This document shows positions 1-40,274 of a stretch of 40,274 nt of DNA, in pieces. The DNA is from a virus. Each line of letters starts with the position of its first letter. Position 1 is the stretch's first letter. A program made the translations under genes and the position numbers. Where the stretch lies: IMG/VR virus record IMGVR_UViG_3300023174_000327, positions 1 through 40,274 of that record. One strand, 5' to 3'. Under the pieces are notes generated by a model that worked only from the letters and a program-made list of their open reading frames with translations, was not told where the DNA came from and did no database searches.

Positions 1-384
1 GGTGATAAAAGCGATAATCTTGATGGCGTTTCAGGTGCTGGTCTGCCAACAATTAGCAAAAGATTAAATCAGCTAAAAGAAGAAAAAAGCATGATGCTTA
101 ATGAATTATTTGAGTATTGCGCTTCGGTGGATTCTGATGTAAAGTTTTACAAGAACATTTGTGAAAATCAGGTTTTGATCGAACAGAATTACAAACTTAT
201 GCAATTATATTCGCCAAGTATTTCTGTTCAAGATTCACAAAAGATTGATTATGCATTAGAAAATAGTGAGTGTACTTTCCATAAAACAGATATTGTTAAG
301 ATGATGTTAAAAGATGGATTTGGACAAAATAACTGGGAAGAACTTTTTATTCAGATGCAAAAGATAGTGCTTGAAAACTGCTAA
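1..384 (+). CDS. 5'-3' exonuclease / flap nuclease, C-terminal part (5' truncated)
   Basis: The reading frame is open from base 1 and runs through to the stop at 382-384, so the gene starts before the window; the Met codons at 91 and 94 are internal. The first residues read GDKSDNLDGVSGAGLPTISK, which fits the helix-3-turn-helix motif (GDxSDNxxGVxGxG) of the FEN/T4 RNase H/5'-nuclease family that removes RNA primers and flaps. The nuclease core with its acidic metal ligands lies outside the window. Position directly upstream of a replicative helicase fits a replication role. Family assignment is fairly secure from this motif; the exact subtype is not. Confidence 0.75.
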   Translation, partial: GDKSDNLDGVSGAGLPTISKRLNQLKEEKSMMLNELFEYCASVDSDVKFYKNICENQVLIEQNYKLMQLYSPSISVQDSQKIDYALENSECTFHKTDIVKMMLKDGFGQNNWEELFIQMQKIVLENC

Positions 385-422
385 CTAAGCAGAGTATCGT
401 ATATGTACCTACTGAGGAAAAT

Positions 423-1805
423 ATGAGCGACTTTTTGAAGGACAATGTTTCATTTGAGCGGTACGGAAAAACATTCCAAGAAAATCTTGTACAATTAATG
501 TTGGATGATCGTAGCTTCTGTGACCAAATATCAGAAGTTATGGATACAAATTTCTTTGAATTAAAATATCTACGTGTCTTCGTAGATAAGATATTTGATT
601 ATCGTAAGAAATATGGCACACATCCATCAAGAGATACAATTACAACAATTCTTAGAAGTGATCTAGACAAAGAGAATGATCTTCTGCAAAAGCAGGTTCG
701 TGAATATTATGCTCGTATTTCATCTAATGAATTTAGTCTAGATGGCGAGCAACACATCAAAGATATTTCTCTTGATTTCTGTCGCAAACAGAAGCTGAAG
801 GAGGCAATGATTAAGAGCGTTAGTCTAATTCAGAACTCATCTTATGATGAGATTTCAAAAATTATCAATGACGCACTCAAGCTAGGAACAGATAACAATC
901 ACGGTTATGACTTTATTCTTGACTTTGAAAAGCGATTTGAATTGAAAGCACGCAATCCCATTTCTACAGGATGGGAATTAATTGATAATATTTCCAAGGG
1001 TGGTCTTGGACGTGGTGAATTAGGTGTTGTAATCGCTCCTACGGGCGCTGGTAAGTCCATGGCACTCGTTCACCTTGGAGCTATGGCATTACAAGCAGGA
1101 TTGAACGTAGTGCATTATACGCTTGAATTGCAGGATAAGGTTGTTGCGTTACGATACGATTCCTGTATTACAGGTATTTCCCTAACGGACGTTAAAGAGC
1201 AAAAGGATATTGTTTGGAATAATGTAAAGGATGTTAAGGGTAAACTTATTATCAAAGAATACCCAACAAAGTCAGCCTCTACCAACACTATTAAGAATCA
1301 TCTTGAGAAGTTAAAGCGTAAGGATTTTCGTATTGATATGGTCATTGTTGACTATGGCGACCTAATTAGACCTATTAATGCACAAAAGGAGAAACGTATT
1401 GAGCTTGAGAGCATCTATGAGGAATTGCGAGGATTAGCACAGGTATATCAATGTTCCCTATGGACAGCATCACAAACAAATCGCTCTGGGTTAAATGCAG
1501 AAGTGATTACCATGGAAAGTATCAGCGAAGCATTTAATAAGTGCTTTGTTGCTGATTTCATCTTTACCATCTCCAGAACTATTAAAGATAAAAATATGAA
1601 CGAAGGAAGATTGTTTGTAGCTAAGAACCGCAATGGACCAGATGGTTTAGTATTCCCAATTTTTATGGATACAAGTAATGTAAAAATTAAAGTACTTTCT
1701 CAAAGCACTGAAAGTGCAACGGAAATAATTGAAAAGGCAACAAAGAAGCAAGAAGAAAATTTGAAGCAAAAGTATAAGAATTATAAGAAAGAAAAGAAAG
1801 GCTAA
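423..1805 (+). CDS. DnaB-family replicative helicase (T4 gp41-like)
   Basis: 460 residues, close to T4 gp41. The N-terminal ~150 residues are helical. The RecA-like core has a Walker A (APTGAGKS, about residues 205-212), a Walker B-like strand ending VIVDYGDLI, and a following SLWTASQTNRSG segment that matches the DnaB motif H3. A lysine-rich tail closes the protein. It should form the hexameric 5'-3' helicase at the fork. A GAGGAAA ribosome site sits just before ATG 423. The neighbouring nuclease, thioredoxin and RNR make this a replication/precursor block. Distinctive is that the polymerase in this genome (11834) is family C rather than the family B enzyme of T4. Confidence 0.93.
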   Translation: MSDFLKDNVSFERYGKTFQENLVQLMLDDRSFCDQISEVMDTNFFELKYLRVFVDKIFDYRKKYGTHPSRDTITTILRSDLDKENDLLQKQVREYYARISSNEFSLDGEQHIKDISLDFCRKQKLKEAMIKSVSLIQNSSYDEISKIINDALKLGTDNNHGYDFILDFEKRFELKARNPISTGWELIDNISKGGLGRGELGVVIAPTGAGKSMALVHLGAMALQAGLNVVHYTLELQDKVVALRYDSCITGISLTDVKEQKDIVWNNVKDVKGKLIIKEYPTKSASTNTIKNHLEKLKRKDFRIDMVIVDYGDLIRPINAQKEKRIELESIYEELRGLAQVYQCSLWTASQTNRSGLNAEVITMESISEAFNKCFVADFIFTISRTIKDKNMNEGRLFVAKNRNGPDGLVFPIFMDTSNVKIKVLSQSTESATEIIEKATKKQEENLKQKYKNYKKEKKG

Positions 1806-1808
1806 TAT

Positions 1809-2123
1809 ATGAAATTTATAGATTTTGCATTTAAATTATTTGGATATCGAAAAAGACTAGTAGTAACCGGTTCTAAAGATGCTGTTTTAGCAGGAACAGA
1901 AAAACCAGTAAAAAAATATATTAAAGTGCATAAGCCAATATTTGGATTAGTGTTTTTTAATGCTTTAAATATGTTTACTGATTGGTACCGTACTAAATTT
2001 CTTGGTTTCCAATTTAGTATCGGAAAAACTGCTGCCCAATTTGCAGTTAAAAATCCGATGAATAAACACATGAAAATTGGATATATAGAAGCACCAGAAT
2101 ATAATCTAAAGAAGGAAGAATAA
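1809..2123 (+). CDS. hypothetical protein, 104 aa
   Basis: I do not recognise a family. The protein is basic, with an aromatic hydrophobic stretch in the middle (about residues 44-62, FGLVFFNALNMFTDWY) that could be a membrane-associated segment but is broken by polar residues. It lies 3 bases after the helicase stop and 1 base before the thioredoxin start, so it is translated within the same operon. Co-linearity is the main support for it being real; a role in DNA or nucleotide metabolism would be only guilt by association. Confidence 0.7.
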   Translation: MKFIDFAFKLFGYRKRLVVTGSKDAVLAGTEKPVKKYIKVHKPIFGLVFFNALNMFTDWYRTKFLGFQFSIGKTAAQFAVKNPMNKHMKIGYIEAPEYNLKKEE

Positions 2124-2124
2124 A

Positions 2125-2379
2125 ATGAAAAAAGTCATAATGTTTTCAGCTAGTTGGTGCCAACCTTGTAAATTAACAAAGCCAATATTTAACGCTTTAA
2201 AGGAAGAAATAAAAGATGTTAGTATGGAAGTGGTAGATGTTAATGAACAAGAGGCATTAGCGCACGAATATGATATTCGTGCTGTTCCAACTTTCGTACT
2301 ATTTAATGGCGAAGAAGAAGTTGCTCGTATGAGCGGTGGAGCAAGCGCAGAAAAATTAAAAGCATTTATAAATCAATAA
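2125..2379 (+). CDS. thioredoxin / glutaredoxin-like redox protein
   Basis: 84 residues with the thioredoxin-fold signature: active site SASWCQPCK (Cys12 and Cys15) after a first beta strand, and the cis-proline loop AVPTFVLF around residues 58-65. It is shorter than E. coli thioredoxin (about 108 aa), lacking the first helix, as is common for phage versions. It lies 13 bases upstream of the ribonucleotide reductase, whose C-terminal cysteine pair needs such a dithiol donor, so the two are a likely functional pair. A GAAGGAAG ribosome site precedes ATG 2125. Confidence 0.92.
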   Translation: MKKVIMFSASWCQPCKLTKPIFNALKEEIKDVSMEVVDVNEQEALAHEYDIRAVPTFVLFNGEEEVARMSGGASAEKLKAFINQ

Positions 2380-2392
2380 AGGAAATAACAAA

Positions 2393-4255
2393 ATGTCAAA
2401 CTGGTCCAACCTTGCAAAAGTAGTATATAAGCGTACATATGCTCGTAAAGATTCTGGTCAATTAGAAAATTGGGCAGATACAGTTGAACGTGTAATTGCC
2501 GGAAATGTTCAAGGGCATAATGTAACTCAGCAGGAAATTGAGCGTTTACGATATTATTTGATGAATCGCAAGGCAGGACCAGCTGGACGTGGTTGGTGGT
2601 ATAGTGGCGCTCCAAGTCATAAAAAACTTGGAGGTGTTGCTCTTAATAACTGCTGGTTCGTAGCCGGTGATGAGTGGAATAATTTTGTATTAGCACAAGA
2701 TTTGCTAATGCTTGGCGGTGGTGTAGGTATGAGCGTTGAACACCGCTTTGTTTCAAAGTTGCCAAGATTAAAGAAAGATGTAAATATTGTTAGCCGTGAA
2801 ACAAAAGATGCCGACTTTATCGTTCCAGATTCCCGTGAAGGTTGGAATGAATTAACTCGTAGAGTATTAGAAGCTTATTTTGTAACTGGTAAGTCTTTCT
2901 CCTACTCTACTGTTTGTATTCGTGCTGCTGGCGAACCTATCAAGGGTTTCGGTGGAGTATCTAGTGGACCAAAGCCATTAGTAACTTATATTGATAAATT
3001 GGTAACATTATTAAAGTCTCGGGAAGGTCGTCATTTACGCCCTATTGATGCAGCAGATATTCTTTGTTCAATTGGCGAAATGGTTGTAAGTGGAAACGTT
3101 CGTCGTTCAGCTATTATTATACTTGGTGATCCTTGGGATAAGGAGTATCTAAAAGCGAAGCGTTGGGATTTGGGAAATATTCCAACACAACGTGCAATGG
3201 CTAATTTCTCTGTAGTTGTAGATGATACAGAAGATTTACATCCACTATTTTGGAAAACATACGAACAAGGCGAACCATATGGTATCGTCAACCGTAAAAA
3301 CATACAAAAGTTTGGTCGCATGGGAGAACTAAAAGCTGATAGTGCCATCGGTGTAAACCCATGTGCTGAAGCTACTTTAGAAGATGGCGAGCCATGTAAT
3401 CTTCAAGAGATTGCCCTTCCTAATCTTTTAAATGAAAATGAATTTATTGAAGCTGCTCGTCTTATGCATCGTTGGGGTAAGCGGGTAACAATGGAAAATT
3501 ATCATCAACCAAAATGCGATTCGGTTGTAAAGCGTAATCGTAGAATCGGTACTGGTATCACAGGCTGCTTACAAAGCGATCTCTTTAATCCCGATTCATT
3601 AGATCGTGCTTATGCTGCTATTCAACAGGAGAACCGCGACTATTCTAAAGAGCTAGGAATCCCAGAAAGCATCCGTACTACTGTTATTAAACCCAGTGGT
3701 ACTATTAGTAAAGTTATGGATTGCTACGAAGGCGTCCATCCAGCATATTCACGTTATATCATTCAACGTGTACGCTTTGCTGGGAATGATCCTTTACTAC
3801 CACTATTGCGTGAAGCAGGACACTATATGGAGCCAACTGTACGTTTTGATGGTACATTAGACCATAATACACAAGTAGTTGATTTCTATGTTGCAGCACC
3901 AGATAATGCTCCCGTAGCCGATGAAGATTGGACAACGTGGAAGCAACTAGATGTAGTTAAAATGGCGCAACGTTTTTGGGCAGACCAAGCCGTTTCAGTT
4001 ACTGTATATTATAAACAAAATGAAATTGAAGAATTGAAAGGTTGGTTAAAAGAAAACCTTAAATATCTTAAAACCATTTCTTTCCTTTGTCACAGCGAAC
4101 ATGGTTTCAAGCAAGCGCCAAAAGAAAAGATTAGCAAAGAACAATATGAAAAGTTATCTGCTAAAATTAAACCAATTAATATTGATAACGGTATTGGTGA
4201 TGGTGATTTATTAAGTTCTCTTGAATGTGAAGGCGGCGCTTGTCCAATTAAATAA
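2393..4255 (+). CDS. nrdJ: adenosylcobalamin-dependent (class II, monomeric) ribonucleotide reductase
   Basis: 620 residues resembling the monomeric class II enzyme typified by Lactobacillus RTPR, reducing ribonucleotides to deoxyribonucleotides with a B12-derived radical. Visible features: active-site Cys87 in NNCWFV; the loop NPCAEATLEDGEPCNLQEI with Asn322, Cys324 and Glu326 of the NPCxE signature and a second Cys335; and a C-terminal CEGGACPIK tail (Cys612/Cys617), the shuttle thiols re-reduced by thioredoxin. No separate small subunit or glycyl-radical motif is seen, which argues against classes I and III. It is 70-120 residues shorter than typical RTPR, so the allosteric region may be reduced. 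The thioredoxin gene lies immediately upstream. Activity would need host or environmental cobalamin. Confidence 0.93.
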   Translation: MSNWSNLAKVVYKRTYARKDSGQLENWADTVERVIAGNVQGHNVTQQEIERLRYYLMNRKAGPAGRGWWYSGAPSHKKLGGVALNNCWFVAGDEWNNFVLAQDLLMLGGGVGMSVEHRFVSKLPRLKKDVNIVSRETKDADFIVPDSREGWNELTRRVLEAYFVTGKSFSYSTVCIRAAGEPIKGFGGVSSGPKPLVTYIDKLVTLLKSREGRHLRPIDAADILCSIGEMVVSGNVRRSAIIILGDPWDKEYLKAKRWDLGNIPTQRAMANFSVVVDDTEDLHPLFWKTYEQGEPYGIVNRKNIQKFGRMGELKADSAIGVNPCAEATLEDGEPCNLQEIALPNLLNENEFIEAARLMHRWGKRVTMENYHQPKCDSVVKRNRRIGTGITGCLQSDLFNPDSLDRAYAAIQQENRDYSKELGIPESIRTTVIKPSGTISKVMDCYEGVHPAYSRYIIQRVRFAGNDPLLPLLREAGHYMEPTVRFDGTLDHNTQVVDFYVAAPDNAPVADEDWTTWKQLDVVKMAQRFWADQAVSVTVYYKQNEIEELKGWLKENLKYLKTISFLCHSEHGFKQAPKEKISKEQYEKLSAKIKPINIDNGIGDGDLLSSLECEGGACPIK

Positions 4256-4270
4256 AAAAATATAGACAAT

Positions 4271-4313
4271 ATGATCCTTAAAATACTATTTATTGTAGTA
4301 TTTTAAGGATCAT
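4271..4313 (+). repeat. perfect 18-bp inverted repeat with 7-nt loop
   Basis: Bases 4271-4288 (ATGATCCTTAAAATACTA) are perfectly complementary to 4296-4313, with loop TTTATTG. No T-tract follows, so it is not a standard intrinsic terminator. It lies between the RNR stop and the leader-protein gene at 4327 and contains one copy of the ACTATTTA motif (4285-4292). It could be an RNA-stabilising or processing hairpin, or a dyad binding site overlapping a promoter. Confidence 0.85.
4285..4292 (+). promoter_or_regulatory. ACTATTTA motif (candidate late-gene control element)
   Basis: One of six ACTATTTA copies found in the short gaps ahead of virion-like genes (others at 16459, 19342, 28233, 29141 and 30583). 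It sits 35 bases before ATG 4327, within the 4271-4313 hairpin. TTGGAGAAA provides the ribosome site. Promoter function is inferred from recurrence only. Confidence 0.45.
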
Positions 4314-4326
4314 ACTTGGAGAAAAT

Positions 4327-4779
4327 ATGAAAATATCAAGTTCTTATTTAAAACAGATTATTAAAGAAGAAATATCTAAAGTAGTTGAAGCATATCCTCA
4401 AGGTAAAAAAGTAATAGGACGAGATAGAAAAGGTGAACCACTTAGATTGGGTGATATAGTAGTTGTAGATAGACCACAAGACTCAGATGTAAGATATGGT
4501 AGAGTAGATCAACCACCAATTGGAGGCGAAGGTCCATTTAAGGGAGAAATATTAATTAACTTCCATTTCATACCAACTGATAAAATGAATGATGATGCAA
4601 TACCACCACAAAAGGTTGTAGTTAATCCACAATATTTAACTAAATTACCTGATGATGTTAATAAAGCAAAATTATTAAAACATCTTATAGCTAGACAAGA
4701 AAAAAATAGAATAGAACACGGCCATGAAGATGATTTTGAAAGACAATTTAAAAGAGTCGAAGATGGTTCTGAATTTTAA
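4327..4779 (+). CDS. leader-bearing protein with SH3-like domain, 150 aa
   Basis: Begins with MKISSSYLKQIIKEEISKV, a copy of the leader found on several unrelated proteins here (4786, 16485, 20346, 34559). After it comes a beta-rich region (about 30-110) starting LRLGDIVVVDRP, which resembles the small SH3-like barrels elsewhere in the window, and a charged helical tail (LIARQEKNRIEHGHEDDFERQF). I do not recognise the family. The leader resembles in style the T4 capsid-targeting sequences that are cut after Glu by prohead protease, so a virion-internal protein is possible. Preceded by an ACTATTTA motif and hairpin. Confidence 0.75.
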   Translation: MKISSSYLKQIIKEEISKVVEAYPQGKKVIGRDRKGEPLRLGDIVVVDRPQDSDVRYGRVDQPPIGGEGPFKGEILINFHFIPTDKMNDDAIPPQKVVVNPQYLTKLPDDVNKAKLLKHLIARQEKNRIEHGHEDDFERQFKRVEDGSEF

Positions 4780-4785
4780 AATTCT

Positions 4786-5391
4786 ATGAAAATTAATAAA
4801 AATTATTTAAAACAAATAATTTTAGAGGAATTAACCTCCATTAAAGGTGGTGGACAGGGAAGTGGAATGGCGATAGGTAAATTATCGTCTATTGATGATG
4901 ATGCACATCAAGATTTAGAAATTGATAAAAATGTTATTAAAGATTTACAATTTTATTTTGATGATTTTAAAAGAAAAGTAGATTTAAAAGATATTAAATA
5001 TTCTGATGTTAGATCGCTATTTAAAAAAATAGCTAATGTTTTAGATGCTTACGATAATAAACAAACGGATGAAGAAAAACAAAAATTTAGTAAAACATTT
5101 GTTAATATGTTTTTAATTAAAAATAATATTAAATTTCCAAAATCTAAAGATGGATATTTTTATGGATACTCCGATTTAGATTCAAGAAAAGAAGAAATTA
5201 TTAATATCAGCAATACAGTTAGATCTTTTATGGGTAATTTATTATTATTTCAATTTTATAGTTTAGATGACGCAAAAAAAATATTAGATAAAGCAGGTAT
5301 AGAGCATTTAGGCGATCATAAAAAAGCATTAAAATTAGGAAAATTTATTAGCGTATCAGATCCTAAATACATGACTCATAACAAAGATTAA
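4786..5391 (+). CDS. leader-bearing hypothetical protein, 201 aa
   Basis: Starts with the shared leader MKINKNYLKQIILEEL, then a Gly-rich linker (KGGGQGSGMAIG) and a largely helical, Lys/Asp-rich body. No known family is recognised. It lies 6 bases after the previous leader gene, with no strong ribosome site, so translation is probably coupled. The sharp break between conserved leader and Gly linker suggests the leader is a separable signal. A terminator/promoter unit follows at 5399-5453. Confidence 0.75.
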   Translation: MKINKNYLKQIILEELTSIKGGGQGSGMAIGKLSSIDDDAHQDLEIDKNVIKDLQFYFDDFKRKVDLKDIKYSDVRSLFKKIANVLDAYDNKQTDEEKQKFSKTFVNMFLIKNNIKFPKSKDGYFYGYSDLDSRKEEIINISNTVRSFMGNLLLFQFYSLDDAKKILDKAGIEHLGDHKKALKLGKFISVSDPKYMTHNKD

Positions 5392-5398
5392 TAAACAC

Positions 5399-5427
5399 TT
5401 TACAACAAATATAAGCCATGCTACATT
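5399..5427 (+). promoter_or_regulatory. sigma70-like promoter overlapping a terminator hairpin
   Basis: TTTACA (5399-5404), a 17-base spacer, then TACATT (5422-5427; 4 of 6 consensus bases). The -10 box straddles the hairpin left arm and loop of the terminator at 5414-5453, and the expected start (about 5434) is at the first base of the right arm. It would drive the small genes at 5466 onward and GroES/ThyX. Weaker than the matching units at 20638 and 38320. Confidence 0.5.
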
Positions 5428-5453
5428 ATATTTAGTAGCATGGTTTTTGTTTA
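5414..5453 (+). terminator. intrinsic terminator after 5391
   Basis: 11-bp stem AGCCATGCTAC (5414-5424) / GTAGCATGGTT (5435-5445), with one G-T pair, a 10-nt loop and T-tract TTTTTGTTT. It ends the 4327-5391 transcript. A promoter is folded into the same sequence. Confidence 0.85.
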
Positions 5454-5465
5454 TGGAGATTTGTC

Positions 5466-5708
5466 ATGTTCAATTTAAAAGTTATTGAGAATGAATTAAC
5501 GAAACGCTCTAATCACGAAATACGTTTTTCTCATGAATCATATTACATGTCTGATGATTTCGGCTTCTATCGTAAGCTTATCGTCGATAATAGAGATTCA
5601 GGAATTAAAGTTCGTTTAGATGTGTTGCAAGAAGCAGAAGAGCATGGTAGAATTGAAGAGAAGTATCGTTACCTTCTTGGAGAAATTCAGAAAGTATCTA
5701 ACCGTTAG
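5466..5708 (+). CDS. hypothetical protein, 80 aa
   Basis: Unrecognised small, mixed alpha/beta protein with many charged residues (LDVLQEAEEHGRIEEKYRYLLGEIQKV at the end is a long amphipathic helix; shown in part only to locate it, residues 52-78). First gene after the terminator/promoter at 5399-5453, with TGGAGAT as its ribosome site, so likely an early or middle gene. No function assigned. Confidence 0.7.
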   Translation: MFNLKVIENELTKRSNHEIRFSHESYYMSDDFGFYRKLIVDNRDSGIKVRLDVLQEAEEHGRIEEKYRYLLGEIQKVSNR

Positions 5709-5716
5709 GAGAATAT

Positions 5717-5980
5717 ATGTCATACAGCGTTGATAATGTCACCGATAAGCCAAAGTCAAAGGAAGAACACATGAAGGATTTTGTCAAGAGTATGGTTTCT
5801 ATTGAACAAGCTATTCAACCATATAAGGATCAACGTAGCGATCTACGTAAGAATTATGTAGACAATGGCTGGCTCAGTAAGGATGAAATGAAGAACCTGA
5901 TGAGAGCATACCGTCTAATGAAGGATCAAACTGATTTCTCTCAACTAGAACAGACATATAACACCATTACAAAACCATAA
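5717..5980 (+). CDS. hypothetical helical protein, 87 aa
   Basis: All-helical, charged protein. The central segment (about residues 27-75: EQAIQPYKDQRSDLRKNY, then NGWLSKDEMKNLMRAYRL) has the pattern of a short coiled coil followed by a helix. This loosely recalls GapR/DUF2312-type DNA-associated proteins, but I cannot support that assignment from the sequence alone. AGGAG lies before ATG 5717. It is in the same operon as the co-chaperonin gene. Confidence 0.7.
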   Translation: MSYSVDNVTDKPKSKEEHMKDFVKSMVSIEQAIQPYKDQRSDLRKNYVDNGWLSKDEMKNLMRAYRLMKDQTDFSQLEQTYNTITKP

Positions 5981-5990
5981 AGAGGATAAC

Positions 5991-6269
5991 ATGGAATTTA
6001 GACCAAAGAATAAATATCTCTTGGTCGAACAGGTAGAAGATAAGAAGCCAGAGAGTCAAACCTCTGGCTTCATTTTGCCTGACGACTATAAAAAAGTAGA
6101 AACACACAAGCTAGTTAGATTATTGAGCGTACCGAGTGGTTCTTCATATCATGATTGTTTAGGATGTCTTGTAGTCGTTCCTACAAACATGGTTGAGGAA
6201 ATTAAGGTGCATGGCAGAGCTTATTACGTAGTGCCCGAACAAGGCGTTTATGGCGTATTTTACAACTAG
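5991..6269 (+). CDS. GroES-like co-chaperonin (T4 gp31-type)
   Basis: 92 residues matching the GroES layout: opening strand FRPKNKYLLVEQVE (GroES: IRPLxDRVxVKxxE), a mobile-loop region with a hydrophobic tip (about residues 26-34, SQTSGFILP), and a closing strand YYVVPEQGVYGVF in place of the GroES VLIMxESDIL. Sequence similarity is weak, as is typical of phage co-chaperonins. It would cap a chaperonin ring, most simply the phage GroEL encoded at 25336, to fold virion proteins. GroES and GroEL are unusually about 19 kb apart here. AGAGGA precedes ATG 5991. Confidence 0.75.
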   Translation: MEFRPKNKYLLVEQVEDKKPESQTSGFILPDDYKKVETHKLVRLLSVPSGSSYHDCLGCLVVVPTNMVEEIKVHGRAYYVVPEQGVYGVFYN

Positions 6270-6276
6270 GTGATAA

Positions 6277-6978
6277 ATGAAACACGATACGATTTATTTA
6301 TATGGTGATGATATTGGTAAGGTGGAATTAGTTGATCATGTAGGTAGCGATTTAACTATCGTTAACAGTGCGCGTGTATCTTTTGGCGTTCATAAGTCAG
6401 ATCTTGACGATAAGGATAAGAAACTAATTCGTTATCTTATTCAGCATCGCCACACATCAGTATTAGAACATTGCTTTGTTACTTTTAGAATCAAAGTACC
6501 GCTATTTATTCGCTCTCAACATCATAGACATCGCACTTGGTCATATAATGAAATTTCTCGTAGATATACAGAAGAGAATTTACAGTTTTATGAGCCAGTT
6601 ATGTTTAGAACTCAGCATAAAAGCAATCGTCAGGCAAGTAATGAAAAAGAGTTAATTGATCCTGTAGTATATGATATTGGCTCTATGAAAGCATCACAAG
6701 CTTTGAGAGATCATCACCTATCATCTGTTTCATTATACGAAAAAATGATGGAGGCTGGAATTTGTCGTGAACAAGCCCGTGGTGTATTGCCGCAAAACTT
6801 GTATACAGAATATTATGCAAGTGCAAATTTAAATAATATTCTTAAATTCATTGGCCTTCGTACTCACGAAGGAGCGCAATATGAAATACAAGTAGTTGCT
6901 AAAGCTATGTTAAAACTTCTTGAGCAATTATATCCAGAAACTCTCAAAGCATATTATGAGGTAAATAAGCATGATTAG
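6277..6978 (+). CDS. thyX: flavin-dependent thymidylate synthase ThyX
   Basis: 233 residues with the diagnostic ThyX motif RHRTWSYNEISRRY (from Arg84), matching RHRxxSxNExSxRY, which binds FAD and dUMP. The N-terminal region has the usual NSARVSFG strand and the C-terminal half ends in ThyX-like helices (GICREQARGVLP, about 160-171, supplies conserved Arg/Gln). It makes dTMP from dUMP using NADPH and methylene-tetrahydrofolate. Together with the dUTPase at 16017 it forms a thymidine supply route. Overlaps the phosphomannomutase gene by 8 bases. Confidence 0.95.
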   Translation: MKHDTIYLYGDDIGKVELVDHVGSDLTIVNSARVSFGVHKSDLDDKDKKLIRYLIQHRHTSVLEHCFVTFRIKVPLFIRSQHHRHRTWSYNEISRRYTEENLQFYEPVMFRTQHKSNRQASNEKELIDPVVYDIGSMKASQALRDHHLSSVSLYEKMMEAGICREQARGVLPQNLYTEYYASANLNNILKFIGLRTHEGAQYEIQVVAKAMLKLLEQLYPETLKAYYEVNKHD

Positions 6979-7687
6979 TTTTTTATTTGATATCGACGGA
7001 ACGCTCACACAACCAAGACAAACTATCACTCCAGAATTTGAAGAGTTCTTTTTTAATTGGATGCAAGATAGAAAAGTATTTCTCGTCACTGGTAGTGATA
7101 TGGAAAAAGTTCGTGAACAGTTAAGTGAACGTATTATTAATACATGCTCTGGTATTTTTTGCTCAATGGCAAATGAGTTCTATGTCGGTGGCAAAGAAAT
7201 ATATAAAAATAAGCTAGACTTACCAGAAGGATTTCTTTTTTGGCTAACACAACAATTTGATAAATCTCCATATCCAGTAAAGAGAACAAATAATTTTGAA
7301 TATAGAAGCGGTATGTTAAACTTCAGCGTTGCAGGAAGAAATTCAACCATTGAAGAACGTAATGCTTATAATAAATATGATATATTAACTGGAGAACGAG
7401 AAAGAATAGCAAATCAAATTAACGAAATGTATCCCGGTAAATTAGAGGCATGCGTTGGCGGTCAAATAAGTATAGATATTCAAAATGTTGGTAATAATAA
7501 AAGTCTTGCTTCTAGATGGATTCGGAATCATACTGATAACGATATAATTTTCTTTGGTGATAAAACAATGCCGGGAGGCAATGATAGAGCTATCGTAGAA
7601 GATATAATCAAGAATATGGATGAATTTAGCGGTTTTTATCAAGTAGAAGGACCACAAGACTTAAAAAGTATATTAGAGAATATCTAA
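6971..7687 (+). CDS. eukaryotic-type phosphomannomutase (HAD family)
   Basis: 238 residues, close to eukaryotic PMM (about 246). The HAD nucleophile motif is FLFDIDGTLTQPRQ (Asp7, Asp9) and the PMM signature near the C-terminus is FFGDKTMPGGNDRAI, preceded by GGQISIDI. PMM interconverts mannose-6-phosphate and mannose-1-phosphate, the step before GDP-mannose. A mannose-6-phosphate isomerase-type cupin (15272) and nucleotidyltransferase-like proteins (8506, 15612) could supply neighbouring steps. Alternative: a sugar-phosphate phosphatase of the same HAD IIB subfamily. The signature makes PMM the better call. Confidence 0.85.
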   Translation: MISFLFDIDGTLTQPRQTITPEFEEFFFNWMQDRKVFLVTGSDMEKVREQLSERIINTCSGIFCSMANEFYVGGKEIYKNKLDLPEGFLFWLTQQFDKSPYPVKRTNNFEYRSGMLNFSVAGRNSTIEERNAYNKYDILTGERERIANQINEMYPGKLEACVGGQISIDIQNVGNNKSLASRWIRNHTDNDIIFFGDKTMPGGNDRAIVEDIIKNMDEFSGFYQVEGPQDLKSILENI

Positions 7688-7688
7688 C

Positions 7689-8522
7689 ATGGATCAGCGC
7701 ACTCTTGAATTAGAATACGATAAGTTAGTTATCGGCTCTGACTTGAGTGCGCTTTCTTATGCATATGTAAGTAAAATACCATTAATATATTTAAAATTAT
7801 CCAAACCATTTAAATATGATGAAGAAGATGAATGGAAACAAAAAAGAGAGTTATGGAATAAATTATGTTTTTTGCTATCTATAAATAAATTTATTCCTTT
7901 ATCTAATAAAATAATAAATTTAAGAATAGAAGAAAATGAAATAAAATGTATAACTAAAGATTCTCTATTAGTAATAATAAAATTTAATCAACTTTATATC
8001 TTTGATGATCATAAGCTAGAAGGACTACCAAATCCAATAGGAAAAACAAATAATTATTTGCATGTCTTAGATTACTTTAATGTAAGTATGGGTTGTAATC
8101 ATGAATATAATTATTTGGTTGATAGCGATGAATTCGTAAAAAAAATAATCTTTTATAAATCTAAAAGAATACCTAAAACATTTATTAATAATAAAACTAA
8201 AGATTGTATCTCAATATCAAAAATAAAAGATACTGATATATTATTAGATGAATATTCACAAAATTATGCAAGATTAAAAACTAAAAAAATGATGTCCGAT
8301 GCTGGTATAAAAGGCGTATATGATAAAAAAGATAATTATTATCGCAAAATACAAATTGAATCTGACAGTAGAAAAATATATGAATTAGGAAAAAATATTT
8401 ATAGTAATGTATCAGATAATATAAAATTTATCTATGATGATTATAAAACAATATTATCGCAAGAATTAATTCAAGATGAATATATGGATTATATAAAAAA
8501 TATTTATGGAATTACCTTATAA
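7689..8522 (+). CDS. hypothetical protein with degenerate Rossmann-like N-terminus, 277 aa
   Basis: The N-terminus reads YDKLVIGSDLSALSYAYV, which resembles the beta-alpha-beta dinucleotide-binding start of flavoproteins (GxGxxxA) with Asp in place of a glycine, followed by a second strand IPLIYLKL. The rest is Lys/Asn/Ile-rich and unrecognised. It may be a degenerate flavin/NAD-binding protein, for example related to UDP-galactopyranose mutase-like proteins, but this is not secure. It sits between phosphomannomutase and a nucleotidyltransferase-like gene, and overlaps the latter by 17 bases. Confidence 0.6.
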   Translation: MDQRTLELEYDKLVIGSDLSALSYAYVSKIPLIYLKLSKPFKYDEEDEWKQKRELWNKLCFLLSINKFIPLSNKIINLRIEENEIKCITKDSLLVIIKFNQLYIFDDHKLEGLPNPIGKTNNYLHVLDYFNVSMGCNHEYNYLVDSDEFVKKIIFYKSKRIPKTFINNKTKDCISISKIKDTDILLDEYSQNYARLKTKKMMSDAGIKGVYDKKDNYYRKIQIESDSRKIYELGKNIYSNVSDNIKFIYDDYKTILSQELIQDEYMDYIKNIYGITL

Positions 8523-9363
8523 AAATGAAACAATTCAGCATTTAGCTGGAATAGTACCAATAGCCGGTCAGCCATTAGAGTTTAAATTCCCTTGGCATGA
8601 TTCTATGATACCTATAGCTCCTGACTTTCTAGCAGTAGAAAGATCAATATATGAATGTGCTATGGCCGGTTGTGAAACTATATGGGTTGTTTGTCATATG
8701 AAAACAGAGCCAATTCTAAAAAAAAGAATTGGAGATTTTATTATTGATCCGATATCCCTTGAAAGTATTGATAAAGGTTTTATAAGAGAAATACCAATCT
8801 ATTATGTGCCAATACATCCAAGAGATAAAAATAGAAGAGACTGTTTATCTTGGAGTATAATGTATGGTGCTCGCATTGCTTATTTCGTAAGTAAAAAATT
8901 ATCTAATTGGATTTTACCGGAAAAATTTTATTGCTCTTTTCCATATGGTATAACTGATTTAGAAACTATAAGAAATAATAGAAAAAATATTAGTAATTGT
9001 AAAAAAATAAAAATATCTTACAATAATCTAACGGTTAAAGATAATTTACATATGAGTTTTACATTTGATGAAAATGATTATTTTGATTGTAAAAGCATAC
9101 TTCATCAAAAAGATTTAGATAATTGGCAACGAACAAAACGAGGCGCTACCTATTATGATTTAAAAACTGGTTTATCTGCTATAGATAATAATACGGATAG
9201 AGAGATACAACTACCTTGGTTTTATGATATTAGTACTTGGGATGGATATGTTAATTATTTAAATTCTGAACATAGTAAGAAAATAAATGGCTTATCAAAA
9301 AATTTTTCCAGACACCTTAAAAAAAGATTTAGTAATGACGATTCAGAGCGAGAAACTATCTAA
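8506..9363 (+). CDS. nucleotidyltransferase-like protein, 285 aa
   Basis: The N-terminal half looks like a sugar-nucleotidyltransferase Rossmann fold: GIVPIAGQPLEF, then PDFLAVERSIYECAMAGCET and strand IWVVCHM, i.e. an AGG-like loop followed by 'main helix' and second strand. The classical GxGxR loop is not exact. The phrase VPIHPRDKNRRDCLSWSI is also distinctive; I associate it from memory with environmental-phage nucleotidyltransferase-like proteins. The substrate is unknown. With phosphomannomutase two genes upstream, mannose-1-phosphate is a plausible but unproven substrate. Confidence 0.6.
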   Translation: MELPYKNETIQHLAGIVPIAGQPLEFKFPWHDSMIPIAPDFLAVERSIYECAMAGCETIWVVCHMKTEPILKKRIGDFIIDPISLESIDKGFIREIPIYYVPIHPRDKNRRDCLSWSIMYGARIAYFVSKKLSNWILPEKFYCSFPYGITDLETIRNNRKNISNCKKIKISYNNLTVKDNLHMSFTFDENDYFDCKSILHQKDLDNWQRTKRGATYYDLKTGLSAIDNNTDREIQLPWFYDISTWDGYVNYLNSEHSKKINGLSKNFSRHLKKRFSNDDSERETI

Positions 9364-9393
9364 AAATATTAGATATAATTATAATAAGAAAAT

Positions 9394-10038
9394 ATGAAAA
9401 TTCTTTATCCCATAAATCAACATTTTGTTATTTGGTCTTTTTTATGTGGAGATCATGCTTTAAAGAGTAATATATCCTTATTAGATAAAAAGCTTATATC
9501 AATACCAGATTTATTATCGCCAATACAAAATGAATTACGTTGGGAAATATTTAAATCTAGACGTAATTGGATAGCCGATGAAATGGGCGACAGGGCTTCA
9601 TTCGCATTAGCTAAAATATCTGTAAATGATTTAAAAAAATATGATACATGTTTTGAAAATATAAGTTTTCATGAATTTGTTGATGAATACAGGAAAGCTT
9701 ATGATGGTAAAAGAGATATGGTAAATGACCGCTCCCAGTATTTTATGAAACGGCACTACAAACCTTTTAGTTCTGTAGAATATGAATTTAAATTAAAACA
9801 AAAATTAGTTAAAAATTATAAAAATGTGATTGAAAAAGACATTCTGGATATAAAACAGCAAAATGATGAAAATCTCTCCCTTGCGTTGAATCGCTGCTTT
9901 ATAATGAAAAAGGGCGATAAGCATATAATTATGGATGGCATGCACCGCCTTTCAGCATATTATTGGTCAAAGGCATTTGATAATGAAAAAAAGTTACCAA
10001 AAGAGGTCTTTTGCTTCTTTTGGAAAGCTAAATATTAG
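9394..10038 (+). CDS. ParB/sulfiredoxin-fold-like protein, 214 aa
   Basis: Near the C-terminus is IIMDGMHRLSAYYW (about residues 180-193), matching the (D/E)GxHR motif of the ParB/Srx nuclease-like fold, which binds phosphate or nucleotide. The upstream part is charged and helical (KSRRNWIADEMGDRASFAL), with no strong similarity I can name. Members of this fold include ParB CTPases, nucleases, kinases and phage DNA-modification proteins, so the activity is open. No strong ribosome site is visible at ATG 9394. The lipoprotein gene follows after 1 base. Confidence 0.55.
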   Translation: MKILYPINQHFVIWSFLCGDHALKSNISLLDKKLISIPDLLSPIQNELRWEIFKSRRNWIADEMGDRASFALAKISVNDLKKYDTCFENISFHEFVDEYRKAYDGKRDMVNDRSQYFMKRHYKPFSSVEYEFKLKQKLVKNYKNVIEKDILDIKQQNDENLSLALNRCFIMKKGDKHIIMDGMHRLSAYYWSKAFDNEKKLPKEVFCFFWKAKY

Positions 10039-10039
10039 T

Positions 10040-11191
10040 ATGAGATATATCATACTTTTATTATTACTATCATGCGGAAGTCCTAAAATTCAAAAATATA
10101 ATGTTTGTGGACAGGTTTGCCATCCTGACTCTAAGAAAGCTGGAGTAGGAGTTTGTACTTTAGGATACTGGGAGTGCGACTACAGCTCAGAGCCTGAATG
10201 CGTTGGTTATGGAGCCTCTGGTAAAGAAATTTGTGATGGTCTGGACAATGATTGTGATGGAGTCGTAGACGAATCCATAGTTCAACCTTGTCAAACACAA
10301 TGCGGTGCTGGTTTTGAAATATGTAATAACGGACAGTTTGTTAATTGTGATGCTCCAAAGCCACAATTAGAAATATGCGACGGAAAAGATAATGATTGTA
10401 ATGGGAAAATAGATGATTTCCAGTTCTTATCACAGCCATGTTACACTGGCGATGCGGGAGATTTAATGTATGGCGAATGTCATCCCGGTTCTAGCCGATG
10501 TATAGCAGGAAAAGTACAGTGCATAAATCAGCAGTTACCACATTATGAAATGTGTGATGGAAAAGATAATGATTGCGATGGTGCTATAGATGAAAATGTA
10601 ACAAAGCCAAATCGCTTAATAGATATTGTATTTGTTATAGATGAAAGTGGCTCAATGGAAAGCGTAATAAGAAACATAGCTAATATCTCTAAGACATGGG
10701 TAGTAAAATATACTAATAGAACAGATTTAAAATTTGGCGTTGTCGCAGCACCTTGGTCTAATACCTTATACGATGGGCAATCTCTTTTAATACAAGACTT
10801 AACAAATGCTAGTATAGCATCTGTGGCATTATCAAATCAATATGGTGGTCTTTGCGCTTATGAGCCTACTTGGGATGCAGTATATTTACTAAGCAATTCC
10901 CTTAATGAATTAGGATTGACGTGGAGAACAAACTCCGTTAAAGTGATTATCATGTTTACAGATGAAATTGGTCAATCGTATGAATATAATCCGCCTTTAG
11001 TGTTACAAGAAGTTGTAGATATGGCTGTGCAGGAAAATAGACATGTATATATTTTTACTGTCCCGAATACTTATTATTCATATCAGCCAATAGCTGATGC
11101 AACAGATGGCGGAATGTATAATTTATATTTATCACAATCAGAAATGGAAAGTGTATTAGACTCTATTGTTTCGGAGGAAACGTGCAAATAA
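10040..11191 (+). CDS. lipoprotein with MopE-type repeats and a von Willebrand A domain
   Basis: I place the start at ATG 10040, not the in-frame codon at 9935, because it gives a lipoprotein signal: MRYIILLLLLSC with lipobox LLSC and lipidated Cys12. Three Asp/Cys repeats follow (CDGLDNDCDGVVDE, CDGKDNDCNGKIDD, CDGKDNDCDGAIDE), matching the MopE putative metal-binding repeat common in Myxococcota. From about residue 200 there is a vWA domain with MIDAS motif DIVFVIDESGSMES (DxSxS). It should be secreted and anchored on the outside of a membrane, possibly binding calcium or copper and an adhesion partner. Such a protein is unusual in a phage. It could alter the infected cell surface (exclusion, adhesion). 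It may have been acquired from a host. Confidence 0.85.
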   Translation: MRYIILLLLLSCGSPKIQKYNVCGQVCHPDSKKAGVGVCTLGYWECDYSSEPECVGYGASGKEICDGLDNDCDGVVDESIVQPCQTQCGAGFEICNNGQFVNCDAPKPQLEICDGKDNDCNGKIDDFQFLSQPCYTGDAGDLMYGECHPGSSRCIAGKVQCINQQLPHYEMCDGKDNDCDGAIDENVTKPNRLIDIVFVIDESGSMESVIRNIANISKTWVVKYTNRTDLKFGVVAAPWSNTLYDGQSLLIQDLTNASIASVALSNQYGGLCAYEPTWDAVYLLSNSLNELGLTWRTNSVKVIIMFTDEIGQSYEYNPPLVLQEVVDMAVQENRHVYIFTVPNTYYSYQPIADATDGGMYNLYLSQSEMESVLDSIVSEETCK

Positions 11192-11415
11192 TCAAGAATG
11201 CAGCAAAATGTTTAGTCTGTAATGAGATTGTAGAAAGTAAACATCGCCATGATTTTGTTATGTGTAGATGCGGGAACATAGCCGTAGATGGTGGAAAAGA
11301 TTATTTAAAGCGTTCTGTTCGTGGTAAAGGAATTAAGGACATGTCAGTAATGGCGCACGATAAAGATTGCTATTGGCATAAAGATTGGGTACAGTGTAGC
11401 TGCGGTGCATTCTAA
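11182..11415 (+). CDS. zinc-ribbon protein, 77 aa (DUF7695-like)
   Basis: Starts at GTG 11182 with a good GGAGG site, overlapping the lipoprotein by 10 bases. Cys pairs CLVC and CRC with the phrase SKHRHDFVMCRCGNIAVDGG form a zinc ribbon of a small phage family I recall as DUF7695. A second CSCG lies at the end. The function of the family is unknown. Confidence 0.8.
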   Translation: MQIIKNAAKCLVCNEIVESKHRHDFVMCRCGNIAVDGGKDYLKRSVRGKGIKDMSVMAHDKDCYWHKDWVQCSCGAF

Positions 11416-11819
11416 TGCGAATTAAAAAAGATGAAGCGTATTTTCGTCAATACGCTAACAAACTATTTTCATTTCCAAACCGTAATGATAAATATGCGAT
11501 TGTTGATGTGAAAAAGGTTGGCAAAATATACTATTTTGTTTACATAGGATTTGAAAATCATAGCAGCAGCGAGCCAGCTATGGAAGAATGTAAAACTCTT
11601 TTAAACAGTATTAATTTATTAGAATTGCCACTTGACAAGAAATGCGAATCGTGTCAAGATATGTGTTCACTAGTTAAAAATAGTGAACAGAATGATATGT
11701 CTTGTCCAAAATGTTTTCATGCTGCAAATTGTCAATCTTGCGATGAATGCGGAACAGATGTTTATTGGGAACATGCAAAGAAAAAAGATGATATGAGAGT
11801 TTGTGAAGACTGTTTGTAA
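11415..11819 (+). CDS. Cys-rich zinc-finger-like protein, 134 aa
   Basis: The N-terminal half is mixed alpha/beta (AIVDVKKVGKIYYFVYIGF). The C-terminal half carries repeated Cys pairs (CESCQDMC, CPKC, CQSCDECG, CEDC, about residues 76-133) suited to two zinc-binding knuckles. Start overlaps the stop of the preceding gene by one base (TAATG). No family recognised; likely nucleic-acid or protein binding. Confidence 0.7.
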   Translation: MRIKKDEAYFRQYANKLFSFPNRNDKYAIVDVKKVGKIYYFVYIGFENHSSSEPAMEECKTLLNSINLLELPLDKKCESCQDMCSLVKNSEQNDMSCPKCFHAANCQSCDECGTDVYWEHAKKKDDMRVCEDCL

Positions 11820-11833
11820 ATATTGGAGGAATA

Positions 11834-14800
11834 ATGTCTGAACGTAAGAAGCCTAGCATACCATTTGTTAATTTCCACAATCACGATACATTCAGTATCT
11901 TTGACGGACTCGGATACCCGGACGAGCATTGCGACTTTGCTTACCAGAATGGTTTGCAAGGTATCGCTTTTACCAATCACGGTAATATGAATGGCTTTTC
12001 ATATTCTTTTATGAAAGCCAAGAAGATGAAAGAAGAAGGCAAGAATGATTTCCGTGTTCTTTACGGTATTGAGGCTTATGTCCATCCTTCCATCCCTCAG
12101 TGGAAACAAGAACACTTAAAGCACAAGGAAGATGCAAAGCTAGCCAAACAAGTTGATGATGATATTGGTCTGGTTGTAGAGAATGAGAGCGAAACCAAGA
12201 AAGGTATTCGTTCTTCTCTTAATCGCCGTTCTCATCTTGTGCTGGTAGCACAGAATCAGAAGGGTCTAAACAATCTTTTCAAGCTTGTAAGCGACTCATA
12301 TCGTGGCGATAACTTCTATCGTTTTCCACGTATGGATTATGATCTGCTTAAGAAGCATAACGAAGGAATTATTGCTAGCTCTGCATGTCTTGGTGGAGTT
12401 CTTGCTAATGATTATTGGGATAATATAGATAAGGGCGATAAGGCCGTTTACGCGGCAATGGAAAAAACCGTCCAGAACATGATGGATATCTTTGGTGATC
12501 GTTTTTATGGTGAGTTGCAATGGGCAAACTATAAAGAACAACATATTGTAAACCAATATGTAATCAATCTCTCCAAACAATTTGGATTCAATCTTATTAG
12601 CACTTGTGACGCACATTTTCCTAATCCTGATATGTGGAAAGATCGTGAAATTTATAAAATGCTTGGTTGGATGGGTAAAGGTGGAACTGATGTTAATATT
12701 GATGCCCTTCCACAAACACTGGAAGAAATGGAATATCAACTTTATCCAAAGAATGGCGACGAACTATTCGCAACGTATAAGCGTTTTGCAGGTCGTCTTG
12801 GATTTGATTATGATGATAAACTAGTAGAAGAGAGTATCGCACGCACTGCGGATATTCTCAAAAACCGTATCGAAGATTATATGCCAGATACAACTGTTAA
12901 ACTTCCTTCTTTCGTTATCCCAGAGGGAGAAACGGCTGATACCGCTTTGGCAAAAATTGCGGTTGATGCTCTTAAGAATACTGGTTTGTATAAAAACAAT
13001 GACTATGTTGAAAGACTTAAGGAAGAACTCCATACAATTAAAGATCGTGGATTCTCTAAATATTTCCTTACAATGAGAAAGATTTCTGATAAGTCTAAGG
13101 AAGTCCAGCTTTGTGGCGCAGGCCGTGGATCTGGCGCAGGATCTCTTGTGTCTTATCTCTTGAATATTACCGAAGTAGACCCAATCAAGTATAAACTCCA
13201 GTTCTCACGGTTTATTCGCCGTAATGCAAAGGACATGCCTGATATCGATTTCGACGTTTCCGACCCGATGGAAATCAAGGAAATGTTTATCAAGGAATTC
13301 GGTGAGAACACCGTTGTTCCTATCTCAAATTATAACACTCTAAAGGCACGTTCTCTTGTTAAAGATATCAGCAAGCTCTATGGTATTCCTTTCACAGAGG
13401 TAAATGAAGTTACATCCAAAATGATTCATGAAGCAACTCCTGTTTGTAAGAAGATTCATGGAATTATTGCGGGTGTATATGAGCCTACTTGGGAAGAACT
13501 AAAGGAACACTCTCCTTCTCTTGTATCATATCTAAAGAAGTATCCGCACGTTGCGACACACGTTGATAACTTGCAGAAGCAAGTTCGTTCAATCTCTCGT
13601 CATGCTGGCGGTGTGTTGTTCGCAGATAATATTGACCAAGTAATGCCGCTAATTAACAGCGGTGGAATTATTCAAACTCCTTGGACAGAGGGGCAAACTG
13701 TTCGTCATTTGGAACCGCTTGGATTCATCAAGTTCGATATTCTTGGTCTTGCTTCACTCCGCATGATTGAAGGTGCGATTGAGCATATCTTGAAGCGGCA
13801 CCACAATATGCCAAATCCGTCATTTGCGGATATCAAGAAATATTACAACGAAAAACTACATCCAGAAAAGATTGATCTAAACGATCAAGGTGTTTACAAA
13901 TACGTATTCAATGAAGGAAATTTCTGCGGTACATTCCAATTTACTAGTAATAATGCACAGAAATTTTGTATGCAGGCAAAACCAAAAAACATTGTAGATA
14001 TTGCCGCTATTACATCTATTTTCCGCCCCGGTCCATTGTCTGCAAACGTGCATGAAAATTATATTACTGCAAAGAATAATCCTGAGTCTATTCGCTATGC
14101 TCATCCACTAATTAAGGAAGTAACACAAGAAACATTTGGCTTCCTTGTTTTCCAAGAACAACTAAGTCTATTAGCCCATAAATTAGGCAAGGATATTTCG
14201 CTGGATGAAGGCAACGAACTACGAAAGGTACTCACAAAAAAAGGCACTGGAAAAGAAGCTCAAGTTAAAGAGAAATTGTACAGCAAGTTCATTACCGGCT
14301 GTAAAGAAAAAGGTCTTACCGAAGATGATGGAATATCTCTTTGGAAAACTATGGAATTCTTCTCAGGATATGGCTTTAACCTTTCTCATGCTATTTGTTA
14401 TTCTATACTTTCTTATCAGTGCGCTTATCTCTTTTACTATTACCCTGCTGAGTGGCTTGCTGCCTTCTTGGATAAAGAACCAGAAGAAAGAAAAGAATCA
14501 GCCATAAGTCTTGCTAAATCATATGGATTTAATATCAAACTTCTAGATATCAATTCATCAGGTGTAAAATGGGAAGTAGATAATGACGGCAAGACATTAA
14601 TTCAACCACTTTCTTCTATTAAAGGATTGGGCGAAACAGCAATAGAACAAATAATGAAGTATAGACCGTTTAATACTATTGATGAAATCTTATTTCATCC
14701 AGATATTATTTATAGTAAGTTAAATAAAAAAGCCCTAGATGCACTCACGAGAAGTGGCGCAATGAATACACTGGTAGATAACAGGTTCACTGGCTTAAAG

Positions 14801-15268
14801 CATTTCTGGTCAGCGGCGGTTGTAGATAGACCAAAGACACTAAAAAAGTTTCTAGACAATATCGATAAGTATAAACCAGAAGGCGACTTTTCTGATGAAG
14901 AAAAGTTAGAACATATGGTATCGTTAACTGGCGTATACCCTATTAGCATGGTTATGACTCCTGATATGATAAAGCGGTTAGAAGAAAAATATATACCACC
15001 TATTGGTCAATATGAAAAAGAGCTTGGAGAAGTGGTATGGTTCATTCCAAGAAATGTAGAAGAAAAGAAAACAAAGAATGGAAAGATTTATTGGATTCTT
15101 AATGTAACAGACACGTCTAATAATAATACCGCTATTAAATGTTGGGGCGTAGACCCAGTAAAAGATAAAATTTGGTTTAATCATCCCTATTTAGCTAAAC
15201 TAGATTTCGATGAACAATGGGGATGGAGTACAAGAAGTATTAGACACACATTTAAAATGTTAGGATAA
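11834..15268 (+). CDS. dnaE: DNA polymerase III alpha subunit (family C, DnaE-type)
   Basis: 1144 residues, close to bacterial DnaE. Domains in order: PHP domain (NFHNHDTFS, FTNHGNMNGF, about 12-60 onward); palm with GRGSGAGSLVSYLL (about 430) and the catalytic pair in PDIDFD (Asp470/Asp472 or 474); third Asp in FDILGLASLRM (Asp635); thumb/fingers; helix-hairpin-helix region (IKGLGETAIEQI, near 925); and a C-terminal OB-fold (about 1070-1120). It is the replicative polymerase of this phage. Because T4 relatives use family B enzymes, its combination with a T4-like helicase is a mosaic. No separate clamp, clamp loader or epsilon exonuclease is seen in the window. AATATTGGAGGA precedes ATG 11834. 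Confidence 0.96.
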   Translation: MSERKKPSIPFVNFHNHDTFSIFDGLGYPDEHCDFAYQNGLQGIAFTNHGNMNGFSYSFMKAKKMKEEGKNDFRVLYGIEAYVHPSIPQWKQEHLKHKEDAKLAKQVDDDIGLVVENESETKKGIRSSLNRRSHLVLVAQNQKGLNNLFKLVSDSYRGDNFYRFPRMDYDLLKKHNEGIIASSACLGGVLANDYWDNIDKGDKAVYAAMEKTVQNMMDIFGDRFYGELQWANYKEQHIVNQYVINLSKQFGFNLISTCDAHFPNPDMWKDREIYKMLGWMGKGGTDVNIDALPQTLEEMEYQLYPKNGDELFATYKRFAGRLGFDYDDKLVEESIARTADILKNRIEDYMPDTTVKLPSFVIPEGETADTALAKIAVDALKNTGLYKNNDYVERLKEELHTIKDRGFSKYFLTMRKISDKSKEVQLCGAGRGSGAGSLVSYLLNITEVDPIKYKLQFSRFIRRNAKDMPDIDFDVSDPMEIKEMFIKEFGENTVVPISNYNTLKARSLVKDISKLYGIPFTEVNEVTSKMIHEATPVCKKIHGIIAGVYEPTWEELKEHSPSLVSYLKKYPHVATHVDNLQKQVRSISRHAGGVLFADNIDQVMPLINSGGIIQTPWTEGQTVRHLEPLGFIKFDILGLASLRMIEGAIEHILKRHHNMPNPSFADIKKYYNEKLHPEKIDLNDQGVYKYVFNEGNFCGTFQFTSNNAQKFCMQAKPKNIVDIAAITSIFRPGPLSANVHENYITAKNNPESIRYAHPLIKEVTQETFGFLVFQEQLSLLAHKLGKDISLDEGNELRKVLTKKGTGKEAQVKEKLYSKFITGCKEKGLTEDDGISLWKTMEFFSGYGFNLSHAICYSILSYQCAYLFYYYPAEWLAAFLDKEPEERKESAISLAKSYGFNIKLLDINSSGVKWEVDNDGKTLIQPLSSIKGLGETAIEQIMKYRPFNTIDEILFHPDIIYSKLNKKALDALTRSGAMNTLVDNRFTGLKHFWSAAVVDRPKTLKKFLDNIDKYKPEGDFSDEEKLEHMVSLTGVYPISMVMTPDMIKRLEEKYIPPIGQYEKELGEVVWFIPRNVEEKKTKNGKIYWILNVTDTSNNNTAIKCWGVDPVKDKIWFNHPYLAKLDFDEQWGWSTRSIRHTFKMLG

Positions 15269-15271
15269 TTT

Positions 15272-15610
15272 ATGATAGAAAATAGACCTTGGGGATATTA
15301 TAAAATTCTTGAAGATTCAGAAACGCATAAAGTTAAACGTATTTGTGTTAATCCAAATCAGCGTTTAAGTTTACAATCCCACGCTAAACGTGAAGAACTA
15401 TGGATTGTGTTAAAAGGTAGAGGTTTTGTAACTTTAGATGATAAAGATATTTTAGTAATTTCCGGTTCAATTATACGTATACCTCTTGGAGCAAAACATC
15501 GTGTAAAAAATGATGGTGTAGAAGATTTAGAATTTATTGAAATTCAAACAGGAAGTTATTTTGGCGAAGATGATATTATTCGCTATAGCGATGATTATGG
15601 GAGATCATAA
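15272..15610 (+). CDS. mannose-6-phosphate isomerase-type cupin (ManC C-terminal-like)
   Basis: 112 residues equivalent to the stand-alone C-terminal isomerase domain of ManC/AlgA: opening RPWGYYKIL, cupin box LSLQSHAKREELWIVLKG (metal-binding His and Glu), RIPLGAKHRVKN (second His), and closing IEIQTGSYFGEDDIIRYSDDYGR. Enzymes with this domain interconvert fructose-6-phosphate and mannose-6-phosphate. The guanylyltransferase half of ManC is absent. With phosphomannomutase at 6971 it could supply mannose-1-phosphate. The gene lies 3 bases after the polymerase and 1 base before a nucleotidyltransferase. Other sugar-nucleotide cupins share the fold, so substrate is inferred. Confidence 0.85.
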   Translation: MIENRPWGYYKILEDSETHKVKRICVNPNQRLSLQSHAKREELWIVLKGRGFVTLDDKDILVISGSIIRIPLGAKHRVKNDGVEDLEFIEIQTGSYFGEDDIIRYSDDYGRS

Positions 15611-15611
15611 T

Positions 15612-16013
15612 ATGAAAGTAATAGCAGCCAGCGGTTATTTTAATCCCTTACACAAGGGACATGTAGAATATTTAGAAAAAGCAAAATCTCTAGGTGATAA
15701 ATTAGTTGTTATTGTTAATAGTGACCATCAACGCTCGTTAAAAGGATCAAAAGAATTCATGAGCGAAGAAGAACGAATGATTATTGTGAAAGCTTTACGT
15801 TGCGTTGACGAAGTGGTATTGTCTATAGATACCGATGGCACCGTTTGTAAAACATTAGAAATGATTAAACCTGATGTATTTGCAAAAGGTGGCGATAGAT
15901 TTGCAACAGAAATACCAGAAGCTAAAGTTTGCTTTGATAATCATATCATAATGGTAGATGGTCTAGGAAACAAAATTCAAAGTTCTTCTTGGTTATTAAA
16001 TAAAAAGGATTAA
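15612..16013 (+). CDS. cytidylyltransferase-family protein (RfaE C-terminal/TagD-like)
   Basis: I start it at ATG 15612 rather than 15537, because the earlier codon lies inside the cupin gene. 133 residues with the HxGH nucleotidyltransferase motif NPLHKGHVEYL (His14, His17) and a second phosphate-binding region (SEEERMIIVKALRCVDEV). The phrase FAKGGDRF followed by IPEAKVCF resembles the adenylyltransferase domain of HldE/RfaE. The ISSTR motif is replaced by IQSSSWLL. It should join a nucleotide to a phosphorylated sugar or polyol; substrate unknown. Located with a sugar isomerase, so a glycan precursor role fits. Confidence 0.8.
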   Translation: MKVIAASGYFNPLHKGHVEYLEKAKSLGDKLVVIVNSDHQRSLKGSKEFMSEEERMIIVKALRCVDEVVLSIDTDGTVCKTLEMIKPDVFAKGGDRFATEIPEAKVCFDNHIIMVDGLGNKIQSSSWLLNKKD

Positions 16014-16016
16014 TTA

Positions 16017-16457
16017 ATGATTAAACTACAATGGAAACCACTTTCTGAAACTGCTAAACCACCTTCAAAAGCTCATACACAAGATGCAGCATATGATCTC
16101 TATGCTGATATTCCTTCTGGGCATGTATATATTCCCGCTGGACAAACACGTATTGTTCCAACGAATATTGCGATAATGCCACCAGAAGGTTGGTCGTGTG
16201 ATATTAGAGGAAGAAGTGGTATGTCTAGTAAAGGTAAATTAGTTGCTATTGGTTTAGTAGACGCTTATTATACTGGTCCTTGGGGAGTGATTCTTTTTAA
16301 TAGTACCGCAGAGACAATTCAAATTAATCATCACGATAAGATTGCTCAATTTACTTTGAATCGTGTTTATGAAAGCCAGCTTGAATTGGTTCAAGAGTTT
16401 GACACTCCAGAAAACTCTAGGTCTTCTAATGGTTTTGGTTCTACCGGTACAAAATAA
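16017..16457 (+). CDS. dut: dUTP diphosphatase (trimeric dUTPase)
   Basis: 146 residues with the dUTPase motifs in order: AAYDLYAD (motif 1), RGRSGMSSKGKL (motif 2), GLVDAYYTGPWGVILFN (motif 3, catalytic Asp), and the C-terminal flexible arm RSSNGFGSTG (motif 5). It hydrolyses dUTP to dUMP, preventing uracil incorporation and feeding ThyX. Usual length for the family. ATG 16017 follows the nucleotidyltransferase stop by three bases (TAATTAATG). Confidence 0.95.
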   Translation: MIKLQWKPLSETAKPPSKAHTQDAAYDLYADIPSGHVYIPAGQTRIVPTNIAIMPPEGWSCDIRGRSGMSSKGKLVAIGLVDAYYTGPWGVILFNSTAETIQINHHDKIAQFTLNRVYESQLELVQEFDTPENSRSSNGFGSTGTK

Positions 16458-16473
16458 TACTATTTATTATTTT
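16451..16473 (+). promoter_or_regulatory. AT hairpin with ACTATTTA motif before leader gene
   Basis: AAAATAAT (16451-16458) pairs with ATTATTTT (16466-16473), leaving a loop ACTATTT. The ACTATTTA copy is at 16459-16466. TTTGGAGAAA follows as ribosome site for ATG 16485. Same arrangement as at 4271, 19326 and 28225. Function inferred from recurrence. Confidence 0.5.
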
Positions 16474-16484
16474 GGAGAAAATGT

Positions 16485-17258
16485 ATGAAGATAACTAAGT
16501 CTTACTTAAAGCAAATTATTAAAGAAGAGATTGAAAGCCTGCATGAAGTTGATGAAATAATTGAAACACATATTAAGTTAAAGCCAAGCGAATTTCTAGA
16601 TTTAACTACTGGTGAAAAATATCCAAAATCAGCACTAGAAGCAAGACTTGAATATGCAAAAAAAGATATAGCTTCTAAACAAAAAGATTTGAAAAAAGAA
16701 CTTAGTAAATCAATTCCTAGTTTAACATTAGATTTTAATGGAAAAGTTATAGATCACGAAGGAAGAATGAGAATGTATTATTTTGAAAATTATGAAAATA
16801 ATATTCCAAAAGAAGTTTTAATTATCCATCCTAAAAGTTTAGATTTATCTAAGCCAAATTTAATGCTACATAATCAATTTGGTGAGGAAACAAGTGTTCA
16901 ATTAAATAAGCAACAGCAGCAAAATATTGAATTATCACAAATAGAGAAATTAGTGAATTTAACTCCTGATATATTGTCAGGAAAAATGAGAGATATTGTT
17001 TTAAATTTAACAAAAGAAAAAAATATTTCAAAAGAAGAAGCAGCTAATTTATTAAATAATGAGTTACAAAAATATGATGTTATTGTAGAACCCACAAGAG
17101 AACAAGAATTTGCAATAATAATTGTTACTTCTCCTATGGTATCTGCCAGAATTTATAAAAAAGATTATAAGGAAGGTTCAATTTTAAATGATCCAAAATC
17201 AAAACAATTTAGCAATCCTTTATCTTATAAAGATAAAATAACTTTAAGAAAGAAATAA
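16485..17258 (+). CDS. leader-bearing hypothetical protein, 257 aa
   Basis: Begins MKITKSYLKQIIKEEIESL, the clearest copy of the shared leader. The body is Lys/Glu-rich and mostly helical in the middle (QLNKQQQQNIELSQIEKLV, about 139-157), with beta-like segments at 55-110 and at the end. No family recognised. Preceded by an ACTATTTA hairpin. The body shows no similarity by eye to the other leader proteins, which supports a modular leader. Candidate virion-internal protein by inference. Confidence 0.75.
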   Translation: MKITKSYLKQIIKEEIESLHEVDEIIETHIKLKPSEFLDLTTGEKYPKSALEARLEYAKKDIASKQKDLKKELSKSIPSLTLDFNGKVIDHEGRMRMYYFENYENNIPKEVLIIHPKSLDLSKPNLMLHNQFGEETSVQLNKQQQQNIELSQIEKLVNLTPDILSGKMRDIVLNLTKEKNISKEEAANLLNNELQKYDVIVEPTREQEFAIIIVTSPMVSARIYKKDYKEGSILNDPKSKQFSNPLSYKDKITLRKK

Positions 17259-17259
17259 C

Positions 17260-17502
17260 ATGTCATACGAAATTGGTGAATTAATTTTGTTTCATGACAA
17301 TGAAGGAAATGTTGACGATACTGCTATTATTCTTGGTAGTAGAACGATGCTACATTCAGAACATTATTATCCACAGCACACTACTGAATTAATATATAAA
17401 ATTCATTTAACAGAGGATGGTAGAGTGTTAGAGTACCCAGAGCATCATCTAAAAATGAGAGCAAGTAGCAGAAAAGAATACGAGGCTAGATATGGGTTCT
17501 AG
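17260..17502 (+). CDS. small SH3-like protein, 80 aa
   Basis: Starts MSYEIGELILFHDNEGN, the GexV/I opening of small SH3-like barrels, followed by strands TAIILGSR and YKIHLTED and a terminal basic helix. One of several such small barrels in this genome (27655, 37601, 38809, 39060). ATG is 1 base after the preceding stop. Function unknown. Confidence 0.65.
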   Translation: MSYEIGELILFHDNEGNVDDTAIILGSRTMLHSEHYYPQHTTELIYKIHLTEDGRVLEYPEHHLKMRASSRKEYEARYGF

Positions 17503-17743
17503 AAGTAAAACCGGTAACAAAAAGAAAAAGCTAGAAAAAAAAGTAGCAGAACAAGCATCGCTTATATTAAATATTCCCGATAAATGCAAAGTTTGTAGCG
17601 AACCATTTGACAAAAGGAACAAGATGATGGTAATGTCTTGGTTCGTAGAGGTCTACAACGAACAAAAACGGGTAGACCTATTTTGTCCTAAATGTAATGA
17701 AGATCGGAGAGGCAATGAAGTTACAAGAAACTCTGGCGTTTGA
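17492..17743 (+). CDS. zinc-finger-like small protein, 83 aa
   Basis: Lys-rich start (about residues 4-18) and two Cys pairs, CKVC and CPKC, about 33 residues apart, enclosing a hydrophobic strand MMVMSWFVEVY: a zinc-ribbon layout. It overlaps the preceding gene by 11 bases and the IMPDH-family gene by about 29 bases. Unknown function; possibly nucleic-acid binding given its basic N-terminus. Confidence 0.65.
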   Translation: MGSRSKTGNKKKKLEKKVAEQASLILNIPDKCKVCSEPFDKRNKMMVMSWFVEVYNEQKRVDLFCPKCNEDRRGNEVTRNSGV

Positions 17744-18740
17744 TGATGTTTTGTTAGTGCCGCAATATTCTGATATCGAATCAAGAAAACAAACAGATAT
17801 TTCATCTTGGTTAGATGACACAATCAAGTTACAAATACCTATTATCTCAAGTCCAATGGATACTGTTACCGGAGAGGTAATGGCGTGTGAAATAAGTATT
17901 CTTGGTGGTTTGGGAATCATTCATAGATACAACACACCAGATCAACAAGCAGATATGGTTAAATACTGCAAAGATAACGAGGCTGGTGCAGTAGGCGCTG
18001 CCGTTGGGTCTACTGGAGATTTTCTAGAAAGAACAGAAAAGTTATTAAACGCTGGTGTTAATGTTCTATGTGTAGATGTAGCTCATGGCGACCATATATC
18101 GGTAAAGAATGCTATTGGAGCCATAAGAGCTAAGTTTGGTTATAAGATACACATAATGGCAGGGAACGTAGCCACAAAAGAAGCTTTTGAACGCTTGTCT
18201 GATTGGGGTGCAGATAGCATACGTGTTGGTGTCGGCGGTGGTAGCATTTGCAGTACAAGAATTCAGACAGGACATGGAGTTCCAACTTTCTGGTCTGTTT
18301 CTGAATGTTCTAACACATCCAAGAGAGCAAGATTGATTGCCGATGGTGGTATTAAAACTTCTGGTGATATTGTCAAGTCTCTTGCCGTTGGAGCAGATTT
18401 TGTTATGTTAGGTTCTATGTTAGCTGGTACTGATGTATCACCGGGTGATATTTTTGAAGAAAACGGTAAGCGATATAAAGTTTATCGTGGCATGGCTAGT
18501 AAAGAAGCCCAAATAGATTGGAAGGGAAGCTATTCCAGTTTTGAAGGCGTAGCTTCTAGAGTTCCATACAAAGGATACTTACCCAATATTCTAGAAGATA
18601 TTACAAGAAACATTCGCAGTGGTCTATCTTATAGTGGGGCAAAAGACTTGGTAGAATTACGAGCTAAAGCTAAGTTTATCAAACAATCTAGCGCTGCACA
18701 GATTGAAAGCTCGCCTCATATTTTAATTCGTCATGGTTAA
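17715..18740 (+). CDS. IMP dehydrogenase / GMP reductase family enzyme (CBS-less)
   Basis: Start chosen at ATG 17715, preceded by GGAGAGG, giving the usual MKLQETLAFDDVLLVPQYS opening. TIM-barrel with catalytic Cys179 in GVGGGSICSTRIQTGHGVP, a phosphate-binding DGGIKTSGDI and MLGSMLAGT, and YRGMAS. It is 341 residues, lacking the CBS pair of typical IMPDH (about 490), and the flap is short: I see GSYSSFEGVASRVPYKG where IMPDH normally has a longer flap with a catalytic Arg-Tyr. Length and flap favour GMP reductase (GMP to IMP), while Cys-loop and opening fit either. The direction matters, because PurA (36604) uses IMP. It overlaps the zinc-finger gene upstream and the next gene by 8 bases. 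Confidence 0.85.
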   Translation: MKLQETLAFDDVLLVPQYSDIESRKQTDISSWLDDTIKLQIPIISSPMDTVTGEVMACEISILGGLGIIHRYNTPDQQADMVKYCKDNEAGAVGAAVGSTGDFLERTEKLLNAGVNVLCVDVAHGDHISVKNAIGAIRAKFGYKIHIMAGNVATKEAFERLSDWGADSIRVGVGGGSICSTRIQTGHGVPTFWSVSECSNTSKRARLIADGGIKTSGDIVKSLAVGADFVMLGSMLAGTDVSPGDIFEENGKRYKVYRGMASKEAQIDWKGSYSSFEGVASRVPYKGYLPNILEDITRNIRSGLSYSGAKDLVELRAKAKFIKQSSAAQIESSPHILIRHG

Positions 18741-19050
18741 AGATAGAGACAAGGGCATAATGTTCTATATTAATGAGCATAAACATGCTAGATTACGAGT
18801 TCAACTATATTATGATGAATTACCGCAAAGCAAATTTATTAATATATTAATTGATGGTTATTTATCAAATAATCCACATATAAGAAAATATATTGATGAA
18901 TGCATAATAGAAAGAAATACAAAGAGAAAAAAGAATAATAGAAAAAAAGATTATAAAGATAGAGACAAAACAATCAAAGATTTTGGATTAAACGAAGAAG
19001 AAATAGAAAATATTTTTGATATAATAGAAAGCGAGAATCCAGATATATGA
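18733..19050 (+). CDS. hypothetical basic protein, 105 aa
   Basis: The N-terminal half, with RLRVQLYYDELPQSKFINIL, has the strand-helix look of a ribbon-helix-helix-like DNA-binding protein (an RVQLYYDE strand then helix), followed by a Lys/Arg-rich linker (about residues 62-78) and an acidic helix. The RHH idea is tentative. It overlaps the IMPDH-family gene by 8 bases and the sigma-like gene by 4, so all three are co-translated. Confidence 0.65.
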   Translation: MVKDRDKGIMFYINEHKHARLRVQLYYDELPQSKFINILIDGYLSNNPHIRKYIDECIIERNTKRKKNNRKKDYKDRDKTIKDFGLNEEEIENIFDIIESENPDI

Positions 19051-19304
19051 GTTGCAATAAGCAATGCCTAAATACGTGTGTAAAATTAGAAGTTTCGTGT
19101 CCAAATCAAGATTGCAGGAATTGGATGAATTACGAAGAGGAATATAATTGTGTTCTGTATGCAGTTGACAATGCTGAACGTAATAATAAAGAATTAACTC
19201 TTAGAGAAGTAGCAAAGCGTTTGGGATGTAGTTTTGTAAGAGTTAAGCAGATAGAGGATGAAGCATTGATTAAATTAAATGCGCTTAAGGAAGGGATATA
19301 CTAA
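19047..19304 (+). CDS. sigma-70 region 4-like HTH protein with Cys-rich N-terminus, 85 aa
   Basis: Residues about 50-80 (LTLREVAKRLGCSFVRVKQI, then EDEALIKL) match the helix-turn-helix of sigma factor region 4.2, which contacts the -35 element. The N-terminal 40 residues contain six cysteines (CNKQCLNTC, CPNQDC, one at 51% of the length), suited to a zinc knuckle. No region 2 is present, so it is not a complete sigma factor. It could be a transcription regulator or a split sigma partner that redirects host RNA polymerase. Start codon overlaps the previous stop (ATGA). Confidence 0.75.
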   Translation: MSCNKQCLNTCVKLEVSCPNQDCRNWMNYEEEYNCVLYAVDNAERNNKELTLREVAKRLGCSFVRVKQIEDEALIKLNALKEGIY

Positions 19305-19325
19305 TTATTTAAATTATTTTGGCTT

Positions 19326-19376
19326 TTTAACAGTTAAAACTACTATTTACTGTTAAATTGTATGCTTTAATACAAT
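19326..19376 (+). promoter_or_regulatory. two tandem hairpins with ACTATTTA motif
   Basis: TTTAACAGT (19326-19334) pairs with ACTGTTAAA (19349-19357) around a 14-nt loop that carries ACTATTTA (19342-19349). Next, ATTGTAT (19357-19363) pairs with ATACAAT (19370-19376). TTAGGAGATAA then serves ATG 19394. No T-tract follows, so these look regulatory rather than terminators. Part of the recurrent ACTATTTA set. Confidence 0.5.
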
Positions 19377-19393
19377 ATCTTAGGAGATAATAC

Positions 19394-20260
19394 ATGAGCA
19401 AGAAACAATTATTAAACGAATCTGAGATTCGTCGTTTTATGAAATTAGCTAATCTTGAACCATTAGCTAAGAATGTTGTAAAAGAAAGTTGGGTAGAAGA
19501 AAAAAAAGAAGCTGGCTCTGATCCACAAGAAGGTCTTTCAATGGAAGAAATGCAAGCTCCCGCTATGCAATCTGAAGAAGAAGGAGGCGAAGGCGAGGAA
19601 GTAGGTCTAGAAATGGATTCTGAAGGTGGTGAAGATTCCCTAACACCAGAACAAATGAAAATGGCTGAAAAAGTACTTTCTGCTTTATTTAATAAAAAGG
19701 TTTCTTTAGAAGACGCAGAGGGCAGCGAGGCAGATGAAGAAGAAGATGCAGATCAAATGGTAGATGATGAAGAAGATGAAGAAGATGAAGGTGATGCAGG
19801 TGGCGAAGAAGAAGAAATGGATGAATCACTTTCCGAAGATGCTCTCGTAGAAACTGTTCTTGCCCGCGTTACTGCACGTTTAGTCGCAGAAGCAAAGAAA
19901 GGTGAAGCTAAAAAGCCATTAACTAAAGCTCAAAAAGCTATGGCAGCTAAAAAAGCTGGCAAGAAGGGTGAAAAAGCCGATGCTCCAGCACCAAAGCCAG
20001 CACCAAAGAAAGAATCACTTGAATTAAAGGGTGACAAGCTTGAAGAAGCAACCAGCGCAGAAGGTGGTGGTCCATTATTAAAGCAAGGTAAGAACAAATA
20101 CGATGTTTATAAGGGCCACGCAGATATGACCATGGCAAAGGGTGATAAAGGCGGTAAGGGTGGTCATTCACTAGAAACTGCTCCAGCAAAAGCAGAACAC
20201 ACAGTAACTCACGGTGGCAAAAACCTTGCTACATTGGGTGGTAACAAAACAAAAGTATAA
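19394..20260 (+). CDS. very acidic virion-associated candidate protein, 288 aa
   Basis: N-terminus MSKKQLLNESEIRRFMKLAN is an amphipathic helix, differing from but similar in style to the MKI leader and followed by VVKESW. Residues about 55-145 are extremely Glu/Asp-rich, then an Ala/Lys/Pro-rich basic stretch (about 165-210) and a Gly/Lys tail. Such composition is seen in phage scaffold/core proteins and some virion proteins, so this is a candidate prohead core or internal protein. An ACTATTTA element lies upstream and a hairpin downstream. No enzyme domain is visible. Confidence 0.75.
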   Translation: MSKKQLLNESEIRRFMKLANLEPLAKNVVKESWVEEKKEAGSDPQEGLSMEEMQAPAMQSEEEGGEGEEVGLEMDSEGGEDSLTPEQMKMAEKVLSALFNKKVSLEDAEGSEADEEEDADQMVDDEEDEEDEGDAGGEEEEMDESLSEDALVETVLARVTARLVAEAKKGEAKKPLTKAQKAMAAKKAGKKGEKADAPAPKPAPKKESLELKGDKLEEATSAEGGGPLLKQGKNKYDVYKGHADMTMAKGDKGGKGGHSLETAPAKAEHTVTHGGKNLATLGGNKTKV

Positions 20261-20282
20261 CAATAAGTCATAGTATTAATTT

Positions 20283-20330
20283 CCTAAGCTCACCGGCATA
20301 TCCCGTAAAAAGGTGTGCCGGTGTTTTAGG
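20283..20330 (+). terminator. GC-rich hairpin, probable terminator
   Basis: CACCGGCA (20291-20298) pairs with TGCCGGTG (20316-20323), and CCTAA (20283-20287) with TTAGG (20326-20330) outside it. Only TTTT follows the inner stem, so termination may be partial, with read-through to 20346. Confidence 0.65.
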
Positions 20331-20345
20331 TTAAAGGATTGCAAA

Positions 20346-20618
20346 ATGCAAATTACTAAAAAACAATTAAAACAAATTATTTCAGAAGAAGCAGAGTTAC
20401 TTTCAGAAGAATCTGCCCAATATCAGCAATTAATTGAAAATTATGCTTCAGAATATGGTGCCGATGAAGAAAATGTTCCTAAAGAGGCATTAATTGATTT
20501 ATTGGAAGTACTAGATGAACAAGTGATTCCGAGAGAAGCGTTTGAAGCCTTTGTAGAAAGTTTAAATGAAAACAAAGTTTCTTCTTTGCTAAAAGAAGTT
20601 CTAGAAACAGAAGAATAA
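20346..20618 (+). CDS. leader-bearing small acidic protein, 90 aa
   Basis: I start it at ATG 20346 (AAGGA 8 bases upstream), because the in-frame codon at 20313 lies inside the hairpin. It opens with MQITKKQLKQIISEEAELL, a copy of the shared leader, followed by an acidic helical body (ALIDLLEVLDEQVIPREAFE). The body is barely larger than the leader, as for T4 internal proteins and small core proteins. Unknown family. It is followed at once by a terminator/promoter unit. Confidence 0.75.
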   Translation: MQITKKQLKQIISEEAELLSEESAQYQQLIENYASEYGADEENVPKEALIDLLEVLDEQVIPREAFEAFVESLNENKVSSLLKEVLETEE

Positions 20619-20637
20619 TAACAGACATTTATACAAT

Positions 20638-20666
20638 TTGAAAACCCGTCTACTTCCTGTTATAAT
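20638..20666 (+). promoter_or_regulatory. sigma70 promoter with extended -10, folded into a terminator
   Basis: TTGAAA (20638-20643), 17-base spacer, TATAAT (20661-20666) with upstream TG (CCTGTTATAAT). The -10 lies in the loop of the terminator hairpin at 20643-20687, and the expected start near 20673 is the first base of its right arm. It should drive the 20697 operon, including the ClpP-like gene. Confidence 0.8.
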
Positions 20667-20687
20667 GGTGGTGATGGGTTTTTTATT
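20643..20687 (+). terminator. intrinsic terminator after 20618
   Basis: AACCCGTC (20643-20650) pairs with GATGGGTT (20673-20680, one G-T pair), followed by TTTTATT. The long loop holds a complete -10 box. It would stop transcripts arriving from 20346-20618 while letting transcripts from the embedded promoter escape. Confidence 0.75.
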
Positions 20688-20696
20688 AGGTGATTT

Positions 20697-21065
20697 ATGA
20701 ACTTATTATGGTTTGCATGTGGTTTTATAACTTGTTATTTTTTGATAGAGTTAGGAAAAAACATTGTCATAAAAGAAGCTTTTATTAAGATGGAACATAG
20801 GTTCCTTCTAGGAGCAATCAATTTATTACAATACAAATATCATGCCTTACAGATAATGGAAATAGTTTATGAACGCGCCGCTGAAGAGGATCCTAAATAC
20901 CTTGAAGAAAAGAAGCAGGTTCTTAATAAGATAGAAGAGAAATATGATTTGTTTGCTAATTTATGGATAGTGGAAATGCAAAAAATAGTTCCATATAATT
21001 TGCAATATAAAAACTGGAAAGAGGCTTTAGAATACGCCGATAAACTATTTAATAAAAGACAGTAG
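20697..21065 (+). CDS. hypothetical protein with N-terminal membrane anchor, 122 aa
   Basis: Residues 1-19 (LLWFACGFITCYFLIEL) form one hydrophobic membrane segment or uncleaved signal anchor, followed by a helical, charged cytoplasmic or periplasmic domain with heptad-like stretches (KKQVLNKIEEKYDLF). No family recognised. First gene after the 20638 promoter. TAGGTGAT is its weak ribosome site. Confidence 0.7.
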   Translation: MNLLWFACGFITCYFLIELGKNIVIKEAFIKMEHRFLLGAINLLQYKYHALQIMEIVYERAAEEDPKYLEEKKQVLNKIEEKYDLFANLWIVEMQKIVPYNLQYKNWKEALEYADKLFNKRQ

Positions 21066-21079
21066 AGAAAGAATAATCA

Positions 21080-21385
21080 ATGATTATAGCGACTGAAATG
21101 AATTATAAAAATAAAGATGAAGTTACAATAGCTATATTAAAAAAGTATCTTAAAAAAGAAGGTAATATGCTCTTGTCACAACGTCTTTTTGTCGCCAAAT
21201 CAGTTATAAATTGGATATTTGAAAACAGCAAACACCCTCTAATAATTAAATCATATATAGAAGATGTAGAAAGATACATTGTTGGAACTCTTGAATTATC
21301 TTGGAAAGACGGAGTAATAATAAAAAAGAAAATAAAGAAAGAAAACACAAATGAAAACAAAAAAACAACCTCCGAAAAAGAATAA
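21080..21385 (+). CDS. hypothetical protein, 101 aa
   Basis: Helical protein with a Lys-rich C-terminal tail (about residues 78-101). The middle (LLSQRLFVAKSVINWIFE) is amphipathic. Unrecognised. It overlaps the ClpP-like gene by 35 bases, so they are translationally linked, but I cannot infer a function from that. Confidence 0.6.
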   Translation: MIIATEMNYKNKDEVTIAILKKYLKKEGNMLLSQRLFVAKSVINWIFENSKHPLIIKSYIEDVERYIVGTLELSWKDGVIIKKKIKKENTNENKKTTSEKE

Positions 21386-21998
21386 AGAAGATAAAGATTT
21401 GCTAGATGGTCGTGATGGTTTAGTGATAATCCAAAACGACATGCAAGATGATAAACACTCAAGAACTATTGGTCTTTTTGGTGATGTCGGAGAGCAAACC
21501 TGTGCAGAAGTAATTTCTAATTTAATAGCATTAAGTAAAATGGGCGAGATACCAAAAAATGAACGCAAAGACAAATATACTCACGAACCTATTGAATTTT
21601 ACGTTAATACACATGGTGGATCTGCCAGCGATATGTTTGCGATTTACGATATGATGCGTCAGGTACGTAAACAGTGCGAAATACATACTATTGGCATGGG
21701 AAAAATAATGAGTGCGGGAGTTCTAATAATGGCAGCAGGAACAAAAGGAAAACGCAAGATAGGCGCACACGCTCGCGTTATGATTCATTCAGTTTTGGGA
21801 GGAACAGAAGGGCCGCTACATAATCTTCAAAACGAATTTGATGAAATTAAATTTGTTCAGGAAGCCTATACAAAAGCTCTTATTAAAGAAACTAATCTAA
21901 CTCCAAAAGCAATGAAGGATTTGCTTGAACGTCATGTTAATATTTATTTATCAGCCGAAGAAGCTGTTAAGTATGGTATTGCTGATGAGGTAATCTAA
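21351..21998 (+). CDS. ClpP-like serine protease with Asn in the triad Asp position
   Basis: 215 residues with a ClpP core after a basic N-terminal extension: strand FYVNTHGGSASDMFAIYDMM, nucleophile region MGKIMSAGVLIMAAGTKGKR (Ser121), and RVMIHSVLGG (His146). Aligning ERHVNIYLSAEEA with the ClpP segment ERDRFLSAxEA places Asn197 at the catalytic Asp position, so activity may be altered, as in some SppA/ClpP-like phage enzymes. It could degrade host proteins or process phage proteins. The start could be later, as the first 20 residues are Lys-rich. It is followed directly by two nuclease-like genes. Confidence 0.88.
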   Translation: MKTKKQPPKKNKEDKDLLDGRDGLVIIQNDMQDDKHSRTIGLFGDVGEQTCAEVISNLIALSKMGEIPKNERKDKYTHEPIEFYVNTHGGSASDMFAIYDMMRQVRKQCEIHTIGMGKIMSAGVLIMAAGTKGKRKIGAHARVMIHSVLGGTEGPLHNLQNEFDEIKFVQEAYTKALIKETNLTPKAMKDLLERHVNIYLSAEEAVKYGIADEVI

Positions 21999-23054
21999 AT
22001 GTCAAAAGAATTTGAAAAAAAGATTGAAGATTTGTTTCTTGGCGAATCAGTGTCTATTGATTCTGAATCACTTAACAAAATAATTAACGAAGTATTTTTA
22101 TCTTCCATCAGCGAACAAGGCGCAGAGCCGGTTCAGCAAACTTCGACAGAAACCGAACAAATTTTAAGAATGCTACCCAAGATGGAGTTTAATGAGAAAA
22201 AAGTTGGAGTTGTTGGTAATCAAGAACGACAAGAAGTTAGAATGGTTCTTGGAAAAGAACTCAATTCAGCTAAAGATTTGAGATCTAAATTACAAATAAT
22301 AAATTCATTAACTTCAAAATCAGATGATAAAAAATTAACCAGCATCGAAGCATTAAGAAAATTAATGATATTAAAAATATTTAAAAATTTGTTTGTTGGT
22401 TCTTCTCCCGGTCCATCCGGTTATCGTTTTGAAGCTTTTATAGCAGCCTTATTGGGTGGCGAACAAATAATACCAAAAGAAGGTGGTTTGATAGATGTAG
22501 TAGTTGATAATAAATTATATCAAGTAAAATTAATAGCCCAAGGATCCTCAGTAAGAATTAAAAGAAAAATGGCGTCAACTATTCAGCCTACTCAGCAGAA
22601 AAATAAAGATAACGATTTACAATCCACTGAACAGCCAAAAAAGCAATCTAATAAAAAAATAAATGTAAAAAATGAAAAATTAAGCGATAGTCCTGAGTTA
22701 AACTTTATTATTGCAACTAAAAATAACGACTCCAGTGTTTCATTTTATGAATATACAGCTACTAAAGAGCAGATAGCTGGCGAAGCAGACCAAGAAGGAA
22801 AAACTACTGTTGAATTTACAATAACAAAAACACAATATGAAAGTAAAGGAGTCATTGGAGTTATAAATATTAATGATAGTGAATTTATTAATTTAAGTAA
22901 TAAACTACAAGACGGATTAAAACAAGTATTATTAGGAGTAGCATCTTTAGTAAATAATGTTAACAAATTTTATTTAAACAACGATACCGGAGCCGCTAAA
23001 GAAGGCATACAAAATGCCAATACAGTTTCAAGTAATTTAATACAGCAAATCTAA
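21999..23054 (+). CDS. PD-(D/E)XK nuclease-like protein, 351 aa
   Basis: The central region fits a restriction-endonuclease-like fold: a helix with Glu145 (GYRFEAFIAALLGGE), then strand GGLIDVVVD with Asp166, then LYQVKL with Gln175 and Lys177 (E-D-QxK pattern). Around it, the N-terminus (about 1-40, LNKIINEVFL) is helical and the region 185-225 is Gln/Lys-rich low complexity. The neighbouring gene shows the same core pattern. It may cut DNA. The nuclease call rests on residue pattern only. ATG 21999 directly follows the ClpP-like stop. Confidence 0.6.
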   Translation: MSKEFEKKIEDLFLGESVSIDSESLNKIINEVFLSSISEQGAEPVQQTSTETEQILRMLPKMEFNEKKVGVVGNQERQEVRMVLGKELNSAKDLRSKLQIINSLTSKSDDKKLTSIEALRKLMILKIFKNLFVGSSPGPSGYRFEAFIAALLGGEQIIPKEGGLIDVVVDNKLYQVKLIAQGSSVRIKRKMASTIQPTQQKNKDNDLQSTEQPKKQSNKKINVKNEKLSDSPELNFIIATKNNDSSVSFYEYTATKEQIAGEADQEGKTTVEFTITKTQYESKGVIGVININDSEFINLSNKLQDGLKQVLLGVASLVNNVNKFYLNNDTGAAKEGIQNANTVSSNLIQQI

Positions 23055-23055
23055 T

Positions 23056-24297
23056 ATGAATCTTATAAATTATCTACGTGAGCAGATAGAACACGAATTA
23101 GAAGAAGAATTAACTAGGCAAGATGAATTAATATCTAGCGTTAAAAAGGTTTTATCTGATTTAGAAGATATCTCTATTACTACTTCCAATAAAAGCGATT
23201 TAGCTATTGTTGTTCGTGTTGAAGATAAAGAAAAAATAGAGTCTACTAGAAAAAAAGTTAAATCAGCTATTAAATCTATTGGAGTTTCTACTAGTGATGA
23301 ATTAGTAAAAAAATTTGATTCAAGTATAAAAACAACAATAGTTGAATATTCGGATGGTTCTGGACGTGTTTATATAGTTTATAAATACGATATTGGTTCA
23401 CGCGAAGGATTGGCTTTAGAGCATGTTGTTGGCTTTGTGTTAACTAAAAAAATTACTAGCGAGTTGAAGAATCGATTGGATTTACCAGAAGAAGCAAGTA
23501 AAGAAGAGGTTATTTCTAAACTAAAAGGAGAGTATTCAGATACTCTTGATGTTGCTTTGAAAGGTAAAAAATTAGTTGAAGAAAAAATCGGTAACATAGT
23601 GCAGGCTGAAAGCGTCGGCTCTCAAAACTCTAAAGCCGATCTTGTATTAACAACCGATAGTGGTCAAAAGGTTGGTTTATCTATCAAGTTAGTAACTGAA
23701 GAAGGCCGTGGTGTTAGATTTACATATAACAAAAACCTTGGATATGGAGATGAAAAAGATGATAACCTTGTTCGTAATCCTAGCGGAAAGCCTTGGTGGC
23801 TTGTGGGGAGGCAAATATTTGCGAGGAAAGTCGGCTCTAGAAGCTATAATCCCGGCAAAGAAGAATTTGAAGCCCCCGCATGGATGACCAGCGCTAAAGA
23901 AAAGCATCCTGACTTATATAAAGAAGCAATGAGTGAAGTGTATGAAAAAGTACGTGACGTGTTAACTTCCAATCTTCGTCGAATGAAATTAAAAGAGCTT
24001 GTTGCAATGGTTAACGAGGCTCATCTTGGCGTTAAGGATGAAAGAGAAGAATATGATTTGTTTTTGAAGTTAACAGCAACAAGCGAAGGTGTTAATCTAG
24101 AAGAAGAAGGTTATGAGAAGCCTGACGTTGAAAAAATTAAAATGAACGATATGAACAAGGCTGACCTTGTTAAACAAGAAGATAGCCTTATAATTATAGA
24201 TATTCCCGGCATGACACCGTTAACAATTCACAGCGTTAAATTCCACAGTAATATGTTAAGTGGAAAGCGCGATGATCTAAAAATTAAGACACGCTAA
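23056..24297 (+). CDS. second PD-(D/E)XK nuclease-like protein, 413 aa
   Basis: Core pattern: GLALEHVVGF helix with Glu122, then SKADLVLTTDSGQKVGLSIK with Asp195 and Ser209-Ile-Lys211 (D...SxK), a layout common in type II restriction-type nucleases. The start NLINYLREQIEHELEEEL is an amphipathic acidic helix reminiscent of the leader proteins. The C-terminal part (about 300-413) is helical then beta-rich and unrecognised. It is adjacent to the 21999 protein and overlaps the zincin gene by one base, so the three are probably one functional cassette. Catalytic function is inferred. Confidence 0.6.
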   Translation: MNLINYLREQIEHELEEELTRQDELISSVKKVLSDLEDISITTSNKSDLAIVVRVEDKEKIESTRKKVKSAIKSIGVSTSDELVKKFDSSIKTTIVEYSDGSGRVYIVYKYDIGSREGLALEHVVGFVLTKKITSELKNRLDLPEEASKEEVISKLKGEYSDTLDVALKGKKLVEEKIGNIVQAESVGSQNSKADLVLTTDSGQKVGLSIKLVTEEGRGVRFTYNKNLGYGDEKDDNLVRNPSGKPWWLVGRQIFARKVGSRSYNPGKEEFEAPAWMTSAKEKHPDLYKEAMSEVYEKVRDVLTSNLRRMKLKELVAMVNEAHLGVKDEREEYDLFLKLTATSEGVNLEEEGYEKPDVEKIKMNDMNKADLVKQEDSLIIIDIPGMTPLTIHSVKFHSNMLSGKRDDLKIKTR

Positions 24298-25319
24298 TGA
24301 TTAAACTAATAATTAAAGAAAATAAAAAAAAATTACAAAATTTATTAACAGAAGCTTATGTATTTTCTGTTGATAATCCTTTAGTATCTAATATAAGAAA
24401 TGCGCTTGAGCCAACAATAAAATTAAGCAAACCAACATCTTTTAAAGTAGATATTTTTTTAAAAGACTTAATAGAATATAAAGATACTAGTTTAAGTAAA
24501 AAAAATGGAGTTCCATTTTTTTATTATGGTAATATTATTGGTCAAACATTTTCCTTAACTCCTGAATTAAAAAATTATTTAGATAGTAATTTTCAAACCG
24601 AAATTTTAAATAAAAAAATACCATTAGAAATTAATTTTTTATTAGATAGTAAAAGCACAGACCCAGCTAAAGCGCTAATTGAACAAAATTCTGATAAGAC
24701 TATTAATCTAAAAATAAACTTTTATTCTTCTGCGCTAAGGCAACATTTAAAACCATATAATACTAAAAATTTTGATGCTTTGATAGCTCATGAAATTACA
24801 CATTTCAAACAACACATTGATCCATTGGTATTAAAATATGGCGAATTAGCTAAAAAAGAAAAAAACTATAAAAAACTAAAAGTCCTTCCTCTTATGAATA
24901 AAGGCAAGGTGACTGTTGGCTTAACAGGAGTAGGAAAGAAGAGTGATTTAAAAAATGTAAATATCTCTACACCATCAGAAGAATACGCAGTTGATCAAAA
25001 GGAATTTTTACCAAATTATGATCAGTTGACTAAAAAATTATTTATTGGTTTAAAAGATAGAGAAAAATCAAATAAGTTTAAAAATGCTCTATCAAATATC
25101 AATATTGATTCAAGTGCGCTAGCTGGACAATATGTTAAAAAATTAGCTTATGATAAATATTTTCTAGATGAAATAAGTGGAGAGGATCAACTATTATATG
25201 ACTATCTTAGACTTAACTTTCTATCTAGAGAAAAAGAAATGCCAACAAAACTTATAAAAACTTTAACAGATAAAATAAATAATTATAGAATAGTTAATAA
25301 CATTAAAGTGAAAAAATAG
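24297..25319 (+). CDS. zincin-type metalloprotease-like protein, 340 aa
   Basis: Zinc site AHEITHFKQH (HEITH at 165-169) and, about 60 residues later, SEEYAVDQKEF, where a Glu could be the third ligand. The N-terminus (IIKENKKKLQNLLTEAY) is a Lys-rich amphipathic helix ending LLTEA, similar to prohead-protease cleavage sites of T4 (small-x-Glu, Ala). A protease acting on host or virion proteins is the simplest reading. Starts at ATG 24297 overlapping the previous stop (TAATG). Confidence 0.7.
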   Translation: MIKLIIKENKKKLQNLLTEAYVFSVDNPLVSNIRNALEPTIKLSKPTSFKVDIFLKDLIEYKDTSLSKKNGVPFFYYGNIIGQTFSLTPELKNYLDSNFQTEILNKKIPLEINFLLDSKSTDPAKALIEQNSDKTINLKINFYSSALRQHLKPYNTKNFDALIAHEITHFKQHIDPLVLKYGELAKKEKNYKKLKVLPLMNKGKVTVGLTGVGKKSDLKNVNISTPSEEYAVDQKEFLPNYDQLTKKLFIGLKDREKSNKFKNALSNINIDSSALAGQYVKKLAYDKYFLDEISGEDQLLYDYLRLNFLSREKEMPTKLIKTLTDKINNYRIVNNIKVKK

Positions 25320-25335
25320 AAAGGCATGGTGTTTT

Positions 25336-26916
25336 GTGAAGAAAGTATATGATTCTGGTTTATCGTTAAATTCAAAAATTTTATCTGGTGTTAATAAATT
25401 AGCAGATGCTGTTAGCTGTACTTTAGGACCAAAAGGAAGGAATGTTGTAATTCACAGTAAAGGTAAAACACCAGTAATTACCAAAGACGGTGTTACTGTT
25501 AGCGAAGCTGTTGTTTTTGATGATGTTTTTGAAAATGTTGGCGCTCAAGTATTAAAGCAAGCAACCTCAGTTACTGCCACTGAAGCTGGTGATGGAACTA
25601 CTACCGCTACTGTTTTGGCAAGAGCAATAGTAAATCAAGCGCAGAAATATATTATTGCAGGCGCTTCTCCAACCGATTTAAAGCGTGGTATGGAATCAGC
25701 CACAATTAATATTGTTACTAGAATTAAGGAAAATAGCCGTCCGGTAACTTCTCTAGAAGATATTGAACATATTGCTACTATATCAGCCAATGGTGATAAT
25801 AAAATTGGCAAACTGATCTCAACCGCTGTAGACAAGGTAGGTAAAGATGGCGCTGTCACAATTGAAGAAGGAAAATCACTAGACACTGTTCTAGATATAG
25901 TAGAAGGTTTCCAATTTGATAGTGGATTCGTATCGCCACAATTTATTACAGATGAAAGACGTGGCGCAGTGCGTTACGATAATGCTTTAGTGCTTGTGAC
26001 GGATCACAATCTTTCCTCTATCGATGAAATGATGCCAATACTAGAAGTAGCTGCGCGTGAAAATAAACCATTTGTTATAATTGCCGATAACGTTGAAGGG
26101 CAATTATTAGCAGCATTAATATTAAATACAGTACGAGGTTCAATGCGTGTTGCAGCTATCAAAGCTCCACGTTATGGTGAAGAACGCAGAAATATTCTTA
26201 AAGATTTGGCCTTGTCTGTTGGTGCTACGTTTGTATCACGCGAAAGTGGCATGCTTATTAGCGAAATGAAACGCCAGCATTTAGGCACTGCTAAAACAGT
26301 AGAAAGCTTAAAAGCTTGGACTACCATTGTCGGCGGTGGTGGCAACTATGATGAAGTAGATAAACGCATTGAATCATTAAAAACTGAAATAGCAGCCACT
26401 AGTGATATGCGTGAATGTGAACGTATACAAGAGCGTATTACTAGATTAGCCTCTGGAATCGCTATAATTCGCGTAGGAGGGCTAACAGAAGTCGATATGG
26501 TGGAGCGTAAGCATCGCATAGAAGATGCCTTAGAAGCCGTTAAAAGCGCTCAACAGGAAGGCACTTTACCCGGAGGAGGAACTGCATTGTTTAGGTTGTC
26601 TAGAGACTTAGACAAAACAGTTCATGCGGAAAATCAAGATGAAAAATTCGGTATTGAAATTATTATGAAGGCTTGTGAAGAACCCATACGTAAATTATCT
26701 GAAAATTCAGGGCTTAAGGCGGATGTTATATTAAATGATCTCGCTAATAATTTCGATGATTTTTGGCATGGGATGAACTTTGCAACAGGTCATTATTCAC
26801 ATATGGTGGATGTTGGCATAATAGACCCTGCTAAAGTTACTAGGTGTGCCTTACAAAATGCTGTAAGCGCTGCGTCTACTTTACTCACCACTTCACATGC
26901 TATTATTGAAACTTAA
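25336..26916 (+). CDS. groL: GroEL-family chaperonin
   Basis: 526 residues covering the whole GroEL fold. The nucleotide site is intact: TLGPKGRNV, TKDGVTV, GDGTTTATVLAR, and the C-terminal equatorial RIEDALEAVKS and PGGGTALF. The apical domain is complete by length. The C-terminus stops shortly after the last equatorial helix, so the Gly-Gly-Met tail of bacterial GroEL is missing. Starts with GTG at 25336; no ATG fits. It should form a ring with the GroES-like protein (5991) and fold capsid or other phage proteins. Confidence 0.96.
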   Translation: MKKVYDSGLSLNSKILSGVNKLADAVSCTLGPKGRNVVIHSKGKTPVITKDGVTVSEAVVFDDVFENVGAQVLKQATSVTATEAGDGTTTATVLARAIVNQAQKYIIAGASPTDLKRGMESATINIVTRIKENSRPVTSLEDIEHIATISANGDNKIGKLISTAVDKVGKDGAVTIEEGKSLDTVLDIVEGFQFDSGFVSPQFITDERRGAVRYDNALVLVTDHNLSSIDEMMPILEVAARENKPFVIIADNVEGQLLAALILNTVRGSMRVAAIKAPRYGEERRNILKDLALSVGATFVSRESGMLISEMKRQHLGTAKTVESLKAWTTIVGGGGNYDEVDKRIESLKTEIAATSDMRECERIQERITRLASGIAIIRVGGLTEVDMVERKHRIEDALEAVKSAQQEGTLPGGGTALFRLSRDLDKTVHAENQDEKFGIEIIMKACEEPIRKLSENSGLKADVILNDLANNFDDFWHGMNFATGHYSHMVDVGIIDPAKVTRCALQNAVSAASTLLTTSHAIIET

Positions 26917-26964
26917 AACTAATTATATTTAGCTGCCAAATTTCTGGCATAGCGGGAGCTATTT

Positions 26965-27294
26965 ATGAGTCAAGAATCTCTTGAATATGCTGTCAGAGAA
27001 TTGACAGAGAGTATTCATGAAATAAAATTGAATACTGAAAGATTAGTTACGAAGTTAGAACAAGTTAACGACAATATTGAAAAACTTGAAGCTAGCGTTG
27101 AAACACTACATAAATCTTTATCTGAACAAGATAGACGTTTAACAAAACTTGAACAGATGGTTCCAAAGAACTTATTAGAAGATGTAACTATTTTAAAACA
27201 AAACCAAAATACGTTCACTAAAATTCTTTGGTTATTAGGTGGTGCTACTGTCGCAACATTAAGTAATATGATTATGAAAATGATTGGCAAGTAG
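26965..27294 (+). CDS. coiled-coil protein with C-terminal membrane anchor (XhlA-like)
   Basis: 109 residues: a long heptad-repeat coiled coil (about 15-85, with IHEIKLNTERLVTKLEQV and LTKLEQM) and one C-terminal hydrophobic segment (about 88-106, KILWLLGGATVATLSNMIM). This topology matches XhlA/hemolysin-type accessory proteins near holins, so a lysis or membrane-attachment role is possible. AGCGGGAG is the ribosome site. A GCTATTTA sequence overlaps the start and may be a chance match to the ACTATTTA set. No lysis enzyme gene adjoins it. Confidence 0.65.
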   Translation: MSQESLEYAVRELTESIHEIKLNTERLVTKLEQVNDNIEKLEASVETLHKSLSEQDRRLTKLEQMVPKNLLEDVTILKQNQNTFTKILWLLGGATVATLSNMIMKMIGK

Positions 27295-27322
27295 TTTACA
27301 GAAGATAAGTATGTGATATAGT
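27295..27322 (+). promoter_or_regulatory. sigma70-like promoter next to a terminator
   Basis: TTTACA (27295-27300), 16-base spacer, TATAGT (27317-27322) with TG just upstream. The expected start (about 27329) is inside the left arm of the following hairpin. It would drive 27366-28228. Weaker than the 20638 unit. Confidence 0.5.
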
Positions 27323-27326
27323 GGGT

Positions 27327-27356
27327 GGGACGGCTTGATGCCGTCCCTATTTTTTT
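27327..27356 (+). terminator. intrinsic terminator after 27294
   Basis: Perfect 8-bp stem GGGACGGC (27327-27334) / GCCGTCCC (27340-27347), loop TTGAT, followed by TATTTTTTT: a textbook terminator. Confidence 0.95.
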
Positions 27357-27365
27357 GGAGAAATT

Positions 27366-27677
27366 ATGAATGCTAAAATGGTTATAACAGTACCAATAGA
27401 AAATATCCCAAAAGAAGTAAATAAAGTATTTGATAATATCAGTAATGAATTAGAAAATATAATTAATGAAACAAGACAATTAGTTGATAGTCATGATTAT
27501 TTATCTACTTTAGAAAAGATTGATAATTTAAGAAAAAAATTAATGCTTTTAGACTTAAACTATGAAGATTGCTATGGAATTTTACAAGGTTATATAAAGT
27601 ATCAAATGCAAAAAAATAACTCCAATAACGATTCAAAGATCAAGGAGACAAATAGTGAACGCAACACTAATGGATAA
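27366..27677 (+). CDS. hypothetical helical protein, 103 aa
   Basis: Opens with a short strand MVITVPIENIP, then all-helical with heptad-like spacing (VFDNISNELENIINETRQLV) and an Asn/Lys-rich tail. Unrecognised. TTGGAGAAA lies before ATG 27366, right after the terminator. It overlaps the next gene by 23 bases. Confidence 0.7.
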   Translation: MNAKMVITVPIENIPKEVNKVFDNISNELENIINETRQLVDSHDYLSTLEKIDNLRKKLMLLDLNYEDCYGILQGYIKYQMQKNNSNNDSKIKETNSERNTNG

Positions 27678-27930
27678 TCCTTTTGCGATAGGTGATTTAG
27701 TTCACATTCCTCAAGGAACAACTTTATATAAAATAATCAATCCTAATAATAGTATTACTATGATCTACGATAGACCAATTCCAGTTAAAATATCAGACAA
27801 GCCAACCGTTGGATTAATAATAAATAAATCTATATATGATTTTTATATTGTTGATGTAGGTAATAAAGAGTATATGATAAAGTCAGATCAAATGAATTAC
27901 GTTGAAAAAGGATATAATAATGCTTATTAA
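27655..27930 (+). CDS. small SH3-like protein, 91 aa
   Basis: Starts GTG 27655 with AAGGAG 8 bases upstream. FAIGDLVHIPQGTTLYKI is the typical opening of a small SH3-like barrel, with later strands VGLIINKS and FYIVDVGNKEYMIKS. Same general type as 17260, 38809 and 39060. No function known. Confidence 0.65.
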   Translation: MNATLMDNPFAIGDLVHIPQGTTLYKIINPNNSITMIYDRPIPVKISDKPTVGLIINKSIYDFYIVDVGNKEYMIKSDQMNYVEKGYNNAY

Positions 27931-28228
27931 ACTATTAGAAATATATGAAGATATTATTCATCATAATAAAGCGGAAGGTGTAAAGAATTATATGATCAGA
28001 GAAGTAGTTATTAATACTGATTTTATTATTACTTTACGAAATGAAACAATTTTTGAAAAAAATATAAAAGAAAACCCTTCATTATTTGAAGGCTTACAAA
28101 AAGATCAAAAATTTACTCGTATTACTATAAATAGGGGAAATGTAGGGCACGATATAATAATTCTTGGAAGCTTGGATTCAACAATGAAATTGTTAGATTT
28201 AGGAACTAAAAAAGTTATTAAAGGATAA
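27920..28228 (+). CDS. hypothetical protein, 102 aa
   Basis: I use ATG 27920 with AAAGGA upstream rather than TTG 27902. Mixed beta/alpha protein (MIREVVINTDFIITLRNE; VGHDIIILGSLDS). Overlaps the previous gene by 11 bases. Unrecognised family. Confidence 0.65.
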   Translation: MLIKLLEIYEDIIHHNKAEGVKNYMIREVVINTDFIITLRNETIFEKNIKENPSLFEGLQKDQKFTRITINRGNVGHDIIILGSLDSTMKLLDLGTKKVIKG

Positions 28229-28244
28229 TATAACTATTTATTAT
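28225..28244 (+). promoter_or_regulatory. ACTATTTA motif in AT hairpin before 28246
   Basis: ATAATA (28225-28230) pairs with TATTAT (28239-28244); ACTATTTA is at 28233-28240. It ends a few bases before ATG 28246, with no Shine-Dalgarno sequence between. If it is a promoter, the mRNA would be leaderless or nearly so. Confidence 0.45.
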
Positions 28245-28245
28245 A

Positions 28246-28632
28246 ATGTCTAATAAAACTGGAAAGGCGCAATATTACACTATCACTCTAGAAAAAGCAC
28301 TAAATTTATTAGTAGACTCTGATAGGTGTACTAGAATGTTTTCAACCAACGTAAAAACAATGGTTGAAAAATATGCTTTAGATAGTTGGGATACTAGCCC
28401 AATTCCAGATTATATGGATGCTTATTTAAATGCAAAAGTTTTAAAAGATTTTGTACAGAAAAAAATAGAAAATCCAGATGATGAGATAGTTAAATTTGCA
28501 GCTAAAAATAAAATAGAAGGGGTATTATTAACTCGTAATGAACTTATTATGTTGCAAACCCTAGTTAATAATTTTGAAGAAACTAAAGAATTTTTAAATA
28601 AAACCTATGGTTTCACAACTCTTCTAAATTAG
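28246..28632 (+). CDS. hypothetical protein, 128 aa
   Basis: Mostly helical (ALNLLVDSDRC; AYLNAKVLKDFVQKKIENP; ELIMLQTLVNNFEETKEFL). Unrecognised. Preceded only by the ACTATTTA hairpin and no ribosome site in the usual place; the nearest AGGA is about 20 bases upstream. The gene is followed by an Hsp20 promoter. Confidence 0.65.
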   Translation: MSNKTGKAQYYTITLEKALNLLVDSDRCTRMFSTNVKTMVEKYALDSWDTSPIPDYMDAYLNAKVLKDFVQKKIENPDDEIVKFAAKNKIEGVLLTRNELIMLQTLVNNFEETKEFLNKTYGFTTLLN

Positions 28633-28636
28633 CTTC

Positions 28637-28664
28637 TTGACATAAAAAAATCCTGTTATATTAT
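28637..28664 (+). promoter_or_regulatory. sigma70-like promoter for Hsp20
   Basis: TTGACA (28637-28642, perfect -35), 16-base spacer, TATTAT (28659-28664), with the shared TCCTGTTATA block overlapping. AAAGGAGAAAATG follows before ATG 28707. It shares the CTGTTA block with promoters at 20638, 36553 and 38320. Confidence 0.75.
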
Positions 28665-28706
28665 ATCAGTATGCCGCAAGGCAATAATTAATAAAGGAGA
28701 AAATGT

Positions 28707-29081
28707 ATGTCTGCTTATGCTTTAGATAAGTTTTTAAATAATGTTTTTGATGTATATGCTATGCCTAATGTAATGAGTGATTTTAAATATACGGGTACTG
28801 AATATTATCAAACAAATACGGATAGTGATATTACTATTGAAATTCCACTACCCGGTATCTCTAAGGAGAATTTAAAAATTAATATAGAAGATGGGTTATT
28901 GAATATACAAGCAACCAGTTCTATTAAATCAAGAGCAGTGAGAAATATCAATAAATCATGGTCACTAGATGATTCTATCGATATTAATAATATTAATGCT
29001 AAACTAGAAAATGGTCTTTTAACTGTAAAATTAACAAAAATAAAACCAGTTAAAAAATCGGTTACCGTAACAATATCTTAA
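28707..29081 (+). CDS. small heat-shock protein (Hsp20 / alpha-crystallin)
   Basis: 124 residues with the alpha-crystallin domain: ITIEIPLPGISKENLKINIEDGLL, and the signature AKLENGLLTVKL near the C-terminus. This ATP-independent holdase keeps aggregation-prone proteins soluble and would pass them to the GroEL/GroES pair also encoded here. The typical IxI/V tail is not obvious (ends KSVTVTIS). Flanked by its own promoter and a strong terminator, so it is a single-gene unit. Known in several large phages and cyanophages. Confidence 0.93.
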   Translation: MSAYALDKFLNNVFDVYAMPNVMSDFKYTGTEYYQTNTDSDITIEIPLPGISKENLKINIEDGLLNIQATSSIKSRAVRNINKSWSLDDSIDINNINAKLENGLLTVKLTKIKPVKKSVTVTIS

Positions 29082-29100
29082 AAGTATTAATATAATATTG

Positions 29101-29139
29101 CAGGAGAAGGTTTTTTCGCCTTCTCCTGTTTCTTTTTTT
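29101..29139 (+). terminator. intrinsic terminator after Hsp20
   Basis: Perfect 10-bp stem CAGGAGAAGG (29101-29110) / CCTTCTCCTG (29119-29128), loop TTTTTTCG, followed by TTTCTTTTTTT. Confidence 0.96.
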
Positions 29140-29140
29140 G

Positions 29141-29148
29141 ACTATTTA
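29141..29148 (+). promoter_or_regulatory. ACTATTTA motif directly after the terminator
   Basis: ACTATTTA at 29141-29148, then TGTATT and ATG 29155. Because a strong terminator ends one base earlier, a promoter is needed for 29155, and this motif is the only candidate signal in the gap. This is the best-placed copy for testing promoter function. Confidence 0.55.
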
Positions 29149-29154
29149 TGTATT

Positions 29155-29781
29155 ATGATAAAACTAAAGTTAAAGAAGAAATTTTCTTACCAACCTCCGA
29201 TGGGTTCAGCATATGAATATATGCATTCAGCAGGAGAGCCAAAAGATTTGCAACGTTCATCGATGGTAGGAATGGAAGAAGGATGCGGTTGCGGTTGTTC
29301 TTCCTGTAGTGCAGGAAAGCATCACGGAAAAACTGATCCATATGAAGAATATGGCGCTGCTGATGGTCCAGAAGATCTTGATGATGATGGCGAGTTATCA
29401 GCTTGTGAATTGAAACATCATTTTGATCTTAATCATGATGGAGTAGTAACGCCAGATGAATATGATGCCCATGTAAATTGGCATTGCCGCCATCCAGAAG
29501 TTTTGGATAATATGATGAATGATTATGAATCAGTAAAGAATAAAATATATCATGATGACGATATGGTATATGATTATGACCAAGATTCTTTTGAAGAATA
29601 TCAATTAGATGAAAATAAATTATCTAATTTAAATATTTTACTTGAAAAACGTAAAAAAAAGTCTAAAAAAGATCGTTGTTATCGTTTAGCAAAACAAAAA
29701 TATGATGTATTTCCAAGTGCTTATGCTTCTGGATTTATAGTTCGTTGCCGTAAAGGTAAAGTTGCTAAAAAGAAGAAATAA
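29155..29781 (+). CDS. EF-hand and Cys-rich basic-domain protein, 208 aa
   Basis: I use ATG 29155; an earlier in-frame TTG at 29098 would run through the terminator. Layout: basic N-terminal strand MIKLKLKKKFSYQPP; a Cys cluster GCGCGCSSCSAG (about 44-55); two EF-hand-like loops (DLDDDGELSACEL and DLNHDGVVTPDEY, about 75-105); an acidic region; and a C-terminal RCYRLAKQKYDVFPSAYASG followed by VRCRKG. I recall the SAYASG-CRK domain from environmental-phage and giant-virus proteins of unknown function. Calcium binding is likely from the loops. Virion association is inferred from the neighbourhood. Confidence 0.8.
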   Translation: MIKLKLKKKFSYQPPMGSAYEYMHSAGEPKDLQRSSMVGMEEGCGCGCSSCSAGKHHGKTDPYEEYGAADGPEDLDDDGELSACELKHHFDLNHDGVVTPDEYDAHVNWHCRHPEVLDNMMNDYESVKNKIYHDDDMVYDYDQDSFEEYQLDENKLSNLNILLEKRKKKSKKDRCYRLAKQKYDVFPSAYASGFIVRCRKGKVAKKKK

Positions 29782-29783
29782 AA

Positions 29784-30140
29784 ATGCATCTAAAAGATAT
29801 ATTAAAACAATTAATACTAGAATGCATTCAAGAAGAATATCTTGAAATTGATGATTTATTATTAGAAGGTACGTTCGATAAAGAAAAGAAAAGCGGTTTA
29901 CATGGTTGGTTTCAAAGGCGCGGTGGTAAAGGAAAAAGCAAAGGATGGGTAGATTGTAATACTTGTAGAACTAATCCTAAAACTGGTCGTAAAACTTGTA
30001 AATCTTGTGGAAGGCAAAAAGGTGAAAATCGTGGAAAATATCCTGCATGCCGTCCTACTCCAAGTGCATGTACTAACACTGGAAAACGAAAGAAAAAAAG
30101 CAGTATGAGAGTATCTTGGAAAAAAAAGAAAAAGGATTAA
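29784..30140 (+). CDS. leader-like plus basic zinc-binding domain protein, 118 aa
   Basis: The N-terminus MHLKDILKQLILECIQEEYL is a variant of the shared leader, then a basic Cys domain: VDCNTCRTNPKTGRKTCKSC with a further CRPTPSAC, rich in Arg/Lys/Gly. A poly-Lys tail follows. It resembles DUF5872-type basic domains in environmental phages and giant viruses. Probably binds nucleic acid or is packaged. 2 bases after the preceding gene. Confidence 0.75.
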   Translation: MHLKDILKQLILECIQEEYLEIDDLLLEGTFDKEKKSGLHGWFQRRGGKGKSKGWVDCNTCRTNPKTGRKTCKSCGRQKGENRGKYPACRPTPSACTNTGKRKKKSSMRVSWKKKKKD

Positions 30141-30142
30141 TT

Positions 30143-30556
30143 ATGTTAATTAATAAACAACATTTACAAAACATTATTAAAGAAAGCTTACAAGAGCATT
30201 TAATTTTTGAAAACGAATTGGGACAAGAAACTGCTGTATTAGAAGATGGAACTGCTGTTTGCGAAGCATGTCTTTATGAAACAATGACTTGTGGATGCCC
30301 AGATGTTCTTGAAGAAGCTAAATATCATGGCCGTACAGTACCACTTGGAAAACCAATGAAAGGCGATGTAAAAAAGTTTAAAGTTTATGTTCGTGATCCC
30401 AAAACTGGAAACGTTAAAAAAGTAAACTTTGGCGATAAGAAAATGCGTATCAAGAAAAGTAATCCAAAACGTAGAAAGAGTTTCCGCGCTCGTCATAATT
30501 GCGCTAATCCCGGTCCAAGAACAAAAGCACGTTATTGGTCATGCAGAAAGTGGTAA
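30143..30556 (+). CDS. leader-bearing basic domain protein (RARHNC/YWSCRKW type), 137 aa
   Basis: Start placed at ATG 30143 (AAAGGA upstream), after the end of the previous gene. It begins MLINKQHLQNIIKESLQEHL, another variant of the leader, then a Cys pair region (CEACLYETMTCGC), and ends in the basic domain DPKTGNVKKVNFGDKKMRI, followed by FRARHNCANPGPRTKARYWSC. I recall the C-terminal domain from many marine phage proteins, function unknown. Three genes in a row (29155, 29784, 30143) pair different N-termini with different basic domains. Confidence 0.8.
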   Translation: MLINKQHLQNIIKESLQEHLIFENELGQETAVLEDGTAVCEACLYETMTCGCPDVLEEAKYHGRTVPLGKPMKGDVKKFKVYVRDPKTGNVKKVNFGDKKMRIKKSNPKRRKSFRARHNCANPGPRTKARYWSCRKW

Positions 30557-30582
30557 ATATTTAAATTTATAGCTATTTTTGT

Positions 30583-30590
30583 ACTATTTA
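30583..30590 (+). promoter_or_regulatory. ACTATTTA motif before the fibre gene
   Basis: ACTATTTA at 30583-30590, 4 bases before ATG 30595, without a Shine-Dalgarno sequence. Same arrangement as 28233 and 29141. Confidence 0.45.
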
Positions 30591-30594
30591 ATGT

Positions 30595-33500
30595 ATGAGC
30601 GATAGCAGCGAAATAGCCCGAATACGTGGAAAAATTCTTAGAATAGAAGAAGAATTAACTGTTGATAATAACACCGCCAGTTTTTCTGGTGATGTTAATG
30701 TATCCGGTAATTTGTATGTTTCCAATAGCGTTGGAGTTGGCACAGTTAATCCAATATGGAAATTTACAGTAGAAAACAATAATTATTCTTCTGGCGAGCA
30801 GATTTTTAATGGGTTTAGGGCGTCTGATCAGTCTACGGGTGTTTTTATAGGTTATAGAGCCGATGGAACAACAGGAACTGGTGGCGTTGTTCGATCAGGC
30901 GGCAATACTCCACTTTACTTAGGAACTACTGGTACTCCGCAAGCCGTTACATTATTAAATGATGGAAAAATGGGGGTTGGAACAACCAATCCCGGTTATA
31001 AACTTGCAGTTGGAGGTTATAGTGATTTATATCCAGCTTGTTTTAAGATAGAAGAGTCTACACACGCTACATCCAGAAGGGCCACTATATCATTTGGCAA
31101 TAATTGGGAAATAGGCCAAGATTCTTCAGGAAATGGAATTAGAAACTTTTATTTTTATCAGGCTGGAGTTGGAATACCATTATTTATTGATACTGCTAAT
31201 AATATTGGTGTTGGAACAACAAATCCGGGCGCAAAATTAGATGTTAATGGATCTATAAAAATACCACTAGCTACCAATACTGATAATAGCAGCCCCGGTA
31301 TTATTTATGCTGCTAGCGATGACTTTTTATATGATGGATTATATTTGAATCATTATGGTATGGGATTTCATAGTCCAGTAAACACAGCAGGTGCTGGAGC
31401 ATATATATCTGGATATTATGGAATAGATTTATTTACAGCTGGAATAAACCGTTTAAGTATTGTTAATAACGGTAATGTTGGTATAGGCACAACAACACCA
31501 AATGCTAAATTAGATATTAATGGAACTACAAATATTAGCGGCAATTTATCTTTTGATACTACGAGAACCATTACTAAGCCTTCTGCACAAAGAATAGATT
31601 TTGCCGCTGGTTCTAGTTTTTGGTCCGGTATTCATTTTGCTACACAAGATGCAATAGTCGTCGGTGCATCAACAAATTATCCACGTACTTCTCAATTTTG
31701 GTCTTATGATAACGGAGGCACTAATCCAACTTATTTAAGTTATTATAATATAATAGGTAATTTAGTTAACGCTAACCCAAATTACCTTATTGGCTTAAAT
31801 GAAGGCACTGGAAGTTTTTCTATCATTACACAAGGTTCTGAAAGATTAAGAGTTGATAAAACTGGAAGTGTTGGAATAGGAGCATTTCCTCCAACTGCAA
31901 AAATAGAAACATATCAATATACAAATGATGGTACAGCAACTCCAATGCAAAAATGGTCACATGATCAAAACAATTGGATGTTAAGATTAGATCAAGTATG
32001 GCCTGCTGGTCTTGGAAGAATAGATTATGCATTTCGTATAAGAAATGGTAACACAACCGATATTGAAACGCTTTATTTTAGATCAAACGGCAGTGTTGGT
32101 GTTGGCGCTACAGATCCATCTGTTAAATTGGATGTTGATGGTGTTATTCGTGCAAGAAGGAATAATACCTCTACTGAAGGTGGAGAATTGCAGCTTTCTA
32201 GAGCTTTTGATAATGCTACAAAATGGTATATTGATGCTCAAGGATCTGGAGATTTATCAAATTTTAGAGTTTTTGATAATTCATCTTCTGTAGCATTACA
32301 GATTAATTCTCAAACAAGAAATATTGGATTGGGAGGAAATGTTAATTTTACTCCAACAGTGGCAGTGCATGTAAAAAATGCCAATTCTTCATATACAGAT
32401 CCAGAAAATAATAATCTTCCAACAGTTTTTGCCAGCAATACTAGCAATGCTTCTACTACATCGCACGCAATATTAGGTACAAGAGTAGGTGGAGCTAGCG
32501 GGGGTGATCCATTTGTATCATTTGATATTAATGGCGTTACTGGTTGGTCTATTGGAGTTGATAATAGTGATAACGACAAGTTTAAAATTGCTAATTCTTG
32601 GAATGATGTTGGAAGCGGAACAGACCTTACCATACAAACAAATGGCAATGTTGGTATTGGAACGACTAGTCCAAATGCTCGCTTACATGTATTAAATAAC
32701 GGCCCAGCGTTTAGCCTAGAGGGAACAGACCATGTATATATGCAATGGTATCCAGATGGAACTGCCGCTGGAAGAAAGGCTTATACAGGTTTTCCGGATT
32801 CAACGGCAAATTATTTCATAATTGCAAATGAAATAGCAACTAATGGCGACATTATTTTACAACCGGGGACCAATGCAGATGTAGGAATTAATACAACCAC
32901 TCCAGTAGCTGATTTAGATATAAATAATGGCGCTTTAGGCACTACAAGTGGTAATACGATAGAAGCATTAAGACTAACATCCACCGTCAGTAATGCTAGT
33001 CTTTTGAGATTTTATCATAGAAGATTTGCTAATGGTAGCGATTGGTTTACTGCCGCTACTAGAATTCAACAAAGTATTGATGGTCTTAATATGGGCTATA
33101 TTGAATTTAATGGCCCAACAAATGGTAGAGGTGGAATAATTATAGGCACAGATTATACTGGCGCTGGTTATCCTTTATATATTAATGATTCTTATACAAT
33201 AACGACAGCATATGGATTTTTGAATTCTGCTGGTAGTGTGGGTCTTCAACCATCTACCAACACTAATATATCTTTACGGGCTAGTAGTAGAATAGCTGCT
33301 ACTGAATTTAATGCAATATCTGATGCTAGAAATAAAGAAGTATTTTTTGATGTAGAAGTAGATTTAAAAGAAAAATTTAGAAGTATAAATGTCACTAATT
33401 TTATTCATAAAAATGAATTAGGATCTACAAAAAGTAAAGGTGTTATAGCGCAAGAAATAGAACAATTATTTCCTGATGCAGTATCTAAAACAACTGATTA

Positions 33501-33909
33501 TGTTTATGATATCTTTTGTTTGTGCAAAAATATAATTAAAGTTGATGACGAAAAATATAAAATAATAATTAATAAATTATCTGATTTGAAAAAAAATGAT
33601 GAAATAAAAATTTTTTATAAAGATTTATCTGATAATAAAAGCAAAGAAAAGTTTTTAACAATTGAAGAAATAGTAGACGAAAAAACATTTATTGTCAATA
33701 GTGGTGATGATATAAGTAATGAATGTGTTGTAGTGGGAAGAAAGGTTGATGATTTTAGAGTTGTAAATTATCAATATTTAAATTCTATTACTACTAAAAT
33801 GGTTCAGGAATTAATGGTAGAAAACGACTATTTAAAGAACAAACTTGAAGAAAAAGATAAACAAATACAAGATATTCTATTAAGATTAGCAACTTTGGAA
33901 AACAAATAA
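30595..33909 (+). CDS. tail fibre / structural protein with S74 intramolecular chaperone
   Basis: 1104 residues. The shaft carries about nine copies of a motif like NVGIGTTNPxAKLDVNG (for example near residues 42, 126, 203, 297, 424, 502 and 686), typical of trimeric beta-helical fibres. The C-terminal peptidase S74 domain starts at SDARNKEVFF, with Ser909 and Lys914 as the self-cleavage dyad, then GVIAQEIEQLFPDAV. It ends in a coiled coil (MVENDYLKNKLEEKDKQIQ). Between them lies an extra ~80-residue beta-rich insert (about 970-1050). The chaperone helps trimer assembly and is released by cleavage. Host receptor binding or a baseplate/collar role is likely. Preceded by an ACTATTTA motif. Confidence 0.93.
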   Translation: MSDSSEIARIRGKILRIEEELTVDNNTASFSGDVNVSGNLYVSNSVGVGTVNPIWKFTVENNNYSSGEQIFNGFRASDQSTGVFIGYRADGTTGTGGVVRSGGNTPLYLGTTGTPQAVTLLNDGKMGVGTTNPGYKLAVGGYSDLYPACFKIEESTHATSRRATISFGNNWEIGQDSSGNGIRNFYFYQAGVGIPLFIDTANNIGVGTTNPGAKLDVNGSIKIPLATNTDNSSPGIIYAASDDFLYDGLYLNHYGMGFHSPVNTAGAGAYISGYYGIDLFTAGINRLSIVNNGNVGIGTTTPNAKLDINGTTNISGNLSFDTTRTITKPSAQRIDFAAGSSFWSGIHFATQDAIVVGASTNYPRTSQFWSYDNGGTNPTYLSYYNIIGNLVNANPNYLIGLNEGTGSFSIITQGSERLRVDKTGSVGIGAFPPTAKIETYQYTNDGTATPMQKWSHDQNNWMLRLDQVWPAGLGRIDYAFRIRNGNTTDIETLYFRSNGSVGVGATDPSVKLDVDGVIRARRNNTSTEGGELQLSRAFDNATKWYIDAQGSGDLSNFRVFDNSSSVALQINSQTRNIGLGGNVNFTPTVAVHVKNANSSYTDPENNNLPTVFASNTSNASTTSHAILGTRVGGASGGDPFVSFDINGVTGWSIGVDNSDNDKFKIANSWNDVGSGTDLTIQTNGNVGIGTTSPNARLHVLNNGPAFSLEGTDHVYMQWYPDGTAAGRKAYTGFPDSTANYFIIANEIATNGDIILQPGTNADVGINTTTPVADLDINNGALGTTSGNTIEALRLTSTVSNASLLRFYHRRFANGSDWFTAATRIQQSIDGLNMGYIEFNGPTNGRGGIIIGTDYTGAGYPLYINDSYTITTAYGFLNSAGSVGLQPSTNTNISLRASSRIAATEFNAISDARNKEVFFDVEVDLKEKFRSINVTNFIHKNELGSTKSKGVIAQEIEQLFPDAVSKTTDYVYDIFCLCKNIIKVDDEKYKIIINKLSDLKKNDEIKIFYKDLSDNKSKEKFLTIEEIVDEKTFIVNSGDDISNECVVVGRKVDDFRVVNYQYLNSITTKMVQELMVENDYLKNKLEEKDKQIQDILLRLATLENK

Positions 33910-33910
33910 G

Positions 33911-34555
33911 ATGATAAGACTTAAAATAAAAATTATTTCATATGATGAAAATACCTTACCGGGTGGTATTGGCGACAATACTGATCCCGATTCATTAGAT
34001 CAAGATGAATTACACAAGGGAGCCGGTGATGAAATGGAACATACTAATGATCCAGAGAAAGCTATAGAAATATCTACAGATCATTTAACTGGCAATCCCC
34101 ATTACTATTCAGATTTAGAAAAATCTGGTATGCCAGCAGAGCCTAAACTTCCTTCATATAAGAAAAATAAACTTAGCGATTATTGGAGAAAACGCGCCAA
34201 AAGAAGAGCAATCAACGCAAAGCGTACTTGGCCTAATGGTAAAGATCGCAAATGGGCTTTGGAAGAACAGGAAAGATCACAAAAGATTAATGAAAAAGTA
34301 AAAAGTATATTTGAAAAAGAGTTTGAAATTACCGAAGAACTTTCCTCTACAATAGAAGAATTTTTAAAAAAAGCAAAGAAAAATAGAGAATTTAAAATTA
34401 AAACTTTTGATGGAAAGAAAAGAAAAAAACCCAGTGGCCCACAATCTCCACCAAAATCCGGTGAGGGAATAGCGGGAAGAATTAGTAAGGCAGCTAAAAA
34501 AGGACCAGTGGTTGCACCGGGAGCAGGTTTTGGTGGACCGGGAATTGGAGAATAA
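33911..34555 (+). CDS. DUF5661-like structural-region protein, 214 aa
   Basis: The N-terminal basic strand MIRLKIKII parallels that of the 29155 gene. The central MEHTNDPEKAIEISTDHLTG plus NPHYYSDLEK matches DUF5661 (a small helical domain of phages and giant viruses). The rest is basic and low complexity, ending in Gly/Pro-rich repeats. Immediately follows the fibre gene, so it is probably virion-associated. No activity predicted. Confidence 0.75.
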   Translation: MIRLKIKIISYDENTLPGGIGDNTDPDSLDQDELHKGAGDEMEHTNDPEKAIEISTDHLTGNPHYYSDLEKSGMPAEPKLPSYKKNKLSDYWRKRAKRRAINAKRTWPNGKDRKWALEEQERSQKINEKVKSIFEKEFEITEELSSTIEEFLKKAKKNREFKIKTFDGKKRKKPSGPQSPPKSGEGIAGRISKAAKKGPVVAPGAGFGGPGIGE

Positions 34556-34558
34556 AAT

Positions 34559-34894
34559 ATGAAAATCGCTAAAGAAAAATTAATGCAGATAATAAAAGAA
34601 GAAATAACTTTTGTAGCTTCACAGCCAACATTACCAGCAACTACAGGAATCGCTTCATACCCAATTCCAGCACCAATGCCAGACAGTATTGATCCAGATG
34701 GTTATGAAGGACGCATGGCAAAAACAAATCTTTTTAAGATGGAAGAATATGCACGCAGCCTTCAAGGAATGATTGCAGACAATGAAAATCTTGAACCATG
34801 GGTACAAGAGAAAATAGCTGTTGCAGCATCAATGATTGAAAGTGTTGCACATTATATGCAATACGATAAATCTCATCCACAATCTGGTGAATAA
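34559..34894 (+). CDS. leader-bearing protein with helical DUF-like domain, 111 aa
   Basis: The start MKIAKEKLMQIIKEEITFV is a copy of the shared leader (Tyr replaced by Lys, Leu-Lys-Gln changed to Leu-Met-Gln). After a Pro-rich linker (AAT-like, PIPAPMPDSIDPDG) comes a helical domain, KMEEYARSLQGMIADNENLE, followed by PWVQEKIAVAASMIESVAHYM, which I recall from many phage proteins. The leader plus linker plus domain order is typical of the set. It lies in the virion block after the fibre. Probable virion protein by context. Confidence 0.8.
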   Translation: MKIAKEKLMQIIKEEITFVASQPTLPATTGIASYPIPAPMPDSIDPDGYEGRMAKTNLFKMEEYARSLQGMIADNENLEPWVQEKIAVAASMIESVAHYMQYDKSHPQSGE

Positions 34895-34895
34895 A

Positions 34896-35498
34896 ATGGA
34901 TAAGTTTTATTCCTCTTGGAAATCTTTTTTGCATGAAAGAGAAATACGCGGCATCAAGGACACTTCAAAAATAACTTCCTTGTGCGTATTTGATTTTGAT
35001 GGTACATTGTTCAAAAGTCCCGAGAAACCAGACGACGAAGGTAATAATTGGTGGTTGTTTGCTAAAAGCCTTGATGAACCAGCAGCACCACATATTCCCG
35101 GTAAGGAATGGTGGTATAATAAAACCGTTGATTTAGCTTTAAATAAAATTAAAGATCCAAGTGCTTATTGTATTATGTTAACAGGTAGAAGCGACAGATT
35201 CCTTAATAAAAGAATCAATGAATTACTTTTACAAAGAAAAATGATGTTTGATGAAGTTGGCTTGAATGATTCCGGCGAAGAATCAGAAAATTTTAAAATT
35301 GCACGTATCAGAGAAATATTAAAATCTCTTCCTAATATTCAAAAATTAGAAATGTGGGAAGATCAAAAAGATTTAGCAGATAAATATTCACAAGAATTTT
35401 CTAAAGATAAATTCAAATTTGTTGTTCATATTGTCGATGATGGATATTCTAAATCCGATAGCGGACAAACAAAATTAAAGATTAAAATCAAGTCTTAA
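34896..35498 (+). CDS. HAD-superfamily protein (HAD-SAK-like), 200 aa
   Basis: Start placed at ATG 34896, 1 base after the preceding stop. The HAD nucleophile motif is VFDFDGTLF, then CIMLTGRSDRF (motif 2) and MWEDQKDLADKY (acidic motif near the end), with a FKSPEKP insertion typical of the Swiss-army-knife RNA-repair-linked HAD proteins. The N-terminus DKFYSSWKSFLHERE is an amphipathic leader-like helix. Likely a phosphatase acting on nucleic-acid ends or another phosphate ester. Substrate unknown. Confidence 0.75.
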   Translation: MDKFYSSWKSFLHEREIRGIKDTSKITSLCVFDFDGTLFKSPEKPDDEGNNWWLFAKSLDEPAAPHIPGKEWWYNKTVDLALNKIKDPSAYCIMLTGRSDRFLNKRINELLLQRKMMFDEVGLNDSGEESENFKIARIREILKSLPNIQKLEMWEDQKDLADKYSQEFSKDKFKFVVHIVDDGYSKSDSGQTKLKIKIKS

Positions 35499-35516
35499 CA
35501 AGAATTATTTGTAGTT

Positions 35517-35545
35517 GTAGTATCTTTCGATGTAACTGATACTAC
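35517..35545 (+). repeat. 8-bp inverted repeat in the gap after 35498
   Basis: GTAGTATC (35517-35524) and GATACTAC (35538-35545), with a 13-nt loop. No T-tract, so a regulatory or mRNA-end role is uncertain. TCAAGGAGCTAA provides the ribosome site before ATG 35574. Confidence 0.6.
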
Positions 35546-35573
35546 TTAGAATATTTTCAAGGAGCTAAATAAT

Positions 35574-35846
35574 ATGTGTATGATCTGTAAGGGTTTAGAA
35601 CGCGGCAAATTCACACCAGAAGACGCTAGAGATAAGCTAGAAGAATTTGTTGATTTAGACCTTTTAGATGAAGATCATCAAGAAGAAGTTGAAATGCTTA
35701 TTGCAGAAGTTGAAGAAGAAGAATATTATTGGTCTACTGCTAAAAAAGATGCTAGAAGAACTCTTGAAGATGATTATGACTATGGCTATGATGAAGAGCC
35801 AGAGCAAGACCCGTTTTCAGACGAAGAACCATACGAAGAAGACTAA
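35574..35846 (+). CDS. hypothetical acidic protein, 90 aa
   Basis: A Cys-containing start (MCMICKGLERG) resembling a small zinc-hook beginning, then helical and increasingly acidic, with a tail of Asp/Glu/Tyr (DDYDYGYDEEPEQ). Unrecognised. GGAGC precedes ATG 35574. It precedes the Ate1-like gene by 8 bases. Confidence 0.65.
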   Translation: MCMICKGLERGKFTPEDARDKLEEFVDLDLLDEDHQEEVEMLIAEVEEEEYYWSTAKKDARRTLEDDYDYGYDEEPEQDPFSDEEPYEED

Positions 35847-35854
35847 TTATATGT

Positions 35855-36547
35855 ATGAGGTTTATTTGTGACCATACATATGGATTCGGCAAAATGCGGA
35901 ATCAGAACATTATATATGTTCCGTTTGGAGTAATGCTGGAACCAAATGAATATAAAGAATATCTAGAGCAAGGCTGGTATCCAGCAACAAACGATATATG
36001 GTTTCAAACGCGCAGCACACGAATAAACTTAGATTTCTACAAACCAACAAAAACAGTATTGCGTCTGGCAAAAAAAGTTAAATACTTTCCAGACGTAAAC
36101 ATGACTCCAGCTAAACGCGAAAGATTAGCGAGAATTTATGACAAATATATCGCACATAAAGGCTATAGTGATGATATGTCAATTGATGATATTATCACTA
36201 ATAGTCACGGGCATATCTACTATGTATATAATAATGAAATCGTTGCATTCGCGTTTCACAAAGTTATTGAAAATGCTTACCTTGGCATAGAATTTGCGTG
36301 GGATTATGGCGAGCCAAAGCTTTCTCTAGGTCATGTCAATGTATATTACAATTCTCTTTTTGCACGCTTCAAACGTTGTAAATATATTTATCTATCTTCT
36401 GGATATGAAAGTTGTTCCATTTATAAAAGCCAATATCCGGGGTTTGAATGGTGGAAAGGATATGAATGGTCAAACGATGTTGAGTCATATAAAGATTTAT
36501 GTCTCCGCGATGATCAAATAAAAATAGATGCTGGAGATTTAATATAA
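35855..36547 (+). CDS. Ate1/Bpt-like aminoacyl-tRNA-protein transferase (GNAT fold)
   Basis: 230 residues resembling bacterial Bpt / eukaryotic Ate1. LEPNEYKEYLEQGWYPATND and FQTRSTRINLDFY correspond to the N-terminal LxPxExxxLLxxGWRRxG region (its Cys pair is missing). The C-terminal YIYLSSGYESCSIYKSQYPG then GFEWWKGYEW corresponds to the YxYLGYWIxxCxxMxYKxxFxPxE stretch. These enzymes attach an amino acid from charged tRNA to N-termini, creating degrons. Whether it is an active transferase is not known. It may be a GNAT acetyltransferase instead. Together with the phage ClpP-like protease it could form a phage N-degron route. Confidence 0.6.
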   Translation: MRFICDHTYGFGKMRNQNIIYVPFGVMLEPNEYKEYLEQGWYPATNDIWFQTRSTRINLDFYKPTKTVLRLAKKVKYFPDVNMTPAKRERLARIYDKYIAHKGYSDDMSIDDIITNSHGHIYYVYNNEIVAFAFHKVIENAYLGIEFAWDYGEPKLSLGHVNVYYNSLFARFKRCKYIYLSSGYESCSIYKSQYPGFEWWKGYEWSNDVESYKDLCLRDDQIKIDAGDLI

Positions 36548-36552
36548 AGTTG

Positions 36553-36580
36553 TTAACATCAGCCAAGTTTCTGTTACAAT
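36553..36580 (+). promoter_or_regulatory. sigma70-like promoter for purA
   Basis: TTAACA (36553-36558), 16-base spacer, TACAAT (36575-36580) with TTCTGT upstream (TG extended). The upstream part GTTAACATCAGCC is repeated exactly at 37940-37952. TTTTGGAGGAAAA precedes ATG 36604. Confidence 0.7.
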
Positions 36581-36603
36581 CAGCCACATCTTTTGGAGGA
36601 AAA

Positions 36604-37599
36604 ATGATTGAATATGCAGACGTTATTGTTGATTTAGCATATGGCGATAGTGGTAAAGGAAAAGTAACACATATCTTAACTAAGAACGGCGATTATACGC
36701 ATTGTATTAGATACAATGGATCAAATAACGCTGGTCATACAATCTATCATGAAGGTAAAAAGATTGTAACACATTCAATTCCTACGGGAGTTGTACATGG
36801 CATCAAGTCTATCATTGGTCCCGGCTGTGTAATGAATGTTAAGCAATTTTTTAATGAATTAAAGGAATTGCAAGATGCTGGCATAAAGACTGATGGTCTT
36901 GTTTACGTTGCAAAGAATGTTAATATAATCACCGAAGAGCACTTGCAAGAGGATAGACAGGATGCTAAAATAGGTACAACTAAGCGAGGCAACGGCCCAG
37001 CATATCGTGATAAATATAATAGAAAAGGAATTCGTGCAGAGCAAATTCCTGAACTGAAAAACTATTTAATAGACCTATATGAAGAACTTCATTCAGAAAA
37101 TACCCCATGCCGCATTCTATTTGAAGGTGCTCAAGGTTTTGGTCTTGACATTGATTGGGGCGATTATCCTTTCGTTACTAGCTCCACTTGTACTGTTGGC
37201 GCTGCTGTTGCTAACGGTGTTCCTCCAAGCAAAATTAGGAATGTTTGGGGGATAACTAAAGTTTATGAAACATATGTAGGTGGCAAAAAGTTTGAACCAG
37301 ACGATCCAATCTTTGGTAAGATACGTGAACTTGGTGGAGAGTACGGAGCAACAACTGGCCGACCAAGACAATGCAATTGGATTAATACCTCTTTGTTACG
37401 TAAGGCAGCAAAGATTAATGGCGTAAATAAAGTTGTATTTAATAAGGCCGATATCCTTAGAATGGTAGATGCTTGGAAGGCATATGATTTAAATGGTAAT
37501 CTTATCACTTTCCAAGATGAAGAACTTATGAAATCTTGGATGCAAGAATTGTTGCCAAATATAGAAATATATTGGAGTGATAGCCCAGATAGGATATAA
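36604..37599 (+). CDS. purA: adenylosuccinate synthetase, short archaeal-like form
   Basis: 331 residues; I place the start at ATG 36604 with GGAGGAAAA, not 36550. Motifs: P-loop-like LAYGDSGKGKV (Asp15 aligns with catalytic Asp13 of E. coli), NNAGHTIYH (catalytic His45), GTTKRGNGPAYRDK, FEGAQGFGLDIDWG, and GATTGRPRQCNW. Glu14 of the bacterial GDEGKGK is Ser16. Length matches archaeal PurA and the phage PurZ group rather than bacterial PurA (about 430). PurZ proteins, from memory, carry GSTGKG with Ser replacing this Asp; the Asp here argues for IMP as substrate. It makes adenylosuccinate (then AMP by host PurB). Preceded by a strong promoter. Confidence 0.9.
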   Translation: MIEYADVIVDLAYGDSGKGKVTHILTKNGDYTHCIRYNGSNNAGHTIYHEGKKIVTHSIPTGVVHGIKSIIGPGCVMNVKQFFNELKELQDAGIKTDGLVYVAKNVNIITEEHLQEDRQDAKIGTTKRGNGPAYRDKYNRKGIRAEQIPELKNYLIDLYEELHSENTPCRILFEGAQGFGLDIDWGDYPFVTSSTCTVGAAVANGVPPSKIRNVWGITKVYETYVGGKKFEPDDPIFGKIRELGGEYGATTGRPRQCNWINTSLLRKAAKINGVNKVVFNKADILRMVDAWKAYDLNGNLITFQDEELMKSWMQELLPNIEIYWSDSPDRI

Positions 37600-37600
37600 T

Positions 37601-37930
37601 ATGGATAATAAATTTTTTAATTTTCAAGTTTTTATTAATGATGATGTATCTACAAGTTTAATTTTTAAACCATGCTATAAGTATAAAATTAACGATCCAC
37701 TATTGAACCTAGAACCAAAATTTAGGTATGGTAGAGTTGTTATGTCAGGTACATCTATTGATGATCCAACAGAAGAAATGTATTATATGGTTTCATGGGA
37801 TGATAATACTTTTGATGGGCCATACAATCAAAAACAAATGGATGATTTTAGATTAAATAAAATTAAATATCATAATGAAAAGCTTAAATTAATAAAATCT
37901 AGCTACACCCATGAAGATAAAATGAACTAA
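37601..37930 (+). CDS. small beta-rich hypothetical protein, 109 aa
   Basis: Start at ATG 37601 with TAGGA 6 bases upstream, overlapping nothing. The sequence includes KFRYGRVVMSGTSIDDP and MYYMVSWDDNTFDGPYNQKQM, an SH3/Tudor-like strand order (RVxxSG...YxVxWDDxT). A short Lys-rich tail follows. One of the small barrel-like proteins in this end of the window. Unknown function. Confidence 0.65.
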   Translation: MDNKFFNFQVFINDDVSTSLIFKPCYKYKINDPLLNLEPKFRYGRVVMSGTSIDDPTEEMYYMVSWDDNTFDGPYNQKQMDDFRLNKIKYHNEKLKLIKSSYTHEDKMN

Positions 37931-37940
37931 AAGATTGTAG

Positions 37941-37969
37941 TTAACATCAGCCGTAGCATGTAGTAAAGT
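37941..37969 (+). promoter_or_regulatory. sigma70-like promoter for 38016
   Basis: TTAACA (37941-37946), 17-base spacer, TAAAGT (37964-37969). The -35 and following bases form GTTAACATCAGCC, identical to the purA promoter. AAAAAGGAGAAAC serves ATG 38016. Confidence 0.65.
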
Positions 37970-38015
37970 AGTGAAACTAACCCTGAGACAACAGGATCTT
38001 AAAAAGGAGAAACAA

Positions 38016-38309
38016 ATGTCAAACCGTACCTCAACCGTATCAACCCGTCGTTCCGCAAAGAGCAACACCGCCCGTCGTTCTGCAAAGAAGGTATTCGATG
38101 CAAAGACAGGAGTTTATGAAAACAGCCATGAAGTAACTGGTTATGGTGTTCAAATCCGTCGCGGCGATACTCGTCACGGTGGAGAAAGCTTCGTAAAGAT
38201 TTATGGTCGTGGTTCTGAATCTGATACCGTAACTCTTTCTCTCCGTGAAGCACGTTCACTCAAGGCGTTCCTTGACCGTGAACTTACTATGCTTGCTCGC
38301 GCAGAATAG
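38016..38309 (+). CDS. basic Ser/Arg-rich small protein, 97 aa
   Basis: Start at ATG 38016 (AAGGAG 7 bases upstream) rather than 37971. The first ~30 residues are Ser/Thr/Arg/Lys-rich (STRRSAKSNTARRSAKK), suited to nucleic-acid binding, then a beta-rich part GYGVQIRRGDTRHGGESFVK and a helix LREARSLKAFLDREL. It has a strong ribosome site and its own promoter and terminator, and more GC at third positions by eye than its neighbours. Probably well expressed. Candidate DNA-coating protein, function unproven. Confidence 0.7.
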   Translation: MSNRTSTVSTRRSAKSNTARRSAKKVFDAKTGVYENSHEVTGYGVQIRRGDTRHGGESFVKIYGRGSESDTVTLSLREARSLKAFLDRELTMLARAE

Positions 38310-38319
38310 TAAATAGCAG

Positions 38320-38348
38320 TTGACGTATTCAACCCCACCTGTTATAAT
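38320..38348 (+). promoter_or_regulatory. consensus sigma70 promoter inside a terminator hairpin
   Basis: TTGACG (38320-38325), 17-base spacer, TATAAT (38343-38348) preceded by CTGT (extended -10). The -10 is in the loop of the CCCCACCTG/CAGGTGGGG hairpin. Transcription should start near 38355, in the right arm. The best promoter in the window. Confidence 0.9.
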
Positions 38349-38364
38349 GCAGGTGGGGTTTCTT
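38333..38364 (+). terminator. intrinsic terminator after 38309 with promoter in its loop
   Basis: Perfect 9-bp stem CCCCACCTG (38333-38341) / CAGGTGGGG (38350-38358), 8-nt loop TTATAATG, then TTTCTTATT. Same architecture as 20643-20687 and 5414-5453. Confidence 0.85.
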
Positions 38365-38380
38365 ATTGGAGAAATATATC

Positions 38381-38809
38381 ATGACCGAAAGCAATTCAAA
38401 TCTACTTAAAGTTTCTTATCCAACTGTATTCAAAGAGAATTTCTATTTTGAATGTGGTGATGGTTGGATTGACCTTATTAGTGAAATCGCCAAGTTTATC
38501 TCTTCAAAGACAAAAGATTGCTATGCAGATCAAGTCAAAGAAAAGTTTGGTACTCTTAGATTCTATATTAACTGTGGTAATGGCATCAACGAGCCAGAAT
38601 ATGTTGAAATAGCTTCTTTTATTTCAGCCATTGAAAGACAAAGCGCTCATATTTGTGAGGAATGTGGAGTTAAACTTGATGATTCTAATAGAAATAAGAT
38701 TAAGAGCTATTGGATTAAAAACATTTGTGTTGCTTGCAAACAAAAAGAAGAATTGGATGAGCAAGAAGCATTAATGAAGAGAGCAATGAAGCTTAATAAC
38801 GGACGCTAA
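38381..38809 (+). CDS. conserved phage hypothetical protein with zinc knuckle, 142 aa
   Basis: Start at ATG 38381 with TTGGAGAAA upstream. FECGDGWIDLISEIA, VKEKFGTLRFYINCG and CEECGVKLDD with a later CVAC pair match a widespread phage hypothetical family: an alpha/beta N-terminal part and a C-terminal zinc ribbon. The function of the family is not known to me. Driven by the promoter at 38320. Confidence 0.75.
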   Translation: MTESNSNLLKVSYPTVFKENFYFECGDGWIDLISEIAKFISSKTKDCYADQVKEKFGTLRFYINCGNGINEPEYVEIASFISAIERQSAHICEECGVKLDDSNRNKIKSYWIKNICVACKQKEELDEQEALMKRAMKLNNGR

Positions 38810-39063
38810 TGGAACCAATATTCAAACCGGGGGATCTAGTGGAATATATTCCAGAAGCTTTCGGCCATAAAGATAAATATATTGGTACAGGTTATGTTGA
38901 AAAAGCTGAATTTAATGAAAGTACTGGTATGTACTTTTATACCGTGGTATCATTCAATACAGTTAAGCAATCAGCTAAGAACTTTGCAGAGTATCATATT
39001 GGTGAAGTAAGACGCATGTGGCATGAGCACGTAGCGCAAAATATATTAAGAAAAATATCATGA
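38809..39063 (+). CDS. small SH3-like protein, 84 aa
   Basis: Opening IFKPGDLVEYIPEAFGHKD and strands YIGTGYVEKAEFNE and YFYTVVSFNTV have the small-barrel look; the C-terminal half is a helix. Start overlaps the previous stop by one base (TAATG) and the gene overlaps the next by 4 bases. Unknown function. Confidence 0.65.
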   Translation: MEPIFKPGDLVEYIPEAFGHKDKYIGTGYVEKAEFNESTGMYFYTVVSFNTVKQSAKNFAEYHIGEVRRMWHEHVAQNILRKIS

Positions 39064-39302
39064 AACATCGAATTGGTGACATCGTGGCGTGCTACAATAA
39101 CGCAATACGATCTAAAATAACAATTGGTTGGATAACAGAAATAGTTCATGAAACAATATATATTGCACACGTTGATCATCAAGAAGAAAGATATCGTGTA
39201 CAATGGGCAGATAACGAATTTGATGATGGTTCCATTATTCTTTATACACCAGAAGAAATAGCCGATGGAAAGAAATTGTATATTTCATGGCATAATTTAT
39301 GA
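39060..39302 (+). CDS. small SH3-like protein, 80 aa
   Basis: HRIGDIVACYNNA opens the protein, and the later strands TIGWITEIVHETIYIAHVD and YRVQWADNEFDDGSI read like a Tudor/SH3 barrel. It is paralogous in style to 38809 and 37601. ATGA overlap with the previous gene. Function unknown. Confidence 0.65.
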   Translation: MKHRIGDIVACYNNAIRSKITIGWITEIVHETIYIAHVDHQEERYRVQWADNEFDDGSIILYTPEEIADGKKLYISWHNL

Positions 39303-39769
39303 ATACCACCCCCCACCCATCCTCCACCCCCCCACCTACCTACCTATCCATGGGGGATGTGGTCTTTATTAAATTGGGAACTGTTAGGTCAAGTTATCTA
39401 AAACAAATGTTTAAAACATATAAACATTTGAAACCAATAGATATACTAAAACAATTTGGCATCAGTAATAGAGTGGCTAAAGATATAAAGAACGATACAT
39501 ATTTTTATATAGATCCAAATGTGATTGGCTACATTAGTAGCGATCCTATGACCGCCGAAATGGCAGAGCAGCAAAACCTTAAAGTTAATCAGTATGGAGA
39601 TTTTATGTTAGGTTATGCTATTAAATTTGAAATGCTAAATAAAAAGATGCTCCCAGCAAACTATAATACTTTTATGTTCCATCATTCCTTATTGTCAATC
39701 TCAGATATAGTTATATATGAGCCGCATGAACTATACGAGGAAATCATGAATGAGAAAGGAAACGGATGA
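39299..39769 (+). CDS. hypothetical protein, 156 aa, with a C-rich tract near its start
   Basis: Start at ATG 39299 overlaps the previous stop by ATGA, a coupled start. Alternative ATG 39350 lacks a Shine-Dalgarno sequence. The first ~16 residues (NTTPHPSSTPPPTYLS) come from an unusual C-rich tract with runs of 6, 3 and 7 C (39309-39333), then MGDVVFIKLGTV begins the real domain, an SH3-like start followed by a helical segment (YKHLKPIDILKQFGISN). Slippage at the C runs would shift the frame for the whole protein. No known family. Confidence 0.6.
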   Translation: MNTTPHPSSTPPPTYLSMGDVVFIKLGTVRSSYLKQMFKTYKHLKPIDILKQFGISNRVAKDIKNDTYFYIDPNVIGYISSDPMTAEMAEQQNLKVNQYGDFMLGYAIKFEMLNKKMLPANYNTFMFHHSLLSISDIVIYEPHELYEEIMNEKGNG

Positions 39770-39887
39770 GAATTCTACAAGAATTATAAATATAAATAAA
39801 GATAAAAATATTGATGTTACCGAACTTGTTCTTTTGTCCGGTTATGCTGGTCTTGTTGTGATGTGGGTTTTTGCTTGTTGCGCCTAA
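39750..39887 (+). CDS. small membrane protein, 45 aa
   Basis: ATG 39750 lies inside the end of the previous gene (overlap 20 bases) with GAGG about 9 bases upstream, and runs to TAA 39885-39887. The N-terminal half is polar and charged; the C-terminal half LVLLSGYAGLVVMWVFACCA is one hydrophobic helix with terminal Cys residues. Too short for family assignment. Small membrane effectors are common in phages. Confidence 0.5.
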   Translation: MRKETDENSTRIININKDKNIDVTELVLLSGYAGLVVMWVFACCA

Positions 39888-39890
39888 TGT

Positions 39891-39919
39891 GTGATATGTA
39901 GTTATATATCCTACATCAC
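39891..39919 (+). repeat. bulged inverted repeat after the last gene
   Basis: GTGATATGTAG (39891-39901) pairs with CTACATCAC (39911-39919) apart from a 2-nt AT bulge. No T-tract. May act as mRNA 3' end structure. Confidence 0.5.
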
Positions 39920-39939
39920 CGTTAATTTGTTGTCATTGG

Positions 39940-40036
39940 TTTGACGCCATTTATTTGACGCGACTTATATTTGGCGTCATTTTTCTGTCGTCAAAAAAAA
40001 ACACGTCACCCGTTTGACGCCACAATATTGGCGTCA
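39940..40036 (+). repeat. iterated TTTGACGCCA boxes and palindromes
   Basis: Direct copies TTTGACGCCA (39940-39949, 40013-40022) and TTTGACGCGA (39954-39963). Inverted copies TTGGCGTCA (39971-39979, 40028-40036) and TGTCGTCAAA (39986-39995). TGACGCCA-CAATAT-TGGCGTCA (40015-40036) is a perfect dyad. A further GGCGTCA lies at 40121. Iteron-like organisation; binder unknown. Confidence 0.8.
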
Positions 40037-40165
40037 GGGAAATGGCTTAATAATTTCAACCACTTACAGCGATATATGTGAACGTATGGTCACGTCAGCA
40101 TCCTAACCCGCCATATTTCCGGCGTCAACGCACCGTCATTAATGATTTCAATGGTTTAGCGGCAC

Positions 40166-40194
40166 TTGACTCCTGCCAGCGATTCGCGTACAAT
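40166..40194 (+). promoter_or_regulatory. strong sigma70 promoter pointing out of the window
   Basis: TTGACT (40166-40171), a 17-base spacer, TACAAT (40189-40194). It lies in GC-richer sequence. Transcription would start near 40201; its product lies beyond the window end. Confidence 0.75.
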
Positions 40195-40274
40195 ACCCTT
40201 GTGGAGTGTGCGTGCGCCAGCCGCCGCATATATGCAAATATCGTGCCAACAAAAAAGTTATTCCGTGCTGTTGA

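Follow-up and report, generated by a model that had tools for sequence, protein, structure and literature searches.

Within the 40,274-nucleotide stretch of viral DNA analysed here (the window), three adjoining genes, A, B and C, form a locus that recurs between a ClpP-like gene and a GroEL gene in uncultivated T4-type phages, with B as the constant member and A and C as exchange slots. Besides this gene order and slot exchange, we observed conserved residues, shared leaders and, in relatives, gp21 and gp23 genes. Since the front ends of A, B and C resemble the head-loading tags of T4, this T4 relative, found solely in metagenomes, may inject preformed DNA-cutting enzymes together with its genome. 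We tentatively hypothesize, with slightly less than even confidence, that this T4-type phage possesses a locus of variable cargo, encoding capsid-targeted nucleases and other enzymes which would be injected with the genome. The locus comprises the following features.

21351 to 21998, plus strand: ClpP-like gene, constant left flank of the locus, found in relative loci (Pfam CLP_protease, E 3e-35)
21999 to 23054, plus strand: gene A, type 1 variable nuclease-like slot, 351 aa (homologues, conservation, AlphaFold model)
22431 to 22529, plus strand: E145 to K177 of gene A, predicted to contain a PD-(D/E)XK-like active site (conservation, AlphaFold model, residue check)
23056 to 24297, plus strand: gene B, constant nuclease-like member, 413 aa (13 distinct homologues, AlphaFold model)
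23419 to 23688, plus strand: predicted active-site codons of gene B, E122, D195 and S209-x-K211 (invariant in 13 proteins, in register with SSM1_188 of cyanophage S-SM1)
24297 to 25319, plus strand: gene C, variable slot, zincin-like in the window phage, 340 aa (conserved residues; slot contents differ in relatives)
24789 to 24803, plus strand: putative zinc-binding motif HEITH of gene C (residue check, conservation)
25002 to 25004, plus strand: codon of E236 of gene C, candidate third zinc ligand (invariant in three divergent copies, with F or Y next)
25336 to 26916, plus strand: GroEL gene, constant right flank (Pfam Cpn60_TCP1, E 4e-69)

The sequence-only reading had described three adjoining genes, one base apart or overlapping, behind a ClpP-like protease and before GroEL, and the open reading frame coordinates and Pfam matches agree with this layout: no base separates the ClpP-like gene from A, a single base lies between A and B, and B and C overlap by one base. 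The description of the left neighbor as a ClpP-like protease stands in part, since the CLP_protease match and the Ser and His motifs (MSAG and MIHS, in an alignment to solved ClpP) are present, but where the catalytic Asp would be expected both the window protein and the homologues listed have Asn (HVNIYL), which leaves the Ser-His-Asp triad incomplete. When synteny in related phages was examined the gene order was found to recur, always between the ClpP-like and GroEL genes in the loci compared (GroEL identity 68-88%), and gene B was present in every one of them. Gene A is missing from some loci and otherwise belongs to one of four nuclease-like types that are unlike each other, and the C slot is occupied by a zincin-like, kinase-like, 2H-phosphoesterase-like or GIY-YIG protein, or is likewise empty; a natural A-B fusion occurs in L046. 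The locus is surrounded by metabolism and replication genes, away from the head genes. No significant match to a named family was obtained for A, B or C in Pfam, PHROGs, NCBIfam or PADLOC, and none of the three was found by tblastn in INPHARED phages (for B, none even at E 10). Gene B had no sequence match in 50,697 phage records and no relatives in bacterial genomes.

A letter-by-letter check of the residues confirmed the PD-(D/E)XK-type patterns previously read in A (E145, D166, Q175-V-K177) and in B (E122, D195, S209-I-K211). Six type-1 A proteins, 18-41% identical to that of the window, share 14 invariant positions, E145 and D166 among them, and all six homologues carry [QS]xK at the corresponding position, so the pattern E...D...[QS]xK is conserved. 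In B, residues E122, D195, S209 and K211 are retained by every one of the 13 distinct proteins located at the same locus position in uncultivated T4-type phages, an invariance that is weak evidence alone because these proteins are 48-88% identical to the window's. The AlphaFold model of A (pLDDT 62.8) places E145 on a helix and D166 and Q175/K177 on strands. For B (pLDDT 80.6, with lower confidence at 113-119 and 215-236) the predicted architecture consists of an N-terminal helix, an alpha/beta domain (about 36-112), a PD-(D/E)XK-like core (117-212) and a C-terminal region; the core displays the expected helix-strand-strand-strand topology, with E122 on helix 117-130, D195 just before strand 196-200, which follows strand 181-186, and S209 and K211 on strand 205-212. 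Foldseek returned no significant PDB match for A (restriction enzymes account for 8 of its 50 top non-significant matches) and none at E <= 0.001 for B, and weak matches of B in a viral structure library include two proteins named PD-(D/E)XK. Thus, the predicted topology fits the proposed folds, and nuclease-like cores of PD-(D/E)XK type are moderately supported and likely in both proteins, but not proven, because neither model has a significant PDB match. Mrr-type (QxK) and Cfr10I/NgoMIV-type (SxK) endonucleases have an active site formed by D, then Q/S-x-K, plus further acidic residues; A and B share this kind of pattern but have no detectable sequence relation to these enzymes. In the third motif of A and B, Q or S is found where D/E is usual. 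A and B were also considered as homologues of each other, which was rejected after profile comparison gave no significant match.

The product of gene C carries H165-E166-I-T-H169 and, near its N-terminus, LLTE19-A, both verified letter by letter. A pattern scan retrieved no direct homologues of C, and two divergent copies were recovered through synteny. The residues H165, E166, H169 and E236 are invariant in three C proteins whose identity to the copy in the window is 23-30%, so that an HExxH motif is accompanied by a conserved downstream acidic residue, E236, which may bind zinc. The earlier proposal of a metalloprotease-like protein is therefore supported by HEITH and by a conserved Glu as candidate third ligand, and rests on this motif. 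Gluzincin and SprT-like metalloproteases share HExxH and a conserved downstream Glu with C, and the L012 copy has weak SprT matches; in contrast, gene C falls under every curated cut-off, bears an N-terminal leader, and has 67 residues between its second His and the candidate third ligand.

The N-terminal regions link proteins that otherwise differ. A proteins of types 1 and 2 align over residues 1-33 only (E 3.9e-6, profile comparison with pairwise shuffles) and their bodies do not align, therefore a common leader is placed on different bodies, as in T4-type capsid-targeted internal proteins. In the leader of gene C, M1, I2, K3, I6, K7, N9, L16 and E19 are invariant, and the kinase-like protein in the C slot of L005 has a similar leader. 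Within five phages, the motif [ILVM][STND]xxx[LIM]xx[ILV][ILV]x[EQ]x[ILVFMA] was matched 27 times in the first 25 residues of proteins against 10 times elsewhere, a 24-fold enrichment, and it is also found on head-module genes close to the portal, protease and capsid genes; the N-terminus of gene A fits this broader motif in its second half only. The amphipathic N-terminal helices reported from the sequence are partly borne out, with helix 2-34 predicted in B and helices 3-14 and 22-37 predicted in A at low confidence. The leaders and leader-bearing genes of the window are listed below.

4327 to 5391, plus strand: two adjacent leader-bearing genes, MKISSSYLKQIIKEEI and MKINKNYLKQIILEEL (N-terminal motif)
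16485 to 17258, plus strand: leader-bearing gene MKITKSYLKQIIKEEI, possible further cargo (N-terminal motif)
20313 to 20618, plus strand: leader-bearing gene MQITKKQLKQIISEE, from an internal ATG (N-terminal motif; weak match to the gene A leader profile)
21999 to 22115, plus strand: N-terminal leader of gene A (residues 1-39), with I-S-E39 at its end; also carried by type-2 A proteins, with E39 invariant among those of type 1
24297 to 24353, plus strand: N-terminal leader of gene C, MIKLIIKENKKKLQNLLTE (residues 1-19), with A next; a gp21-type protease may cut here
30116 to 30556, plus strand: leader-bearing gene MLINKQHLQNIIKESL, from an internal ATG (N-terminal motif)

In T4, the internal proteins IPI, IPII, IPIII and Alt bear capsid-targeting sequences (PMC9026906, PMC9958956). 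The locus described here resembles them in having a short N-terminal leader, with [L/I]-x-E at its end, before bodies that vary between related phages, and in the presence of a T4-type capsid and a gp21-type protease: the prohead protease (PF03420) was found in three relatives and the capsid protein (PF07068) also in relatives, where it carries LL[KR]E-[AS] with the E at residue 60-61. For comparison, 65 residues are removed from T4 gp23 (PMC9958956). In contrast to the T4 internal proteins, the leaders of the locus belong mostly to another sequence class, and the bodies behind them resemble nucleases of the PD-(D/E)XK kind and a zincin rather than an ADP-ribosyltransferase or a restriction-enzyme inhibitor. 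The resemblance of LLTEA to a T4 prohead cleavage site holds in that the site is present and E19 is invariant, as is E39 of the type-1 A leader, but the match alone is weak: [LI][LI]xE[ASG] sites near N-termini are hardly enriched genome-wide (1.3-fold) and cleavage-like sites hardly so among leaders (shuffle p 0.04). The site alone was consequently rejected as proof of prohead cleavage.

A further parallel is found in cyanophages. The core of B aligns in register with SSM1_188 of S-SM1 at E, D and SxK, at a low hhalign probability (3.8; P 0.011). One targeting peptide of T4 is MKTYQEFIAEA, and its spacing is reproduced in the N-terminus MKKFSAFLNEA of the S-SM1 cytidyltransferase (T4-GC190), encoded two genes downstream of SSM1_188. 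This cytidyltransferase was detected in virions by mass spectrometry (PMC3037559). Foldseek against the viral structure library also matched the B model to an uncharacterised S-RIM14 protein, taken from its length and residues to be LIS021110_169, and the B profile found nothing in S-RIM14 by sequence. The neighborhoods of SSM1_188 and LIS021110_169 are without the ClpP/GroEL context and have other neighbors, and SSM1_188 has no visible leader, but they share with our locus a variable PD-(D/E)XK-like protein of a T4-type phage, here near the cytidyltransferase. The earlier suggestion that A, B and C may be virion-borne thus receives indirect support from the shared leader, the enrichment of the N-terminal motif and its presence on head-module genes, the gp21-type protease of relatives and this cyanophage parallel with its virion mass spectrometry.

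Under the cargo hypothesis, the constant B would be a nuclease of PD-(D/E)XK type, flanked by two exchangeable partners: a second nuclease from the preceding slot and, from the following slot, an effector, which in the window phage would be a zincin metalloprotease. The short amphipathic leaders would work like T4 capsid-targeting sequences, bringing the proteins into the prohead core, where a gp21-type prohead protease would cut after [L/I]-x-E; the mature enzymes would be packaged and would enter the host together with the DNA. The most likely targets of the nucleases would be DNA of the host, of plasmids or of competitors, and the zincin might cut a host protein; we infer that this would serve host takeover, as the sequence-only reading had proposed.

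It is rather unlikely, but deserves consideration, that the three proteins are synthesized after infection, stay unpackaged and act as normal enzymes inside the cell, with B as a DNA-processing or host-DNA-degrading nuclease, A as its variable companion, C as a protease, and N-terminal helices through which they oligomerise or contact a partner, for example GroEL or the neighboring ClpP-like protein. The position of the locus amid metabolism and replication genes instead of head genes and the constancy of its ClpP-like and GroEL neighbors would fit such enzymes, whereas a related motif on head-module genes, common leaders on different bodies and a virion protein with a T4-style leader near the B-like cyanophage gene argue for packaging.

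Packaged proteins might also be inactive. A and B would then be internal head proteins of nuclease-derived fold which bind and organise the DNA in the head or shield it as it enters the host, with C trimming head proteins; the leaders agree with this as they do with the cargo hypothesis, and both the Q or S of the third motif and the fast divergence of A point the same way. We consider it improbable, as E, D and K persist in proteins whose identity to that of the window is as low as 18-41%, and Cfr10I/NgoMIV-type (SxK) and Mrr-type (QxK) enzymes are active without that acidic residue. That the residue patterns arose by chance in charged proteins of other folds seems very improbable. The best PDB matches of B are of nucleotidyltransferase fold (probability up to 1.00, TM-score about 0.2), which together with the lack of a family match for A and B would suit a nucleotidyltransferase-like B, but D48 of the corresponding stretch is not kept in L043 and L046, the pattern residues are retained in divergent proteins with a fitting predicted topology, and E-D-SxK is in register with the cyanophage protein.

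With regard to the cargo hypothesis, engineered T4 has been used for the delivery of EcoRI and staphylococcal nuclease as fusions with its internal protein or with a targeting peptide (PMC9026906). Environmental T4-type phages may naturally do likewise and exchange the payload. It is possible, if doubtful, that a leader class of the form ITxxxLxxIIxEE, unlike that of T4, loads swappable enzymes into the capsid for injection, among them nucleases, a metalloprotease and kinase-like, phosphoesterase-like and RNA-repair-like proteins; the core payload would be the constant B and a fast-exchanged A, and in members encoding PurZ the base-modified phage genomes could be spared by these nucleases. If true, the leader motif would offer a sequence handle to predict injected proteins among the unknown genes of uncultivated phages, and a way, open to testing, to study how infection begins in its earliest minutes. 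The T4-class leader (aromatic-x-x-aromatic-[ILV]-x-E) is absent from the leaders of A and C. The N-terminus of gene B loosely resembles a targeting sequence, of a motif class that is 2.8-fold enriched (8 matches), and aromatic-x-x-aromatic-[ILV]-x-E occurs in several homologues of B and in a small number of further genes.

The viral contig of 40,274 bases carries three genes, A, B and C, arranged head to tail; searches of Pfam, PHROGs, NCBIfam and PADLOC gave no significant family match for any of their products.

Genes of the locus (window positions)
21351-21998, ClpP-like gene, flanking A
21999-23054, A, nuclease-like
23056-24297, B, nuclease-like, middle of the trio
24297-25319, C, zincin-like, last of the trio
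25336-26916, groEL, flanking C

The residues named by the sequence-only reading are all there: E145, D166 and Q175-x-K177 in A, E122, D195 and S209-x-K211 in B, HEITH at 165-169 and LLTE19-A in C. In the ClpP-like protein the catalytic Asp position is Asn in the homologues seen, with Ser and His kept.

Scans of IMG/VR placed B in 15 loci, and the 13 distinct proteins aligned are 48-88% identical to the window copy; synteny, proposed earlier as a check, held, the order of genes around B being identical in all relative loci. Sequence searches with B gave no match, either among 50,697 phage records or among the bacterial genomes scanned. The phages carrying B belong to the T4 type: three relative records contain a prohead protease of the gp21 type (PF03420), and four others a capsid protein of the gp23 type (PF07068), the remaining records being fragments or covered for fewer than two of the families. 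Although the phage is T4-type, the window also encodes a DnaE-type (C-family) DNA polymerase (11834-15268), which shares about 30% identity with DnaE-like polymerases from Bacillus and Streptomyces phages. In L005 (9980-11237) the reading frame of B breaks near its residue 332 into two ORFs that overlap, which is a frameshift or sequencing error.

B is constant, and its neighbors A and C are exchanged between relatives.

Contents of slots A and C (L numbers, loci of relatives)
A, type 1: window, L012, L004, L005, L007, L043
A, type 2: L011, L033, L035; W.PxDVY and [VI]SLK
A, type 3: L009; VDSK...ISSK stretch
A, type 4: L046 4291-7128, joined to B in one 945-residue ORF; SADLYI...ISVK
A, empty: L010, L036
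C, zincin-like: window, L012, L004
C, kinase-like: L005; PADLOC PD-T4-6 profile, E 2.5e-5
C, 2H-phosphoesterase-like: L007; two HxT motifs, without family match
C, GIY-YIG/NUMOD3 endonuclease, probably a homing element: L011 9724-10383
C, empty: L009, L010, L033, L035, L036, L043, L046

Types 2-4 of slot A are putatively nuclease-like, on motifs only, and the fusion in L046 suggests that A and B act together.

Across the type 1 A proteins, which share 18-41% identity with the window copy, E145 and D166 never vary, and each protein has [QS]xK or SxK at the place of Q175-x-K177. Active precedents have QxK (Mrr-type) or SxK (Cfr10I/NgoMIV-type) replacing D/E-x-K. The predicted model of A (pLDDT 62.8), weaker than that of B (pLDDT 80.6), puts E145 in a helix, with D166 and Q175/K177 located at strands; in B, E122 lies on helix 117-130, strand 196-200 begins directly after D195, and S209/K211 are on strand 205-212. 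Residue placement in both proteins, and conservation in A, make a PD-(D/E)XK fold likely; neither model has a significant match in the PDB. Restriction endonucleases make up eight of the top 50 matches of A, none significant (4kyw DpnI; 3ndh, two chains; 8rpx NhoI, four chains; 2gii HincII), and the best, non-significant matches of B are nucleotidyltransferase-like, probably from stretch 36-112, as we infer from a search that gives no residue ranges. Eight viral-library matches to the B model reach E 0.001, among them uncharacterised proteins of Agrobacterium phage Atu_ph07 and cyanophages S-RIM44 and S-RIM14. The S-RIM14 match has 465 residues, and since one of the two ORFs of that length is the capsid protein, the other, LIS021110_169, which carries WNPADIW...GISLK, was taken as the match. 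Profile comparison of B residues 116-212 with SSM1_188 brings E, D and SxK into register (P 0.011, but with an hhalign probability of only 3.8).

Possible cyanophage counterparts
L100 6447-7280, SSM1_188 of S-SM1, unannotated, PD-(D/E)XK-like
L099 2689-4086, LIS021110_169 of S-RIM14, unannotated, PD-(D/E)XK-like

These two differ in sequence and share a marine-cyanophage neighborhood, near a virion-detected cytidyltransferase. As for the proposed zincin, H165, E166, H169 and the candidate third ligand E236 are invariant in three C copies that share 23-30% identity with that of the window, and the L012 copy gives weak SprT matches spanning HExxH, consistent with such a protease.

A types 1 and 2 align at residues 1-33 only (profile comparison, E 3.9e-6), in agreement with pairwise shuffle tests, and type 1 leaders finish in [LI]xE, with E39 invariant. 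A count in five phages gave, for the broader motif [ILVM][STND]xxx[LIM]xx[ILV][ILV]x[EQ]x[ILVFMA], 27 occurrences within the first 25 residues against 10 elsewhere, a 24-fold enrichment, the matches not all being independent because related phages share some carrier genes; carriers include small head-module genes near capsid, portal and prohead-protease genes (e.g. MKVTKQYLKQLIKEQIEQMSEEGELNEA in G8). A second leader, MIKxxIK, is common to zincin-like and kinase-like slot C proteins. Cleavage-like sites are only weakly enriched, so leader cleavage is no more than plausible. In T4, short N-terminal peptides send internal proteins to the prohead core and are then removed proteolytically, and T4 has packaged and delivered foreign nucleases that had been joined to its internal protein or targeting peptide (PMC9026906; PMC9958956). 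The S-SM1 cytidyltransferase T4-GC190, detected in virions (PMC3037559), begins MKKFSAFLNEA, and the SSM1_188 gene lies two genes upstream.

The anatomy and conservation of the locus are observed directly; as to function, we tentatively favor capsid delivery of the nucleases and other enzymes, in line with the possible virion-borne role suggested earlier: A, B and C would be packaged in the capsid, injected into the host and, we infer, act on a target there. It is less likely that they are intracellular enzymes whose helices bind partners, given the related N-terminal motif on head-module genes, and improbable that they are internal, non-catalytic DNA-binding head proteins, a reading that accommodates the leaders and leaves the kept catalytic-type residues aside. 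Non-nuclease folds, with which the PDB results would agree and the placement of E, D and QxK/SxK would not, seem more improbable still. Capsid delivery would resemble the known T4 internal proteins, from which this locus differs in payload (a nuclease-like pair plus a zincin), in leader class, and in keeping B fixed while A and C, next to the ClpP-like and GroEL genes, are exchanged.

A PurZ-type gene (window 36550-37599; PHROG 1211, '2-aminooxy adenylosuccinate synthetase', E 1e-68) recurs in 7 of 12 relative records (69-96% identical), so 2-aminoadenine DNA is perhaps common in the group. PurZ might be the means by which the phage's own genome is spared; it was not found in a 187-kb relative bearing A and B and is thus no general requirement.

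Leader-like N-termini also occur on HAD_SAK_1 (RNA-repair HAD) proteins (window 34890-35498; L022 4858-5367, minus strand), possibly RNA-repair cargo, and, in aromatic form (KFKKWLLEE, IMENWRKF), on P-loop (AAA_33) proteins of L022 (5711-7732 and 8730-9749, minus strand).
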